In this document: one piece after another, positions 1-47,682 of the stretch
How the letters are laid out: every line of letters starts with the position of its first letter
Position numbering within the stretch: the stretch's first letter is position 1
NCBI GenBank assembly: GCA_903824935.1
Contig: CAIJYT010000169.1
Location: forward strand, 1 to 47,682
Source of the DNA: an uncultured Bacteroidales bacterium
GTDB taxonomy: Bacteria; Bacteroidota; Bacteroidia; Bacteroidales; FEN-979
DNA length: 47,682 bases
Direction: 5' to 3'
Made by a program: the position numbers and the translations under genes
The notes under the pieces: generated by a model
The model's input: only the letters and a program-made list of their open reading frames with translations
Databases searched by the model: none
What the model was told of the DNA's origin: nothing

Positions 1-549
1 ATCGCAGATATCGTTATTACGGGTATGGCATAACGTAATGTAACGCACACCGCGTTTGAAAAACCTCCCGACCAGGGTAATATCATTGCCGATTGGGTAG
101 CCGTTCTCCATCCCTATAAACACTGCGATCTTCCCTGCTTTTTTCAAACGGTATGCATCCCGGGGGTTAAGCGCCAGGCCTGCAACCGCCTGGTTTCTTT
201 TCAGAACCGCGTCAATGGTGTCGAGTATTTCGAATGCCTCGTTTTTAACTTTTAAATTTGACTGATCATCGCGTTTGCCCTGTGAGACAAATACCGCGAA
301 AAAAATTCCGTCGAGACCGCCTTCTCTCATCCGGGGAAAATCAACCTTCGAAGACCCTGTCTCATGTTTTATGTTCAGGTCGAAATCCCCGCTTACCAGC
401 CTCATCGGGGTGTCGGTATGAGAATCAACAGTGAACACCGAACGGTGAATCTTTTCAGCTTTTTTCTTAAGTTTTTCGTCGGGAGTCAGTCCTGCTATGC
501 AGGTAACTGAAAGTAAGAGGTAAAAGGCGGTGATGAATTGAATCTTCAT
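1..549 (-). CDS. Peptidase M19 (membrane dipeptidase family), 3'-truncated by window edge
   Basis: Zinc-dependent dipeptidase of the renal/membrane dipeptidase family, which cleaves dipeptides. Only the first 183 residues lie in the window; the C-terminus is beyond base 1. A hydrophobic signal-like segment occupies residues 1-20, so export is likely. The first metal motif is seen as VDSHTDTP (His44, Asp46), and the bridging glutamate probably lies in [10 protein letters not shown] (Glu148). These are followed by the family block [11 protein letters not shown]. The ATG at 549-547 overlaps the TGA stop of pdxJ (shared ATGA), so the two are probably translationally coupled; this is the downstream gene. 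The family call is strong; the substrate cannot be told. Confidence 0.88.
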
Positions 550-1274
550 TGTTTAAAGGGATTATTCAGTTGCCTGAGGTACATCTGTATGGTATTTTCA
601 ATGCCGTAATAAAGGGCGTCGCAGATAAGGGCGTGCCCTATCGAAACTTCGAGCAGGTGAGGTACATTCTGTTGGAAGAACTTCAGGTTTAACAGGTTCA
701 GGTCGTGCCCTGCATTCAGCCCCAGCCCGCACTCATGTGCTGTCAAAGCCGCTTCACGAAAAGGCTTCACGGCAAGTTCAGGGTTAGAGGTATAATCCCT
801 GGCATAGGCCTCGGTATAAAGCTCTACCCTGTCGGCACCGGTTTTTGCTGCATTACGTATCATCTTCTCATCTGTTTCAATGAATACGGATGTCCGTATC
901 CCCAAAGCCTTAAATCCACCGATGACCTCTTTGAGGAAGCTTTCATGCAGAATGGTATCCCAGCCGGCGTTGGAGGTAAGCGCCCCGGGAGGATCAGGGA
1001 CGAGGGTAACCTGGGCAGGCCTCACTTCCTTAACCAGGGCGATGAACTTTTCGTTAGGATAACCTTCGATATTGAACTCGGTTTTCATAAAAGGCTTCAG
1101 GTCCGTAACGTCGCTGTAACGCACATGCCTTTCGTCGGGCCGGGGATGCACGGTTATCCCTTCAGCCCCGAAACGTTCACAATCCAGGGCCACTGCAAGC
1201 AGGTTCGGCAGGTTGCCTCCCCTGGCATTCCTGAGAGTGGCTATTTTATTTATATTAACGCTTAACTTGGTCAT
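546..1274 (-). CDS. pdxJ: Pyridoxine 5'-phosphate synthase PdxJ
   Basis: Cytoplasmic TIM-barrel enzyme that condenses 1-deoxy-D-xylulose 5-phosphate with 3-amino-2-oxopropyl phosphate to give pyridoxine 5'-phosphate, the ring-closing step of the DXP-dependent vitamin B6 pathway. At 242 residues it is full length. Family blocks seen: [17 protein letters not shown] at the N-terminus, [13 protein letters not shown] around residue 40, [26 protein letters not shown], and the C-terminal [11 protein letters not shown] and [13 protein letters not shown]. The start is ATG 1274, with a TAGCTTTG promoter element 14 bases upstream. The stop overlaps the M19 dipeptidase start by four bases. The gene is divergent from dtd. 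Confidence 0.97.
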
Positions 1275-1288
1275 CGCGGGAATTTCTG

Positions 1289-1296
1289 CAAAGCTA
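1289..1296 (-). promoter_or_regulatory. Bacteroidetes -7 promoter element for pdxJ
   Basis: On the minus strand this reads TAGCTTTG, an exact match to TAnnTTTG. It ends 14 bases before the pdxJ ATG, so the predicted leader is only about 10 bases. No good -33 TTTG is visible. Confidence 0.5.
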
Positions 1297-1328
1297 ATAC
1301 TTCACTGTGAATTGATATAAAAAGCCTT

Positions 1329-1336
1329 TAACTTTG
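1329..1336 (+). promoter_or_regulatory. Bacteroidetes -7 promoter element for dtd
   Basis: TAACTTTG matches TAnnTTTG exactly, 43 bases before the dtd ATG, and is divergent from the pdxJ element 32 bases away. The -33 part is not recognisable. Confidence 0.45.
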
Positions 1337-1379
1337 TTAACCTTAAATCCCTGAAATATTACGGTGAAATGTTTTTGTT

Positions 1380-1832
1380 ATGAGAGTAGTGGTCCAAAGA
1401 GTATTATCAGCTTCAGTAACAATCAGTGGCAGGCTCATCGCTGAAACCGGGAACGGCCTTGTGGTACTTCTCGGCATTGAGGAGGAGGACGGCATGGAGG
1501 ACGTTGAATGGCTTTGCCTGAAGATCTCAAAACTCAGGATCTTCCAGGACAGGGAAGGTGTAATGAACCTTTCTGTTACCGATGTCAAAGGTGAGATCCT
1601 GCTGGTTAGCCAGTTCACACTTCATGCATCAACAAAAAAAGGCAACAGGCCTTCATACCTGCGTTCGGCAAAACCTGAAAAATCAAAACCGCTTTATGAA
1701 GCGTTTATCTCCAGCCTAACGGGGGAAACGGGATCGGAGGTAAAAACCGGCGTTTTCGGAGCCATGATGGATGTGGCATTGGTCAACAGCGGGCCTGTCA
1801 CCATCATCATGGATTCTAAAAACAAGGAATAG
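1380..1832 (+). CDS. dtd: D-aminoacyl-tRNA deacylase (DTD)
   Basis: Cytoplasmic proofreading enzyme that hydrolyses D-aminoacyl-tRNA (and glycyl-tRNA-Ala), recycling tRNA mischarged with D-amino acids. At 150 residues it has the usual length. It starts with MRVVVQRVLSASVTI. Both signature motifs are present: SQFTLHA (SQxT, near residue 77) and NSGPVT (NxGPxT, near residue 136), the latter carrying the cross-subunit Gly-cisPro element. The gene stands alone, divergent from pdxJ and followed by the histidine kinase, which has its own promoter. Confidence 0.97.
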   Translation: MRVVVQRVLSASVTISGRLIAETGNGLVVLLGIEEEDGMEDVEWLCLKISKLRIFQDREGVMNLSVTDVKGEILLVSQFTLHASTKKGNRPSYLRSAKPEKSKPLYEAFISSLTGETGSEVKTGVFGAMMDVALVNSGPVTIIMDSKNKE

Positions 1833-1855
1833 GTAATGTTAAAGTTAAGGAAAAG

Positions 1856-1887
1856 TTTGGTTATTTTCAATGGTCTCTTTATATTTG
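1856..1887 (+). promoter_or_regulatory. Bacteroidetes promoter (TTTG N20 TATATTTG) for the hybrid kinase
   Basis: TTTG at 1856-1859 and TATATTTG at 1880-1887 are separated by 20 bases, as in the consensus. Only four bases separate the -7 element from the TTG start at 1892, so transcription should begin at or very near the first codon. Confidence 0.65.
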
Positions 1888-1891
1888 TACC

Positions 1892-4561
1892 TTGAAGAAG
1901 ATTTTACTGATAGAAGACGACCGTCTGATCCTCGAGACAACTTCCAGTTTCCTTGAAGAAGCGGGTTTTGAGATACTGCAGGCAAGCGGAGGCGACGAAG
2001 GCATTTCCATTGCAAAGATCAAATCACCCGATCTTATCATTTGCGATATTCTGATGCCAGGCACCAACGGGCACGAGGTATACAGGATACTTCACGATGA
2101 TATGATCACGGCTGATATTCCTTTTATCTTTCTTTCTTCCCTTTCCGACGCCCGCGATATCCGGGCAGGGATGGCGATGGGGGCCGATGATTACATCACC
2201 AAGCCCCTGCATCCCGACGAACTGCTGAAAACAGTTGAAACCAGGCTTGAAAAGTTTGACAGGCTACTGAAGCATAAGGAATTACGATATCATGCACTGT
2301 TTGAACTGGCTTCAGAAGCCATCCTGATGATCAAACCCGATACTGCGGAGATCATAGATGCAAACCATGCCACACTCGACATGCTCGGTTATTCAAAGGT
2401 TGAGATCTCCCGTTTAAAGGCAAATGACATCCTGCACACATCCACCTGGGGAAATGTGATCCAATTCCTTACGGGGAGCGTAAAGAACCGTAGGCTTCCC
2501 TTCCAGGAATCGACATGGAAACGCAAGGATTCAGTTGAATTTCCTGTACAGATCACCGGACAGGCAATAGAGGTCCAGGGCTTGCAATATTTTTTACTGA
2601 CAGCCCGTGACATGTCGGATATCCGTTTTAAGGAAAAAGCCCTGAAGGACAGTGAAGAGAGGTATAAGGAGCTCGTTGAAAACATAGGCGAGGGCATTGG
2701 GGTGGTCGATCTGAACGAACGCTTTACCTATGTGAATCCTGCTGCTTCGGAGATCTTCGGACTTTCCGCATCAAAGCTGGTCGGACAGAAACTTCTGACT
2801 TTCATTCACCCTTCATCACATAATGAGATCCTGAGGCAGACCCATAACCGCATCCTGGGACAGAAAAACATTTATGAGGTGGAAGTCCTCAGGCTCGACG
2901 GACAAAGGCGGTGGATCATCGTTACCGCCACCCCCCAGTATGATTCCAAAGGTGCATTTTACGGTACTTTCGGGATATTCCGCGATATCACGAAGAACAA
3001 GCTGGCCGAAGCCCGTATCAGGGAAAGCGAGGAAAGGCTGAGCGCTATAGTTGACCTTACCAACGATTATATCTGGGAGATAGACCCTGAATGGAGATAC
3101 ACCTATGTCAGTTCCAAGGTGTTTGACATCCTTGGATACCGTCCCGAAGACTTGCTCGGCAAATCGCCTTTTGCTTTCATGCTGCCCGAAGATGCCGAAC
3201 GGGCTAAGACTGAGATCAGGAAAACGGTCCATGAATTCAAAGCCCTTAACCTTATCACCAACCGTGCCATTCACCATGACGGCCATGTTATCTACCTTGA
3301 ATCTTCAGGAATCCCCTTGTTCGATGCCGACGGTAAATATGTGGGCTACCGCGGCGCTGACCGTGATGTCACACTCAGAAAGTCATTCGAGAACCAGCTG
3401 ATCATTTCCAAGGAAAAAGCCGAGGAATCCGACAGACTTAAATCCTCTATCCTGGCCAATGTAAGCCATGAACTGAGAACCCCCTTGAACGGGATACTCG
3501 GATTTGCCGAGATCCTAAAGAGCGAGCTTAAGGAAACCGAGCAGGAACTGATGGCCGATAATATCCATTCTTCGGGGAGGAGGCTGATGGGGACCCTTAA
3601 TTCACTGATCACTTTGTCGCAGCTGGTGGCAGGGAAAGTTTCCCTGGTGATCAGACCGGTCGTCCTTAAGGAAAGTATCAGCGCAGTGATCCGTTCCCTT
3701 GAGCCGCTTGCAAAGGAAAAAAACCTGGCCATCACGTTAAATGCAGATCCGGCGGTATCGGTCAATACCGATGAACAGCTATTTAAACAACTCTGCCGGC
3801 AGATCCTCGACAATGCCATTAAATTCACAGAACACGGTGGGATCACCGTTGAAGTTTCAACCGATAAAGCCGGCTATGAAGGTTATGTCATAGTTTCAAT
3901 CATCGATAGCGGGATAGGAATCGAAAAAGACTATCACGATCTTATATTCCAGGAATTCAGGCAGGTAAGTGAGGGTTTCGGAAGAAAATACCAGGGTTCC
4001 GGGATAGGCCTCACCATTTGCAAGAAAAGTATTGACCTTCTCGAGGGAAAGATCACCATCGACAGTTCCTCCGGCAAGGGATCGGCATTTCACATCTGGC
4101 TTCCAAATAAAAAAGAAATTACCGCAAATAAACCTGATGTACAGATTACCACCCCGGCTCCGGGGCCTAAACCTGTTACGACATCCGATCTTCCATCTGT
4201 GCTTCTCGTCGAGGATAACCTTGTAAATAAAGAACTTACAGAATTTTTCCTGAGGAAGGTATGCAAGGTTGATTATGCTGCCGATGGAAACACTGCCATT
4301 GAAAAGGTGAGGGCAAAAAAATACCAGGCTATACTTATGGATATTACCCTTGGTTATGGAATAAATGGAATCGAGGCAACCAAAGAGATCAAAAAGGTGC
4401 CGGGATACAATGATATTCCTATCATTGCCGTAACAGGATATACCATGAGCGGCGACAAGGATATGTTAATTGCCCAGGGATGCACTCATTACCTGGCAAA
4501 ACCATTTGACCAGGCAAGTATACTGGAGGTGATGATGGATGTTTTATCTGTCAAAAGATAA
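1892..4561 (+). CDS. Hybrid sensor histidine kinase with N- and C-terminal receivers and three PAS domains
   Basis: Soluble two-component phosphorelay protein of 889 residues. Order: receiver 1 (about 1-120; Asp9/Asp10, phospho-acceptor Asp52 in CDILMPG, Lys104 in ITKPLHP); three PAS domains starting near 128, 255 and 385; HisKA with His526 in NVSHELRTPLNG; HATPase_c with N box QILDNAIKFT and G boxes DSGIGI and GSGIGLTIC; receiver 2 (about 770-885; Asp817 in ILMDITL, then AKPFD). No membrane segment is seen, so sensing is probably intracellular through PAS. It has no adjacent response-regulator or Hpt gene. The start is TTG: no in-frame ATG lies upstream after the dtd stop, and MKKILLIEDD is the canonical receiver opening. 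The signal is unknown. Confidence 0.93.
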   Translation: MKKILLIEDDRLILETTSSFLEEAGFEILQASGGDEGISIAKIKSPDLIICDILMPGTNGHEVYRILHDDMITADIPFIFLSSLSDARDIRAGMAMGADDYITKPLHPDELLKTVETRLEKFDRLLKHKELRYHALFELASEAILMIKPDTAEIIDANHATLDMLGYSKVEISRLKANDILHTSTWGNVIQFLTGSVKNRRLPFQESTWKRKDSVEFPVQITGQAIEVQGLQYFLLTARDMSDIRFKEKALKDSEERYKELVENIGEGIGVVDLNERFTYVNPAASEIFGLSASKLVGQKLLTFIHPSSHNEILRQTHNRILGQKNIYEVEVLRLDGQRRWIIVTATPQYDSKGAFYGTFGIFRDITKNKLAEARIRESEERLSAIVDLTNDYIWEIDPEWRYTYVSSKVFDILGYRPEDLLGKSPFAFMLPEDAERAKTEIRKTVHEFKALNLITNRAIHHDGHVIYLESSGIPLFDADGKYVGYRGADRDVTLRKSFENQLIISKEKAEESDRLKSSILANVSHELRTPLNGILGFAEILKSELKETEQELMADNIHSSGRRLMGTLNSLITLSQLVAGKVSLVIRPVVLKESISAVIRSLEPLAKEKNLAITLNADPAVSVNTDEQLFKQLCRQILDNAIKFTEHGGITVEVSTDKAGYEGYVIVSIIDSGIGIEKDYHDLIFQEFRQVSEGFGRKYQGSGIGLTICKKSIDLLEGKITIDSSSGKGSAFHIWLPNKKEITANKPDVQITTPAPGPKPVTTSDLPSVLLVEDNLVNKELTEFFLRKVCKVDYAADGNTAIEKVRAKKYQAILMDITLGYGINGIEATKEIKKVPGYNDIPIIAVTGYTMSGDKDMLIAQGCTHYLAKPFDQASILEVMMDVLSVKR

Positions 4562-4639
4562 TTTTTCACTAAAATCGCAGGTTTAAAATCTTTATATAAT
4601 CTTTATATCTTCCCCTGAATAGTGTCCTTAACATATAAA

Positions 4640-4647
4640 TACCTTTG
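4640..4647 (+). promoter_or_regulatory. Bacteroidetes -7 promoter element
   Basis: TACCTTTG matches TAnnTTTG, 45 bases before the ATG of the small Lys/Pro/Ala-rich protein gene. No clear -33 partner is visible. Confidence 0.45.
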
Positions 4648-4692
4648 CACCATCAAAAAACTTAGTCTCTAACAAATAAAAATTAGATCATC

Positions 4693-4941
4693 ATGAAAAA
4701 AGTTGTTGTCTTAGTATCAGCTATCATGCTGTTTGCCGGTTTAACTTTTGCACAGACTCCTCAGACCAAAGATCAGAAACCTGCTGAAAAGAAAGAAGCT
4801 CCTAAAACCACTGAGAAAAAGGATGCCAAACCAACTGAAAAGAAAGACGCTGCAAAGCCTGCTGCAAAACCTGCTGACAAGCCTGCTGCAAAACCTGCTG
4901 CAAAGCCTGCTGATAAACCCGCAGAACCTGCAAAGAAGTAA
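4693..4941 (+). CDS. Small secreted Lys/Pro/Ala-rich low-complexity protein
   Basis: An 82-residue protein of unknown function. A signal peptide covers about residues 1-20 (lysines, then a hydrophobic run ending GLTFAQ). The mature part is almost entirely Lys, Pro, Ala, Glu, Thr and Asp. It is built from TEKKDA-type units followed by PAAKPADKP-type units, is strongly basic and is probably disordered. This composition recalls the periplasm-spanning linkers of TonB-like proteins, but no folded domain follows. It has its own promoter and a terminator 25 bases downstream. I prefer this frame because it has the signal peptide and the upstream promoter; an overlapping frame has neither. It may bind the cell wall or polyanions, but that is a guess. 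Confidence 0.7.
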   Translation: MKKVVVLVSAIMLFAGLTFAQTPQTKDQKPAEKKEAPKTTEKKDAKPTEKKDAAKPAAKPADKPAAKPAAKPADKPAEPAKK

Positions 4942-4965
4942 TCTGAACTTCTTAATTGTTTAAGA

Positions 4966-4991
4966 AAAGGCTGTCCGGATGGACGGCCTTT
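4966..4991. terminator. Bidirectional intrinsic terminator
   Basis: An 11-base-pair stem (4966-4976 with 4981-4991, one G-U pair) closes a GGAT loop. It is flanked by A-rich sequence on the left and T-rich sequence on the right. It lies between two convergent genes and should serve both. Confidence 0.8.
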
Positions 4992-4992
4992 C

Positions 4993-5760
4993 TTATTTTC
5001 CCGGCATTCTGAAAACGATAGGCATTCTTACCACCACTCTTACAGACTTGCCGTTTCGCCTGGCCGGTTCCCACCTGGGCATAAGTTTCACCACCCTGAT
5101 TGCTTCCTCGTCGCAACCCCCTCCTATTCCTTTTGTCACTTCGATATGGGACAGGTAGCCGTCGATCTCGATGATAAAAACCACCACCACTACCCCCTGC
5201 ACCCCGGCTTTCAGGGCAGTTTCGGGGTAACGAACATTTTTTCTCAGGAACCACAACCTTGCATCATCACCCCCGGGATACCTGGGGTACACATCGATTA
5301 CAGTTACTATGCCTGTGGCATCCCCTTCGCCATGACCGTTTAATGCATTACCCTGTCCTTTACCCGCAGTATCTGCTGGAACTGTTTCTTCTTCAAGAGG
5401 AGGATTGTCTTCAACAGGTTTGAGCTTTTCTGCAGTCACCGAATCGACCACAACAGGAGCCTGTTCTTCAGGGGGAGGCTTTGGAACAGAACCCGCCAGC
5501 CTGTCAGGGTCCTCGCTGGGAGGAGGGAGCATGCTGTAATATTGCACGTCGGTGATCATGTCGTTGTCGATCAGCGGAATGGGCTCGAAATAATAATAGA
5601 GCACAGGTCCCACGGTAAGTCCTGTAAAGAGCAATACTGCAAGGATTGTGGAGATAAGAACGTACTTGTTGTATTTTTTACGAAGGACATATCCCCCGTA
5701 AGCCTGGTTACGGCCCGAGAAAACAATTTCGAAAAGATCTGCCCCGCGGTTTACTTTCAT
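4993..5760 (-). CDS. TonB family energy transducer
   Basis: Inner-membrane protein that couples the proton motive force (through ExbBD) to outer-membrane TonB-dependent receptors. It has 255 residues: a cytoplasmic N-terminus with the Bacteroidetes block IVFSGRNQAYGGYVLRKKY, one membrane helix at about 33-55, a Pro/Glu-rich periplasmic linker (PPPEEQAPVV), and a C-terminal TonB domain at about 155-255 (YPGGDDARLWFLRKNVRYPE, VQGVVVV, MPRWEPARRNGK). Last gene of the der-hslR-tonB run; its ATG overlaps the hslR stop by four bases. No exbB or exbD is nearby, so the partners are encoded elsewhere. Confidence 0.9.
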   Translation of the reverse strand: MKVNRGADLFEIVFSGRNQAYGGYVLRKKYNKYVLISTILAVLLFTGLTVGPVLYYYFEPIPLIDNDMITDVQYYSMLPPPSEDPDRLAGSVPKPPPEEQAPVVVDSVTAEKLKPVEDNPPLEEETVPADTAGKGQGNALNGHGEGDATGIVTVIDVYPRYPGGDDARLWFLRKNVRYPETALKAGVQGVVVVVFIIEIDGYLSHIEVTKGIGGGCDEEAIRVVKLMPRWEPARRNGKSVRVVVRMPIVFRMPGK

Positions 5761-6143
5761 TCGCCCAGGTATTTCTTTAGCCCTTCTATTTCCCTTCTCT
5801 GGTGTTTGGTCGGACGGCCGGCACCCGGATCACGGTATTCGAAGCTCAGTTCCCTCATCTTTTTAACCCTTTCGTATTCGCTTCCGGGAGTGAGGTCCTG
5901 CAGGTACAGGGCTACGAGAGGGGCACCCACCCTGTTTTCAAGCAGCTGAAGAACTTTGAATTGCCTGGTCAGGGGCGGTTGAGACAGGGTAATCTCATTC
6001 CCGGGTTTTATTTCATGTGAAGGTTTGACGATATTCCCGTTCAGCCTTACTTTACCCGATTTACAGGCTTCAGACGCCTGGTTGCGAGTTTTGAAAAGGC
6101 GAACAGCCCATAACCATTTATCTATCCTGACTCCCTCTGTCAT
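5757..6143 (-). CDS. hslR: S4-domain RNA-binding protein, HslR/Hsp15 family
   Basis: Small cytoplasmic RNA-binding protein of 128 residues. The S4 domain occupies about residues 1-65 (RIDKWLWAVRLFKTR, then KVRLNGNIVKPSHEIKPG) with a basic C-terminal tail. In Escherichia coli, Hsp15 binds 50S subunits carrying stalled nascent chains and recycles them. That this protein does the same is inferred from family membership. The start overlaps the der stop by four bases and the stop overlaps the tonB start by four bases, so the three genes form a tight operon. Confidence 0.88.
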   Translation of the reverse strand: MTEGVRIDKWLWAVRLFKTRNQASEACKSGKVRLNGNIVKPSHEIKPGNEITLSQPPLTRQFKVLQLLENRVGAPLVALYLQDLTPGSEYERVKKMRELSFEYRDPGAGRPTKHQRREIEGLKKYLGE

Positions 6144-7462
6144 TTCTGCCGGAAAAATATCTCCATAGGGGCACCGGTAAACTCAAAGTGCTCCCTCATT
6201 TTGTTCTCAATAAAACGACGATATGGGTCTCTCAAGTATTGAGGATGGTTGCAGAAAAATACGAACGACGGGAAGGCTGTCGGAAGCTGGGTGGCAAATT
6301 TGATCCTTACATATTTCCCTTTAACCGCAGGAGGAGGAGTTTGTTCGATGACGGGGAGGATAAAATCGTTAAGCTCCCTCGTTGGGATCTGCCGGCTCCT
6401 GTTTTTGAACACCATAACCGCAGTCTCCATGGCTTTCAGTATCCTTTGCTTCTCGGTGACCGAGGTAAAAACAATAGGAACATCTTTGAAAGGCGAAAGT
6501 TGTTCACGGATCATCTCCTCGAACTGCTTATGCGTATTGGTCTGTTTTTCAATCAGGTCCCATTTATTGACAAGTATCACAACACCCTTATGGTTCCTGT
6601 CGATAATGTGAAAAATATTCTGGTCCTGTGCTTCGAATCCTCTTTCAGCATCGACCATCAGTATGCATACGTCACTGTGTTCAATTGAACGGATTGCGCG
6701 CATGACAGAGTAAAACTCGATATCTTCCTTGACTTTGCCTTTTTTCCTGATCCCTGCGGTATCGACAAGTAAAAAATTAAGTCCGAACGAGCTGTATTCC
6801 GAATGGATGGACTCGCGCGTGGTCCCTGCAATCGGGGTGACTATGGTACGGTCGCGCCCAAGCAGGAAATTTACAAGTGAAGACTTCCCTGCATTCGGGC
6901 GGCCCACTATGGATATTTTAGGCAGATCGGGAAGTTCTTCATTATTCTCTGTAGATGACTCATCAAGAGGTGGGAAAAGCGCCGTGACCGCATCCAGCAA
7001 TTCACCGGTGCCGCTGCCGCTTACTGCGGCTATGCCGAATATCTCATCAAATCCAAGTGCATAGAACTCATTCACCAGGTCGATCTGTTTGATGCTATCG
7101 ACCTTGTTGGTGGCAAGCAGCACTTTCTTGCCCGAACGGCGCAGCATGGTGGCTACGTCCTCATCCATAGGCGTTAGCCCTTCACGCACATCCACCATAA
7201 AAATAATGACGTCAGCCTCGTCGATGGCAAGGTTTACCTGTTTTTTGATCTCCGATTCATAGATATCGTCGGAATCGTCCACGTAGCCGCCGGTATCTAT
7301 AACCGAGAACTGGTGGCCGTTCCAGTCGCTGAGGCCGTAATGCCTGTCGCGGGTGACGCCGCTGGTGGGGTCAACGATTGCTTCGCGTTGTCCCACGAGG
7401 CGGTTGAAGAGAGTGCTTTTGCCTACATTCGGGCGGCCAACGATGGCGACGATTTTTGACAT
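6140..7462 (-). CDS. der: Ribosome biogenesis GTPase Der (EngA)
   Basis: Essential double-GTPase factor for maturation of the 50S subunit. It has 440 residues, the family length. The first G domain has GRPNVGKSTLFN, then DTGGY and NKVD; the second has GRPNAGKSSLVN, then DTAGIRKKGKVKEDIE and NKWD. A C-terminal KH-like domain (from about 350) ends in APMEIFFRQK. First gene of the der-hslR-tonB operon, which pairs two ribosome-associated proteins. No TAnnTTTG element is obvious upstream; the promoter may lie in the repeat-rich spacer. Confidence 0.97.
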   Translation of the reverse strand: MSKIVAIVGRPNVGKSTLFNRLVGQREAIVDPTSGVTRDRHYGLSDWNGHQFSVIDTGGYVDDSDDIYESEIKKQVNLAIDEADVIIFMVDVREGLTPMDEDVATMLRRSGKKVLLATNKVDSIKQIDLVNEFYALGFDEIFGIAAVSGSGTGELLDAVTALFPPLDESSTENNEELPDLPKISIVGRPNAGKSSLVNFLLGRDRTIVTPIAGTTRESIHSEYSSFGLNFLLVDTAGIRKKGKVKEDIEFYSVMRAIRSIEHSDVCILMVDAERGFEAQDQNIFHIIDRNHKGVVILVNKWDLIEKQTNTHKQFEEMIREQLSPFKDVPIVFTSVTEKQRILKAMETAVMVFKNRSRQIPTRELNDFILPVIEQTPPPAVKGKYVRIKFATQLPTAFPSFVFFCNHPQYLRDPYRRFIENKMREHFEFTGAPMEIFFRQK

Positions 7463-7521
7463 ACTTTCATTTTAAAACATTTTAATAATACCCTCGAATC
7501 TCTGCAAGGCGGTTGGTCGCG

Positions 7522-7793
7522 TTCACATCACACCGTTACTTTTCGCTTTCACATCACACCGTTGCGGTTCGCTTTCACATCACACCGCTGCTACGGTGTG
7601 GCGGAGCGACATGATGATATGCTATTCTAACCAACTCCAGGCTCCTTACACCTGATGCAGCTTTTGTGATGTGAGTCGCTCCCTACACCTGATGCAGCTT
7701 GTGTGATGTGATTCGTTCATTACACCTGATGCAGCTTTTGTGATGTTAGTCGCTCCGATCATCTGATGAGGCTTATGCAATTTGCTTCGCTTC
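7522..7793. repeat. Intergenic repeat element, copy L (26-base and 37-base modules)
   Basis: The 349-base gap between der and era holds no gene and is almost all repeat. Module a (TTCACATCACACCGTT) occurs at 7522-7537, 7548-7563 and 7574-7589, period 26. Module b (beginning TACACCTGATGCAGCTT) occurs at 7646-7682, 7683-7719, 7720-7756 and, degenerate, 7757-7793, period 37. Read on the minus strand, 7570-7679 aligns without gaps to 25503-25612 on the plus strand: 3 mismatches in 50 bases and 5 in 39, with a diverged 21-base middle. It is therefore a dispersed element, here in the opposite orientation to copy R. Confidence 0.85.
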
Positions 7794-7811
7794 AATACTG
7801 TAATATAATCA

Positions 7812-8705
7812 TTATTCATGATCTTCGCCTAAAGAATATCCGAATCTTTTCAACTGAAGTTCGTCTTCACGCCAATCCTTGGAGACTTTAACATGCAGTT
7901 CAAGGAAAATATGGCGGCCGAGGAACTCCTCAATAGCTTTACGCGCTTCAGTCCCCAGTTTTTTTATCGCTTTGCCCTGGTGTCCAAGAATTATTCCTTT
8001 CTGCGATTCCCTTGAAACATAGATCACTGCCCTGATACGGAGTAGGGAATCTTCAACTTTGAATGAATCAATGGCAACTTCGACCGAATAAGGAACCTCC
8101 TGGGAATAGTTGATAAGGATTTTTTCGCGTATCATCTCCGACACAAAAAACCTTTCATTCCTGTCGGTCAGTTCATCCTTTTCATAAAAAGCAGGATGTT
8201 CGGGCAGAAGTTTGATGAGGCGGTTCAGAAGCAGTTCAAGGTTGAATTTATGTAGTGCCGAAACAGGCAATATCTCAGCTTCCGGTAAAAGTTTGGCCCA
8301 TTGCTCCACTTCCCTTTCAAGCTTTACCTGGTCTATCGTATCTATTTTATTTACCAGGACTATAACCGGGATCTTTGCTGCAGTTATTTTACGGAGGATA
8401 TCCTCGTGGGTGAATTTCTGGCCGGGTTCGGTCACAAGCAGAATAATGTCAGCATCTGCAATTGAAGCGCTTATGGCCGAAACCATGGCTTGGTGCAGCT
8501 TGTATTTTGGTGTAAGGATACCAGGGGTATCTGAAAAAACCATCTGGTAATCTTCAGCATTCAGAATCCCCAGGATACGGTGCCGGGTAGTCTGGGCTTT
8601 AGGTGTAATGCCGGAAAGGTTTTCACCGATTAGAGCATTCATCAGGGTAGATTTTCCCGCGTTGGGATAACCAAGTATTGTTATATATCCGGCGTTATGG
8701 GCCAT
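7812..8705 (-). CDS. era: GTPase Era
   Basis: Essential GTPase that binds 16S rRNA near its 3' end and checks 30S assembly. It has 297 residues with the N-terminal G domain (GYPNAGKSTLMNAL, DTPGIL, NKID) and a C-terminal KH domain (IRAVIYVSRESQKGIILGHQ, then LGTEARKAIEEFLG). I start it at ATG 8705 (MAHNAGYITILGYPN). The open frame runs 28 codons further, but that stretch carries the tRNA promoter and no family sequence. The gene is divergent from the tRNA and separated from der by the repeat element. Confidence 0.95.
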   Translation of the reverse strand: MAHNAGYITILGYPNAGKSTLMNALIGENLSGITPKAQTTRHRILGILNAEDYQMVFSDTPGILTPKYKLHQAMVSAISASIADADIILLVTEPGQKFTHEDILRKITAAKIPVIVLVNKIDTIDQVKLEREVEQWAKLLPEAEILPVSALHKFNLELLLNRLIKLLPEHPAFYEKDELTDRNERFFVSEMIREKILINYSQEVPYSVEVAIDSFKVEDSLLRIRAVIYVSRESQKGIILGHQGKAIKKLGTEARKAIEEFLGRHIFLELHVKVSKDWREDELQLKRFGYSLGEDHE

Positions 8706-8720
8706 AAAATGTTTTAATAA

Positions 8721-8752
8721 TTTGGAGATGCGGCAAACTAAGTCTATCTTTG
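8721..8752 (+). promoter_or_regulatory. Consensus Bacteroidetes promoter for the tRNA gene
   Basis: TTTG at 8721-8724, a 20-base spacer, and TATCTTTG at 8745-8752: a full match to TTTG N19-21 TAnnTTTG. The predicted start is near 8757, about 50 bases before the mature tRNA. Confidence 0.75.
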
Positions 8753-8806
8753 CCCCGCGAATCACATTACATCGCGATATAACTGACAAAGGTAGTAAAA
8801 ATATAT

Positions 8807-8881
<75 letters not shown>

Positions 8882-8883
8882 CG

Positions 8884-8917
8884 AAACCCTGGCACTTTGT
8901 GCCGGGGTTTTTCTTTT
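8884..8917 (+). terminator. Intrinsic terminator of tRNA-fMet
   Basis: A 12-base-pair stem (8884-8895 with 8899-8910, one G-U pair) with a TTT loop, followed by TTCTTTT. It starts three bases after the tRNA CCA. Confidence 0.88.
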
Positions 8918-9240
8918 GACACGAAGCCCCAAGCTTGCTTGAGGGCTGAGTGGAAAAAGAAAAAGACCGGGCGAGCGCAGCGAGCCAGGGGTTTGGTTGT
9001 TAAGCCCCCCCCCAACGGATCACCGCAGGTAATTCTATCCCCCGGGCAAGCGAAGTGAGACTAGGGGAGGGTGGTTAAATTTTCCCGTAAACGGCATCCC
9101 TTCATCCTGCTCCCTCCTTGTAATGAAATTTCAATCCTCTTGTAAACAGGTTTATTTTTCGTACATTTAACATCCAAATTCATTATGGTATAAGGAGGCA
9201 GCATTACAGAATCAGAACTGATTATTCAGCAGAATGCATC
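8918..9240. other. Gene-free spacer with degenerate direct repeats
   Basis: I see no gene here. Two G-rich segments resemble each other: around 8968-8994 (CCGGGCGAGCGCAGCGAG) and 9042-9068 (CCGGGCAAGCGAAGTGAG), each ending in AGGGG. A run of nine C lies at 9005-9013. The last 80 bases are leader-like, and AAGGAGG at about 9195 is too far from the ATG to act as a ribosome binding site for it. Confidence 0.4.
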
Positions 9241-10521
9241 ATGAAAAAGATTTACCTGTTTTTATACTTAATCTTGATTTCAGCTTCAGGCTTCTCCCAA
9301 TGGACCCGGTTGACGAGTGGAACAAACAAAGATTTATTTTCTGTGCATTTTCCTTGTAAAAGCACTGGTTATGCTGTCGGTGGAAATGAGAATTATTACA
9401 CGAGCGGGGTTATCCTGAAATCCGTCGATGCCGGGCAGATTTGGTCAGCTTTGCCCTGCGATACCAATAATTTTTATACTTCCGTTTTTTTTACAGATTC
9501 CATCACGGGATTCGTTACAGGTTATGATTACAACTACAGCGGAATAATTTTAAAAACCACCGACGGCGGCAACACCTGGACGACTTCACTGAGCGGTACA
9601 ACCAACCGTTTGTATTCCGTTTATTTTATCTGTGCTGATACAGGATATGTAGTCGGAGCATATGGTGCAATCTTCAAAACCACAAACGCCGGGGCACTAT
9701 GGACTAGTCAGGCATCAGGGACTTTAGTTGATTTGCATTCAGTCTGTTTTGTTAACGATAATTCAGGGATAGCTGCGGGTAACTACATATGGCATCCGTA
9801 TTCATCCACCATGGGGACAATTCTATCTACAAACAATTCGGGTAACCTCTGGACAGGGACTGCCTTTGATTATGGTTTCAATTCTGTTCATTTTACAAAT
9901 GCCAATACAGGATATGCAGCTGGTTTTTATATTTTTTATTACGGGGCCGGCAGGTATGAATCCGGTCCTGTAATGCTGAAAACCATTAACGGAGGAGGCA
10001 GCTGGACTACCCAGGATCCGGGAACTTCAACATTTTTATCTGCAGTATATTTTACGGATGCTGTTAACGGGCATTCTGTCGGCGATTCCGGCACTATTTT
10101 AGTCACCATCAATGGCGGCGATCACTGGGGACGGCAGAATTCAGGTACAACGACCGATTTATTGTCGGTTTATTTTACGGATGATACAACCGGGTATGCT
10201 GCCGGCCGAAATGGAATAATTCTAAAAACCATAAATGGAGGCGGGTTCCCGGTGGGTATCGACGGTTTGCAAAGCAAATCAGCCACCTTGAACATTTACC
10301 CCAATCCCGCGGCTGCAAGGCCTGTAACCATAGAAACCTCACAGGAACCTGTAAACAGCCGGCTTTCAATAATGAACGCGAACGGTCAGCAGGTGATTTC
10401 ATTGCGGTTCACCGGGTCCAAAACACAATTTGACATTGCTAATTTACCCAGTGGTGTCTATTTTGTAAGATTGACTGCCGACAATATGGTGCTGACGGGT
10501 AAGTTTATAAAGCTGCAGTAA
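9241..10521 (+). CDS. T9SS-exported YCF48-like beta-propeller protein
   Basis: A 426-residue secreted protein. The signal peptide covers about residues 1-19 (LILISASGFSQ). Residues 20-340 hold about six repeats of a 40-50 residue unit with the pattern 'VYFxDxxTGYxxGxxGxIxKTTNGGxxW', as in YCF48/Hcf136 and other BNR-type propellers. Clear copies include ILKTTDGGNTW, IFKTTNAGALW and ILKTINGGG. The last 75 residues are a type A T9SS sorting domain (LNIYPNPAAARP, then SGVYFVRLTADN and KFIKLQ). Such proteins are exported and anchored or released at the cell surface. The ligand is unknown, and the photosystem link implied by the YCF48 name does not apply. The gene appears monocistronic. Confidence 0.88.
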   Translation: MKKIYLFLYLILISASGFSQWTRLTSGTNKDLFSVHFPCKSTGYAVGGNENYYTSGVILKSVDAGQIWSALPCDTNNFYTSVFFTDSITGFVTGYDYNYSGIILKTTDGGNTWTTSLSGTTNRLYSVYFICADTGYVVGAYGAIFKTTNAGALWTSQASGTLVDLHSVCFVNDNSGIAAGNYIWHPYSSTMGTILSTNNSGNLWTGTAFDYGFNSVHFTNANTGYAAGFYIFYYGAGRYESGPVMLKTINGGGSWTTQDPGTSTFLSAVYFTDAVNGHSVGDSGTILVTINGGDHWGRQNSGTTTDLLSVYFTDDTTGYAAGRNGIILKTINGGGFPVGIDGLQSKSATLNIYPNPAAARPVTIETSQEPVNSRLSIMNANGQQVISLRFTGSKTQFDIANLPSGVYFVRLTADNMVLTGKFIKLQ

Positions 10522-10635
10522 TCTGATTGATTTTAAGCGGGTAAATTGGACGCTTATATGATGCTAAATGACATGATTGAATCCATGAAAAGAATATTTG
10601 AATGAACATGGTAAACCGTCATACGACTTCTTCAA

Positions 10636-11061
10636 TTACAGCACTTTCCTTATTTTCTCAATCTTGCTGTGCCTGTCATATGAGTAGGTTGAACTGGTCT
10701 GATCAAGAATCTCAAAAATGATTAATGCCCTGCCGTACAAGTTTTTCATTTGTACGCCGCCGGTATTCCCTCCCTTGAGTTCTTCTGCAACAAGGAACAT
10801 TAATTCGGCAAGCTTCTCAAAATTGTTTTCGCTGAATTTTTTGGTTTCCAGCAGTGTTGTAAGAAACGATTCTGCCGGAATTAAAGCCAGGTCATCAAAA
10901 TTCAAGCCCAATTCCGCTGTCAACGCCCGGCCGGCTGCTTCAATTCCCTGGTTCACCTGCCCGCAGGCTTTAAACCCCGTGAAACCAGCAAGTATTTTTC
11001 CAAGCACCTGCCCCATCTGATCAATTTGCCTTTTTATGTAGTCTTCCTGTTCAGCTGGCAT
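10636..11061 (-). CDS. Conserved hypothetical protein, helical
   Basis: A 141-residue cytoplasmic protein without signal or membrane segment. I do not recognise a named function. The opening (QEDYIKRQIDQMGQVLGKIL) reminds me of small all-helical proteins such as DUF6483 from Firmicutes, but that is from memory and weak. It sits 30 bases downstream of the class V PLP enzyme on the same strand, so it is probably the last gene of that operon. Apart from the shared strand nothing shows a functional link. Conserved-looking features are the amphipathic helices and a Gly-Gly turn (LKGGNTGG) near residue 95. Confidence 0.7.
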   Translation of the reverse strand: MPAEQEDYIKRQIDQMGQVLGKILAGFTGFKACGQVNQGIEAAGRALTAELGLNFDDLALIPAESFLTTLLETKKFSENNFEKLAELMFLVAEELKGGNTGGVQMKNLYGRALIIFEILDQTSSTYSYDRHSKIEKIRKVL

Positions 11062-11091
11062 ACCTTCTTAATTATGTGAAGTTGAGGTTGT

Positions 11092-12327
11092 TCAAATACC
11101 CTCCGAATAATATTGTTTAAGCATCCCGGCGGCATACCTGAATTGCTCAGGCGAATTGTACAACTCCGCCGAAAGCCGGGTCGTTCGCCGTGGGGGCTGC
11201 GACCAGTACCATAACGGCAATTCGAGATCATGCTCTTTGAAAAGCCTGTCCTGCAAGGCATCGACATTCTTATAATCGGGAGGAACCATATCTCCAAAAG
11301 GCGGAAGTTCTAACGTTGTCATACCCGCATTCATCTCCGCGGGACATGACGGGCTCAATCGAAGTTCAGCACAAAAAATATCACGGGCCTCAATACAAAG
11401 GTCATGGTTGTGTTTCATGACCGCATCCCAGCCCCCGGGCATCAGCGAAGCCATATAGTCAATTGAATCGGCCGCACAAAGCACAGGCGAAGGATCCAGC
11501 GTGCCCTGCCAGAAAAACCTCCCGGCAAAGGGTTCTGCTTTATGCCCGGCATGACTGATGATCAGCGGCAAAATGGGTTTCTGCCTGTCGTTACGCACAT
11601 GCAAAATGGCAGCACTTTTTGGCGAACAAAGCCATTTATGGCAATTTCCTGTATAATAAGCGGCGCCTATCTTATTAATATCCAGAGGAATGCTTCCCGG
11701 GGCATGCGCGCCGTCGACCATGGTATCAATTCCCAGCTTATCGAGTTCCCTCACAATCTCACCGACCGGCTGAATCAATGCAGTTGCCGAGGTGATATGA
11801 TCGATGAGGCATATCTTTGTTTTTTTACTGACTGCGGATAGCAGAGCGTCGGTGATCCGGCGGGGTGAATCTATGGGTATGTCATAGCATGCCTCCACGA
11901 TCACTGCCCCGGCAGACTCCGCAATGTATTCAAGCAGCTTGCGGCAGGCATAATACGTATGATTACTGATGAGTATCTCATCGCCCGGTTCGAAATGCAG
12001 TGACCTGAATACCGTATTGACCCCTGCCGTTGCATTCTGCACAAAGACCAGGTCGGCGGGATCGGCATGAACAAAGGCAGAGATCTTTTCCATTGCCAAA
12101 CCCATCATCCCCTCGAGTTGCCTCACCAGGAAGCTCATGGGCTGGCCTTCGAGCATCAGGCGGTACTCGTTCTGCCTTTCAAGGATATATTTCGTACATG
12201 CCCCGAAAGACCCATGGTTCAGATAGATCGCGTGTGGATCAAGAGACCAGAGAGGGGAGAATTCGGAGGGATAGCGGTGTGTATCTGTCTTCACGTAATT
12301 TTCTATTGAATTTCGAATATTATTCAA
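11092..12327 (-). CDS. Class V PLP-dependent aminotransferase / isopenicillin N epimerase-like
   Basis: PLP fold-type I enzyme of 411 residues. The N-terminal IYLNHGSFG, VQNATAGVNTVF near residue 96, VDGAHAPG (Asp205) and YTGNCHKWLCSPKS (Schiff-base Lys231) place it with isopenicillin N epimerase-like and cysteine desulfurase-like proteins. No beta-lactam or Fe-S genes are nearby, so an epimerase or desulfurase activity cannot be assigned. The N-terminal conserved block requires a start upstream of it, yet no ATG is available: TTG 12327 (overlapping the preceding gene by 8 bases) or GTG 12294 are the choices. Middle gene of a three-gene minus-strand operon. Confidence 0.87.
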   Translation of the reverse strand: MNNIRNSIENYVKTDTHRYPSEFSPLWSLDPHAIYLNHGSFGACTKYILERQNEYRLMLEGQPMSFLVRQLEGMMGLAMEKISAFVHADPADLVFVQNATAGVNTVFRSLHFEPGDEILISNHTYYACRKLLEYIAESAGAVIVEACYDIPIDSPRRITDALLSAVSKKTKICLIDHITSATALIQPVGEIVRELDKLGIDTMVDGAHAPGSIPLDINKIGAAYYTGNCHKWLCSPKSAAILHVRNDRQKPILPLIISHAGHKAEPFAGRFFWQGTLDPSPVLCAADSIDYMASLMPGGWDAVMKHNHDLCIEARDIFCAELRLSPSCPAEMNAGMTTLELPPFGDMVPPDYKNVDALQDRLFKEHDLELPLWYWSQPPRRTTRLSAELYNSPEQFRYAAGMLKQYYSEGI

Positions 12328-13573
12328 TAGAAAGTATCATCCCCTTCAGGTACTCCCCTTCGGGATGGTAGATGCTCACAGGATGGTCGGGGCCCTGGGA
12401 GAGGTGGTGAAGGATTTTCACGTTCCTTCCTGTTTCAATGGCTGCTGACTGAAGTGCCGAACGGAACATTTCGCGGCTGATGGCCTGGGAGCAGGAGAAG
12501 GTGAACAGAAGCCCGCCCGGCTCAAGGTGGCGGATAGCCGAAGCATTCAGCTGGATATAGGCATGAAGTGCATTGTTCGATACCTGGTGGGTCTTGGCGA
12601 AAGCAGGAGGATCGAGTATGATCATGGAATATTTTTCGGAAGTGTTCTTAAGGAAAACTTTGACATCGGCTACTTCCGAAGAATGCCGGGTTTCGTCAAG
12701 CCCGTTCAGTGCAAGGTTTTCGCCTGTCCACCCTATGGCCTGCCTCGAACTGTCAACCGAATGTACGTGCTCTGCGCCACCCTTCAGGCAATACACCGAG
12801 AAAGCCCCTGAATAGCAGAACGTATTAAGTACCTTGCGGTTCTTTCCGTAAAACTGGGCAAACATGCGGTTGCTTCTCTGGTCCAGGAAAAATCCCGTTT
12901 TCTGGCCGTTCACGAAATCGACGTTGAACCTGTGACCCGTCTCGGCGATCTCGACGGCCGGGGAGTTGCCGTAGAGGAAACAATCAGTCTGCAGTTTGCA
13001 GTCTGCAGTCTGCAGTTTTATTCCCTCCGATCGCCGACTGCCGCCTGCCGACTCGTTTCTGCGTGAGGCTCTCTCCATGGTCTCCGCACTCTTATCGTAC
13101 ACAGCCAGTAACTTTTCGCCGTAAAGGTCCTTCAAAGCGTCAACCAGAACGGATTTTAAAAGATGCATCCCCAGGGAGTGTGTCTGGATGACGGCAACCC
13201 CGTTATACCAGTCGATGATCAAACCAGGCAGTTCATCACCTTCACTGTAAACGAGACGATAGGCATTGGTTAAAGGTCCTGAAGTAAGGCCGGCCTTCAT
13301 TCGCAGTTCGAAGGCTTGCTTTAAACGTCCAAGCCAGAAATCCGCCCCGGTAGTCGTCCGCAGAAAGGAAAAAATCTTAACTGCGATAGATCCTGTCATA
13401 AAATGTCCTGTTCCCAGAAACTGTCTCTCCGAAGAAAACACTTCGACCACCGTACCTTCTTTGACCTCTCCGACCTTCCTGTCAATCGCCCCTGAAAAGA
13501 TCCAGGGATGCCTCCTTAGAACCGCTGCTTCCTTGCCCGGCTTCAATATTACCATTGGAATCCTGTCCATCAC
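12320..13573 (-). CDS. SAM-dependent rRNA (cytosine-C5) methyltransferase, RlmI-like, with in-frame repeat insert
   Basis: A 417-residue protein of the RlmI family, which in Escherichia coli methylates C1962 of 23S rRNA. An N-terminal PUA domain is at about 5-75 (HPWIFSGAI), followed by an EEHEE-like region (LVYSEGDELPGLIIDWY), and a Rossmann methyltransferase domain (VLNTFCYSGAFSVY, then ILDPPAF) with the presumed catalytic Cys in FTFSCSQ. Between about residues 168 and 199 lies a stretch foreign to the family (containing KLQTADCKLQTDC), encoded by a 7-base repeat cassette at 12985-13054. The reading frame stays open, so the protein may still fold. First gene of the operon with the PLP enzyme. 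Confidence 0.9.
   Translation of the reverse strand: MMDRIPMVILKPGKEAAVLRRHPWIFSGAIDRKVGEVKEGTVVEVFSSERQFLGTGHFMTGSIAVKIFSFLRTTTGADFWLGRLKQAFELRMKAGLTSGPLTNAYRLVYSEGDELPGLIIDWYNGVAVIQTHSLGMHLLKSVLVDALKDLYGEKLLAVYDKSAETMERASRRNESAGGSRRSEGIKLQTADCKLQTDCFLYGNSPAVEIAETGHRFNVDFVNGQKTGFFLDQRSNRMFAQFYGKNRKVLNTFCYSGAFSVYCLKGGAEHVHSVDSSRQAIGWTGENLALNGLDETRHSSEVADVKVFLKNTSEKYSMIILDPPAFAKTHQVSNNALHAYIQLNASAIRHLEPGGLLFTFSCSQAISREMFRSALQSAAIETGRNVKILHHLSQGPDHPVSIYHPEGEYLKGMILSIE
12985..13054. repeat. 7-base repeat cassette inside the rRNA methyltransferase gene
   Basis: Five consecutive heptamers of the type CAGTCTG/CAGTTTG fill 12985-13019. A short spacer is followed by three GCCGACT-type heptamers (13033-13053), ending in CTGCCGACTC. 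The same units, in the same order, make up the cassette in mfd at 19431-19514. Confidence 0.85.
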
Positions 13574-13594
13574 CCTAAATAAATCATAAAATAC

Positions 13595-13626
13595 TTGACT
13601 CGCCGGTAAATTTATTACTAATTTTG
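13595..13626 (+). promoter_or_regulatory. Bacteroidetes promoter (TTG N21 TAATTTTG)
   Basis: TTG at 13595-13597 and TAATTTTG at 13619-13626 with a 21-base spacer, ending 22 bases before the lipoprotein ATG. Confidence 0.6.
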
Positions 13627-13648
13627 CTCAAATTTAAAACCTAACGCA

Positions 13649-14503
13649 ATGAAAAAGTATTTTTTGCTTCTTCTGATTTCGGTTTTCGTCGCATCCTGCG
13701 GACACGAAGCCAAGAAAAAAGCTGAAGAATTACAGGCCCGCAACGACAGCCTGATGAACCAGACTATGCAAAAGGATGAGGCAATCAACGAATTCGTCCG
13801 TTCAATCAACGATATCCAGAGCACTCTGGATACGATCAAGATGAAGGAAAATGTTATCAACCTCAGTACCGAGCGCGGTGGTGAAATGAAACAGACCGCC
13901 AAGGACCAGATCAAAACCGACATCCAGACTATTTACAGCATGATGCAGAAGGACAAAGCCCAGCTTGCCCAACTGACCAAGAAGCTGAAAGCTGCAAATA
14001 TGAAGGTTGACGAACTCCAGAAAATGGTGTCGCGCCTCGAAAAGGATATTGCCACCAAGAGCGTCCAGATCGAAGAACTCAGGACCAGCCTTGCAAAGCT
14101 GAATATCAAGTTTGAAGCTGCTTCGCTTAAGATCGACACCCTCAGCAAAACGGTTAACCAGCAGGGCGCCAAGATCAGCGACCAGACCCAGACCATTGCG
14201 GCCCAGGAAGAAGCCCTGAATACCGCTTACTATGTGATTGGTACCAGCAAGGACCTTAAGAAGAACGGCGTGATCAAGAAAGGCGACGTGCTTTCGGATT
14301 TCAACAAGGAACTTTTCACCAAGATCGACATTCGCAAGACCACCGAGATCCCCATTCTGAGCAAGAAAGCCAAGATCCTTTCAAGCCACCCGAGTGCAGC
14401 GTATAAGTTCACAGGCGACAAGAAAGTCATACAGTCTCTGCAAATTCTTGATTACAAAGCATTCTGGAGCAATTCCAAGTACCTTGTGATCGTGGTTGAC
14501 TAA
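13649..14503 (+). CDS. Coiled-coil surface/periplasmic lipoprotein
   Basis: A 284-residue lipoprotein with the lipobox VASC (Cys17) after a 16-residue hydrophobic signal. Residues 20-195 are a long predicted coiled coil with heptads rich in Glu, Lys, Leu and Ile (for example KVDELQKMVSRLEKD). A compact C-terminal domain (about 197-284) begins LNTAYYVIGTSKDLKKNGVI and ends YLVIVVD. Related Bacteroidales proteins are sometimes named Cbp1-family collagen-binding adhesins; I would not infer collagen binding from this. It has its own promoter and a strong terminator, so it is monocistronic and possibly well expressed. Codon choice looks biased to AAG, GAC and ATC compared with its neighbours, consistent with high expression. 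Confidence 0.82.
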   Translation: MKKYFLLLLISVFVASCGHEAKKKAEELQARNDSLMNQTMQKDEAINEFVRSINDIQSTLDTIKMKENVINLSTERGGEMKQTAKDQIKTDIQTIYSMMQKDKAQLAQLTKKLKAANMKVDELQKMVSRLEKDIATKSVQIEELRTSLAKLNIKFEAASLKIDTLSKTVNQQGAKISDQTQTIAAQEEALNTAYYVIGTSKDLKKNGVIKKGDVLSDFNKELFTKIDIRKTTEIPILSKKAKILSSHPSAAYKFTGDKKVIQSLQILDYKAFWSNSKYLVIVVD

Positions 14504-14521
14504 ACCTGACTTCATATAAAT

Positions 14522-14553
14522 AAAAAAAGCCGCGCAAACACGCGGCTTTTTTT
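14522..14553. terminator. Bidirectional intrinsic terminator
   Basis: A perfect 13-base-pair stem (seven A, then GCCGCG; the complement at 14541-14553) around the loop CAAACA. It lies between the convergent coiled-coil lipoprotein and MORN lipoprotein genes and has T-runs on both strands. Confidence 0.93.
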
Positions 14554-14570
14554 ATTTGCCGAGGAGGAGA

Positions 14571-15008
14571 TTATTTCTGGGGAGCAGAATAATCCTGCTC
14601 GGTGAGCAACTTGCCCGTTTCATCGTAAAACCTCCATTTGCCGACCCTTTGGTCGCTCTTATAAGCCCCTTCGTACCTTATCTTACCGTTCTCGAAATAA
14701 GTGATGCGTTTGCCTTCACTTTTACCGTTCTTAAAGCTGCCTTCACTCCACTTTTTTCCGTTCTCGTACCATGAAACCCAGGCACCGTCGCGCTTCCCGT
14801 CCTTATAGCCCCCATCCATCTGCATCTGCTTATTCTCATAATAGGTGGTTTCCCTGATCATTTCACGGCTTTCGCCTTTTCCCTTATAAATACAAACCTT
14901 TTTAGGGCTGCCATCAGGATAGTTATCCTCGATAACCTTTTGTTCAAAACGGCATGAAACTGCCAGTAACGCAAGCAAAAAAACAGTTGACAAACCAGTG
15001 ATTTTCAT
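14571..15008 (-). CDS. MORN-repeat (YwqK-like) lipoprotein
   Basis: A 145-residue lipoprotein with the lipobox AVSC (Cys19). Residues 25-140 contain about five MORN-2 type units with the pattern 'YxNGKxxxEGxYKxGKxxGxW' (for example YENGKKWSEGSFKNGK and YFENGKIRYEGAYK). Databases label such proteins 'YwqK family antitoxin', but no toxin gene lies next to it and it is exported, so an antitoxin role is unlikely. It follows pyrC on the same strand after a 61-base gap filled by octamer repeats, so it may be read from the pyrC transcript or separately. Confidence 0.85.
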   Translation of the reverse strand: MKITGLSTVFLLALLAVSCRFEQKVIEDNYPDGSPKKVCIYKGKGESREMIRETTYYENKQMQMDGGYKDGKRDGAWVSWYENGKKWSEGSFKNGKSEGKRITYFENGKIRYEGAYKSDQRVGKWRFYDETGKLLTEQDYSAPQK

Positions 15009-15045
15009 ATAATTAGATTTTATAATTCAAATTTTGTTATCCTAA

Positions 15046-15072
15046 TAACCCAGTTACCAAGTTACCAAGTTA
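15046..15072. repeat. 8-base repeat array starting in the pyrC stop codon
   Basis: On the minus strand the pyrC TAA is followed by CTTGGTAA, CTTGGTAA, CTGGGTTA: three octamers whose trailing TAA repeats the stop. They are related to the TTACTGGG octamers after the exporter gene at 28147. Confidence 0.7.
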
Positions 15073-16422
15073 TTTCCCAAACTCCATCCTTTGTCCCTTG
15101 ACGGCCTCGTCAAACCTTCCATGATCAAAGACCAATCGCCCGTTGACCCAGCACATATTGACTCTTGATTTAAAAGTGACACCCTCGAGAGGAGACCATC
15201 CGCATTTATATAAAATATTTTCAGGAGCCACAGTCCAGGGAGCATCCATATCGACCAGTGCAAGGTCGGCATGGTATCCCTTGCGGATGAAGCCCCTCTC
15301 CTTTATCCTGTAAAGAATGGCAGGCGAATGGCACATCTTGTCGACAATGGTTTCCAGCGGCAGCCTGCCCATATGGTAAAATCCCAGCATGGCCACCAGG
15401 CTGTGCTGTATCAGTGGCGCTCCCGAAGGGCATGATGCATATGGATTGTCTTTCTCTTTTAACAGATGCGGTGCGTGGTCTGTGGCAATAATATCTATAG
15501 TGTTGCTGATCAGTCCCTCCATGAGGCCAAGCTTGTCCTTTTCGGTCTTGATGGCAGGGTTCCACTTGATCCTCGAACCAAGATCTGCATAATCCCTGTC
15601 GTCAAACCAGAGATGATGAACGCAAACCTCGCCTGTGATACGCTTATCCCTGAGGGGGATGGTATTATCCAGTAACTCCAGTTCCCGGGCTGTTGAAAGA
15701 TGTAACAAATGCAGGCGGGCATTATATTTCTTTGCAAGCCCCACAAGGATCTCCGAAGACCTGTAACATGCTTCTTCACTGCGGATGAGGGGGTGGGCTT
15801 CAACCGGTATATCGTCTCCGTACTTTTTTTTGTATGACTTGAGATTTGCCTGTATGATGGATTCATCTTCACTGTGGACGGCTATGATCATGGGGCATTC
15901 CCTGAAAATGTTTTCAAGTATCCTCATATCATTCACCAGCATATTTCCTGTGGATGCGCCTGTGAAAATTTTAAGCCCGCAGATACGCACTGGGTCTGCC
16001 TTTTTTATCTCATCCAGGTTATCGTTGGAGGCTCCCAGGAAAAAGGAATAGTTCGCCAGGGATTTAGTGGCTGCAAGTTTGTACTTCTCTTCCAGTATCT
16101 CCAGGGATGTTGCCTTTGGAAGGGTGTTGGGCATATCCATAAAGGAAGTGACCCCTCCGGCTACGGCAGCCCTGGTTTCGGTATGCAGATCCCCTTTTTC
16201 GGTAAGCCCCGGATCCCTGAAATGGACCTGGTCGTCAATGACGCCGGGCATCAGCAATTGCCCTTTTGCATCGATCTCAACAGTACCTTGCGGGAGTGAA
16301 AAGGTTGAAGGCCTCCTGCCGTTGAAGATCTCAGTGATACAACCGCCTGTGATGAGCACTGAGCCGGCAAACTGTTTGCCTTCATTGACAATGAGGGCAT
16401 TGTGAATAAAGTATGATTCCAT
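15070..16422 (-). CDS. pyrC: Dihydroorotase
   Basis: Cyclises carbamoyl aspartate to dihydroorotate in pyrimidine synthesis (amidohydrolase fold). It has 450 residues. Family blocks: VIDDQVHFRDPG (metal site near residue 60), GGVTSFMDMPNT, LKIFTGASTGNMLV, HSEDES, HLLHLST and IIATDHAPH. The first histidine of the usual HxH pair is a glutamine (DDQVHFR), which I remember as common in Bacteroidetes dihydroorotases. I use ATG 16422 (MESYFIHNALIVNEG); the frame extends nine codons, but that would overlap the preceding gene and adds no family sequence. It lies 19 bases after the GT2 gene and is probably co-transcribed with it. Confidence 0.95.
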   Translation of the reverse strand: MESYFIHNALIVNEGKQFAGSVLITGGCITEIFNGRRPSTFSLPQGTVEIDAKGQLLMPGVIDDQVHFRDPGLTEKGDLHTETRAAVAGGVTSFMDMPNTLPKATSLEILEEKYKLAATKSLANYSFFLGASNDNLDEIKKADPVRICGLKIFTGASTGNMLVNDMRILENIFRECPMIIAVHSEDESIIQANLKSYKKKYGDDIPVEAHPLIRSEEACYRSSEILVGLAKKYNARLHLLHLSTARELELLDNTIPLRDKRITGEVCVHHLWFDDRDYADLGSRIKWNPAIKTEKDKLGLMEGLISNTIDIIATDHAPHLLKEKDNPYASCPSGAPLIQHSLVAMLGFYHMGRLPLETIVDKMCHSPAILYRIKERGFIRKGYHADLALVDMDAPWTVAPENILYKCGWSPLEGVTFKSRVNMCWVNGRLVFDHGRFDEAVKGQRMEFGK

Positions 16423-16441
16423 AGTAAAAAAAGTGGAAATA

Positions 16442-17188
16442 TCAGGCATTTTTACGCCTGTATTTTTTAAACAGGCTTTTGAACCTGAGGGTGATCACTC
16501 CGAATACAGCTTCGCGGAAGATGCCTTTGCTCATCTTGGATTCACCCAGGGTGCGATCGGTGAAAATGATGGGCACTTCAACTATTTTAAAGCCAAGTTT
16601 CCAGGCAAGGAATTTCATCTCTATCTGGAAAGCATAACCTGTAAAATGAATGGCATCGAAATCAATGGCTTCAAGCACAGGACGGGTATAGCATTTGAAA
16701 CCTGCAGTAGTATCCCAGATCTTCATCCGTGTAACAAACCTAACGTAGGCCGAAGCGTAATACGACATCAGCACCCTGCCGATAGGCCAGTTCACCACAT
16801 TCACACCCTTCACATAACGGGAACCAATGACAAGGTCGGCCCCCTTCTTTGCGGCGTCGTATAATCTTACGAGGTCTTCGGGATTATGCGAAAAATCGGC
16901 ATCCATCTCGAAAATATAATCATATTTACGGTCTATTGCCCAGTGAAAACCATGGATATAGGCTGTTCCGAGCCCCAGTTTTCCCTTACGCTGTTCCATG
17001 AACAGGGTAGCGGGAAACTCTTTCATGAGACGGGTTACGATATCCGCAGTGTGATCAGGTGAATTATCTTCAATGATGAGGATGTGAAAGTCTTTGGGCA
17101 AAGAAAACACCTTACGTATAATCGCTTCGATATTTTCCTTCTCATTATAGGTTGGAATTATAACAAGACAATCTGACACCTCTTCCAA
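16442..17188 (-). CDS. Family 2 glycosyltransferase, polyprenol monophosphomannose synthase-like
   Basis: A 248-residue cytoplasmic-face glycosyltransferase of the dolichol-phosphate mannosyltransferase (DPM1) type, which would transfer a sugar from a GDP- or UDP-sugar to polyprenyl phosphate. Seen: VIIPTYNEKENI at the start, EDNSPDHTA, the metal-binding EMDADFSHNPEDL near residue 93, and FTDRTLGESKMSKG near residue 212. There is no C-terminal membrane domain, matching the soluble short form. It lies 40 bases after mfd. The sugar cannot be read from the sequence. Confidence 0.9.
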   Translation of the reverse strand: MEEVSDCLVIIPTYNEKENIEAIIRKVFSLPKDFHILIIEDNSPDHTADIVTRLMKEFPATLFMEQRKGKLGLGTAYIHGFHWAIDRKYDYIFEMDADFSHNPEDLVRLYDAAKKGADLVIGSRYVKGVNVVNWPIGRVLMSYYASAYVRFVTRMKIWDTTAGFKCYTRPVLEAIDFDAIHFTGYAFQIEMKFLAWKLGFKIVEVPIIFTDRTLGESKMSKGIFREAVFGVITLRFKSLFKKYRRKNA

Positions 17189-17228
17189 TTTTATGCGAAA
17201 TTAAGAATTTTTCAATTACTGTCAAATA

Positions 17229-20200
17229 TTACATTGCATTCATCATATTCTCAAGCTTTTTCACTCCCTGGGCAATTGTTTCGGTCTCCCTGAAGGTGAG
17301 GAAAAGTTTGCTGCCTTCCTGTTTGAGTTTCAGGCCGCTTGCCGGGTCTTTGACAATCTCGAGAATCCTTCCGAAAGTTCCTGAATTATAGTATGTTGAA
17401 TCAGGATTTGACGGGAAGTATGAATTCATTCTGCCTTTTCGGAGGATGAGTTTTTCAAAGCCTATGTTTTTTGCGACTTTTCTCAGGCGTATGGTCTGCA
17501 GAAGCTCGTCGGTTTGGGGGGGCAATGTACCGAACCTGTCGGCCAGCCTTGACCTGAAATCTTCAAGGTCAGTTTCGGCCTCTATCGAATCCAGTTCTTT
17601 ATAAAGGTTTAATCTTTCAGTGATGTTGGTGACATAGGCATCAGGGATGAGGATCTCCATGTCGGTTTCAATCACACATTCCTTAACCGTAGACCGTGAG
17701 GGCAGGTCTTTGAACAGTTCGCCGAAATCCTGTTCCTTGAGTTCCGACAGGGCTTCGTCGAGGATCTTCTGGTACATCTCAAAGCCGATCTCGGTGATGA
17801 AGCCGCTTTGTTCAGCTCCCAGGATGTTACCCGCCCCGCGTATGTCGAGGTCGCGCATGGCAATGCTGAACCCGCTGCCGAGTTCCGAAAACTCCTCTAT
17901 GGCTTTAAGCCTTTTTTTGGCTTCATCAGTAAGGGTCGTCATAGGCGGGGCGATAAGGTAGCAGAAAGCTTTCCTGTTCGACCTTCCCACCCTGCCCCTG
18001 AGCTGGTGCAGATCACTGAGCCCGTAGTGATGGGCATCGTTGATGATGATGGTGTTGACGTTCGGGATATCCAGGCCCGATTCTATGATGGTGGTGGCAA
18101 CGAGTACATCAAACTCGCCTTCAATGAAATCCATCATCACTTTTTCAAGCTTTGGCCCGTCCATCTGGCCATGGGCCACAGCGACCGTCGCCGAGGGGAC
18201 CAGCCTTTGTATCATGCCTGCGACTTCGCCAATGTTCTGCACCCTGGTGTTTACGACGAAAACCTGTCCGCCCCTCGATAATTCATTACTGATAGCCTCT
18301 TTGAAAACATCCTCGTGAAAAGAATGGATCTCGGTCTGCACGGGGTACCTGTTGGGAGGGGGCGTATTGATGATAGAAAGGTCCCTGGCACCCATGAGTG
18401 AAAACTGCAGGGTTCTTGGAATAGGCGTTGCAGTAAGGGTAAGCGTATCGACGTTCACCCTCAGTCTTTTCATTTTTTCCTTTGCAGCAACTCCGAATTT
18501 CTGCTCCTCGTCAATAATGAGCAGTCCGAGGTCCTTGAAAGCCAGCTCTTTGCCCAGCAACCTATGGGTGCCGATGAGGATGTCGATCTTTCCTTCGGCA
18601 AGATCTTTTATGATCCCACCCTGGCTTTTGGCGCTCCTGAAACGGTTGATGTAATCGACCCTGCAGGGAAAATCCTTAAGCCTTTCCGAGAAGGTCTTGA
18701 AATGCTGAAGGGCGAGTATGGTCGTGGGGACGAGCACCGCAACCTGCTTTGAATCCGCAACAACCTTAAAAGCTGCCCGTATCGCGATTTCGGTTTTTCC
18801 GAAGCCCACGTCCCCGCAAACCAATCGGTCCATAGGAAATCCCGCTTCAAGGTCTTTTTTGACATCCACCGTCGATTTGATCTGGTCGGGAGTGTCTTCG
18901 TAGATGAATGAAGCCTCTAGCTCGGTCTGAAGATAGGTGTCGGGTGCATAAGCAAAGCCTACGGTGGCACGCCTTTCGGCATACAGCTTGATGAGGTCGC
19001 GGGCAATATCCTTGACCCTGCTCTTGGTCCTGGCCTTGAGTTTGGTCCAGGAGTCTGAGCCCAGCCTGTTCAAAACCGGTGCAGTTCCTTCCTTGCCTAT
19101 ATATTTCGAAATACGGTGAAGCGAATGTATGCTCACATAAAGCACATCCTCATTCTTATAAATAAGGCGGATAGCCTCCTGCTCCTTGCCGTTATTCATG
19201 ATCTTTTCTAGACCGTCGAACCGCCCCACCCCATGGTCTATATGCGTAACATAATCCCCGGGTTTCAGGTCGTATATCTCTTTCAGCGTCAGGGCCTCCT
19301 TGCTGGTATACCCGTCGCGCAGGTGAAAATGATGGTAACGTTCGAAGATCTGGTGGTCGGTGTAGACGAGCAGCTTCAGGTCGTGGTCGACGAAACCCTC
19401 ATGGATGACGTGAACCGTGACCCGGGAAGGGAGTCGGCAGTCTGCAGTCTGCAGTCTGCAAACTGCCGACTGTAGACTCTCTTCCTGCCGACTGCCGACT
19501 GCCGACTGCCGACTCATTTCAAGGTCCTCCAGTATAGCTTGCAACCTCTCCGCCTGCTTCGCCCCATCGGCAAGTATCACATTCGCATAACCCCTCGCGG
19601 CGTGATCAGCGAGATCGGCCGTGAGCAGGTCAAAATTCTTATTAAAGGAAGGCTGGGGGGAAGTATTGTAAGTGATTGTTTTTGAACTCTTAAAATAAAA
19701 CTGCCTGCCGAATTCGACCGATGAGGAGTCCAGCAGCAGGGGCAGAAATTCACTGCTTTTCATCAACAGGTCCGAGCCTGTAAGCTCGTCGAGGCGATCG
19801 GCACAGAAGCCGGTATCTTCCAGCCAGATCGCCGAGCCCTCGGGCAGGAAGCCCAGGAGGGGCTCATACCCTGTCTTTTTCTCTTCATTCACGCGGATAT
19901 CGGGCACAATGGTGATGCTCTCTTTGAGGTTCAGCGAAAGCTGGGCCGCCGGGTCAAAGGTGCGGATGGAAGCAATGCTGTCTCCGCTGAATTCGATTCG
20001 GTAAGGATGGTCACTGCTGAAGGAGTAAACGTCGATGAGGCCTCCGCGGAGCGCAAACTGCCCGGGTTCGAGAACGAAATCGGCCCTCTCGAAATCATAT
20101 TCGACAAGAAGGTCAAGGATGAAATCCATGCTGACTTTCTCACCCGAACTGAGCTTAAGGGTGTTTTTTTCGAGAAATTTACGGTTGACGACCTTTTCGG

Positions 20201-20609
20201 CCAGGGCTTCAGGATAGGTGACAATAAAAAAACTCCCTGCCCTGTTGTTCAGGCGGTTCAGCACTTCGGTCCTCAGCAGCAGCCCCTGGTTGTCCTTGGC
20301 GCCCGAAAGCACGCCTTTCTTGAAAGAGGACGGGAAAAACAGAATGCGTTTTTTCTCGGATTCTTCAGAGATCTCATCAAAGATCTGTTCGAGGTCGTTC
20401 AGGAAATAAGCGGCAGACTCCTTGTCGGGGAGAATTGCCAGGTGCACCCTGGGCGTCCGTTTGAAAATGGAGGCAGTGACGAAAGTCCGGGATGAACCGA
20501 TGAGGCCTTTGAGGCTAAAACGGGCATGAGACGAGCCGTTCAGTGCTTCCGAAACCTCTATGGTCCTGGAATCCTGTGAGTATTTTTCTATCAGGTCATT
20601 GGGTGTCAC
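17229..20609 (-). CDS. mfd: Transcription-repair coupling factor Mfd, with in-frame repeat insert
   Basis: DNA translocase of 1126 residues that removes RNA polymerase stalled at lesions and recruits UvrA. The UvrB-like N-terminal domains contain GGLIDVYSFSSDHPYRIEF; the RNA-polymerase interaction domain has KPGDYVTHIDHGVGRF (near 450); the RecG-like motor carries the Walker A sequence GDVGFGKTE, the DEEQ box in IIDEEQKFGV, TATPIPRTL, and the TRG region ending RGRVGRSNRKAFCY; a TRCF domain ends the protein. Between about residues 365 and 397 is a foreign stretch (SRQSAVGSRQ ... LQTADCRLPSR) encoded by the repeat cassette at 19431-19514. GTG start at 20609, 24 bases after fbp. Confidence 0.96.
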   Translation of the reverse strand: MTPNDLIEKYSQDSRTIEVSEALNGSSHARFSLKGLIGSSRTFVTASIFKRTPRVHLAILPDKESAAYFLNDLEQIFDEISEESEKKRILFFPSSFKKGVLSGAKDNQGLLLRTEVLNRLNNRAGSFFIVTYPEALAEKVVNRKFLEKNTLKLSSGEKVSMDFILDLLVEYDFERADFVLEPGQFALRGGLIDVYSFSSDHPYRIEFSGDSIASIRTFDPAAQLSLNLKESITIVPDIRVNEEKKTGYEPLLGFLPEGSAIWLEDTGFCADRLDELTGSDLLMKSSEFLPLLLDSSSVEFGRQFYFKSSKTITYNTSPQPSFNKNFDLLTADLADHAARGYANVILADGAKQAERLQAILEDLEMSRQSAVGSRQEESLQSAVCRLQTADCRLPSRVTVHVIHEGFVDHDLKLLVYTDHQIFERYHHFHLRDGYTSKEALTLKEIYDLKPGDYVTHIDHGVGRFDGLEKIMNNGKEQEAIRLIYKNEDVLYVSIHSLHRISKYIGKEGTAPVLNRLGSDSWTKLKARTKSRVKDIARDLIKLYAERRATVGFAYAPDTYLQTELEASFIYEDTPDQIKSTVDVKKDLEAGFPMDRLVCGDVGFGKTEIAIRAAFKVVADSKQVAVLVPTTILALQHFKTFSERLKDFPCRVDYINRFRSAKSQGGIIKDLAEGKIDILIGTHRLLGKELAFKDLGLLIIDEEQKFGVAAKEKMKRLRVNVDTLTLTATPIPRTLQFSLMGARDLSIINTPPPNRYPVQTEIHSFHEDVFKEAISNELSRGGQVFVVNTRVQNIGEVAGMIQRLVPSATVAVAHGQMDGPKLEKVMMDFIEGEFDVLVATTIIESGLDIPNVNTIIINDAHHYGLSDLHQLRGRVGRSNRKAFCYLIAPPMTTLTDEAKKRLKAIEEFSELGSGFSIAMRDLDIRGAGNILGAEQSGFITEIGFEMYQKILDEALSELKEQDFGELFKDLPSRSTVKECVIETDMEILIPDAYVTNITERLNLYKELDSIEAETDLEDFRSRLADRFGTLPPQTDELLQTIRLRKVAKNIGFEKLILRKGRMNSYFPSNPDSTYYNSGTFGRILEIVKDPASGLKLKQEGSKLFLTFRETETIAQGVKKLENMMNAM
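19431..19514. repeat. 7-base repeat cassette inside mfd
   Basis: It begins GAGTCGGCAG and ends CTGCCGACTC, a 10-base terminal inverted repeat. Inside are CAGTCTG-type heptamers (from about 19438) and GCCGACT heptamers (to 19513). It keeps the mfd frame open and matches the cassette at 12985-13054 in unit sequence and order. Confidence 0.88.
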
Positions 20610-20632
20610 AGCATGTAATTCTTACGCAGGTC

Positions 20633-21652
20633 TTAGTCAAGACGGAATTCAGGCGAATGCTGAAGCATAAACTCCTCGGCCTTTTCAACCATGTTGGTAG
20701 GGCCTACAAAAATGGGCGCCCTTTCGTGGAGTTCTTTCGGCTGAATGTCAAGGATTCGGCGGAAGCCGTCGGAAGCCTTGCCTCCTGCCTGTTCGGCCAG
20801 GAATGCAGCCGGGTTGCATTCATACAGCAAGCGGAGTTTCCCCTGCTTGTTTTTAGTGGTTGCCGGATATATAAAGATGCCTCCGCGGATGAGGTTGCGG
20901 TGAAAATCGGCGACCATCGATCCTATATACCTCGTGGAATAGGGCCTCGAAGTGGCTTTGTCGTCTTCCTGGCAATACCTCACATACTGTTTCACGCCTT
21001 CGGGAAAATAAATGTAGTTTGCTTCGTTTATCGAGTAAATATTACCTCCTTTGGGGTATTTCATTTCGGGATGGCTGAGGATGAACGACCCTACAGAAGG
21101 CTCGAGGGTGAACCCGTTTACGCCGTAACCTGTAGTATAAACCAATACTGTGGATGAGCCGTAGAGTACATAGCCGGCAGCCACCAGGTTGCGCCCGGGC
21201 TGCAGGAAATCCTCAATAGTTGAAAGCCCCCTGACGGTTCTCCTGAGGTAGACCGAAAACAAGGTCCCTATCGAGACATTGCTCTCGATATTGGAACTCC
21301 CGTCGAGAGGGTCAATGGCGACAACATATTTGGCGTTCCTTGAATGGGCGTTATCGAGGATGATGATCTCCTCATTTTCCTCCGACCCGATTGCGCAGCA
21401 TTGTCCGCCGTCCCTGAGGGCCGCGATGAACTGCTCATTGGCAAAAACATCAAGTTTTTTCTGCTCTTCTCCCTGCACATTGATCTCACCGGCATATCCC
21501 ATCACATCTCCAAGCCCCGCCCTGTTCACTTCACGGTTCACAAATTTGGCAGCAGTGCCTATGTCGTTAAGCAATCGGGTAAGTTCACCGCTGGCCCCCT
21601 GGTACTGGGCCTGCTTCTCTACTATAAACCCGGTTAAGGTCTGGAATTTCAT
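20633..21652 (-). CDS. fbp: Fructose-1,6-bisphosphatase class I
   Basis: Gluconeogenic phosphatase converting fructose 1,6-bisphosphate to fructose 6-phosphate. It has 339 residues, the class I length. Seen: [12 protein letters not shown] at the start, the metal-binding [11 protein letters not shown] near residue 115, [51 protein letters not shown] and the C-terminal RAPIFVGP. I use ATG 21652 (MKFQTLTG), not the upstream TTG 21673: the -7 element at 21671-21678 ends just before it. First gene of the apparent fbp-mfd-GT2-pyrC transcript, divergent from the aspartate kinase. Confidence 0.96.
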
Positions 21653-21670
21653 AGCTTTACTTATTTCATG

Positions 21671-21678
21671 CAAAGATA
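21671..21678 (-). promoter_or_regulatory. Bacteroidetes -7 promoter element for fbp
   Basis: It reads TATCTTTG on the minus strand, ending 18 bases before the fbp ATG. No -33 match is visible because the upstream bases are the heptamer repeat. Confidence 0.55.
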
Positions 21679-21687
21679 GCTATTTGG

Positions 21688-21751
21688 CGTGAATCGTGAC
21701 TCGTGATCCGTGAATCGTGAACCGTTAACGAGTCACGAGTCACGATTCACG
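21688..21751. repeat. 7-base repeat array forming a long inverted repeat between divergent promoters
   Basis: Six heptamers of the type CGTGAAT/CGTGACT run from 21688 to 21729, followed by their complements to 21751. CGTGAATCGTGACTCGTGA (21688-21706) is perfectly complementary to 21733-21751, and the 26-base loop ends with the palindrome CGTTAACG (21723-21730). It lies between the -7 elements of fbp and the aspartate kinase gene. Confidence 0.9.
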
Positions 21752-21758
21752 AAATTCG

Positions 21759-21766
21759 TACCTTTG
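21759..21766 (+). promoter_or_regulatory. Bacteroidetes -7 promoter element for aspartate kinase
   Basis: TACCTTTG, ending five bases before the ATG at 21772, so the transcript should begin at or next to the start codon. The -33 position falls in the inverted repeat and shows no TTTG. Confidence 0.55.
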
Positions 21767-21771
21767 CCCTG

Positions 21772-23067
21772 ATGGAAATCAAAGTATTCAAATTCGGCGG
21801 GGCTTCCGTCAATTCAGCCGACGGGTATCGCAACGTTCTCCGAATCCTGAAGAAGTACAGGGATACACCGCTGATGGTGGTGGTTTCGGCCATGGGTAAA
21901 ACCACCAATGCGCTGGAGCTGGTGCTGAAACATTTCAGGGCCAATGACCCAATCGGGCTGATCGAATCCTTCGATGCAATTTACGAGGCCCATTTTTCAG
22001 TGATCACTGAGCTGTTTCCCGATAAAAACCATGTTGTTTACGGTGAGGCAGAATCATTATTCGACCAGCTCCGGGGTTATATCCGCAAAGGCCATCTTTA
22101 CGATAAAGCCCATAGAACCTACGATTTCGAATATGACCAGATCGTTAGTTACGGTGAGCTTTTTTCCTCCTGTATACTAAATAATTATTTGAATTCCAAA
22201 GGGATAACCTGCAGATTACTTGATGCAAGAGAGCTCATCATCACCGATGACACCTACCGTGATGCCAGGGTAAACTGGGAGAAGAGCGGTGAACTGATCA
22301 AGGCTTCGGTTCTTCAGTATTTTGAAGGACCAGCATCGTCATCCGTAGTCCTTACACAAGGCTTCATAGGCTCGGAACCTTCGGGTAATTCAACCACGCT
22401 GGGACGCGAAGGATCGGATTTTACAGCGGCCATCCTTGCTTATATTCTTAAATCACAGGACGTTACTATCTGGAAGGATGTGAGTGGAGTTTTAAATGCA
22501 GATCCGAAGTGGTTTAAAAATCCAAAGAAACTTCCTGTGATCTCTTATCGTGAAGCCATTGAGCTTGCCTATTACGGGGCTTCGGTGATACATCCCAAGA
22601 CCATCAGGCCTCTTGAGAACGCAGGCATCAAACTTTATGTTAAAAGTTTCAAGAATCCCGGGGCTGCGGGGACTGTAATTAAAAACATAGATCGATGGAA
22701 TATCAGCTTTCCGATCTATATCCGCAAGCAGAACCAGGTCCTGATATCCATATCGCCAAGGGATTTTTCTTTTATAGTCGAAGAAAACCTCAGCCAGATT
22801 TTCACGGTTCTGGCCCGTTACCGGGCCAAAACGAATGTGATGCAGAATTCTGCAATCAGTTTTTCGATATGTCTTGAGCGAAATGACGAGGTGCTGTATG
22901 ACCTTATCGAAGAGCTCTCGCAGAACTACGAGATCCGTTACAATTCCAATGTTGATCTGTTTACAGTCAGGCATTACACACCTGCTGCCATTTCCCGCCT
23001 CAGCCGTGGCCGCACTGTATTACTCGAGCAAAAGACGAGAAATACGGTACACCTTGTTGTCAAATAG
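21772..23067 (+). CDS. Aspartate kinase (monofunctional)
   Basis: Phosphorylates aspartate, the first step of lysine, threonine, methionine and diaminopimelate synthesis. It has 431 residues. Seen: VFKFGGASVNSADGYRNV at the start, VVVSAMGKTTNALE, LTQGFIGSEPSGNSTTLGREGSD-type block (near residue 200), VTIWKDVSGVLNADPK and ELAYYGASVIHPKTI. The C-terminal part (about 305-431) is ACT-like (LISISPRDFSFI) but the usual paired ACT arrangement looks diverged, so feedback control is uncertain. The gene stands alone and is flanked on both sides by CGTGAAC-type heptamer arrays. Confidence 0.94.
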   Translation: MEIKVFKFGGASVNSADGYRNVLRILKKYRDTPLMVVVSAMGKTTNALELVLKHFRANDPIGLIESFDAIYEAHFSVITELFPDKNHVVYGEAESLFDQLRGYIRKGHLYDKAHRTYDFEYDQIVSYGELFSSCILNNYLNSKGITCRLLDARELIITDDTYRDARVNWEKSGELIKASVLQYFEGPASSSVVLTQGFIGSEPSGNSTTLGREGSDFTAAILAYILKSQDVTIWKDVSGVLNADPKWFKNPKKLPVISYREAIELAYYGASVIHPKTIRPLENAGIKLYVKSFKNPGAAGTVIKNIDRWNISFPIYIRKQNQVLISISPRDFSFIVEENLSQIFTVLARYRAKTNVMQNSAISFSICLERNDEVLYDLIEELSQNYEIRYNSNVDLFTVRHYTPAAISRLSRGRTVLLEQKTRNTVHLVVK

Positions 23068-23070
23068 CTT

Positions 23071-23108
23071 GAACCGTGACTCGTGAACCGTGAACCTTGA
23101 CTGGTGAG
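23071..23108. repeat. 7-base repeat array after aspartate kinase
   Basis: Heptamers of the type CGTGAAC/CGTGACT, with a few substitutions, begin three bases after the stop codon. They are the same unit as the array upstream of the gene. The rest of the gap (23109-23214) has a spaced inverted repeat CACAAGCC/GGCTTGTG (23131-23138, 23179-23186) that resembles part of the dispersed element, but weakly. Confidence 0.75.
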
Positions 23109-23214
23109 ATTACTTCTGGCGAGCACTTTGCACAAGCCGTTATTCGCGAACATATTTGCAACGTCGCTCATAAAATGTGGCTTGTGAGAACTGCATCGCT
23201 CAGGATAATAGGAT

Positions 23215-24450
23215 TTACTCGGGCAGGACTACAGGAAAATGATATTTAAACTCAGGATAGTCCGGTTTTTCAAGGATATTTGTGAGAAAATCAGCGTAGG
23301 CGTCGGTAAAAGAGAAGCTATTTATGTCGTAGTATTCATCCGACAGCGGCTTATTGCCTACATCACCCATATCAATGGCACCAGTATTGAATTCTTCGAG
23401 CTCAACAAAAGGCACAATGCGTTTCATAACAGGCATCTGACCGTAATCCTCGCGAAGCAGCATGTCAACGACCTTATCGGCAAGGGTTGCAGTTAGCCTG
23501 CGGTCGTAATGCCTGCAGTGCCCCGACCTGGGATAGTAACCAGAGATCTGTGCCCTGGCTTCTATGCCGAGCTTTGCAGAAATTTCAGTGGCAACAACAC
23601 CGCTCACGCCTCCGAACCTGGGATGGCCGTATTCATCAAGCTCAGAAGAAGCGTAAACGACATCCACCTTGCCCGTTTTATCATTATACCAGCGCAGGCC
23701 TTCAGAAACGGGGATCACTATACATTTCTTTCGTGAACTCATGAAGGTCTCCTTTACTTTTTCAAGGAAGACCTCCTTGCGTTCCTTGGTAATATCGAAT
23801 TCGGGGATCAGGCCTAGCTGGGCGCCCCCGAAAGTAGCCGTTCCTGTAAGCCAGCCTGCATCGCGCCCCATGACTTCAAGTACGAGGATGCGTGAATGCG
23901 ATTCGGCTGTGGTCTTCAGTTTGGAGGTAAGCTCCATCATGGCAGTTGCTGCCGAAGGAAATCCCGGGCAGAGCACAGCTTCAATATCTTTTCCTTTATA
24001 ACGGTGGATGGTGCGGGTGCGTAAGTCATTGTCGATGGTTTTAGGAAACCCGATAACAGGGATGCCTTCAGTCACGAACAACCTCTTCGCCGCCCCGTTG
24101 GTATCGTCTCCTCCTATGGTCACCAGGACGTCTATCTTATAGCGCTCAAAATTCCTGAGTACCTGCGGGACCCGGCTTTCGGGATTCTTTTTCGAAGGAA
24201 AAGGATTCGTGCGGCTTGACCGCAGGGCTGTACCACCGTAATATCCGTCGTAAGGCTGGTTGGTGAGGTCAACAATATCGCCTTCGCCAAGCAGGCCTTT
24301 CCAGCCGTTCAACACTCCGTATACTTTAAAGCCCAGCAGCGACGCCCTGTTGCGGATTGCCTCAATACTTGAATTGATGGCCGGAGTATCGCCCCCGCCC
24401 GAAAGGATAGCCAGCGTTTTTCCTTTAAAAATCTTACTCTCAAGTTTCAT
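23215..24450 (-). CDS. Phosphofructokinase with pyrophosphate-type active site
   Basis: Interconverts fructose 6-phosphate and fructose 1,6-bisphosphate. It has 411 residues with LSGGGDTPAIN at 16-26, TIGGDDTNGA with GGDD at 113-116, PKTIDNDL at 136-143, and LEVMGRDAGWLTG near 197. In ATP enzymes the equivalent motifs are GGDG and PGTIDND; the Asp and Lys seen here are the established signature of PPi-dependent enzymes, which work reversibly. The phosphoryl donor is therefore predicted to be pyrophosphate. ATG 24450 follows a TAGTTTTG element, so the gene probably has its own promoter although it lies 85 bases after the dehydrogenase. Confidence 0.92.
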   Translation of the reverse strand: MKLESKIFKGKTLAILSGGGDTPAINSSIEAIRNRASLLGFKVYGVLNGWKGLLGEGDIVDLTNQPYDGYYGGTALRSSRTNPFPSKKNPESRVPQVLRNFERYKIDVLVTIGGDDTNGAAKRLFVTEGIPVIGFPKTIDNDLRTRTIHRYKGKDIEAVLCPGFPSAATAMMELTSKLKTTAESHSRILVLEVMGRDAGWLTGTATFGGAQLGLIPEFDITKERKEVFLEKVKETFMSSRKKCIVIPVSEGLRWYNDKTGKVDVVYASSELDEYGHPRFGGVSGVVATEISAKLGIEARAQISGYYPRSGHCRHYDRRLTATLADKVVDMLLREDYGQMPVMKRIVPFVELEEFNTGAIDMGDVGNKPLSDEYYDINSFSFTDAYADFLTNILEKPDYPEFKYHFPVVLPE

Positions 24451-24473
24451 CAGAAGGTTGATTATATTTTTTG

Positions 24474-24481
24474 CAAAACTA
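24474..24481 (-). promoter_or_regulatory. Bacteroidetes -7 promoter element for phosphofructokinase
   Basis: It reads TAGTTTTG on the minus strand, ending 23 bases before the ATG at 24450. Confidence 0.5.
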
Positions 24482-24535
24482 CGGAAAATCGGGAAGGTAC
24501 GGCGTGATGAAAATCGTAACGTTCTTCTTCACGAC

Positions 24536-25474
24536 CTAACGGTTTACGTTCACGATCTTCTCCACAAGCACCTTCGCCAGCCTGACATTCGACTCGACGG
24601 TCCAGCCTGCAATATGAGGGGTAAGCACCACATTGTCAGCCTCAAGCAGATATTTCAGATCAGGAGGGACATCGTTTGAAAGGGCTTCAAACGAGCTGTC
24701 TTCGAATTCAAGCACGTCAAGGGCAGCGCCCCTCACCCGGCCCGATTTCAATGCAGCTACCAGGGCGGAGGTTTTGACCACCTGCCCCCTGGAAGTGTTG
24801 ACCAGGAAAATATTCTTTCTGAACCGCTTAAGGAAATTCTCATCGGCCAGGTAATGAGTCTCTTCAGTCAGGGGCACATGAAGACTCACAATGTCGGCTG
24901 TTTCGCATAATTCGTCCATGGTGGATTCACCCGCGTACTCATCCGCATACGCAGATTTATATTTATCGTAGGCTATAACCCTGGCTTCGAAGCCTTTAAG
25001 TCTTTGAGCAAAGCCCCTGCCCATGTTACCATAGCCGATGATGCCAATGGCTTTACCTTTGATCTCGATTCCGCGGTTACTTTCCCTGGCCCAGATACCC
25101 TCACGTACATCCCTGTTTGCCAGGCAGATACGATTCATTAATGCAAGAAGCATCCCCAGGGTATGTTCACCCACAGCGTCGCGGTTGCCTTCAGGGGAGT
25201 TGAGGCAGCGAATGCCCCGGCTTTCGGCATAAGCCACGTCGATATTTTCGAGCCCCGATCCCACCCGAGCTATGAATTTCAGTTTTATCGCCTTGTCAAT
25301 GAATGTTTTATCTATTTTTATTTTACTGCGGATGATAACCCCCGTATATTCCGAAGCGATGTTGCTGTAGTCAATGGCTGTATATTTCGGAAATTCCTCA
25401 CATAAGAATCCCATTGCTGTCAACTCCTCCCTGATCAGAGGATGAACCGTATCGATGAATAGTACTTTTTGCAT
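24536..25474 (-). CDS. D-2-hydroxyacid dehydrogenase, phosphoglycerate dehydrogenase-like (short)
   Basis: NAD-dependent dehydrogenase of 312 residues. Seen: IARVGSGLENIDV near residue 90, Rossmann motif IGIIGYGNMGRGFA near 145, catalytic-region blocks NTSRGQVV (Arg) and LTPHIAGWT (His), with ALDVLEFED between them. It is shorter than full SerA proteins because it lacks a C-terminal ACT domain. 3-Phosphoglycerate dehydrogenase is the best guess from similarity to Bacteroidetes SerA-like proteins, but glyoxylate/hydroxypyruvate or other 2-hydroxyacids are possible. No serC or serB is nearby to decide. Confidence 0.88.
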   Translation of the reverse strand: MQKVLFIDTVHPLIREELTAMGFLCEEFPKYTAIDYSNIASEYTGVIIRSKIKIDKTFIDKAIKLKFIARVGSGLENIDVAYAESRGIRCLNSPEGNRDAVGEHTLGMLLALMNRICLANRDVREGIWARESNRGIEIKGKAIGIIGYGNMGRGFAQRLKGFEARVIAYDKYKSAYADEYAGESTMDELCETADIVSLHVPLTEETHYLADENFLKRFRKNIFLVNTSRGQVVKTSALVAALKSGRVRGAALDVLEFEDSSFEALSNDVPPDLKYLLEADNVVLTPHIAGWTVESNVRLAKVLVEKIVNVNR

Positions 25475-25501
25475 TTGCGAAATTTAGTAAAAATAATCGT
25501 A

Positions 25502-25720
25502 CGCAACTCACATCGCACAAGCCGCATCAGGTGAAAGGAGCTTGTAAAATGCTAGCGGAGCCTATCATCATGTCGCTCCGACACACCGTAGCGGCGGTGT
25601 GATGTGAGAGCGTAAGTGCTGCCACCGCAGCGGCGGTGTGTTACTGCAAGCGAATAGCGGCGATGTAAAGAGCCTCGCAGACCGCGGCGGTGTGACGTGA
25701 GCGCGATGTAAAGCGTTGCA
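25502..25720. repeat. Intergenic repeat element, copy R
   Basis: This fills most of the 317-base gap between the dehydrogenase and exporter genes, which holds no gene. 25503-25612 aligns without gaps to the reverse complement of 7570-7679. Further GCGGCGGTGTG-type units occur near 25590, 25631 and 25685, corresponding to the a-module of copy L. The 37-base module is present once only. Confidence 0.85.
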
Positions 25721-25744
25721 AAATCACCAATGATTTGCCTGAAA

Positions 25745-25776
25745 TTGAAGAAATAGTGCAGATTTTCGTACTTTCG
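25745..25776 (+). promoter_or_regulatory. Probable promoter of the exporter gene
   Basis: TTG at 25745-25747, a 21-base spacer, then TACTTTCG at 25769-25776, one base off TAnnTTTG. It ends 15 bases before the ATG at 25792. Confidence 0.4.
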
Positions 25777-25791
25777 CAGTTTCGAAATACT

Positions 25792-28149
25792 ATGTGGAAT
25801 TTTCTCGTAAGGTTCATCCTCAGGAACCGGATCATCATCCTGGTTACCATCGCAGTATGCACGGCATTCATGGCCTGGAAAGCCACCGACGTACAGATAC
25901 AGTACAAGAACGCCAGCATACTCCCCGCAACTGATACCACCATCAAAGTTTACCAGAAATTCATCTCGCAGTTCGGTGAAGACGGCACTGTAATGTTTAT
26001 CGGCATTATAGACCCGGGGATGTTCCAGCTTAAAAACTTCAATGCAGTATTCGAGTTAAGCGATTCGCTGAGCAAGATCAAAGGAGTTGAAGGGGTTGTA
26101 TCGGTAACAAGGATCTTCAACCTTGTCAAAAACGATTCTTTGCGCAAGTTCGTGTTCGTGCCTATCTCTCCTAAAAAGGCCACGTCACAGACTGAACTCG
26201 ATTCAATACGAAACCTCATCCTTTCTTTACCTTTTTACGACGGACTGGTTTTCAACAAAAACACTTCGGCTTACCTGTTTGCGCTTACCCTCGATAAAAC
26301 CCTGATCCATTCCAAATCCAGGCTGGCACTGGTGAATCAGATCAAAGCCAAAGTCGAGAATTTCAGCCGGGCAAACAATATAGAACCTCATTATTCGGGT
26401 TTGCCGTATATACAGACCCTGATCGCAAAAAAGCTGCAGGACGAGATGAAACTGTTCGTCGTGCTTACGCTTCTGATCGCGGCTTTCTTCCTTTTCATTT
26501 TCTTCAGATCGTTCAAGGCGGTGATCTTCCCTATGCTGGTGATCATCATCTCTGTGACCTGGGCCCTGGGGTTTATGGGGCTATTTGCTTACAAGATCAC
26601 CATGCTTACGGCTATCATCCCTCCCCTGCTCATAGTGATAGGCGTTGAGAACTGCATCTTTATCCTGAACAAATATCATTACGAATTCTCGCATCACGGC
26701 AACCAGGCGAAAGCCCTGTCGAGGGTCATCCAGAGGATTGGCATGGCGAACCTGCTCACCAACGCAGCCACTGCCGCGGGGTTTGCGGCATTCACCATCA
26801 CCCAAAATAAACTACTGGTCGAATTCGGAACCATCGCAGCTATCAACATCATGGTGGTTTATGCTCTTTCGCTCACCCTGGTGCCTATTATTTTCAGCTT
26901 CCTTCCTGCTCCCGAAAGCAAGCATGTTAAGCATATCGAGGCCAGCCTTGCCCAGAAGCTGATCGACAAAGCCGTTTTCTGGGTGACCAATTACAGGACC
27001 TATATTTATATCGCCATGGGGGTTTGCGTGGTCTTCGGCGTAGTTGGAGCCAGCCTGCTGCATACCTCGGGTACCATAGTCGACGACATCTCCAAAAAAG
27101 ACCCTATCTATAAAGACCTGCTGTTCTTTGAGAAGAATTTCAACGGCATCATGCCCCTCGAGATATCCATAGACACAAAAAAGAAAAAAGGAGTGCTGCA
27201 GCTGTCGACATTGAAAAAAATCGACAGGCTCCAGGATACGCTTGCGAAGTACTGTGAACTGTCGAAACCCCTTTCGGTGGTGGAAGTCATAAAGACTGCA
27301 AAGCAGGCATTTTACGGGGGAGACCCGAAGTTCTATTCACTGCCGAACTCCAATGAGATTGCTTTCATGGCTGATTACATTCCCGACATGAAGCCTAAAA
27401 AACGGAACCTCCTCAAGAATTTTATCGACAGCAATTACCAGATCACCAGGGTGAGCGTGCAGATGGCCAATGTGGGGACGAAAAAGATAGACAGCATACA
27501 AAGGAACCTGAAGCCCAAGATCGACAGCATTTTCAACCCTGCAAAATATACAGTGAATGTCACAGGCACTTCGGTGGTATTCCTCAAAGGGACCAACTTC
27601 CTGATCAGGAACCTCTGGGAGAGCATAGCTTTGGCCATAGTTATCATAGCTGCCATACTTGCCTTTTTGTTCACTTCCTGGAGGATGATACTTATCTCGC
27701 TGATCCCGAATATCATACCGCAGCTGATGACCGCGGCCCTGATGGGATTTACAGGAATACCCATCAAGCCTTCGACCATTCTTATCTTCAGCATTGCTTT
27801 AGGAATCTCGGTGGATAACTCTATACAGTTCCTCTCGCGCTACCGGCTTCAGTTAAAGCACTCTAACCACAACATCCCCTACTCTGTTATCTCGGCCCTG
27901 AAAGAAACAGGGTACAGCATGATCTATTCATCAACGGTGCTGTTCTTCGGCTTCGGGGTGTTCATACTTTCGACTTTCGGCGGCACCCAGGCACTGGGCT
28001 TTTTGGTCTCGATCACGCTTCTCGTTGCCGGACTGCTTAATATGTTCGTCCTGCCGTCGATGTTGCTGACCCTCGACAAATGGAGCACGACCAAGGCGTT
28101 TGAGGAACCACTATTGGAGATATACGAGGATGAGGTTGGTGAAAGGTAA
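25792..28149 (+). CDS. MMPL/RND-superfamily exporter
   Basis: A 785-residue inner-membrane protein. One membrane helix near the N-terminus is followed by a periplasmic loop, then five to six helices (about 210-420, including VVLTLLIAAFFLFIFFRSF), a second helix plus large loop (about 425-630), and a last helix bundle to about residue 765. This duplicated layout is typical of RND/MMPL proteins, including the sterol-sensing-like repeats. Lipid or hydrophobic cargo is likely from the family; the actual substrate is unknown, and no membrane-fusion or outer-membrane partner is adjacent. I use ATG 25792 (MWNFLVRF), because the frame upstream has only a TTG and lies in the promoter. Confidence 0.88.
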   Translation: MWNFLVRFILRNRIIILVTIAVCTAFMAWKATDVQIQYKNASILPATDTTIKVYQKFISQFGEDGTVMFIGIIDPGMFQLKNFNAVFELSDSLSKIKGVEGVVSVTRIFNLVKNDSLRKFVFVPISPKKATSQTELDSIRNLILSLPFYDGLVFNKNTSAYLFALTLDKTLIHSKSRLALVNQIKAKVENFSRANNIEPHYSGLPYIQTLIAKKLQDEMKLFVVLTLLIAAFFLFIFFRSFKAVIFPMLVIIISVTWALGFMGLFAYKITMLTAIIPPLLIVIGVENCIFILNKYHYEFSHHGNQAKALSRVIQRIGMANLLTNAATAAGFAAFTITQNKLLVEFGTIAAINIMVVYALSLTLVPIIFSFLPAPESKHVKHIEASLAQKLIDKAVFWVTNYRTYIYIAMGVCVVFGVVGASLLHTSGTIVDDISKKDPIYKDLLFFEKNFNGIMPLEISIDTKKKKGVLQLSTLKKIDRLQDTLAKYCELSKPLSVVEVIKTAKQAFYGGDPKFYSLPNSNEIAFMADYIPDMKPKKRNLLKNFIDSNYQITRVSVQMANVGTKKIDSIQRNLKPKIDSIFNPAKYTVNVTGTSVVFLKGTNFLIRNLWESIALAIVIIAAILAFLFTSWRMILISLIPNIIPQLMTAALMGFTGIPIKPSTILIFSIALGISVDNSIQFLSRYRLQLKHSNHNIPYSVISALKETGYSMIYSSTVLFFGFGVFILSTFGGTQALGFLVSITLLVAGLLNMFVLPSMLLTLDKWSTTKAFEEPLLEIYEDEVGER

Positions 28150-28193
28150 CTGGGTGACTGGGGGTCTGGGTTACTGGGTTACTGGGTGATTGG
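28147..28193. repeat. 8-base repeat array starting in the exporter stop codon
   Basis: Six octamers TAACTGGG, TGACTGGG, GGTCTGGG, TTACTGGG, TTACTGGG, TGATTGG(-). The first contains the TAA stop. The array fills most of the 63-base gap before rfbA. Confidence 0.85.
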
Positions 28194-28212
28194 TAAATAA
28201 AAAAGTGAAGTT

Positions 28213-29091
28213 ATGAAAGGAATTATTTTAGCGGGGGGAGCGGGGACTCGTCTTCATCCTTTGACCCTGGCGGTAAGCAAGCAGCTGATGCCTGTTTACG
28301 ACAAGCCCATGATCTACTATCCATTGTCGGTGCTGATGATGGCGGGGATTCGGGAAGTTTTGATAATTTCTACTCCTTTCGACCTCCCGAATTTTCCTAA
28401 ACTCCTGGGTGACGGAACTGCCCTCGGAATGTCAATTTCGTATGCCGAACAGGCTGTTCCAAACGGACTGGCCCAGGCATTTGTGATAGGGAAAGATTTT
28501 ATAGGCAATGATGATGTGTCGCTGGTACTGGGCGACAACATTTTCTATGGAAACGGCCTGTCCCAGTTGGTACAGGACAGCATAAAACCCGAAGGCGGGA
28601 TTGTTTTCGCATACCACGTGAATGATCCCGAGCGTTATGGGGTTGTTGAATTTGACGAAAACCACAAAGCGCTTTCGATTGAAGAAAAACCTAAACAGCC
28701 AAAATCGCATTTTGCCGTCCCGGGACTGTATTTTTACAATAATTCAGTGGTTGAAGTCGCCGCGAATATAAAACCAAGCCCAAGGGGTGAATACGAGATC
28801 ACCGATGTAAACCGCTATTACCTTGAACAGGGCCTGCTAAAGGTGGGGGTGCTGAGCCGCGGCATAGCCTGGCTCGATACCGGCACTTTTGAATCTCTGC
28901 TCCAGGCCGCAACCTTCGTTGAAGTGGTCCAGAACAGGCAGGGGCTGAAAATAGGCTGCATTGAAGAGATCGCTTACAGGATGAGGTTCATTGACAGGGA
29001 ACAGCTGACAAAGCTGGCAGAACCTCTGCTGAAAAGCGGTTACGGACAGTATTTATTGAACCTTGACGACCTCCCGGGGTTTTCGAAATAA
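28213..29091 (+). CDS. rfbA: Glucose-1-phosphate thymidylyltransferase
   Basis: Makes dTDP-glucose from glucose 1-phosphate and dTTP, the first step to dTDP-rhamnose and other deoxysugars for surface polysaccharide. It has 292 residues, the family length. Seen: [16 protein letters not shown] at the start, [65 protein letters not shown] and [10 protein letters not shown]. The rfbB, rfbC and rfbD partners are not in the window, so this is an isolated copy. It lies 63 bases after the exporter gene on the same strand and may be co-transcribed. Confidence 0.97.
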
Positions 29092-29093
29092 GC

Positions 29094-29167
29094 ATTCACC
29101 GCCTGGCGGGCGCATGCCGGCCCGGCAATGAGCCAGGCGAAATTGCCGGCCCCCGGGGACAGTGAAT
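29094..29167. repeat. GC-rich nested/crossing inverted repeats
   Basis: Three complementary pairs lie in one 74-base segment: ATTCAC (29094-29099) with GTGAAT (29162-29167); CGCCTGGC (29100-29107) with GCCAGGCG (29132-29139); CCGGCAAT (29122-29129) with ATTGCCGG (29142-29149). The second and third cross, so they either compete or form a pseudoknot-like fold. The segment begins three bases after the rfbA stop. Confidence 0.6.
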
Positions 29168-29201
29168 TGACGGCAGCAGATTAAAAAGACACCTCATCCA
29201 C

Positions 29202-30176
29202 ATGTACAAGAAAAAAGAACTGCAGGATATCATTTCAACGGCCTTTCATACGGCTGATTTTCACTCTGCTCCTTCTTCTTTATATGATCCGATAAAATAC
29301 ATGATGGAACTCGGCGGCAAAAGGCTGAGGCCATTGCTCACGCTGATGTCCTGCGACATGTTCGGGGGAAATATCAACGAGGCCCTGGCACCTGCAATGG
29401 GGCTCGAACTATTCCATAATTTCACCCTTCTTCACGACGATATCATGGACCAGGCCCCTCTGAGGAGAGGAAAGGAAACGGTTTTCAAAAAATGGAACAC
29501 CAATTCGGCCATCCTTTCGGGGGATACGCTTTTCGTGATGGCCTATGAGCTGGTCACAAAGACCACCCCTGCCCTGCTCCCCCAGGTGCTCGAACTGTTC
29601 AACGATACGGCCCGCAAGGTTTGCGAAGGACAGCAGTACGATATGGATTATGAATACAGGGGGGATGTGTCGATCGCTGATTACATACTGATGATCAGGC
29701 TGAAGACCGCTGTCCTGATCTCATGCAGCCTCAAACTCGGGGCTATCATAGCAAAGGCCTCCGACAGGGAAGCTGACCTGATCTATGCTTTCGGTGAAAA
29801 CCTGGGGCTGGCATTCCAGCTTCAGGATGATTACCTGGATGTGTTCGGGGAGGAGGATAAATTCGGCAAGGAAATAGGCAACGATATAGTTACCAACAAG
29901 AAAACCTACCTCTACCTTAAGGCGTTTGAACGTGCAGGCGGGAGTTCGCTGGAATTTCTTTCAAAGCATTTCAATGAAAAATCGATACCGGTAAAGGAAA
30001 AAGTAAAAACGATCACCGGTATTTACAGGGAACTTCAGATTGACAGCGTGACCCGTGCACTCATCGATGAGTATTTTGCAAAAGCCCTTTCCATCATCGA
30101 GCAGATCAATATCCCTGCCGATAAAAAGCAGACTTTGCTTGAAATTGCAGGGCAGATGGTGAACCGGGAAAGCTGA
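29202..30176 (+). CDS. Polyprenyl diphosphate synthase (trans-isoprenyl)
   Basis: Condenses isopentenyl diphosphate with allylic diphosphates to make the prenyl chain for quinones or carriers. It has 324 residues. Seen: GGKRLRPLLTLMSCDMFGG, first Asp-rich motif LLHDDIMDQAPLRRGKE, GDTLFVMAYEL, CEGQQYDMDYE, second Asp-rich motif LAFQLQDDYLDVFG, then GKEIGNDIVTNKKTYLYLKA. Product length (geranylgeranyl, octaprenyl or other) cannot be fixed from what I can see. It lies 110 bases after rfbA, with the palindromic segment in between. Confidence 0.94.
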   Translation: MYKKKELQDIISTAFHTADFHSAPSSLYDPIKYMMELGGKRLRPLLTLMSCDMFGGNINEALAPAMGLELFHNFTLLHDDIMDQAPLRRGKETVFKKWNTNSAILSGDTLFVMAYELVTKTTPALLPQVLELFNDTARKVCEGQQYDMDYEYRGDVSIADYILMIRLKTAVLISCSLKLGAIIAKASDREADLIYAFGENLGLAFQLQDDYLDVFGEEDKFGKEIGNDIVTNKKTYLYLKAFERAGGSSLEFLSKHFNEKSIPVKEKVKTITGIYRELQIDSVTRALIDEYFAKALSIIEQINIPADKKQTLLEIAGQMVNRES

Positions 30177-30178
30177 TC

Positions 30179-30240
30179 AAAGCCTGAGGCCTGAGCCAGG
30201 GGGTTGTTGGTGCAAAGCCGGAGGCCTGAGCCGGGGGGTT
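30179..30240. repeat. Two direct 27-base repeats
   Basis: 30179-30205 and 30214-30240 share AAAGCC, GAGGCCTGAGCC and GGGGGTT with two mismatches; period 35. They start two bases after the stop of the prenyl synthase and fill the gap to the convergent ABC-F gene. Confidence 0.75.
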
Positions 30241-30248
30241 AACGGTAC

Positions 30249-32186
30249 TCAAAGCAGTTTCTCCAGCTCGTTATGCAGGTGCTCCCATTGATGCATCCCG
30301 GCCGCCAGTTTTGATTTCATTGCCTCGTATTCCCTGTAAAGTGAACCATCTTTAATCCTGGCCTCATGCCTGTGGGGCTCAGCAAGCATGCCCTCGAGGA
30401 CTTTTACTGAACTCTCGAGCTTTTCTATCTCATTTTCAGAGCGTTCTATCTGGTTCCGAATCCTTCGCAGGTCACGCTCGGATTCCTTCTTTTTTTCGTA
30501 AATGACCTTGCTGGCCGAAACATTTTCGGGTTGGCTGTCTTTGGGGCCCGCAGCATTGCGTTCAAGATCGGAAAGCTCCCGTATTTTCCTCTGGTCGAGG
30601 TAATCATAAATATCACCGATATACTCCCTTATCCCGCCTTCCCTGAATTCAAACACCCTGTTGGTAAGGCCCTGCAGAAAGTCGCGGTCATGCGATACAA
30701 TGATGAGGGTTCCGTTGTATTGTAAAAGGGCGCTTTTAAGTATGTCCTTCGAGCGCATGTCGAGGTGGTTGGTGGGCTCATCAAGGATCAGCAGGTTGGC
30801 AGGTGTGAGCAGGAGTTTTGCGATGGACAGCCTCGAGCGTTCGCCCCCGCTGAGCACTTTCACTTTCTTTTCGATATCATCGCCGCTGAAAAGGAAACCT
30901 CCGAGTATGCCCTTGAGCCTCGGCCTGATGTCGCCCTGGGCGATCTCATCTATCGTCTTAAAAACAGTGAGATCGGGGTTGAGATGCTCGGCCTGGTCCT
31001 GGGCGTAATATCCTGTAACAACGTTATGGCCGATTTTAAGTTCACCCTCATATTCGAGGACCCCGGCAATGATCTTCGAAAGGGTGGTCTTGCCTTCACC
31101 ATTGCGTCCCACGAAGGCTACGCGGTCGCCTTTGATCACCGAGAATTCCAGCGAGTGCAGCACCCTGCGCTGGGGATAGTCCTTAATAATGCCTTTGCCT
31201 TCAAGCACAATCTTGCCCGAATGGGGTGCCGGGGGGAAACGGAAGTGAATTGAAGACTCATCGGTGCCTTCAACTTCAACCACATCCATCTTCTCCAGCA
31301 TTTTGATCCTTGACTGCACCTGCTTTGACTTGGTGTTCTTGTACCTGAACCTCTCGATAAAACGTTCAACCTGGCGGATCTGCCTCTGCTGGTTCTCCCT
31401 GGTGGCGAGCTGGCTTTCGATGCGTTCTTCCCTCATTTCCACATAGCCCGAGTAATTGGCCTTGAAATCATAGATCTTGCCCATCGTAATTTCGATGGTT
31501 CGTGTAGTCACATTATCCAAAAAGGCCCTGTCGTGCGATACCAGGATGACAGCCCCGCGGTACTGGACCAGAAAATTTTCAAGCCATTGTATGGCTTCAA
31601 TATCAAGGTGGTTGGTAGGCTCATCCAGCAGGATAAGGTCGGGTTGGCGAAGCAGTATCTTGGCAATCTCAACCCTCATCTGCCATCCGCTGCTGAATTC
31701 GCTCATCCGGCGTTCGAAATCGCTTCGGGCAAAACCGAGCCCTATCAGTACTTTTTCAACATCGGCATGCACCGAGCTGCCTCCTATGAGATGGTAGCGT
31801 TCGTAGATATCACTCTGCCTCCTGAGCAGCTTATGGTATTCATCGGATTCGAAGTCGGTGCGCGAGTGAATCTCCAGTTCAAGGATCTTTATCTGCTTCT
31901 CCATTTCAACGATCTCCGAAAAGGCCATGGATGCTTCGGCAATGACCGACTGCCTGCTTTGCACTTCCATTTCCTGGGGAAGGTAACCTATGGTCTGTCC
32001 TTCGGGTACCACCATTTCGCCTTCATCGGCCTTATGTATACCGTTGATTATTTTAAGCAGTGTGGATTTCCCTGCACCATTCTTCCCGACCAGGCCTATA
32101 CGGTCCTTGTCGTTAATGATGAAGGAAACATGGTCAAAAAGGGGTTCCCCGCCGAACTGCACCGAGATGTTTGAAACTGAAACCAT
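30249..32186 (-). CDS. ABC-F family ATPase
   Basis: A soluble 645-residue protein with two ABC domains and no membrane part. ABC-F proteins act on ribosomes (translation factors such as EttA/Uup, or antibiotic resistance). Domain 1 has Walker A GKNGAGKST, signature FSSGWQMR and LILLDEPTNHLD; a charged linker (about 240-320) carries RFRYKNTKSKQVQSR; domain 2 has GRNGEGKTT, LSGGERSRLS and a second LDEPTNHLD. The Lys/Glu-rich C-terminal coiled coil (about 530-645) resembles Uup-type tails. I use ATG 32186 (MVSVSNISVQFGG), because an in-frame ATG seven codons upstream lies upstream of the promoter -7 element. Confidence 0.94.
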   Translation of the reverse strand: MVSVSNISVQFGGEPLFDHVSFIINDKDRIGLVGKNGAGKSTLLKIINGIHKADEGEMVVPEGQTIGYLPQEMEVQSRQSVIAEASMAFSEIVEMEKQIKILELEIHSRTDFESDEYHKLLRRQSDIYERYHLIGGSSVHADVEKVLIGLGFARSDFERRMSEFSSGWQMRVEIAKILLRQPDLILLDEPTNHLDIEAIQWLENFLVQYRGAVILVSHDRAFLDNVTTRTIEITMGKIYDFKANYSGYVEMREERIESQLATRENQQRQIRQVERFIERFRYKNTKSKQVQSRIKMLEKMDVVEVEGTDESSIHFRFPPAPHSGKIVLEGKGIIKDYPQRRVLHSLEFSVIKGDRVAFVGRNGEGKTTLSKIIAGVLEYEGELKIGHNVVTGYYAQDQAEHLNPDLTVFKTIDEIAQGDIRPRLKGILGGFLFSGDDIEKKVKVLSGGERSRLSIAKLLLTPANLLILDEPTNHLDMRSKDILKSALLQYNGTLIIVSHDRDFLQGLTNRVFEFREGGIREYIGDIYDYLDQRKIRELSDLERNAAGPKDSQPENVSASKVIYEKKKESERDLRRIRNQIERSENEIEKLESSVKVLEGMLAEPHRHEARIKDGSLYREYEAMKSKLAAGMHQWEHLHNELEKLL

Positions 32187-32194
32187 AGGAGCGG

Positions 32195-32202
32195 CAAAGA
32201 TA
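32195..32202 (-). promoter_or_regulatory. Bacteroidetes -7 promoter element for the ABC-F gene
   Basis: It reads TATCTTTG on the minus strand, eight bases before ATG 32186, predicting a leader of a few bases. It lies just past the terminator of the preceding gene. Confidence 0.6.
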
Positions 32203-32207
32203 GGCAT

Positions 32208-32238
32208 AAAAAAAGAGGCCGGCTAAAAAGCCGGCCTC
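32208..32238 (-). terminator. Intrinsic terminator of the 1821-residue secreted protein gene
   Basis: A perfect 9-base-pair stem GAGGCCGGC/GCCGGCCTC (32215-32223, 32230-32238) followed on the minus strand by seven T. It lies 22 bases after the stop codon. Confidence 0.92.
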
Positions 32239-32260
32239 CCATGATATATCTAATTAAAGA

Positions 32261-35200
32261 TTAGCGTGTGACTGTGATCTTCAATGTACGGGCTCCCTGG
32301 TCGGTAGCAACCTTTACAAAGTAGATGCCGGCCTGCAGTGTCGAAACGTTGAACTGGGTAGTCTTTGAGTTTACAGTAGTATTCCTGTAAACGGTCTGAC
32401 CAGTGTAGTTCATAACTTCGATTGATGTAACGGTGAAGTCAGACTTCACATTTACATTATCAGTTGCAGGATTCGGGTATACCATGATCTGGCCGTTTCC
32501 GATTTCGGTGATACCTACATGCGGGAACTGAACAGTGATAGTGTCGGAGTTCGGTGATTCGCAGAGGAAGGTATTGGTGATAGAGTCGTTCATGACAGCT
32601 GTAACATTGTACTTGTAAGTTCCCCAACCAACCAAAGGAATAAGGTCGGTATAGGTAAGACCTGTTACGAGATTGCTGTTGATCTTATGTGAAGTTGACA
32701 TATTGGCTGTTGAGTCGGTACGATAGACGTTGTAACCCATGATGATTGAAGCACCCTGGGCCTCGTTGCCACCCTTGTTAAAGATAGCATTCGTACTGCT
32801 TGCAATATGACCGCTTGCAGAGATAGAACCGCTTGACATCGGCTGTATAGGCTGAGCAAGAACGATAGGTTCGGTTGCACCCTTAACGGTTTCAACATAA
32901 CCCTGTACGTTCCAGTTGTAATCGAGTGAGGGGTTCAATGAGATCAAAGTAACCCATGCACCTTGCCACAGCATCATATCACCTGAACCATCGATTGCAG
33001 GACCTGCATCGCAACCTGCGGGCCAGCCGCTGGTAGCGTTTACATTCATTGCAATCATGAGGCCTTTGGTTACGTCGATCAACACCGGGGTGTTAAGAAC
33101 AACAGTATTCCATTGATCCCAGGTTACAGTAGGAACAGCCTGGTCGCACACCATAGTCGGAGTTCCGGAAGGATCTCCTGTATAAACGCGTGCCCTGAAA
33201 GCTGCAGCGCCTGCGCTGTTGGGGTAGAAGGAAATCTTGGTGATTGAACCACCCGAGAGACTTGCGATCTGTGAGGAAGTCCAATAGCCAGCGATATCGA
33301 AGTTAGCAGCACCACCGGTACCGATTGAGTTGAAGTTTACACCATCATCCCAATGGATCCAATGAGCCGGAGGTCCTGAAGCTTTGCAGGTAGGTACTAA
33401 CCAGGACAGGTTCACGGTATTGTGTGATTCTGTATAGGTGAGGGTAAGAGGACGGTTACAAACTGCATACATGCAGATGTTGTCTACATACCAATGGAGG
33501 ATATCAAGTGAATGGGCACCATGAGCGCGGAAACGAACCTTGAAGGCAGTGCCTACGGTCTGTTTCAGTTCGAACTTTTTGTGTGTCCATGCGACATCGC
33601 CATTGTTTGCATATTCATCAACTTTCGTCCATGCACCGTTCTTTAATTCCTCAACTGTGAGGTATTCAGCGCCGGTATGGTTGCGGTCGAGGAGTTTATA
33701 GTCGTACTCTAAATAAATCTTTGCGCAGCTGTAAGGACCTGCAGTGAAAGTAGCTGACTGCAGAGTGTCGTTATAGTTGTTCAAAGAAGGCTGCCATGAG
33801 AAATCAGCAGCAGGAGCCGGGTTACCAAAGCCGGTATTGCAGCTCCAGTTGCCAACGGATGTCCAGTTGTTGAATGCAAATGAACCAGCATCCCATGTTT
33901 CGCAGAATGGCAACGGACGGCCGTAGTTGATGGTAACGGTTACACCGCAAACGGGTGCTGAGTTATCATGTAACGGCTGAATCGGAGTTACATCCCAGTA
34001 AGAGGTAATGCAATAATGATAGGTACCGGGGTTCAGGTTGTTATCATAGTATGACAGCGTGTTCGGGTTGCCGATGTAAGGCAGAGCAGAGCCGTCGCGT
34101 GTGATATTATAACCAAGTAATGTAGGAGCAGCAGCAGGTGCGCTTGGTGAAGGAGGATTACCGGTGGGTTCGCTGATGTTCGTAGCGCTTGCATAATTTG
34201 CAGCTGCTGGAACCGGAGCAACAGTACCGATGGTTGAAGGATCAATAACAGTCATCTCACCTGCCTTGTCGGTGCTGCTGATGCAGCTGATAGCATGAAT
34301 GATGAAGGTTTCAGGAGCTGCAAGACCAAAGGTGGTTGTTGCATAACCCCATGCACCTGCATAGTTTGCCCATGCAAGACCCTGAGGATCGTAAGTTGCA
34401 GTTGTTACATCAAGGCCCATATAGTTGATAAGGACAGTCTGATTGTAATCAACCAATGCATAGAATGGTCCGGTATATTGAATTCCAGGTGTACAGGTTA
34501 CATGCACCCATGAACCGGCTGGCCATCCTGATGCAGGTCCGTTTATGAACTGGTCTGAAACACCCAATAAAGCGTGTGCAGGACCGGGACCGTAAACATA
34601 TACACTGGTGGTATGGGAAGCAGATCCATTGGCAGATGTGAACATGATGTCAAATCCTGTGATGGTTCCGGCTGCTGTTCCTGCAAGCGGGAAATAGTCA
34701 CCCATCTGGATGTTGTAACCGGGGTTGATCGAAAGACCATTGCCCATCACACCACTGTCGTAGATGAGGTTGCCGAGAGTACAGCCACATGAGGGTTTTA
34801 CCCATGTGAGGTAAGCTGTAGCTTCGATTGCCTGACCGGCGAAGTTGGTCGGAGGACAGAGCCACCTTGAAACGAAAGGAGCTGTGCAGGTGGGAGCTGA
34901 TGTTCCGCTTCCGTACACTACCTTTACGCAGGCGGTATAGGTTGTACCATAAACAACATGGTTACCGGGAACAGTATAAACGGTATCCATTGCTGTACCG
35001 TCCATAATACCGTTGAGGTAAACATTGTATGCAAGGATACAAGGTTTGGGATCAGGAATGTTGGAAACAATCTTCACGTTGTCGATATCCCAGTTGTTGA
35101 TGTTGAATGAGTCAACCCCATGGGCATTGAAACGGATCTTGAAGGTATTGTTGGTATAAGCAGCGATGGAAACTGAATCGGTCTGCCATGCAAGACTACC

Positions 35201-37726
35201 TGTATTGGCATAATGTTTCAGGCTTGTCCATGCTCCGGCGCCAACCTGGAGTTCAACATCCAGCTGTTCATTACCGTCGCCTGCAAAATCGCTGAGGAAG
35301 ATATCCCAGTACAACATGAAATTCGGAGCGCCCATACCGGTAATACTCTTTGAGGTAAGGGTGGTCACATAGTTGGTCTGGAAATGCAGCCAGCTGTATT
35401 CGGCACAATTCCCGGGGTTACCGGTTGTCATGATCTGCCAGTCGCCTGTAGGGTTAACCCATGCGTTGGGTGCGAAACCGCCTGTGAAATCCTCATTCAA
35501 AGCAAAGATATGAGGTCCCGGAGGTGTCCAATGCATGAACAGCGACTTGCCGTCAATGACTGCGTTGGAGGCCGGGTATTTGGTTTGAAGAGCAGCGATG
35601 TTATAGATACGGTCACCATAGATTGAAACATTCATGGTGGTCATATCATAACCTGAACGGGTTACCTTAAGCTGATAAGGAGCTTTTTGTACCCCTGTGA
35701 AAGTAGCTTTACCCGTTGCATCTGTTGTAGCATTATAAATCCACCAGTTTCCAAATGGAGCTAAAGCTGTCAAAGTAACAGATGTACCGGCCAAAGGAGT
35801 GGCAGCACAAGTTAAAGTAACATTAACTGTCACATTAACACTCCTGTTTTTCCCAAGATAATTTGAGAAAATAGAGGTTGACCAGCGGGTTCCGCCATAA
35901 TGAGCTTTTACTGCCCAGATATAAGCACTGTCAGGTAATGAAGGCCAGGAAGGATCAACGGTATTGTTTGCTGTAGGAGCACTGACCGGGATCCAGTTTG
36001 CTGGGTTACCGGAATCCTGTCCAAAGAGCCTGTACACCTGGTAACCAGTAACAGCAACCGGATTTTCCGGTGGGCCACCGGGGCCGTTGGCGATAGCACG
36101 GATCATGAAGTTACCGCTTGCGGGTAACCATGGGCCTGTGCCGTATTTCTGCCATGACCTCAGCTGGGTGCTGGAAGTATCAACTGCCAAACGGCAAGCT
36201 GCGGGAGGTACGCCGGCCTGTTTCATAACGAGCCAGAAATTGCCGCTTGTGATGTTGACGCCTGTGATGTTGAATGAGTTCCAACCGAAGGTGGTGGGGG
36301 TAACGGTTACAGCGGCTCCGAGAGCTGTACCGGGAGCGCCGCCTGTGCCTGTTGCATCATACACCTGCATGGTGAATGGGGTAAGGGAAGCCAGGGTTGT
36401 ACCGTTGGGATATGAATAAGCTTCGCCGATATCGACAGAACCACCTACTACTGTAACGGGATAAGCGATAGGAGTGCATTTCACTGCGTTCAGGTTGTTT
36501 GCACTGGCCCAAACGGTGTTGGTATCCTGCTTGCCGTCGTCATAGAGCAACTCATACTGGCCTGTGGGTACACCCCAGTTCAGGTTAACTGCAGTGTTGC
36601 CACTGTTGAGAGCTGCGGTGAAAGGCTGGTTGGGGGTATTGATGCTTTCCCTTAAACACATGTTCAGTGTTGTAGTAACAGCAGAGGTTAAAACCACATT
36701 GTTAATGGTCGTATCCATGAAACCTGCTTTATGAATGGTTACCGAATAGGTGCCACCCGGGAAAATACTCAGGGAATACTGGCCGCCTACTACTGAATAA
36801 CCCATAGTGGCAGGAGAAGTGCTGCATGTGATCTTGGCGCCGATGATGGGGGCGTTGTTTGCACAATCGGTGATCATACCTGCAAGAGTGGCAGGGATGG
36901 GGTTCATGCAGAAATTATAGGTCACTGTGGAGTTACCAACAATGGTAACAGGAGCCGGACCGTAACTTGTATAACCAGCCATGGTGGCGGTTACTGTTTG
37001 TGCACCGGCATTAATGCCGTTTATGGTATAAACACCGCCGGCGTTTGTAAGAACCGGGCCTACACCACCGCAACTTACCGAAGCTCCGGCTATGTTTGCG
37101 TTGTTGTAGCAATTCTTAACGGTTCCGGTTAGGTTACCCAGCTGACTTCCTTTAACATGCATGATGTCCATGTGGCAGTTGTCGCCGAAATTCGAGTTGA
37201 AATAGAATGCAACATAAAGAGTTGCCTGGTTGTTTGCGCCTGCAGGAAGGGGGCAGTTTTCGATGACCCACTGGTTGGTTGCAGAATAACGCATGTAGAA
37301 GTTGGAACTGGTCCAGGTAGTGCCATTGGTTGACCATTGTACAGTAACGCCTTCGGTGGTAGTGCCGGCATAACCGTTGTCGGTATACCAGGCAAAGTCA
37401 ACCGTGACATTGCCGTACCCTACCGTTGAAATAGGGGTGGTCCTCTTTAACCTGTTGGTGGCTACTGAGTAATTGAATGACTGGAATTCCACGAGACGTG
37501 AGCCTTCGTACGGAGCAACGGTAGGCCAGGTGCCTGACGTCTGGTAGTAGGTTATGTTCGAACCTGCTATAACGTCCATACCCCAACCTGCCGGAGGCGT
37601 AGTAGAGCCAGCGGCTGCGGATTCCCAACCTTCGGTCAGTAAAGTAGTCTGAGCGAAAGTTTGAGATGCAAACGCCAATAGTACGAGTACCATCAGCACC
37701 TGCATAATCTTTGTAACATTTTTCAT
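32261..37726 (-). CDS. Giant T9SS-exported multidomain surface protein (CarboxypepD_reg / cleaved-adhesin / FnIII)
   Basis: An 1821-residue secreted protein. Signal peptide about 1-26 (FASQTFAQ). Then a jelly-roll-like segment (about 30-190, LTEGWES), two carboxypeptidase-regulatory-like domains (about 195-355), a module starting QYELLYDDGKQD with GGSVDIGEAYSYP and WLPASGNFMIRA (about 390-555), an FnIII-like unit, a third regulatory-like domain, a cleaved-adhesin/choice-of-anchor J domain (about 745-900), more FnIII-like units, a second such domain (about 1310-1470, WYVDNICMY), and a type A T9SS sorting domain (last 75 residues, MVYPNPATDNVNV). No protease active site is seen; an adhesin or glycan-binding role is a guess. 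It is a paralogue of the protein at 38579-42535 and has a long leader. Confidence 0.9.
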   Translation of the reverse strand: MKNVTKIMQVLMVLVLLAFASQTFAQTTLLTEGWESAAAGSTTPPAGWGMDVIAGSNITYYQTSGTWPTVAPYEGSRLVEFQSFNYSVATNRLKRTTPISTVGYGNVTVDFAWYTDNGYAGTTTEGVTVQWSTNGTTWTSSNFYMRYSATNQWVIENCPLPAGANNQATLYVAFYFNSNFGDNCHMDIMHVKGSQLGNLTGTVKNCYNNANIAGASVSCGGVGPVLTNAGGVYTINGINAGAQTVTATMAGYTSYGPAPVTIVGNSTVTYNFCMNPIPATLAGMITDCANNAPIIGAKITCSTSPATMGYSVVGGQYSLSIFPGGTYSVTIHKAGFMDTTINNVVLTSAVTTTLNMCLRESINTPNQPFTAALNSGNTAVNLNWGVPTGQYELLYDDGKQDTNTVWASANNLNAVKCTPIAYPVTVVGGSVDIGEAYSYPNGTTLASLTPFTMQVYDATGTGGAPGTALGAAVTVTPTTFGWNSFNITGVNITSGNFWLVMKQAGVPPAACRLAVDTSSTQLRSWQKYGTGPWLPASGNFMIRAIANGPGGPPENPVAVTGYQVYRLFGQDSGNPANWIPVSAPTANNTVDPSWPSLPDSAYIWAVKAHYGGTRWSTSIFSNYLGKNRSVNVTVNVTLTCAATPLAGTSVTLTALAPFGNWWIYNATTDATGKATFTGVQKAPYQLKVTRSGYDMTTMNVSIYGDRIYNIAALQTKYPASNAVIDGKSLFMHWTPPGPHIFALNEDFTGGFAPNAWVNPTGDWQIMTTGNPGNCAEYSWLHFQTNYVTTLTSKSITGMGAPNFMLYWDIFLSDFAGDGNEQLDVELQVGAGAWTSLKHYANTGSLAWQTDSVSIAAYTNNTFKIRFNAHGVDSFNINNWDIDNVKIVSNIPDPKPCILAYNVYLNGIMDGTAMDTVYTVPGNHVVYGTTYTACVKVVYGSGTSAPTCTAPFVSRWLCPPTNFAGQAIEATAYLTWVKPSCGCTLGNLIYDSGVMGNGLSINPGYNIQMGDYFPLAGTAAGTITGFDIMFTSANGSASHTTSVYVYGPGPAHALLGVSDQFINGPASGWPAGSWVHVTCTPGIQYTGPFYALVDYNQTVLINYMGLDVTTATYDPQGLAWANYAGAWGYATTTFGLAAPETFIIHAISCISSTDKAGEMTVIDPSTIGTVAPVPAAANYASATNISEPTGNPPSPSAPAAAPTLLGYNITRDGSALPYIGNPNTLSYYDNNLNPGTYHYCITSYWDVTPIQPLHDNSAPVCGVTVTINYGRPLPFCETWDAGSFAFNNWTSVGNWSCNTGFGNPAPAADFSWQPSLNNYNDTLQSATFTAGPYSCAKIYLEYDYKLLDRNHTGAEYLTVEELKNGAWTKVDEYANNGDVAWTHKKFELKQTVGTAFKVRFRAHGAHSLDILHWYVDNICMYAVCNRPLTLTYTESHNTVNLSWLVPTCKASGPPAHWIHWDDGVNFNSIGTGGAANFDIAGYWTSSQIASLSGGSITKISFYPNSAGAAAFRARVYTGDPSGTPTMVCDQAVPTVTWDQWNTVVLNTPVLIDVTKGLMIAMNVNATSGWPAGCDAGPAIDGSGDMMLWQGAWVTLISLNPSLDYNWNVQGYVETVKGATEPIVLAQPIQPMSSGSISASGHIASSTNAIFNKGGNEAQGASIIMGYNVYRTDSTANMSTSHKINSNLVTGLTYTDLIPLVGWGTYKYNVTAVMNDSITNTFLCESPNSDTITVQFPHVGITEIGNGQIMVYPNPATDNVNVKSDFTVTSIEVMNYTGQTVYRNTTVNSKTTQFNVSTLQAGIYFVKVATDQGARTLKITVTR

Positions 37727-37914
37727 AATGTTAAAGTTTTGGTTATTAATAAATGATTATTGATAATATGGGGATCAATTTTACAATTGATATATATAGG
37801 GATTTGCTTCATAAATAGTTATTATCATTCAGGGTTTTCATCCTAAATGACTGATTCTGTTTGTGTTAGTATTAAAAATGATAAAAAAGCAAACTCGCTT
37901 TCTTATTCCGACAG

Positions 37915-37948
37915 CAAATATAAAACTATTTATTTACTAAAAAGCAAA
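37915..37948 (-). promoter_or_regulatory. Probable promoter of the giant protein gene
   Basis: Minus-strand TATATTTG (37922-37915) with TTTG (37948-37945) upstream at a spacing of 22, slightly long. It predicts a leader of about 180 bases. Confidence 0.45.
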
Positions 37949-38005
37949 CTTTTCTCAATTATTTTTTACTTTTTTCACAGGACCCGGTCTATGCCAAAAA
38001 TTGAT

Positions 38006-38013
38006 TATTTTTG
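38006..38013 (+). promoter_or_regulatory. Bacteroidetes -7 promoter element for the small lipoprotein
   Basis: TATTTTTG, ending 23 bases before the ATG at 38037. There is no clear -33. Confidence 0.45.
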
Positions 38014-38036
38014 CAAAAATAAAACGATAAAGCGCT

Positions 38037-38534
38037 ATGAAATCTTTTGCAAAACCCTTCATCTTTATATTGTGTATTATTTTCCTTTATTCCTGCAGCA
38101 ATGTTCCGCAGTTGCAACGTACCAAAGTTATAGGTTCATGGAAGCTCGAAAAACTGGTTTCCATAGGTGCCATCACCGACAGTGCCGACAAGATAGCGGT
38201 TGCAGCCCAGCATGCTACTATTGATCCTTCAAGCCGTGAACTCAAGCCCGCCCTGATTGATGCAGAAAAAGGAAATTTTTCAAAGTTGTCTGGTTATTAT
38301 CCCGACCTGAAGGAAGCGCTGGATTTCAGGGCCGATAACACTGCATCGGTGACAGTGAACGGCAAATCGGTAAGCGGGACCTGGAAAATGAATAAGAAAA
38401 AGAGCGGGGTGATATTCACCCCGGGCGATAAATCACAAACCATAACTATCAATATTTCTGAAGCAGGCGCACATTCCATGCGTGTAGATGAACCCACCTT
38501 CCTTGGTTTGCTATGGCTGACGTACGAAAAGTAA
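38037..38534 (+). CDS. Small lipoprotein, lipocalin-like
   Basis: A 165-residue lipoprotein with lipobox YSCS (Cys20) after a hydrophobic signal. The mature part starts with a helix-free segment containing VIGSWKLEKLVSIG, as in Bacteroidetes 'lipocalin-like' (DUF4923/DUF5004 type) proteins. It continues with LDFRADNTASVTVNGKSVSGTWKMNKKKSGVIFTP-type strands (about 100-140), the common pattern in these beta-barrel lipoproteins. The exact family is from memory. It has its own promoter and terminator, and is the only plus-strand gene in the surface-protein cluster. The ligand is unknown. Confidence 0.8.
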   Translation: MKSFAKPFIFILCIIFLYSCSNVPQLQRTKVIGSWKLEKLVSIGAITDSADKIAVAAQHATIDPSSRELKPALIDAEKGNFSKLSGYYPDLKEALDFRADNTASVTVNGKSVSGTWKMNKKKSGVIFTPGDKSQTITINISEAGAHSMRVDEPTFLGLLWLTYEK

Positions 38535-38556
38535 GAACGACACTTCCCCCTGTAAG

Positions 38557-38580
38557 ACCCGCTTCAATGGCGGGTTTTTT
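38557..38580 (+). terminator. Intrinsic terminator of the small lipoprotein gene
   Basis: A 6-base-pair stem ACCCGC/GCGGGT (38557-38562, 38570-38575) with a 7-base loop and six T. It overlaps the stop codon of the convergent gene. Confidence 0.85.
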
Positions 38581-41500
38581 ATTTGGTTAAAGAAACTTTA
38601 ACCGTACTGCAGGAGCTCCCCGAAAAAACTTTCAGTATATATAATCCCTGCGACAAGCCCGAAAGATCGAGCATGGTTTCCGTTTCATTCCTTAGTACCA
38701 TATCCATAACGACTTTCCCCGGGAGGTCGGTAACTGTGAGCCTGTTAAAAGGTTTGACCGATCTGACTATGATACGGCCTGTGGTGGGATTGGGGTAAAC
38801 AGTGATGCCGGCGCTGTGATCTCCCGGCACTGAAGTCATTACGTCGACCATCACGGTATCGGAAGGCAGTGATTCGGTGCAATCGGAATTGACTATCTGA
38901 ACATAATAATGGTACTGCCCCGCGGGAAGGCCGGGATCAACATAGGAAGTGTCATACACCGGGGCCTGGTTGATCTTTGAATAATTACCTGAAGTCCCCT
39001 CGCAACGGTATACATCATAATAATCGGCACCCGACTTCAAATGTATCTTTTTACTGCCGATGGAGCAGTCGTCGATGCCCCAATAATACCATAACCCCTG
39101 GTTGTTGCCATCTACCGCATGCCAGGCAATATCAACGGCATCGCCCAGGAAGGCCGACATATCAACAACATAAGGCTGCTGCCAGTGGTTATACCCCCCG
39201 GTACCGGGAAACGGAGGCAGGGCCGACATGTCCATCATCGTTACCCAGCTCTGCCCATGGTCGGTAGAAACCTGCACATAATAATGATCGCCATGGGCCG
39301 AGCCCTGGTAAGCGAAACTCCAGAAATGCAGGTTGCCGTCTATATATATATTCCTGGCTATGATCCATTCATCCTGGTGGTAATAATCCCAGAAAAGTCC
39401 TGCGCAGTAATCTCCCGAATGCACCCCCATGGGTGAAGACGGGCCTTCATGGCTCCAGGTGGCCGAATTATTGGTGATGATCCTGTCCCAGCCCGCAGGA
39501 GGAAAATACTGTTCCTCAAAGCCTTCGTTAAGGTGGGTGCCTCCACCGTTGCACTGGGGCGGGCTCCAGCTCAGATGGGTATCCATGGCATAAGCCTCGC
39601 CTGTAAGTCCCACCGCGGGCAGGCAGATGGGGTAAGCCGAAATGTTATCCACATACCAGTTCAGAATATTTGAAGAGTTCGCCCCTGTCGCCCTGAACCT
39701 GAATTTGAAGCCTTTCTGCTTTACCGCGCTGATATCAATATGGTTATGGGTCCAGTCTATATTCCCGGTATTCAGGAATTCGGCTTTCTGGTGCCACATC
39801 CTGTTATAATACACATCGAGGATGAGTTTCTCAGAGCCTCCCGTCACATTATTTTCAAGCTTCACATCAAAATCGAGCCAGATGGTGGCGCAGGAATAAG
39901 CAGTGGCATCCAGTGCAGGGCTTTCAAGTATAATATTATAGTTGGTTTCCTGCGGAAGGCCCTTGAACACCGCAGAGGGAGCTGGGTTTCCTGTATTCTG
40001 GCTTACCGACCAGTTGCCCTGTCCCGAGGGGAAAGTCCAGGAGTTGAACGAGAAACTTCCCTGGTCCCAGGGCTCATAAAATGGTATGGGCAGTCCGTAA
40101 TGGATCTGCACATTCACAGGGCCTGTACGCATGGAATTTCCCTGCTGTCCCTGGTGGCCGTAAAACGACAGGTCATACACCGCCGAAACCGAGTAATTGT
40201 AGCTGCCGGGATCCAGAGGTGCATCATGGTATAAGAGCACATTGGCACCTGAGATATATACCAGGAGGCTGTCGTCCCTGTATACATTATAACCCAGTAT
40301 GCCTGCAGGGGTGTAATGGGTGGTGTCAATCATATACAGGGGTTTCTGCCATTGCAGTTTTGCAGTATCCCCCGTTGCAATCCCTGTAAGGTTCAATGGG
40401 GGCCAGAGGAATTTCGAAGTGAACTGGGTGCATACACTGGCTGAATACCCGCTGGTGTAAATTGCCACAACGCATGCGGTATAGGTTGAATCATATTTGA
40501 CAGCGGTACCGGGGATGGTATAGTTATTCGAGGTGACGTTCGCCTGGAGGATGTTATCAATGTAAAAATTATAGCCGTAAATGCAGGGTGCCAAAAGGTG
40601 GGCCGATTCGGAACCATACACCAGCACATTATCTATATACCAGCCGTTGACCTGGTATGAATCGGGACCGCCCGACCTGAACCTGACCCTGAACGTCTTA
40701 TTGGCAAAGGCTGAAATGTCGAGCTGGTCGGTGGTCCACTGTATATCGCCCCCCGAATTGGTCCAGGTTCTAAGGGTTTGCCAGCCGCTGCCGTCGGAGA
40801 TCTCTATCTTCAGAAACTCCTGGCCCGTTGAGGAAAAATTGTCGAGGTAAATATCATATTTCAGTGTCAGTATGGGGCTGTTGATGCCAGTCACATACGG
40901 ACTCACCAGCGACTGGTTATAGTTATAGACCCTGGGGGTCCAGTCAAACATGGCCGAGGGTTGCGGGTGGCCGTTCGTAGTGGACTGCCTCCAGTTGCTG
41001 CCCCCTTCGACTGTCCAGCCCTGAGGCGGGAAGCTGCCGCTGAAGTCCTCGCCCAGGAGGTTCACATTATAATAAGGTACATCCCAGGTCGAATGCAGGC
41101 TGAGGCTGTCGACAAGGAGGTTTGTAGGCGGTGATCTTCTCTGGAGCAGGGTGATATTATCGGTAACCGGCCCCATCACCACTATGCTTCCGCTGTAATT
41201 CTGGTAACCGAACTTATTCGCCGTTACCGTATAGGAGCCCTTCCACACCTTATGAAAAACCAAGGTTCCCGAGCTGTCGCAGATGGCAGAGTAAACGGTA
41301 TCGGTATACACCTGGTTCCTCAGCTGCACCTGGGTCCCCGCGGTAGTTGAAGCGGAGCAGCTCATGGTGAGGTTCACAATGACATCCGCAGTCCAGCATT
41401 TGCCTATGATATTCGAAAAATCCGTTGCCGACTCCCTGTTGCCGGGGTATTCAGCCGCCACCGACCAGAGGTAAGGCCCGCAAGGCAGGTTGGTCCAGGC

Positions 41501-42535
41501 CGAATCAACAGTATTGTTTACAGTGACGGGAGTGAGCTGGGTCCAGGCCTGGGGGTTGGATTCTTCACCCTGCCTCAGCCTCCACACCTTGTAGCCTGTG
41601 ACACTTTCGGCCGACTTGGTGCTTGTTGGCGGGCCGCCGGGGCCGTTCATCAGAGCCCTCATCATGAAATTCCCGCTGGCCGGCAGCCAGTTTCCGTTGC
41701 CTGAAACATTTTTTGAATAGCTGCGGTAAGTGGGCGTGGTGAGGTCCACCGCCAGTCCGGCGGCATTTGGAGGGTTGCCTCCCTGCACCATCACTATATA
41801 GAAATTTCCCGAGCTAATATTGACTGCGGATGGCAGAGTGAAATCATTCCAGCCGTAGACTGCAGGCGTAACGTCAAGCGGGCCTGCCAGTATGCTGCCG
41901 GGAAGTCCTCCGCTGCCGCCTGCATCCATGATCAGCACCTGGAAGGTATTGAAGGGATTGCTGCCCGAGGGATAATCGGAGGGTTTGCCTATGTTTATTG
42001 ACCCGCCGATTACGCTTGCAGGGTAGGCAATGGGGGTGATCTTCAATGCGTTCATGTTGCCTGCCACTGCCCAGATGGTAAAAGCGTCTTCAATGCCGTC
42101 CTCATATAAAAGCTCATAATCGCCAGCCGGCCTGTTCCAGCTGAGGTTCACATGGTGCAAAACCGTATCGAGGTTTGCAAGCATGCCTGTGCATGGAGTT
42201 GCTGTTTCGGAAAGCTGGATATTGATGGTGGTAACCACCCCCGACTGGAAGTTCACGGGGGCCGAGGTATAGGAATCAAAGCCGGGTTTTGTGCAGGTAA
42301 GGGTATAGGTGCCAGGGGGGTCAACCGCCATGGCATAATCGCCCAGCCTTACCGAATAAGTATAACTCCCATTCACCGTGATTTTTGCGCCAACAATGGG
42401 ATTGTTTGTGGCGGCATCGGTGACCTTGCCTTTAAGGAGTGCCGAGCTTGAAGGAGAGTGAGAAGCAAAGCCTGCCTGGTTTGCCTGGAAACTGAAGGCA
42501 AACAATAACAGGCTGATCACATATCGTATTCTCAT
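38579..42535 (-). CDS. Large T9SS-exported multidomain surface protein, paralogue of the 1821-residue protein
   Basis: A 1318-residue secreted protein. Signal peptide about 1-25. Carboxypeptidase-regulatory-like domain (about 30-105, LKGKVTDAATNNPIVGAKI), the YELLYEDGIED module (about 135-300, with GGSINIGKPSDYPSG and WLPASGNFMMRA), FnIII-like units, another regulatory-like domain (about 385-465), cleaved-adhesin-type domains (about 500-650, 840-990 and 1040-1190; WYVDNISAYP, WYIDNVLVYG), and a type A T9SS sorting domain (ITVYPNPTTGRIIVRS). ATG 42535 is chosen because the ATG seven codons upstream lies inside the -7 element. The shared domain order with the larger protein shows descent from one ancestor. 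Confidence 0.9.
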   Translation of the reverse strand: MRIRYVISLLLFAFSFQANQAGFASHSPSSSALLKGKVTDAATNNPIVGAKITVNGSYTYSVRLGDYAMAVDPPGTYTLTCTKPGFDSYTSAPVNFQSGVVTTINIQLSETATPCTGMLANLDTVLHHVNLSWNRPAGDYELLYEDGIEDAFTIWAVAGNMNALKITPIAYPASVIGGSINIGKPSDYPSGSNPFNTFQVLIMDAGGSGGLPGSILAGPLDVTPAVYGWNDFTLPSAVNISSGNFYIVMVQGGNPPNAAGLAVDLTTPTYRSYSKNVSGNGNWLPASGNFMMRALMNGPGGPPTSTKSAESVTGYKVWRLRQGEESNPQAWTQLTPVTVNNTVDSAWTNLPCGPYLWSVAAEYPGNRESATDFSNIIGKCWTADVIVNLTMSCSASTTAGTQVQLRNQVYTDTVYSAICDSSGTLVFHKVWKGSYTVTANKFGYQNYSGSIVVMGPVTDNITLLQRRSPPTNLLVDSLSLHSTWDVPYYNVNLLGEDFSGSFPPQGWTVEGGSNWRQSTTNGHPQPSAMFDWTPRVYNYNQSLVSPYVTGINSPILTLKYDIYLDNFSSTGQEFLKIEISDGSGWQTLRTWTNSGGDIQWTTDQLDISAFANKTFRVRFRSGGPDSYQVNGWYIDNVLVYGSESAHLLAPCIYGYNFYIDNILQANVTSNNYTIPGTAVKYDSTYTACVVAIYTSGYSASVCTQFTSKFLWPPLNLTGIATGDTAKLQWQKPLYMIDTTHYTPAGILGYNVYRDDSLLVYISGANVLLYHDAPLDPGSYNYSVSAVYDLSFYGHQGQQGNSMRTGPVNVQIHYGLPIPFYEPWDQGSFSFNSWTFPSGQGNWSVSQNTGNPAPSAVFKGLPQETNYNIILESPALDATAYSCATIWLDFDVKLENNVTGGSEKLILDVYYNRMWHQKAEFLNTGNIDWTHNHIDISAVKQKGFKFRFRATGANSSNILNWYVDNISAYPICLPAVGLTGEAYAMDTHLSWSPPQCNGGGTHLNEGFEEQYFPPAGWDRIITNNSATWSHEGPSSPMGVHSGDYCAGLFWDYYHQDEWIIARNIYIDGNLHFWSFAYQGSAHGDHYYVQVSTDHGQSWVTMMDMSALPPFPGTGGYNHWQQPYVVDMSAFLGDAVDIAWHAVDGNNQGLWYYWGIDDCSIGSKKIHLKSGADYYDVYRCEGTSGNYSKINQAPVYDTSYVDPGLPAGQYHYYVQIVNSDCTESLPSDTVMVDVMTSVPGDHSAGITVYPNPTTGRIIVRSVKPFNRLTVTDLPGKVVMDMVLRNETETMLDLSGLSQGLYILKVFSGSSCSTVKVSLTK

Positions 42536-42553
42536 ACAGGCTAAAACGATACA

Positions 42554-42561
42554 CAAAGTTA
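42554..42561 (-). promoter_or_regulatory. Bacteroidetes -7 promoter element for the 1318-residue protein
   Basis: It reads TAACTTTG on the minus strand, ending 18 bases before ATG 42535. It also settles the start by overlapping the alternative ATG at 42556. Confidence 0.55.
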
Positions 42562-42594
42562 AGCAAAAAATGCCCTATGCGCATTTATTATGCA

Positions 42595-42631
42595 AAAGAG
42601 GCTGTCCCGGGTTTAGCAGGACAGCCTCTTT
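42595..42631 (-). terminator. Intrinsic terminator
   Basis: A perfect 13-base-pair stem (42595-42607, 42619-42631) with an 11-base loop, after the 1302-residue protein gene. A smaller inverted repeat, CTGATC/GATCAG, precedes it near 42643. Confidence 0.88.
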
Positions 42632-42675
42632 AGGTTATTGAACTGATCACAGAGGATCAGAACAGTATGATCATA

Positions 42676-45600
42676 CTAGCGGTTGACGATGATCTTCCTT
42701 ACGACTTTGTTTTCGCCGTTGCGGATGACCATGGTATAAACGCCTGCTGCCACCGGGCGAAGGTCGATCTTAAGTTCTTTCTGGCCATTCACCAGTACAT
42801 TCTGCCTGCTGTAAACATTCACACCTATATTATTAGAGATGCTGATGTCGTAAGTTGCAGCTGCCGGTGCATTCATGATCAGTTTGAACTGTCCGTCGTT
42901 AGGAACGGGATAAACCACGAAGTTGCTTTCCGATGGGTCGTTCACACCTGTAACAGTAATATAGATGTGGTTTGAAGTATCCGATTCGCAGCCGTTGGTC
43001 ACGATCTCGTCCCAATAAGTACCTGTATAATGTGCCACGAAAGTCTGGCCTGTTCCTGTAGTTACAGGTGCGCCTTCATAGAACCACTGGTTGTTATTGG
43101 CAATGCTGCTGTAAAGGGTATCCCCGTGATTTGTGATCTGGGGGGCATCGGGCATAGGATAAACAGTTACTGCGAACGAAGGCGAAACCGTGCCGGTTCC
43201 GCAGGAGTTCACCCCTGATACCGTGATATTGCCCGAAAGAGCTCCCACTGCATAATCAACCATGATGTTCGGGGTGTTGTTGCCCGAGGAGATGGTTGCA
43301 CCGGTTGGCAGTGTCCAGTTATATCCTGTGGCACTTGCAATAGGCGCTACTGAATAAGGAACAGACATTGAGCCTGCGCAAACTGCATTGTCACCCGAAA
43401 CGCTGCCTGCTGCAGCGGGGATCTGGGTAACTGTAACGGTGTAAGCAGCTGAAACAGGGCCATTGCCGCAGATACTGTTGCCATACACTGTAAAGTCGCC
43501 CGTCACTGCATTGGCTGCAAAGTTCACCGTGATGGAATTGGTGCCTGAACCTGATGCGATAGTCACACCTGCAGGTACATTCCATACATAGGATACTGCA
43601 TTGGTAACCGGAGGAACTGAATAGGTGATACCCTGGCTGCCGACGCAAACAGGAGTAGGTCCTGAAATAGCGCCCGGGGTTCCCGGTATACCGTTAACAT
43701 TCACGTTGAATACCGTTGCTGCGGGAGCTGAACATCCCGATCCGTTATTATAATTAACGGCTACCCACTGTGCTCCGGGTGTATTCCACTGTATCTCCAC
43801 ATCGAATGTTCCCTGGCCGCCGGTAATCAGACCGCCTGAGGAAACAGTCCATACGTAGGCTGTCTTTCCCGACTGGGTAAGATAATCATAATAGCCTGAG
43901 TTGACGCAGAGGTTGTTGCTTCCGGTGATGGTAGGAACCGGTGCTGCATTCACCGTTACGGGTAAAGTACCCTGTGCGGCTGCAGTACATCCTGTTGCGG
44001 GGTTGGTATAGATAACTCCGACCGTCTTTGCTCCGGCGGTTGGCCAGTTTATCGTTACGATGCCCGGGTTGCCTGTAGGAGTGACAGTTCCGTCGCCGGC
44101 AGTCCAGGTATAGCCCGTCATGCCGCTCTGTGAGGTATAGTTATTATTTGTTGACTGGCATACCGGTGAAGCTCCTGTAACAGTAGGAACAGGTAAGGGA
44201 TTCACAGCTACTGCCATAGTTGTTGAAGGGCTGTTGGCCCCGCAGTTGCTTGATGCATACACTGAGATTGTTCCCGGAACTGCTGCACCGGAAACACTAA
44301 CCGTTACCACGTTTGAATTCGGGAAGGTAGTGATGGTGAAACCGGCAGGGAAGGTCCAGTTATAAATAAATCCGTAAGGAACCTGGGGTACCGAATAGGT
44401 ATATCCGCCGGTGCTCTGGCAGACCGCGGCAGGACCAGTAATTGATCCCGGAGTCGGGGGAACAACGCAGGTGGTGAAGAAAGTCTGGTCGGTGCCGTAT
44501 ACGGTACCGGCGACATTCACGCCTTTTGCCCTGAAATGGTAGGTTGTATTGATAACCAGGGAGCCCAGGGTGGAGTTGAAGTTCGTTGCAAGGTTACCTG
44601 TTACTGTGCCCGGAGTTGCGGCAGCAACTTGTCCGTAAGCAATGGAAGTACCATATTCAAAAGACACCGTGGTGTTGGCGTTGAAAGCGGTTGCAGTGCC
44701 GTTAAGGGTTGCAAACGTGGGGCCTACGAGGGTGGCTGCATTGGTTACGACTGTGGGAGGAATTGCGACCGTTGTGAACTGCATGGTATTGCCTGTGGTG
44801 ACTCCGTCGGCATTGGTTGAAACAGCCCTGAAGTTATAGGTGGTGTTGGGCTGAAGCCCTGTGATGCCGGCCGAAACGGGGACCAGCTGTGTGGTCACGT
44901 TGCCTGCAACTGCGACAGAGCTGCTGAAAGAAAGGTCAGTACTGTACTGGAATGCCGTGGTGGTGGTCTGTGTATTTGCACTGACGGTTGCATTGAGGGT
45001 TGCTGTTGTGCTGGTAACTGCTGTTGCGGCTGTGGTGACAACCGTGGGGGCCCTCTGGATGATGGCTTCTATACCATATTTATATGCAGCGGCATCTGCG
45101 CCGGGTGCTCCTCCGGTAATTGCAGTGGTAAAAAATGTATTTCCTCTTGGGTTGACTTCAGAGAAAATTCCCAGGGGATAATACTGGGCAGTGCCTGCTG
45201 TCATGGCCATGCCGATATAGTAGTCGGTGTTGGTCAAAGATACCGGTGCAGGGAAAGCAAAATATTTATTGGTGGTCATATCTCCTGCAAGGATGGTGTA
45301 ATTAGGTGACGATGCAAGAATGGTGCCTGCATTATCCAGTAAGACCGCGTATATGGTATTGCCAGGGTTTGTTGCATAGTTTGCTATGACAATATTGGCT
45401 CCCTTGATAGAGCCTGTCCCATTCATATGATATTTTGCTGCAAAAATACCGGCTCCGGGGTAAGTGAAGCCGTAACCCACCTGGCCGCTTGCAGTATTAT
45501 AATTATATGAGTACCTGTTACAGTTAACCTCGCCCGAAATTGTCAGGGTGTTGTTGGCTGTATAAGTCTCACCCGCAATAACAGAAGTTGAAGCGGTGAT

Positions 45601-46584
45601 GTTCACATTTTCCTCGAGGGTGGGTGAGATCCCTGCAAAGCTGACTACGCTTGCAGCTCCGGCTGCCAGCGCTGTCACAGGCTGTGTGGATGTGTACCTG
45701 GTGGTGTTGGTGGCAACATCCTTGATAGTCAAAGTAAGGTTGAAGGAAGAAGCTGAAGCCGATACATTGGAAACCCTCACGCCTATGGTGCCGGGATTGT
45801 TGTATGGGGTGGGCATTCTTTCGGTTGAGTAAATGTTGGTTACTGCAATAATATCGGTAAGGGTATTATTGGTGAATGTCATGGCCGGACGGAAAGCAGT
45901 AAGAGCGAGGGCCGTGCCCTGGGAAACTGCACTCTGGTAGCCGTAGCAAAGGCTTGCCTGGTTGGTATTGCAATAGGCAACGAGAGCTGTTGTTCCTGCA
46001 ACCATTGTAGGATTGGAGAATTCCCATGCAACATAAACACCTCCGCCTGTATAAGTAAAGGTGGATCCACCTACGAAGGGGATGGAATAAGCTCCGACTG
46101 CAATCGGGATGGTGAACGTGGGGTTGTTGCATACCTGTGTAAAGCCTGCTGTTGTCCAGGTGCTTCCAAGGGTATAAGTAACATCATTGGTATTCATTAA
46201 ATAGATGTTCAAAGTACCTGTTTGTGTTCCAACACCTGCCGTAGCAATCAGGAAGCCGAGGGCATCGATGGTATACCCGCCCGGGTAACCAGCAGCAGCC
46301 ATTTCAGATGGAAGGACAAGCAGTTCTTCCCTTTCAAAATAGACACCTGCATTTCGCGGAATCCTGCTGTTGCCGGATGTGCTGCCCACATTTGGTAAAA
46401 CCCATTGGGTCATGGTGTTTGGCACTGGATTCGGATTAACCTGGATCTGGCCGGTCGACATATTCGGCACCGGCGGGTTGCCGGAACCCATATCATTCAG
46501 GCTGCTGGTTGATACTGTTGTAGTTTGCCCGAAACTGTAAACTGCAAGGATCAGGGCAAATACCAGAGTAAGGATTTTTTTCAT
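42676..46584 (-). CDS. Large T9SS-exported protein with FnIII and PKD-like repeats
   Basis: A 1302-residue secreted protein. Signal peptide about 1-20 (AVYSFGQ). A beta-rich N-terminal region (about 60-260) contains GGYTIDALGFLIATAG. A central region (to about 505) holds GEVNCNRYSYNYNTASGQ. Two FnIII-like units follow (about 510-700; TTATLNATVS, NTTYNFRAVSTNADG). About five PKD-like repeats (about 715-1140) share the pattern 'GPxxVCxGxxGxxYSVPxVxxAxxYxWxxPxG'. Then come an ITNHGDTLYSS unit and a C-terminal sorting domain (VYPVPNDGQFKL to KIIVNR). It is probably surface-anchored or released. It is a tandem paralogue of the truncated gene at 46824. Confidence 0.9.
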   Translation of the reverse strand: MKKILTLVFALILAVYSFGQTTTVSTSSLNDMGSGNPPVPNMSTGQIQVNPNPVPNTMTQWVLPNVGSTSGNSRIPRNAGVYFEREELLVLPSEMAAAGYPGGYTIDALGFLIATAGVGTQTGTLNIYLMNTNDVTYTLGSTWTTAGFTQVCNNPTFTIPIAVGAYSIPFVGGSTFTYTGGGVYVAWEFSNPTMVAGTTALVAYCNTNQASLCYGYQSAVSQGTALALTAFRPAMTFTNNTLTDIIAVTNIYSTERMPTPYNNPGTIGVRVSNVSASASSFNLTLTIKDVATNTTRYTSTQPVTALAAGAASVVSFAGISPTLEENVNITASTSVIAGETYTANNTLTISGEVNCNRYSYNYNTASGQVGYGFTYPGAGIFAAKYHMNGTGSIKGANIVIANYATNPGNTIYAVLLDNAGTILASSPNYTILAGDMTTNKYFAFPAPVSLTNTDYYIGMAMTAGTAQYYPLGIFSEVNPRGNTFFTTAITGGAPGADAAAYKYGIEAIIQRAPTVVTTAATAVTSTTATLNATVSANTQTTTTAFQYSTDLSFSSSVAVAGNVTTQLVPVSAGITGLQPNTTYNFRAVSTNADGVTTGNTMQFTTVAIPPTVVTNAATLVGPTFATLNGTATAFNANTTVSFEYGTSIAYGQVAAATPGTVTGNLATNFNSTLGSLVINTTYHFRAKGVNVAGTVYGTDQTFFTTCVVPPTPGSITGPAAVCQSTGGYTYSVPQVPYGFIYNWTFPAGFTITTFPNSNVVTVSVSGAAVPGTISVYASSNCGANSPSTTMAVAVNPLPVPTVTGASPVCQSTNNNYTSQSGMTGYTWTAGDGTVTPTGNPGIVTINWPTAGAKTVGVIYTNPATGCTAAAQGTLPVTVNAAPVPTITGSNNLCVNSGYYDYLTQSGKTAYVWTVSSGGLITGGQGTFDVEIQWNTPGAQWVAVNYNNGSGCSAPAATVFNVNVNGIPGTPGAISGPTPVCVGSQGITYSVPPVTNAVSYVWNVPAGVTIASGSGTNSITVNFAANAVTGDFTVYGNSICGNGPVSAAYTVTVTQIPAAAGSVSGDNAVCAGSMSVPYSVAPIASATGYNWTLPTGATISSGNNTPNIMVDYAVGALSGNITVSGVNSCGTGTVSPSFAVTVYPMPDAPQITNHGDTLYSSIANNNQWFYEGAPVTTGTGQTFVAHYTGTYWDEIVTNGCESDTSNHIYITVTGVNDPSESNFVVYPVPNDGQFKLIMNAPAAATYDISISNNIGVNVYSRQNVLVNGQKELKIDLRPVAAGVYTMVIRNGENKVVRKIIVNR
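43372..43534 (-). repeat. Near-identical block shared with the upstream paralogue (copy 1)
   Basis: 163 bases match 47520-47682 with two mismatches (43388 and 43415), while flanking coding sequence is clearly diverged. The match runs to the window edge. It encodes the junction of two PKD-like repeats. Confidence 0.92.
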
Positions 46585-46689
46585 AAGGATTGTTTTTTGG
46601 TTATCTGAAAAAAATATTGGTTTATATGTATTGATGGTTAATTACTAACAATCTCTGTCATACGATGTGCAGGAAAAAAAGTTTCGTAA

Positions 46690-46697
46690 CAAAATTA
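46690..46697 (-). promoter_or_regulatory. Possible -7 promoter element for the 1302-residue protein
   Basis: It reads TAATTTTG on the minus strand, 105 bases before the ATG, in an A+T-rich stretch, so chance is a real alternative. Confidence 0.35.
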
Positions 46698-46746
46698 CAA
46701 ATAATTATAATTAAAACATTAAAGACGTATTTTGATTTTATAAGCA

Positions 46747-46779
46747 AAGGGCCGGACTGCTGACTGCAGTCCGGCCCTT
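46747..46779 (-). terminator. Intrinsic terminator of the truncated T9SS gene
   Basis: A perfect 14-base-pair stem (46747-46760, 46766-46779) with loop TGACT. The T-run after it is weak (TTTGCTTATA). Confidence 0.8.
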
Positions 46780-46823
46780 GAATTTATCATACTGATCCCC
46801 GCGGATCTGTATGTATTGGAATA

Positions 46824-47682
46824 CTAGCGGTTAACCACGATCTTCCTTACGACTTTGCTTTCGCCGTTGCGGATGACCATAGTATAAATACCTGCAGAAA
46901 CAGGGCGAAGGTCGATGTTAAGATCGGTAGGTCCGTTCACGATGACATTCTGTTTGGTATAAATGTTCACCCCTATGCTGTTTGAGATGATGACATCGAA
47001 AGATTCAGCCCTGGGTGAATTCATCTGTAACTTGAACTGACCGTCATTTGGAACAGGATATACCACGAAGCTGGCTGCCTTTGCATCGTTTACACCGGTT
47101 ACAACGATATAAATGTTGTTGGATGTATCAGATTCACAACCGTTGGTGATAACTTCGTCCCAGTACCAGCCGGTATAGTGGGCTACAAAGGTCCTGCCGT
47201 TGGCATTTGAGATTGGCGCTCCGTTGTAGAACCACTGGTTGCCTGTTGATGCACTGCTGTATAAAGTGTCGCCATGATTGGTAATGGTAGGTGTTGACGG
47301 TTTGGGATTCACTACCACATGGAGGGCAGCTGATGCTGCTCCGCTTCCGCAGGAATTGGTTCCATAAACGGTGATGTCACCCGATACTGCGCCATTTGCA
47401 AAATCAACGAAGATGTTCGGGGTGTTGTCACCTGAAGAAATGCTTGCACCTGCCGGTAATGACCATGCATAACCGGTTGCATTGGTTATAGGTGCAACCG
47501 AATAAGGAACAGAGGTGGCGCCTGCGCAAACTGCAATGTCACCCGAAACGCTGCCTGCTGCAACGGGGATCTGGGTAACTGTAACGGTGTAAGCAGCTGA
47601 AACAGGGCCATTGCCGCAGATACTGTTGCCATACACTGTAAAGTCGCCCGTCACTGCATTGGCTGCAAAGTTCACCGTGATG
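46824..47682 (-). CDS. T9SS-exported PKD-repeat protein, tandem paralogue, 5'-truncated by window edge
   Basis: At least 286 C-terminal residues; the frame is open through the right edge. It carries the last PKD-like repeats (VCAGATSVPYSVAPI), the ITNHGDTLYSS unit with NQWFYNGAP and FVAHYTGWYWDEVITNGCES, and the C-terminal sorting domain (VYPVPNDGQFKL to KIVVNR). It aligns to the end of the 1302-residue protein with a constant offset of 4148 bases and no net insertion or deletion, so the genes arose by tandem duplication of a unit of about that size. The C-terminal nine residues match at eight positions. Confidence 0.9.
   Translation of the reverse strand, partial: ITVNFAANAVTGDFTVYGNSICGNGPVSAAYTVTVTQIPVAAGSVSGDIAVCAGATSVPYSVAPITNATGYAWSLPAGASISSGDNTPNIFVDFANGAVSGDITVYGTNSCGSGAASAALHVVVNPKPSTPTITNHGDTLYSSASTGNQWFYNGAPISNANGRTFVAHYTGWYWDEVITNGCESDTSNNIYIVVTGVNDAKAASFVVYPVPNDGQFKLQMNSPRAESFDVIISNSIGVNIYTKQNVIVNGPTDLNIDLRPVSAGIYTMVIRNGESKVVRKIVVNR
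47520..47682 (-). repeat. Near-identical block shared with the downstream paralogue (copy 2)
   Basis: Partner of 43372-43534; it reaches the window edge, so its full length is unknown. The left boundary is sharp. Confidence 0.92.

Follow-up and report, generated by a model that had tools for sequence, protein, structure and literature searches.

Palindromic DNA lying in frame within unrelated genes is known from the Rickettsia palindromic elements, which are copies of one conserved sequence, and head-to-head arrays, G-rich and then C-rich, mark the interstitial telomere fusion sites of eukaryotes. Heptamer arrays are common in prokaryotes, and their cause is unexplained according to PMC6344855, PMC4692102 and PMC4679880. 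Heptameric simple-sequence repeats are the subject of the survey PMC6344855, and Rehm 2015 (PMC4692102) describes them with the unit GGGAATC for Xanthomonas and GGGGA(C/T)T for Nostoc. That paper counts 'convergent' pairs of GGGAATC in two genomes of Xanthomonas, 70 in one and 75 in the other, and few pairs in Nostoc. TAACTGA repeats occur in Beggiatoaceae, Cyanobacteria and some Bacteroidetes, many of them directly upstream of starts and with an occasional intragenic set, as described in PMC4679880.

The arrays analyzed here resemble the prokaryotic heptameric repeats, as those papers portray them, in their 7-bp unit, their dispersal and mostly intergenic location, and in the convergent pairs of Xanthomonas; they differ in also having 8-bp units, several families per genome, in-frame arrays at re-used loops, and an order of neighboring arrays that holds across unrelated units. 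With the TAACTGA repeats they have heptamer arrays in common, whereas a single unit is involved there, going by PMC4679880. Like the Rickettsia elements they bring palindromic DNA in frame into unrelated genes, but here register and order are kept, the sequence varies and a given site is used more than once. Telomere fusion sites have a similar arrangement, but the units vary here and the analogy is one of geometry only; we know of no telomeres or telomerase in these bacteria. Heptamer arrays as such are already known, whereas the order rule across units and the re-used in-gene sites in protein loops are apparently new, no earlier report having been found in the literature searched, which had most subscription journals outside its scope and included PMC4679880, PMC6749651, PMC4692102, PMC6344855 and PMC4666352.

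The window, the whole 47,682-nucleotide stretch of DNA analyzed, corresponds to contig C169 of G000, a draft genome of 3.63 Mb. Besides two cassettes within genes it holds four further arrays of 7- or 8-mers, two of which give the stop codon of the preceding gene:

12320..13573, minus strand: ORF of an RlmI-like methyltransferase, 417 aa, with the insert between YDKSAETM and FLYG
12985..13054, no strand assigned: 70-bp cassette lying in frame within the RlmI-like gene, with a CAGTCTG arm, a spacer and a GCCGACT arm
15048..15072, minus strand: 8-mer array (TAACTTGG on the minus strand) whose first unit gives the TAA stop (15070-15072) of ORF 15070-16449
17229..20609, minus strand: ORF of mfd (transcription-repair coupling factor), 1126 aa, with the insert at residues about 365-393
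19431..19514, no strand assigned: in-frame cassette in mfd, AGTCGGC/AGTCTGC arm, spacer and (CTGCCGA)n arm, 84 bp
21688..21752, no strand assigned: palindromic CGTGANN/NNTCACG array that separates two divergent genes and has -7-like promoter boxes to its left and right
23070..23100, plus strand: single purine-rich 7-mer array (TGAACCG) directly 3' of the stop codon of ORF 21772-23067 (AA_kinase family)
28145..28193, plus strand: 8-mer array (GGTGACTG) whose first unit, GGTAACTG, at 28145-28149 gives the TAA stop of ORF 25735-28149

The promoter boxes at 21688..21752 were read by eye against what we take to be the -7 consensus. The mfd product is identified by its Mfd domains and by matches to PDB 6x26/2eyq; the RlmI-like product has PUA_3 and Methyltrans_SAM domains and a match to YccW (3c0k), also known as RlmI. 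Both cassettes lie where the initial annotation had placed them, both leave the host frame open (1126 and 417 aa), and both translations contain the peptide word LQTADC that it had pointed out; the right arm of the RlmI-like cassette exceeded the threshold in one array scan only, with a score of 35. On the plus strand the left part of each cassette is built of AGTCTGC-type units and the right part of GCCGACT-type units, and the types and order of units do match as had been claimed. The cassette is no single fixed sequence, and 'same order and orientation' says little by itself, that order being its own reverse complement. The coprimality of 7 and 3 had been reckoned correctly; the figure of about 32 added residues was too high, since the mfd cassette comprises 28 codons and that of the RlmI-like gene 70 bp. 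With their cassettes the Mfd and RlmI loops measure 51 and 58 aa. Loops without a detected array range from 22 to 54 aa in 21 of 30 Mfd homologues (31 aa in 11 of these 21) and from 25 to 60 aa in 18 of 30 RlmI homologues (37 aa in 6 of these 18). When Mfd was modeled with AlphaFold2, as the initial annotation had proposed (mean pLDDT 70.5, 32 sequences), the insert was predicted to be a coil, flanked by a helix and a strand and of low confidence, with pLDDT below 50 at residues 370-391 of a middling model in which other stretches are equally low. The nearest of 80 named Mfd loci belong to Bacteroidales/Bacteroidetes at no more than 60% identity, in a set from which records close to G000 may have been excluded. 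The window cassettes, and the UvrA-type cases described below, are in-frame insertions in protein genes of the kind known from Rickettsia palindromic elements.

The two cassettes are not due to chance. The genome search that had been suggested for further examples found the kind repeated genome-wide, with 96 matches in G000 to the pattern CTGCCGACTGCCGACT (at most one mismatch) against none for the reversed control pattern; G000 contains dozens of such cassettes, and their units vary by site and by species. A lag-match scan of 2.03 Mb from 21 genomes (G000, of which about 300 kb were picked for AGTC arrays, and 20 relatives) returned 143 arrays of period 7 and 60 of period 8 (203 together) at a score of 14 or more, compared with 7 for periods 4, 5, 6 and 9-13 together. 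There were 24 arrays of period 14, 11 of period 21, 6 of period 16 and 1 of period 15, and the remaining periods up to 24 contributed another 20. Triplet-shuffled copies yielded no array of any searched period at this score; at a score of 10 they did contain arrays, of which just 1 had period 7 and 2 had period 8, while the real sequence has 211 and 93. The units seen include AGTCGGC, CGTGAAC, TAGCGAAA, GTGACTGG, ATCTGAC, ATCCAGCT, AGCGAAA, CTCATGG and more, and rather than one consensus unit per genome, G000 holds several 7- and 8-mer families. The 683 kb surveyed around mfd of 80 named Bacteroidota contain 26 arrays, 16 of them with a period of 7, 14 or 21. These surveys show the cassettes to be members of a class of short arrays, built of 7- or 8-bp units, that extends through the family and includes dispersed tandem heptamers in several copies.

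Arrays are 20-fold depleted in genes (39 per Mb inside ORFs, 802 per Mb outside), an intergenic preference like that of described heptamer arrays. The suggestion that such an element 'tolerates or targets coding sequence' stands in its first half; targeting is rejected on this depletion. Nor was a filter for a stop-free strand seen in genes: among 40 in-gene arrays, 11 are stop-free on the coding strand only, 9 on the other strand only, 14 on both and 6 on neither. Tolerance, not targeting, fits the distribution of arrays in genes, and the tolerant sites are shown to be those after stop codons, between promoters and in variable protein loops. Isolated arrays by gene 3' ends are purine-rich on the sense strand in a ratio of 27:8, and those by starts in a ratio of 13:10. 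The G002 contig entered these surveys of coding density, stop-free strand and gene ends, as well as those of gene direction and of UvrA, in-gene and intergenic coincidence below, without bases 300001-303410, with positions past the gap shifted and genes over the joint excluded from most of them; the register survey and the later array surveys used the corrected contig.

Homologue alignment, another check named in the initial annotation, revealed that the Mfd and RlmI inserts are absent or different in relatives. Each species is covered by a single draft genome. Mfd was matched in 41 of 41 genomes and the RlmI-like protein in 35 of 41, and in alignments of the best 30 loci of each, both insert sites are loops of variable length. 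An automatic test of these best 30 loci detected arrays in 9 of 30 Mfd loops and 12 of 30 RlmI loops, mostly of different units, and inspection by eye adds more, among them one in G016 mfd and, in G004 rlmI, a 12-mer-like stretch. The units, named by eye, are at the Mfd loop AGTCGGC (G000), CAGTCGG (G010), TAGCGAAA with ATCCTGC (G003), GTGAAATG (G002), CTCACAT (G020), CACCACT (G023), CGTCAAT (G022) and a 12-mer (G006), and at the RlmI loop GATATCA (G003), ATCACGC (G005), ATCCCGG (G001), CAGCGCC (G010), CACGCGT (G015) and others, with 8-mers in G007, G009, G016 and G022. The cassettes are not one 'repeat element': across other species, both loops carry arrays built of many kinds of unit. Within the genus (eight genomes) seven RlmI loops and four Mfd loops carry an array. 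Two rumen Bacteroidales (L164, L165) have peptides at the Mfd loop that by eye resemble translated heptamers, and no array over the score; L104 has two arrays elsewhere in Mfd. We also observed, in the same Mfd loop, an insertion of about 24 aa common to three species (L032, L033 and L036, from G004, G005 and G002), KQ.AQAA.G.A......AVQDCER, which is perhaps another in-frame repeat element. Part of the G010 rlmI loop (L070), CCCCTCCCCCTCGAGGGGGAGAGG...GGGGAGGGGG, is similar to an E. coli triplex motif, CCCTCTCCC.

Other genes repeat this picture. UvrA has arrays at two sites, in two and in three of three species, and an AsmA-family protein (971-976 aa) and an amino-acid permease (632-640 aa) each have same-site arrays in two species. 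In-gene coincidences, measured by relative gene position and not by alignment, number 3, 4 and 1 in three species pairs against 0.045, 0.036 and 0.02 expected, and for UvrA and two other genes site coincidence is 50-110 times over chance. As an aside, the UvrA of G002 (L200:7132-12219) and its orthologues in G006 and G007 are 1642-1696 aa long, nearly double the UvrA models (924-943 positions), and are matched in several stretches, like a tandem fusion. Intergenic coincidence is weaker, with arrays in both species at 17 sites, in one at 49 and 42 and in none at 403 (odds ratio 3.3, from non-independent species pairs). At the divergent-promoter site of the window, upstream of the AA_kinase gene, arrays of about four unit kinds are present in five of eight readable species; the site is array-free in G001, G007 and G010, and in G004 the left box lies outside the stretch compared. 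A syntenic match elsewhere was available for 22 of 40 purine-first pairs with 400-bp flanks, giving 113 site-by-genome comparisons, of which 34 showed an array (24 of an unrelated and 10 of a related unit) and 79 none. Some other genome has an array of an unrelated unit at 12 of the 22 syntenic sites, each of the 22 is array-free in at least one genome, and the few array pairs at syntenic sites in other genomes keep the order by 6:1, with one flat. Site re-use is frequent and far from universal. In the one clean comparison, arms and spacer of G006:77848-77916 stand, by eye, in place of about 12 bp in G007, where the flanks are 76-78% identical; because arms and spacer together replace these few bases, the spacer can be part of the insert. 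The G007 stretch aligned to G006:217567 is an intergenic region with several small CTTCG-centered palindromes (GGCGCTTCGCGCC, CAACGCTTCGCGTTG), which are REP-like.

When neighboring arrays are compared, the unit rich in purines or G comes first and the one rich in pyrimidines or C second. Pairs of 7/8-mer arrays within 150 bp of each other are purine-first by 31:1 in the family sample (65 pairs, with 14 left out for a neutral arm and 19 more for arms alike) and by 44:4 in independent IMG/VR contigs chosen by six exact array patterns (91 pairs, with 10 and 33 left out in the same way), compared with 18:27, no purine-first bias, for pairs 150-3000 bp apart. The few pairs from other families give 2:0, and the order test restricted to short gaps counted 0 and 0. 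Pairs that are inverted copies of one unit, equivalent to the inverted terminal arms of a MITE, make up 26 of the 65 pairs and alone give 24:2. Split by relatedness at a purine-content difference over 0.08, the family and IMG/VR ratios are 20:0 and 36:3 for inverted same-unit arms, 17:2 and 18:5 for unrelated arms and 1:2 and 2:2 for direct arms; the unrelated arms are the stronger test because copies by descent are not independent. Applied to every pair, the same less strict measure yields 38:4 and 56:10, with 23 of 65 and 25 of 91 pairs flat, and G-C skew gives 44:4 and 61:13. Pattern searches across 43 family genomes agree: purine-first loci outnumber reversed ones by 13 to 1 with AGTCNGC and by 22 to 0 with the 8-mer TAGCGAA, and for CGTGANN the ratio, counted in overlapping matches, is 137:3; their sole two reversed-order loci lie on contigs C17 and C25 of one genome, G045. 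The AGTCTGC arm alone is 3/7 purine, and the order of the RlmI cassette was assigned by unit family. In G006, inspection by eye shows near-palindromic GATATC arrays in either order, and the IMG/VR exceptions are TAACTGA/AACGGTT arrays and one AATTTTC case. Three of these four exceptions come from contigs found with TAACTGA, the one unit treated in PMC4679880. We read the convergent GGGAATC pairs of Xanthomonas (PMC4692102) as purine-first too, if 'convergent' means units pointing at each other. Gene direction as the sole cause is rejected on the counts for tandem (11:2) and divergent (2:0) regions, though the bias at gene ends does exist; convergent regions give 4:0 and within-gene pairs 3:0, pairs of like or flat purine content being excluded. 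The purine-first order hints at a process that writes the arrays.

As our preferred but tentative reading, which we hold with less than even confidence, we propose that inverted arrays break at their center, that G/purine-rich 7- or 8-mers are then added to each 3' end, and that some cassettes are copied in addition. An inverted array may form a hairpin or cruciform and the palindrome would break at its center; each of the two 3' ends would then gain such units in fixed register before the ends rejoin, and extension of only one end would leave a single array. Some cassettes might additionally be copied whole to other genome sites, and in genes the survivors would be those insertions that keep the frame open in a tolerant loop. 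Two-ended 3' extension with the G/purine-rich strand would place the purine-rich unit first whichever strand is read, and would account for arms that differ in unit and for single arrays; breakage at the center of an existing palindrome would lead to the re-use of sites. Against break and extension stand the 79 of 113 site-by-genome comparisons that are array-free, and the related unit in 10 of the other 34. Ku (PF02735) had no match in any of 43 family genomes (32 of them at least 90% complete), in a search whose control finds Ku in Bacillus subtilis; Ku-type end joining is rejected on this result, and the joining of ends would need another route. Outer and inner halves do not differ in perfection (P=0.66 for 62 arms, P=0.18 for 99 isolated arrays), and directional growth of arrays is therefore unsupported. 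Two other sources of pairs were discarded: partial inversion of one array predicts both orders equally, whereas the observed order is strongly one-sided, and fold-back copying as the sole source predicts related arms and cannot account for unrelated ones.

Ordinary microsatellites, which would arise everywhere by replication slippage with a preferred 7-8-nt step and persist where tolerated, so that the same loops are hit repeatedly, are a somewhat unlikely explanation. The idea of a polymerase footprint behind this step is cited by Rehm 2015 (PMC4692102) as reference 33, which we take to be Mrazek 2007. Slippage agrees with the strong depletion in coding DNA, the imperfect units that drift along an array, the insertions in variable loops and the array-free site in many other genomes, but it predicts no purine-first order of neighbors, and still less one between arms that are unrelated. 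It seems unlikely to us that the source of the whole class is a set of dispersed palindromic cassettes, MITE-like or similar to Rickettsia palindromic elements, which move or are copied as a unit and of which some land in frame in genes. Their mark may be seen in G000, where a few unit families recur in many copies and 15 of 16 TAGCGAA cassettes have one G-type (TAGCGAAG-type) and one A-type (TAGCGAAA-type) arm, with two G-type arms in none; two of these cassettes have like spacers, several AGTC cassettes share a center by eye, and 15 of 78 spacer pairs reach P<0.05 against 3.9 expected, partly from unit remnants in the spacers. Set against this, most TAGCGAA spacers differ, arms are unrelated in 22 of 65 pairs, 7- and 8-bp units mix within one cassette, and different units occupy one site in different species; the class does not consist of copies of one conserved element, a description that applies in part to some TAGCGAA and AGTC cassettes. 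Some cassettes do look copied as a unit, and we think that cassettes are renewed in place as well as copied within the genome.

Selection for RNA or DNA hairpins, as two-way terminators with a pyrimidine-rich 3' arm or as purine loading of mRNA ends, appears quite improbable: the sense-strand purine bias by gene 3' ends and the arrays that begin at or directly past stop codons speak for it, but the order holds for arms unable to pair and in tandem, convergent, divergent and in-gene regions alike. An assembly artefact of the draft genome, at which the arrays at some contig ends might hint, is hardly credible and was rejected, since the sites recur in several species whose genomes were assembled separately, where the frames are open and the flanks unique. 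Returning to extension at broken centers, it is doubtful that a bacterial DNA-end-extension activity with a fixed 7-8-nt register, telomerase-like in its effect, writes G/purine-rich repeats on both 3' ends of broken palindromes, the purine-first order of array pairs being its signature. Were this true, the activity would renew cassettes at fixed genomic sites, the loops of conserved proteins included. Any mechanism has to meet three constraints, namely the strict 7/8 register, the unit-independent order and the re-use of the same site with new sequence, all of which can be tested on closed genomes. Mfd, RlmI and UvrA provide a natural series of loop insertions, DNA-repair genes among them.

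The window also contains 26- and 37-bp tandem repeats (7517-7587 and 7641-7756), located in the gap between two minus-strand ORFs and unlike the 7/8-mers.
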